Positions 1-8,594 of a DNA stretch of 8,594 nucleotides are shown piece after piece. The stretch's first letter is position 1, and each line of letters begins with the position of its first letter. The DNA is from an uncultured bacterium. Lineage in GTDB: Bacteria > CALINM01. Location: contig CALINM010000175.1 in assembly GCA_938045315.1 (NCBI GenBank), positions 1 to 8,594 on the forward strand. Direction: 5' to 3'. A program made the translations under genes and the position numbers. The notes under the pieces are model-generated. The model saw only the letters and a program-made list of their open reading frames with translations. It was not told where the DNA came from and did not search any database.

Positions 1-165
1 AGAGATTATTAGATTATATTTCTTTCTTGGTAGTTCTTTAAGAGCTTCAAAACCAGTTTTTGCTTCCGTAAAATTAAAATTACCCAATTCTTCTAAGCCA
101 GAAATAATAAAAGCTCTCATAGCGCTTGAGTCATCAACTATTAATATTGTTTTTTCATCTTCCAT
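1..165 (-). CDS. CheY-like response regulator, N-terminal part (runs off the window)
   Basis: I translated the minus strand from the ATG at 165-163 and found 55 uninterrupted codons to base 1. The protein opens MEDEKTILIVDDSSAMRAFI, the classic first beta strand and acidic pair (D11, D12) of a receiver domain. It continues through a second strand (FNFTEAKTGFEAL) to YNLIIS. In this family the next residue is normally the phospho-accepting Asp, so residue 56 should be that Asp and lies just outside the window. Only about the first half of the receiver is visible, so a stand-alone CheY and a longer regulator with an output domain cannot be told apart. The start is 3 nt after the stop of the DUF4388 gene, which implies translation from the same mRNA. 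It is probably a cytoplasmic phosphorelay protein; its partner kinase is unknown. Confidence 0.88.
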   Translation of the reverse strand, partial: MEDEKTILIVDDSSAMRAFIISGLEELGNFNFTEAKTGFEALKELPRKKYNLIIS

Positions 166-168
166 ATT

Positions 169-1785
169 TTAATTTAACTCCCCCTTTGCTTTTTTTTCAA
201 GCAAGAGCCTTTCCATTGTGATACCCGCTTGAGTAAGAAATATTTCTAAAGCGTCCGTGTCTCTAATCGGTTCTTTGTCAGGCAAATTATCACCATAAAG
301 TAAAGCAATAACTTTGCCAGCTGAAATAATTGGTGCAAAAAAAATTTCCGTTGGTTTTTGTCCTCCTAATTTCTCAAGTAATAAAAGAAAGTTTTCATCT
401 TCTATAGGTAAACCTTTAAAAGGTGTTGAGGAATTTATGATTTCTCTGAAAAATCCCCTAAGGGGTAGTGAAAGATTTTTTACCACTTTTAAAGGTTGAT
501 CTATAAATTTATCTAAACCAAATTGTCCAAGCCCCTGTAATGAATCGCTTTTTATTGCAAAAATTACTCCTCTTGGCATTATCTCACTTGCTAATCTGAG
601 AATAAGTAGTATAATTTCATTTCCTGAAGATACCTGTCCAAGTTCGGCAATCATTGATTTTAAAATAGTTAAACCTGGAGTGGTTACTATCTTACTACTA
701 TCTTCTTTTATTTCAAATTCTTCTTTTAATTCCTTATCCCAATGAGTGATCTGTGCTTTTTGAATAGAAGTCGTATCCATTTCTTTTATTGTAGCTTCAA
801 GAGTTTTAATAAAAAAACTCACCTCATCCACAATATTTTCTTTGTTAAATAATCTTCTTTTTGGTTTTTTTATGATATTGATGTTTTTTGCTCTCAATTT
901 CTCTTCTACTTCTGGCACTGAATATTCACAAAGTGCAATAATTTTAGATTCTCCCTGGTTTAAAAGTTGCTCTATAATATCCAGTCCCCCTAAAACACCA
1001 GAACCGTCTGGTTTTATAATAAAAAGTGAAACTATGGGTAAAACACATTTACCAGCATTTTTAAGGGAACTATATTTTATGAGAGCATCATTAATGTTAT
1101 CAGCGTTTTCAACCTCATAATTTTTTTCCATAAACCTTTTTGTCACGTGAACAAAAAAATTATTATCATCAATTATTAATAATACGGGTTTTGATAAAGA
1201 TTGCTCTATAATTGGTTCTTCTACTGTTTCAAGTTTTGATGTCTCTGGCTCTTTAATAATAGTTTCCAGTTGTCCTTCATCAGCAAGACGTGAACCTTCC
1301 ATGGCAAGGAATTGGGGATTGAGTCCCTTAGCTTTGGGCAAGTCATACTGTAAAAGATCGACTGTTAATTCATCTTCAACTATATCATCTATTAATTCAA
1401 ATCTAAACTCACCTTCAAGCCAGTAAAAAAGACTAAAAACAGATTTTTCAATAAGTTCAGTAACACATTCTTCTATTTTATCTTTTGGAATATTGAAATT
1501 GTTAATTAGAATCCATCCTAATTTTTGTTGTTTATTTAATGACTGTTGATATTGTAATGCTTTTTTTAAAATATCTGGAGTTACATACCCTTTATGAATC
1601 AAAAGTTCGCCCAAATTTACCCTATAGGCATCAGAATATGCTGTTACCACTTTTCCTTTATAAAAGTAAATTCTTCCTTCTCTTTTATTGCTCTTTATGT
1701 GAAGAATACCAGACTTTCCGCTAAGTGCAACAATCTGTAATATTTCTCCAAGTCCTAAATCTTCTAATCTTCCAACTAAACTCAT
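169..1785 (-). CDS. DUF4388 (PATAN-type) protein with degenerate receiver and GAF-like domains
   Basis: This is a cytoplasmic signalling protein of 538 aa, numbered from the ATG at 1785. Residues 1-150 match the DUF4388/PATAN type: it opens MSLVGRLEDLGLGEILQIV, then has GKSGILHI and GRIYFYKGKVV. After a Glu-rich linker, residues about 199-330 form a receiver fold with the acidic pair D206/D207 (LLIIDD) and the switch Lys in KKP (K307). The phospho-acceptor position is Phe (F255, in VSLFIIKPDGSG), and the usual Thr/Ser is Cys (C286). Residues about 372-532 look like a GAF-type sensor domain (TILKSMIAELG to LALLYGDNLPD-like region, then a terminal helix). No signal peptide or membrane segment is seen. 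A TTG nine bases upstream would extend the frame, but it overlaps a TATAAT element and the family usually starts MSLxG. The gene lies 59 bp after uvrC and 3 bp before the CheY-like gene. Its ligand and output are not known. Confidence 0.8.
   Translation of the reverse strand: MSLVGRLEDLGLGEILQIVALSGKSGILHIKSNKREGRIYFYKGKVVTAYSDAYRVNLGELLIHKGYVTPDILKKALQYQQSLNKQQKLGWILINNFNIPKDKIEECVTELIEKSVFSLFYWLEGEFRFELIDDIVEDELTVDLLQYDLPKAKGLNPQFLAMEGSRLADEGQLETIIKEPETSKLETVEEPIIEQSLSKPVLLIIDDNNFFVHVTKRFMEKNYEVENADNINDALIKYSSLKNAGKCVLPIVSLFIIKPDGSGVLGGLDIIEQLLNQGESKIIALCEYSVPEVEEKLRAKNINIIKKPKRRLFNKENIVDEVSFFIKTLEATIKEMDTTSIQKAQITHWDKELKEEFEIKEDSSKIVTTPGLTILKSMIAELGQVSSGNEIILLILRLASEIMPRGVIFAIKSDSLQGLGQFGLDKFIDQPLKVVKNLSLPLRGFFREIINSSTPFKGLPIEDENFLLLLEKLGGQKPTEIFFAPIISAGKVIALLYGDNLPDKEPIRDTDALEIFLTQAGITMERLLLEKKAKGELN
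178..187 (-). promoter_or_regulatory. Candidate ribosome binding site for the CheY-like gene
   Basis: Read on the minus strand this is AAAGGGGGAG, inside the last codons of the DUF4388 gene and ending 12 nt before the ATG at 165. The purine-rich GGGGGAG can pair with a CCTCC anti-Shine-Dalgarno core, although the spacing is longer than ideal. It is notable because the five other gene starts in the window show no such element. This fits an internal operon gene that needs a binding site because its transcript cannot be leaderless. Confidence 0.45.
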
Positions 1786-1793
1786 AATTGACA

Positions 1794-1799
1794 ATTATA
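1794..1799 (-). promoter_or_regulatory. Perfect -10 hexamer just ahead of the DUF4388 gene
   Basis: The minus strand reads TATAAT here, followed by 8 nt (TGTCAATT) and then the ATG at 1785. A transcript starting the usual 6-8 nt after a -10 would begin at or next to the start codon, giving a leaderless mRNA. No convincing -35 is seen. The hexamer sits between uvrC and this gene, so the regulator may be transcribed on its own as well as by read-through from uvrC. Confidence 0.45.
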
Positions 1800-1844
1800 T
1801 CTTTTAAATATTTTTTATAAAAACAAAATTTTAAATCAGCTTAT

Positions 1845-3434
1845 TTATTCAACAAAATATTTTTTTAATCTCCTTTTTAAATGCCTATTAGCAAAACGAT
1901 GAGCTTCTTCTCTTAACTTTACCAATATTTTTAATCCAGGATTATCACTTTTTAGAACCAGCGGGTTTTTTCTATTTAAAATGTAAATGGAATTTTTTTC
2001 ATCCTTCGCGATGGAAGCGATAAAGATGTCTTTTAGCTTTAACTCATCAATAACCTTTTTAGCTATGTTCAGTTGACCCTTTCCTCCATCAATTAGCAAA
2101 ATATCTGGATATTTCCATTCAATGTGATTAAACCTTCTTTTTAAGGCAGAATAAAGAGCATTATAATCATCAAAGCCCTCTTTAACATTGAAGATTCTGT
2201 AGCTATCCCTGAAAAAATCACCATTTTCATAAACTACCATAACACAGGCATTTTTTTTGCCGTATAAGTGGGTTGCGTCGAAGCACTCTATTCGCTCTGG
2301 TTTTTTAGATAGATTAAAAATGTTTTTTAGCATTAATAGACCATTTGATGTTTGTGGAGAGAAAGAAGAAGCATTAAGATTTGCCATAGCAGTTAATTGT
2401 CTGGTCTGGGTGTCGTAAGGTTTTTTAATCTTAACATTAGTCTTTTTGATGTCCTTTAAGTAGGTTTCTATGCTATTTTTTTCTTCTAAATCCATATCTA
2501 TAATGATTTCTTCTGGAAAGATTACGTTTTTTTGGTAATAACTTGTGATAAACTCCGATAATGTATTTTCGGTATCAAAGCTCTTTCTTATGGAAAAATC
2601 TTTTTTATTTATAAGTTTACCAGCCCTTACAAAAAGTAAAGAAATGTTAACAAAATCAGTGCCATCAAAAAAACCAATCACATCAAGACTTTTTAGATTA
2701 GGTCCCTGTACCCCCTGTTTCTTCATTAATTCATCTATTTGACTGATTGTATCTCTTATGAATGCTGCTTTTTCAAAATCTTCTCGTTCTGATGCAGCCC
2801 ACATTTCTTTAATAAGTATTTTTCTTACTTTTTTTATATAGCGACCTTCTAAAAATGAGATAACATTATCTAAAATTTTATTATAGGCTTGTCTTTTTTC
2901 GTCTCGGTTAATGCATGGTGCTATACATTGATTAATATGAAAGTAGAGACAGGGTTTTGTTCGTTTTGAAAAAACTTTATCGCTGCAGTGGCGGAGGGGG
3001 AAAATTTTTTGGATACATGAAATGATTTCACGAATTTTTTTTGCAGATGGGTAAGGACCGAAGTAAAGAGCATCTTTATCATCAATCTTTCTTACAAGCT
3101 CAATTTTTGGAAAATCCTTTTTTCTATCGATTTTAATGCACAGATAATTTTTGTCGTCTTTAAGCTGAATATTATATTTGGGATTATATTTTTTAATTAA
3201 ATTGTTTTCAAGAATAAGTGCTTCTTTCTCGTTATTAGTTAGAATGTATTCTATTTTTTTAACATTTTTTAAAAGAAAGCTTACTTGATATCTATTTTCT
3301 ATACCTTTAAAATATGTAAGAATTCTTTTTTTTAAATTCTTTGCTTTGCCAACATAAAGGACTTTGCTTTCCTTATCCTTCATAATATAAACACCACAGG
3401 CTGAAGGTATATTACAGAATAAGGTTGTATCCAT
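1845..3434 (-). CDS. uvrC: Excinuclease ABC subunit C, lacking the C-terminal HhH module
   Basis: UvrC makes the 3' and 5' incisions around a lesion marked by UvrB in nucleotide excision repair. Of 529 aa, residues 10-90 form the GIY-YIG nuclease domain (GVY 14-16, YVG 27-29, R37, catalytic-type E76). Cys150, 162, 170 and 174 have the same 12/8/4 spacing as the Fe-S ligand cysteines of E. coli UvrC. Residues 201-236 are the UVR motif (DFEKAAFIRDTISQID) that contacts UvrB. The RNase H-like endonuclease domain holds D386 (ECFDATH), D422/D423, D449 (LLIDGGKGQL) and H512 (EEAHRFA), so both active sites look intact. The chain ends 17 residues after H512. The helix-hairpin-helix pair that normally follows (E. 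coli UvrC is about 610 aa) is missing, and the 50 bp downstream cannot encode it. No Shine-Dalgarno is evident. It is the first gene of a possible operon with the two regulators. Confidence 0.96.
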   Translation of the reverse strand: MDTTLFCNIPSACGVYIMKDKESKVLYVGKAKNLKKRILTYFKGIENRYQVSFLLKNVKKIEYILTNNEKEALILENNLIKKYNPKYNIQLKDDKNYLCIKIDRKKDFPKIELVRKIDDKDALYFGPYPSAKKIREIISCIQKIFPLRHCSDKVFSKRTKPCLYFHINQCIAPCINRDEKRQAYNKILDNVISFLEGRYIKKVRKILIKEMWAASEREDFEKAAFIRDTISQIDELMKKQGVQGPNLKSLDVIGFFDGTDFVNISLLFVRAGKLINKKDFSIRKSFDTENTLSEFITSYYQKNVIFPEEIIIDMDLEEKNSIETYLKDIKKTNVKIKKPYDTQTRQLTAMANLNASSFSPQTSNGLLMLKNIFNLSKKPERIECFDATHLYGKKNACVMVVYENGDFFRDSYRIFNVKEGFDDYNALYSALKRRFNHIEWKYPDILLIDGGKGQLNIAKKVIDELKLKDIFIASIAKDEKNSIYILNRKNPLVLKSDNPGLKILVKLREEAHRFANRHLKRRLKKYFVE

Positions 3435-3440
3435 AATTTA

Positions 3441-3449
3441 ATAATAACA
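3441..3449 (-). promoter_or_regulatory. Extended -10 element ahead of uvrC
   Basis: On the minus strand this is TGTTATTAT, a TGn extension plus TATTAT (5 of 6 matches to TATAAT). It is followed by only 6 nt (TAAATT) before the uvrC ATG at 3434. The spacing predicts a leaderless or nearly leaderless transcript. There is no good -35 at 16-18 bp, which an extended -10 may not need. The surrounding A/T tracts (3450-3469) make chance matches likely, so confidence is moderate. Confidence 0.4.
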
Positions 3450-3481
3450 AAAAAAAATTTTAAAAAATACTGACAACTTTA

Positions 3482-3503
3482 AAACATTTATTATGTAATG
3501 TTT
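3482..3503. promoter_or_regulatory. Operator-like inverted repeat between uvrC and the SAM synthetase gene
   Basis: The perfect 7-bp arms AAACATT (3482-3488) and AATGTTT (3497-3503) are separated by 8 nt, giving a 22-bp dyad. Its downstream arm abuts or overlaps a possible -35 (TTGCTA, 3502-3507) of the metK-type gene, a position suited to a repressor. It could also influence the divergent uvrC promoter about 40 bp away. No family-specific operator is recognised, and a 7-bp dyad in 100 bp of AT-rich DNA may arise by chance. Confidence 0.35.
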
Positions 3504-3529
3504 GCTAAATGATAATTTTGTGTTAGTAT
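3502..3529 (+). promoter_or_regulatory. Candidate promoter of the SAM synthetase gene
   Basis: The -10 is TGTTAGTAT (3521-3529), with a TGn extension and TAGTAT, followed by 7 nt before the ATG at 3537. A partial -35, TTGCTA (3502-3507), lies 16 bp upstream. This would give a leaderless mRNA. An alternative promoter, CTGACA (3470-3475) with TGTAAT (3494-3499) at 18 bp spacing, scores better on consensus and would leave a leader of about 30 nt. The sequence alone does not decide between them. Confidence 0.4.
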
Positions 3530-3536
3530 TAATTCT

Positions 3537-4739
3537 ATGATCTATGTGGAGACTATTTCTGGCTATACAATGTCTGAGCAGTTTCTTGAAATTGTGGAAA
3601 GAAAAGGCAAGGGACATCCAGATACAATATGTGATTCCCTTGTTGAATCCATATCAATTGCATTAAGTGAAGAATACAAAAAATGTGTTGGAAGTATAGT
3701 ACATTTTAATATCGATAAAGCATTACTCTCTGCTGGAAAGGTGGAAAAGAGATTTGGTGGTGGTAGAGTGTTAAAGCCAGTTAAGTTTATCGTAGGTGAT
3801 CGGGCTACTTTTTTATGGGGCAATAAAAGAATTCCCATAAGGGATGTAGTTATCGAATCAACAATAAATTGGTTTAAGAAAAATTTAAGGTTTTTCGATC
3901 CAGAAAAAAATCTTGATATAGAGATAGCTCTTTCAGAAGGTTCAACCGAACTAACCAACATTTTCAGAGAAGGGAACAAAAATTTACCTGCCAATGATAC
4001 ATCAGCAGCTGTAGGCTTTTATCCTTTAACACCTGCAGAAAAGGTGGTTTTAGAATTAGAAAAATATCTTAATTCAGAAAACTACAAAACTTTGTATCCA
4101 GAAACGGGTGAAGATGTAAAAATTATGGCTATAAGAAAAGGGGATGAACTTAATTTAACAATAGCTATGCCTTTTATTGCGGAACTTATTTATTCAGAGA
4201 AAGAGTATTTTCAAAAAAAAGAAAAGGTAATGAATAGTATTAAAAAGTTTTTGAGGAAATATTCTGGGACTTTTCATATAAATGTAAGCTTTAATGCCCT
4301 TGATAAAAAGGGGCATGGGATTGATGGTGTTTATCTAACTCTTTTAGGCACTTCTCTTGAGGACGCTGATTCAGGTCAGGTTGGCAGAGGAAATAGAGCA
4401 AATGGTCTTATATCTGTAGCAAGAGCAATTGGAACTGAAGCGGTTGCAGGAAAAAACCCAGTAAGCCATGTGGGAAAAATTTATAGCGTTTTTACTCATT
4501 ATTTAGCCAAAAAAATTCATCAGAAGATTGAAGGTATAAGAGAAATCTATGTATATATGGTTAGTAAAATTGGTAAACCTGTAAATGAACCGGAGGTAGT
4601 ATCTGTTAAGATAATCCCTGAAAAAGGGATTCGATTAATGGATGTATCGGGTAAGATAACAGAACTTATCGAAAAAGAGCTTGCTGAAATGCCACATTTT
4701 TGTGATTTATTGAGTAAGGGAAAATTTTCAATTAACTAA
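3537..4739 (+). CDS. S-adenosylmethionine synthetase, archaeal type
   Basis: The predicted enzyme condenses ATP and L-methionine to S-adenosylmethionine, releasing phosphate and pyrophosphate, in the cytoplasm. The 400-aa protein matches the archaeal-type methionine adenosyltransferase family rather than bacterial MetK. Shared blocks are [16 protein letters not shown] (18-33), FGGG (73-76), a GS-x-L segment near 135, [18 protein letters not shown] (152-169), GEDVKIMA (191-198), [21 protein letters not shown] (281-292) and [16 protein letters not shown] (301-316). The length matches archaeal relatives of about 400 aa. The start is the first ATG in frame, and the family-conserved region begins about 17 residues in. 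No Shine-Dalgarno is visible. It is divergent from uvrC and convergent with uvrB, so it is a single-gene transcript. The neighbouring radical SAM enzyme is a potential consumer of the product. The placement suggests old horizontal transfer, although base composition does not stand out. Confidence 0.92.
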
Positions 4740-6733
4740 ATTTTAGTGACCGCTTTTTCTAACAAAGATTTTATCTCATCTCTAATTTTTGCAGCCCTTT
4801 CAAATTGTAAGTTTTTTGCTGCTTTTTTCATTTCCCTTTGAAGCCTTTTTATAACTTTTTCAAGAGTACTCTCATTCATATGGAAATCCTCTTTAGTTTC
4901 CTCTACTGAGATAGTGTAGTAATCTTTCTCACAAAGTATCCCAAAATCTTCATTAATATTCTTTTTAATTGTTTCTGGAGTTATATTGTTTTTTTGGTTA
5001 TATTCCAGTTGTTTTTCTCTTCTTCTCGTGGCTTCAGCGATAGCATTTTTCATGGCAGGAGTTATTTTATCAGCATAAAAAAGGACTCTTCCATTTAGAT
5101 TTCTTGCGGCTCTCCCGCAAGTTTGAATCAATGATGTTTCAGACCTCAGGAATCCTTCTTTATCAGCATCTAAAATAGCGACAAGTGCAACTTCAGGCAT
5201 GTCTAAGCCTTCGCGTAAAAGATTTATGCCCACAAGCACGTCATAATCACCCTTCCTTAGTTCCTTAATAATTTTTACTCTCTCTATTGTGTCAATATCA
5301 GAATGGAGGTATTTAGCTTTAATACCATGCGTTTGAAGATAACTTGCAAGATCTTCTGCCATTCTAATAGTAAGAGTTGTTATTAATACTCGCTCTCTTT
5401 TTGAGATTGCTTTTTTTATTTCCTTCAAGAGGTCTTCAACTTGATTTTTTGCTGGTCTAACTATAATCTCTGGATCTAACAAACCTGTTGGTCTTATAAT
5501 CTGCTCTACTAACTTATTCTTTTTTCCCAACTCGTATGGACCGGGTGTGGCAGAAACATATATAACCTGGTTTATCCTAACTTCAAACTCTTCAAACTTA
5601 AGAGGGCGATTATCTAAAGCAGAGGGCAATCTAAAGCCAAATTCAACAAGTGTTTTTTTTCTTGAATAATCACCTTCATACATACCCCTTATCTGGGGAA
5701 TTGTAAGATGAGATTCATCAATTATAAGTAGAAAATCTTTCGGGAAAAAATCGATTAAGGTAAATGGTGGTGTTCCGGGTGGTCTTCCATCTAAATGACG
5801 GGAATAATTTTCTATACCCTTACAGTATCCCATCTCTTCAAGGAGTTCTAAATCATATAATGTTCTTTGCTTTAGTCTTTGAGCTTCCAGTAGCTTATTA
5901 TTCTTCTCTAATTCTTCCAAACGGGTTTTTAGCTCCTCCCTTATCGATTTAATGGCATTTTTTAACTGTTCTTCTGGAGTAACATAATGGCTTGCAGGAT
6001 AAATATTAATTTCAGAGAGGCTTTCGTATATTTCACCTGTTAGGGGGTCGAAGGAATAAATATTTTCTACTAAATCATCAAAAAAATTTATTCTATAAGC
6101 TAATTTATCCTCATAAGCAGGGAAAATCTCAATTGTATCTCCTCTAAACCTAAAAGTACCTCTGTAAAAATCGTAGTCATTCCTCACATACTGGATCTTT
6201 ATAAGTTCATGCATAAGTTCTCTCTGGTTATAATACTCATTGACTTTTATGCATATATGCATACTACTGTAATTATTGGGTGAACCAATACCGTAGATAC
6301 ATGATACAGAAGCCACAATAATTACATCATTTCTCTCTAAAAGTGAGTATGTTGCTCTGTGTCTCAGTTTGTCTATCTCTTCGTTTATCGAAGAGTCCTT
6401 TTCAATATACAAATCTCGTTCAGGTAGATATGCTTCAGGTTGATAATAATCGTAATAACTTACGAAATACTCTACAGCATTGTCAGGAAAAAGCTCTTTA
6501 AACTCAAAAAAAAGTTGTGCAGCGAGCGTTTTGTTAGGAGCTATAATAAGAGTTGGTCTTTGAATATTTTGTATAACATGGGCCATTGTAAAAGTTTTTC
6601 CAGAACCTGTTACACCCAATAAAACTAGATGTTTGAGACCGTCTTTAATACCTTTAGTTAATTCCTCTATCGCCTGGGGTTGATCACCTTTAGGTGAAAA
6701 AGAAGATCTTAGTATGAATTTGCCCTTTTTCAT
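4736..6733 (-). CDS. uvrB: Excinuclease ABC subunit B (UvrB)
   Basis: UvrB is the helicase-like damage verifier of nucleotide excision repair: it receives lesions from UvrA and recruits UvrC. The 665-aa length is normal for the family. Visible motifs are Walker A GVTGSGKT (40-47); the beta-hairpin with Y93, Y94, Y96 and Y97, followed by [22 protein letters not shown] (141-152); the DESH box (339-342); SATPGPYE (394-401); motif [14 protein letters not shown] (502-514); and motif [11 protein letters not shown] (537-545) with arginine fingers R541 and R544. The Cys in motif VI replaces a commonly aliphatic residue. The C-terminal UVR motif (about 626-661, [13 protein letters not shown]) is the UvrC contact. 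The ATG at 6733 gives the family-typical FxLxSxFxPKGDQPxAI opening. The TAG stop overlaps the synthetase gene stop by 4 bp. uvrC lies 1.3 kb away on the same strand. Confidence 0.97.
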
Positions 6734-6741
6734 AACAAAAT

Positions 6742-6747
6742 ATTATA
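6742..6747 (-). promoter_or_regulatory. Perfect -10 hexamer just ahead of uvrB
   Basis: The minus strand reads TATAAT, then 8 nt (ATTTTGTT), then the uvrB ATG at 6733. This is the same hexamer and spacing as at the DUF4388 gene, and it predicts a leaderless uvrB mRNA. A TTAACA at 19 bp spacing is a possible but over-distant -35. On the opposite strand the overlapping TATACT (6744-6749), with TTGCCC (6720-6725) 18 bp upstream, could serve the divergent radical SAM gene, which would make the two promoters overlap. Confidence 0.5.
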
Positions 6748-6766
6748 CTATGAAAAATGTGTATCA

Positions 6767-6775
6767 TGTTAATTT
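6767..6775 (+). promoter_or_regulatory. Weak extended -10-like element ahead of the radical SAM gene
   Basis: TGTTAATTT carries a TGn extension and a TAnnnT hexamer (only the most conserved T, A and final T match), 7 nt before the ATG at 6783. It resembles the elements ahead of uvrC and the SAM synthetase gene in both form and spacing. Taken alone it would not be convincing. The competing TATACT at 6744-6749 would leave a leader of about 26 nt without a Shine-Dalgarno sequence. Confidence 0.28.
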
Positions 6776-6782
6776 TTAAAAT

Positions 6783-8360
6783 ATGAAAGTACTATTTATA
6801 CAGCCACCCATAGAAGACTTTTACACGACAAATATTAGGAACTACCCTTTAGGGCTCCTCTTTATTGCATCAAATTTAAAAGACATCTGTGATGTTAAGA
6901 TTGTAGATCTAAGAGTGGGGAGTAAAGAAATAGAGTCCCCATTTAATGAATTGAACAAGTTTTACAATAAAAGGTATTCTCCATATAAGCTATTTTCTCG
7001 ATATCAAAGATTTGGATTAAATCAGGATAGAATAAGAGATATAATTAAAAAGGAGAAACCCAAAGTAGTTGGCATATCAAATCTTTTTTGCACCTATTCT
7101 GAGGAAGCATTAGAAGTTGCTAAAATAGCAAAAGAAGTAGACGAAAAGATTATTACTGTTCTTGGTGGTAACCATCCTACATTATTTCCTGAGGACGTGT
7201 TAAAGAAAACATTTGTAGACATTGTAATAAGAGGAGAGGGGGATATACCTTTTCGAGAGTTGGTTAGAAAACTTATTAGTGGGGGAAAACTCACAAATAT
7301 AGAGGGAGTTTCTTTTAAAACTGATGGTAAATTATACCTTTCTTTACCATTTTTTAATACCTCTTGTAGCTTAAATCTCGATAGAGCATTAATCCCAAAA
7401 GAAAACTATCCCTACGGTAAAGGCTTTATAGCTCCTGTTATTACAAGTAGAGGATGTCCTTACCATTGCGATTTCTGTGGCAAACCAGAGACAAGATTTG
7501 GGTATTACCACATAGATGATGTGAAAAAAGACATTGATAAACTAATAAATCTTGGATTTGATACTATTGATATAGAAGACGATTTTTTTGACATTACCCT
7601 TCCAAGAAATATGGAAATTTTGAAATGGTTGGGGGACAAAAAAATAAGAATAACTGCAATGAACGGCATTGTACCAAAAATCAATGACAAAGCTAAAGAA
7701 ATTTTAAAATCTATAAATTTTCAGAGAATTAATCTTTCACTTGTGGATAGTAATGATGAATTAAAGGAAGAGATAAATAGAGGACATTTTAAAGAAGCTG
7801 ATACTGTATTAAATCAATTTATAAGCACTGGCATACCAATAGAGGTTCATTTTATTATCGGCTTGCCAGACCAAAGTCCTGAAGGACTAATAAATACAAT
7901 GCTATATTTAGCAGAGAAAAAAGTGCTTTTAGGACCAAGTGTTTACTACCTTGCACCGGGCAGTAAAATTTACGAAAATTATGTTAAAAAATATGGAAGA
8001 ATTGATTTTAAATTTGCCCGATCAAGTGTTCTATTTCCTGTTAATAAAAACTTTGATGTAATAGCGCTGGCTACATTTATGAGACTAACCAGATTTGTAA
8101 ATTACATAAAGTCCCTTCTTGACAAATATGGACAGGATTTTCACATAAAAGAGCTAATGAAAGTGGTGATGAACAAAAAGGAAATAGATGGTAAGATCTT
8201 AGAGACTTTGATTGAAAGAAAGACGTTTATAAGTTTCGATAAAACAAAAAAAAAGTTTTATGAAGATTATAGCAAAAAATACATAATTGAAGATTTTCTT
8301 TCCAAGCTTAGATTTATCAGGGGTTACAAGTCAGAAAATATTTGTTATTTTAAAATATAA
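6783..8360 (+). CDS. Cobalamin-binding radical SAM enzyme of unknown substrate
   Basis: The 525-aa protein has two recognisable parts. Residues 1-165 form a B12-binding Rossmann-type domain (MKVLFIQPP start, NYPLGLLFIAS, VVGISN, LGGNHPTLFPEDVL, VIRGEGDIPFREL). The DxHxxG motif of His-on B12 enzymes is absent, as in many B12 radical SAM proteins. Residues about 215-400 are the radical SAM barrel. It has the cluster motif C225-x3-C229-x2-C232 (SRGCPYHCDFCG) to bind [4Fe-4S], then IEDDFFD, NLSLVDSNDE and VHFIIGLPDQSPEG, which resemble later barrel strands. The last 120 residues (from about KFARSSVLFP) are charged, and I do not recognise them. Relatives (the BchE-like and class B methylase group) carry out methylation or ring rearrangement on lipids, antibiotics or tetrapyrroles, so a methyltransferase is a reasonable guess only. 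It is probably a single-gene transcript, divergent from uvrB. No terminator was found after the TAA. Confidence 0.87.
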   Translation: MKVLFIQPPIEDFYTTNIRNYPLGLLFIASNLKDICDVKIVDLRVGSKEIESPFNELNKFYNKRYSPYKLFSRYQRFGLNQDRIRDIIKKEKPKVVGISNLFCTYSEEALEVAKIAKEVDEKIITVLGGNHPTLFPEDVLKKTFVDIVIRGEGDIPFRELVRKLISGGKLTNIEGVSFKTDGKLYLSLPFFNTSCSLNLDRALIPKENYPYGKGFIAPVITSRGCPYHCDFCGKPETRFGYYHIDDVKKDIDKLINLGFDTIDIEDDFFDITLPRNMEILKWLGDKKIRITAMNGIVPKINDKAKEILKSINFQRINLSLVDSNDELKEEINRGHFKEADTVLNQFISTGIPIEVHFIIGLPDQSPEGLINTMLYLAEKKVLLGPSVYYLAPGSKIYENYVKKYGRIDFKFARSSVLFPVNKNFDVIALATFMRLTRFVNYIKSLLDKYGQDFHIKELMKVVMNKKEIDGKILETLIERKTFISFDKTKKKFYEDYSKKYIIEDFLSKLRFIRGYKSENICYFKI

Positions 8361-8450
8361 ACGGCAAAGGCAGGTATTCTCACCCCTTTGTGGCATAGAA
8401 AATTTAACCCTGAATAATGCATCCCTGTCAACTACAGGAAATAGAAGCAC
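8361..8450. other. Spacer after the radical SAM gene; no gene or terminator seen
   Basis: This segment lies between the radical SAM stop and the stop of the minus-strand fragment. It shares the raised G+C of the window end. A 6-bp stem (CAAAGG/CCTTTG with a 14-nt loop) occurs at about 8365-8390, but no T-run follows, so it is not an intrinsic terminator. TGTCA at 8426-8430 and TGACA at 8457-8461 form a short inverted pair, and CCCTGTCA recurs at 8423 and 8529. These could be remnants of an insertion-sequence end but are too short to claim. Confidence 0.3.
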
Positions 8451-8594
8451 CTAAGGTGACATATCAGGTCTATCTTCCTTGATTATCTCCCCCGGGGTTT
8501 TGCCACTTTTTCTGATATTTCTTTGCTTCCCTGTCAGACCCTGTTCCTTAAGGATCCTTTTTATCGCTCCTTCTTGTGCAGGGAACTTTCCTCC
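8451..8594 (-). pseudogene. Possible transposase fragment, continuing past the window end
   Basis: The minus strand is open for 47 codons from the window edge to a TAG at 8451-8453. It includes GAIKRILKEQGLTGKQ and then a basic, Pro-containing stretch SGKTPGEIIKEDRPDM. This resembles the segment between the helix-turn-helix and the catalytic rve domain of IS3/IS481-like transposases, where RPN-x-W-x-T-D-I normally follows. Here the resemblance stops at RPDM and the frame ends two codons later, as expected of a broken copy. G+C over 8361-8594 is about 44% by hand count, clearly above the neighbouring genes. The similarity is from memory of the family pattern and is modest. It may equally be the true C-terminus of an unknown protein. 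Confidence 0.35.

Follow-up and report, generated by a model that had tools for sequence, protein, structure and literature searches.

In the genome of this uncultured bacterium, a minority of genes that stand first in their transcripts very probably have housekeeping (sigma-70/SigA-type) promoters set so close to the coding sequence that transcription would begin on, or no more than about 3 nt away from, the A of the ATG, giving mRNAs that are leaderless or nearly so. The window, the whole stretch of 8,594 nucleotides that was analysed, corresponds to contig C175 in an assembly of 244 contigs and 1.86 Mb with a genome GC content of 32%, and its five genes and their upstream boxes (Table 1) are members, or in one case a possible member, of this predicted class.

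Genes of the window and their upstream boxes

A sequence-only reading of the window had proposed that all five genes are leaderless, with each ATG preceded at a distance of 6-8 nt by a TAnnnT hexamer and with no evident Shine-Dalgarno (SD) sequence. On direct reading the hexamers and spacings are as it described them, and no SD of 4 nt or more was found upstream of any of the five genes. When the boxes were scored with a promoter matrix whose training set left the window out, the four strong ones outscored 99-100% of operon-internal genes lacking an SD and 97-100% of offset decoys. The box of the radical SAM gene outscored 95% and 91%, respectively, and must be regarded as weak, as had been conceded at the outset, since an equally high score is reached by 5% of internal genes and 9% of decoys. 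Among single genes, the -35 element is clear for the S-adenosylmethionine (SAM) synthetase gene and dnaA, and weak for uvrC and the radical SAM gene; scanning the window with the generic sigma-70 consensus gave no excess of sites (32 versus 36 in shuffles) and was thus uninformative.

Table 1. Genes of the window, with the promoter elements predicted upstream of them.
Feature	Positions	Strand	Remarks
DUF4388-domain gene, predicted leaderless	169..1785	-	start fixed by Pfam PF14332, which begins at residue 5
-10 TATAAT, DUF4388 gene	1794..1799	-	8 nt to ATG at 1785; hexamer and spacing same in SKW176
-35-like TTTATA, weak, DUF4388 gene	1816..1821	-	spacer 16 nt
uvrC, predicted leaderless	1845..3434	-	Pfam: GIY-YIG beginning at residue 13; UvrC domains
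Extended -10 TGTTATTAT, uvrC	3441..3449	-	6 nt to ATG at 3434; same in SKW176
Archaeal-type SAM synthetase gene (metK), predicted leaderless	3537..4739	+	Pfam PF01941, residues 2-396
Extended -10 TGTTAGTAT, SAM synthetase gene	3521..3529	+	7 nt to ATG at 3537
-35-like TTGCTA, SAM synthetase gene	3502..3507	+	spacer 16 nt; same in SKW176
uvrB, predicted leaderless	4736..6733	-	Pfam; start kept in SKW176
-10 TATAAT, uvrB	6742..6747	-	8 nt to ATG at 6733
Possible -35 TTAACA, uvrB	6767..6772	-	spacer 19 nt; overlaps radical SAM -10
B12-binding radical SAM gene, possibly leaderless	6783..8360	+	Pfam PF02310, PF04055
Extended -10-like TGTTAATTT, weak, radical SAM gene	6767..6775	+	7 nt to ATG at 6783

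The start codons of the window genes can be trusted, because family profiles begin a few residues from the chosen methionine and the orthologues in the closest relative, SKW176, align from residue 1. Profiles start at residue 1-5 for SMC, Ffh, PgsA, TatB, TrmFO, SAM synthetase and DUF4388, and NCBIfam matches were obtained for DnaA, SMC, Ffh, TrmFO, TatB, PgsA and HrcA, several of these profiles beginning at residue 1-3. The uvrC gene of SKW176 opens with an ATGATG doublet, so that either ATG fits as its start.

Two further features of the window may be mentioned. The divergent starts of uvrB and the radical SAM gene lie 49 nt apart (window 6731-6785; 38 nt in SKW176), and as the -35-like hexamer of uvrB overlaps the -10 of its neighbour, the two promoters may be mutually exclusive. 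The bacterial-type MetK (PF00438) was not found in the source genome or SKW176 and is present in G002, a member of another genus of the family (assemblies about 92% complete), which suggests that the archaeal-type enzyme (PF01941) may be the sole SAM synthetase of the genus.

Genome-wide position of the TAnnnT box

The positional test covered 818 kb of the source assembly, with the window left out of the TAnnnT counts; genes were called by a coding-potential model without any upstream signal, an SD was scored at 4 nt or more, and a TAnnnT box was counted when it ended 5-8 nt before the start. By these measures the genome is mainly SD-led, an SD preceding 68% of operon-internal and 38% of divergently transcribed genes in the 818 kb. 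An intact anti-SD, GGATCACCTCCTTT, lies at the 3' end of the 16S rRNA of G002, from the same family, and a 16S gene was not found in the window's own assembly.

Among divergently transcribed genes lacking an SD, 22 of 37 carry the box, versus 7.3 ± 2.6 after dinucleotide shuffling (maximum 16) and 5.5 ± 2.6 at other offsets (maximum 11), and the peak is centred on gaps of 6-7 nt. Operon-internal genes lacking an SD show no peak (8 of 102 versus 11.6 expected), so that the division between operon-first and internal genes, fixed beforehand as the test of a genome-wide signal, came out as predicted, with the peak confined to genes in the first position of the transcript. The signal is weaker for genes lacking an SD that follow a same-strand neighbour at 16-60 nt (11 of 33 versus 6.2 expected) or at 61-120 nt (8 of 20 versus 3.2), and no clear peak was seen for those more than 120 nt from such a neighbour (7 of 45 versus 5.6-7.2). 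A promoter score of at least 5 was reached by 29% of the 154 operon-first genes lacking an SD and by 4-7% of controls. The two signals are nearly exclusive, an SD being present in 4 of 52 boxed versus 124 of 185 unboxed operon-first genes, partly because both compete for the same positions. Divergent pairs are often made up of an SD-led and a TA-led gene back to back, as at C50 32627/33381, C54 3663/4712 and C12 32851/34487 (merged contigs).

From these proportions, some 36 genes are estimated to be leaderless or nearly so, corresponding to about 11% of operon-first genes and about 5% of all genes sampled. About half of the operon-first genes lacking an SD have no box, indicating either that a third class of SD-less but leadered genes exists too or that starts were miscalled. 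A de novo search for motifs of width 9 in the last 25 nt upstream of operon-first genes lacking an SD returned a residual G-rich, SD-like motif and did not recover TAnnnT. The extended form TGTTAnTnT, to which attention had been drawn in the window, is present there as described and is not general: elsewhere in the 818 kb no gene has the strict form at 5-8 nt, and it was dropped as a genome consensus. The more general TGnTAnnnT was found 11 times at gaps of 6-8 nt, versus about 1.3 expected.

Two control replicons were put through the same pipeline. On the Deferribacter desulfuricans megaplasmid pDF308 (25% GC), where 80% of divergent genes have an SD, the peak is absent from divergent genes (3 of 41 versus 13 expected from other offsets), and since this replicon is the more AT-rich, AT-richness alone is not the source of the signal. 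On pTT27 of Thermus thermophilus the known leaderless peak was recovered at 6-7 nt, demonstrating that the pipeline recognises a known case.

Promoter anatomy and conservation

In an alignment of the 55 TAnnnT boxes outside the window, the -35 region at a 17-nt spacer reads T58 T50 G30 (percent), with G at about 10% for boxes lying farther upstream of these genes. At least four of six matches to TTGACA were present for 38% of the boxes versus 16% and 15% in the comparisons (Fisher p 0.001), and a TGn extension precedes the box in 11 of 55 cases versus 9 of 142 control boxes, making it three times commoner (Fisher p 0.007). At the level of the population the boxes are thus accompanied by a TTGACA-like -35 lying 16-18 nt upstream of the -10, as expected of sigma-70 promoters; this partner at 17 nt, together with the TGn extension, argues that they are sigma-70-type promoters, not chance AT-rich sequence.

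Gene-by-gene comparison with SKW176 and G002 showed that in the former the hexamer is kept, with a shift in spacing of at most 1 nt, in uvrB (TATAAT + 7 nt), uvrC, metK, where AATTTTGTGTTAGTATTA of the -10 is retained unaltered, the DUF4388 gene, dnaA, smc and trmFO. The radical SAM gene of SKW176 has TAATTT + 8 nt within a rearranged spacer, and comM falls at a contig end in SKW176 and in a different context in G002. In the more distant G002, uvrB is preceded by TAAAAT and 6 nt, and dnaA by a -35 resembling TTGAAT and by TGATAAATT with a gap of 8 nt before the ATG; the conserved layout at dnaA suggests that this mode is old in the family, not noise.

The best conserved promoter at ffh (L087, upstream of 4195) is TTGACA-17-TAAAAT, ending 13 nt before the ATG, with no SD and with a -35 of TTGACT in SKW176. 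A box at this distance predicts a leader of 5-7 nt, so ffh was dropped from the TA-led genes, and it suggests that leaders of this length may exist too in this genome. Upstream of 4736 (-) on L202, a terminator-like hairpin, GGGCGTGC-ATAA-GCACGCCC-TTTTT, directly abuts TGTTATAAT + 8 nt + ATG, leaving no space for a leader.

Transcription start and competing explanations

The arrangement most consistent with these data is a -10 TAnnnT that stops 5-8 nt short of the start codon and in most cases is accompanied by a TGn or, 16-18 nt upstream, by a degenerate TTGAC -35. From such a promoter RNA polymerase carrying the housekeeping sigma factor would initiate at or adjoining the A of the ATG; this follows from the promoter anatomy, from which the exact start is inferred. 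With the promoter ending at the start codon, the mRNAs would probably lack a ribosome-binding leader, and translation of such transcripts would have to proceed without an SD. From what is generally known of leaderless mRNAs, the 5'-terminal AUG is presumably bound by 70S ribosomes or by initiator-tRNA-primed complexes. It would be a minority mode, limited to transcript-first genes, beside a normal SD system for the remaining genes. Gaps of 5-8 nt are compatible with predicted leader lengths from 0 to 3 nt rather than exactly zero; the proposal that the five window genes are leaderless is therefore retained in this softened form for the four with strong, conserved boxes, and is weak for the radical SAM gene. 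Its extension to the lineage is supported by the peak, the -35 and conservation, but for a minority class in a genome that is mainly SD-led.

That the promoters are real but leave very short leaders of 1-7 nt, with initiation still leaderless-like or on AT-rich, SD-less starts, is a possible though rather unlikely reading. Bacterial transcription start-site choice varies by 1-3 nt, the gap is 8 nt at uvrB and the DUF4388 gene, and that of ffh reaches 13 nt. The peak, however, is centred on gaps of 6-7 nt, as for Thermus in the present analysis, and a gap of 6-7 bp is also reported for D. radiodurans, whose mRNAs are described as leaderless (PMC12340547).

It is very unlikely that transcripts start from promoters further upstream and carry SD-less leaders, the TAnnnT near the ATG being an AT-rich element of translation comparable to that of FCB-group bacteria. 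AT-rich non-SD signals do occur in other phyla (PMC9581028), and the unboxed half of the operon-first genes lacking an SD would suit such a model, yet the element should then also precede operon-internal genes lacking an SD, where it is absent; nor would it be expected to have a -35 partner at promoter spacing, and the close uvrB and radical SAM starts leave hardly any space for leaders in either species. The idea that TAnnnT simply arises near any ATG in spacers of 32% GC, making five examples meaningless, is scarcely credible: the hexamer is common (in shuffles, any 4-nt interval holds one in about 20% of genes) and the radical SAM example is within its reach, but for the class as a whole chance is already contradicted by a genome-wide peak outside the window, restricted to operon-first genes and accompanied by an enrichment of -35 and TGn, by boxes conserved across species and by the AT-richer control without a peak.

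Relation to known leaderless systems

Leaderless mRNAs are best known from Deinococcus-Thermus and Actinobacteria. Zheng et al. (PMC3160421) reported TA-led genes for 207 out of 953 bacterial genomes, those of low GC showing TATAAT forms and TG peaks, and 21.6% of bacterial species are predicted by GeneMarkS-2 to have leaderless transcription, a figure quoted in PMC9581028. As in the present genome, Deinococcus-Thermus species have a TAnnnT ending 6-7 nt before the start, no SD at these genes and a coexisting SD class (PMC12340547; PMC3160421), but there the class takes in about one third of D. radiodurans genes and the genomes are mostly of high GC, whereas here it amounts to about 5% of genes at 32% GC, with the -35 and TGn visible. 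In Mycobacterium tuberculosis the TANNNT -10 is likewise placed so that the start codon coincides with the transcription start, as predicted here; a -35 consensus was not found in that species, in contrast to the degenerate TTGAC at 17 nt described above, and its leaderless fraction is larger (PMC3898074). The AT-richer TATAAT form and the TG extension before the box are shared with the low-GC TA-led genes of Firmicutes and Mycoplasma (PMC3160421), an unrelated lineage; here TGn precedes only about 20% of boxes.

The mechanism is thus already known, and the lineage, which is phylum-level, barely sampled and represented by three genomes in the present comparison, is not among the groups found described, so that the observation is new in that respect. 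It may tentatively be suggested that a conserved leaderless class including dnaA, smc, uvrB and uvrC is ancestral in this AT-rich, phylum-level lineage and has been retained there, outside both Deinococcus-Thermus and Actinobacteria. One fragmented assembly suffices to test for such a class when genes are split by operon position, SD-led genes are excluded, and the -35 and conservation are checked, and gene finders that assume an SD would misplace starts in this genome. A deep, uncultured, AT-rich lineage would join the bacteria with (predicted) leaderless mRNAs and, if the reading is true, key replication and repair genes would be translated independently of the SD, with downstream genes of operons translated through it.
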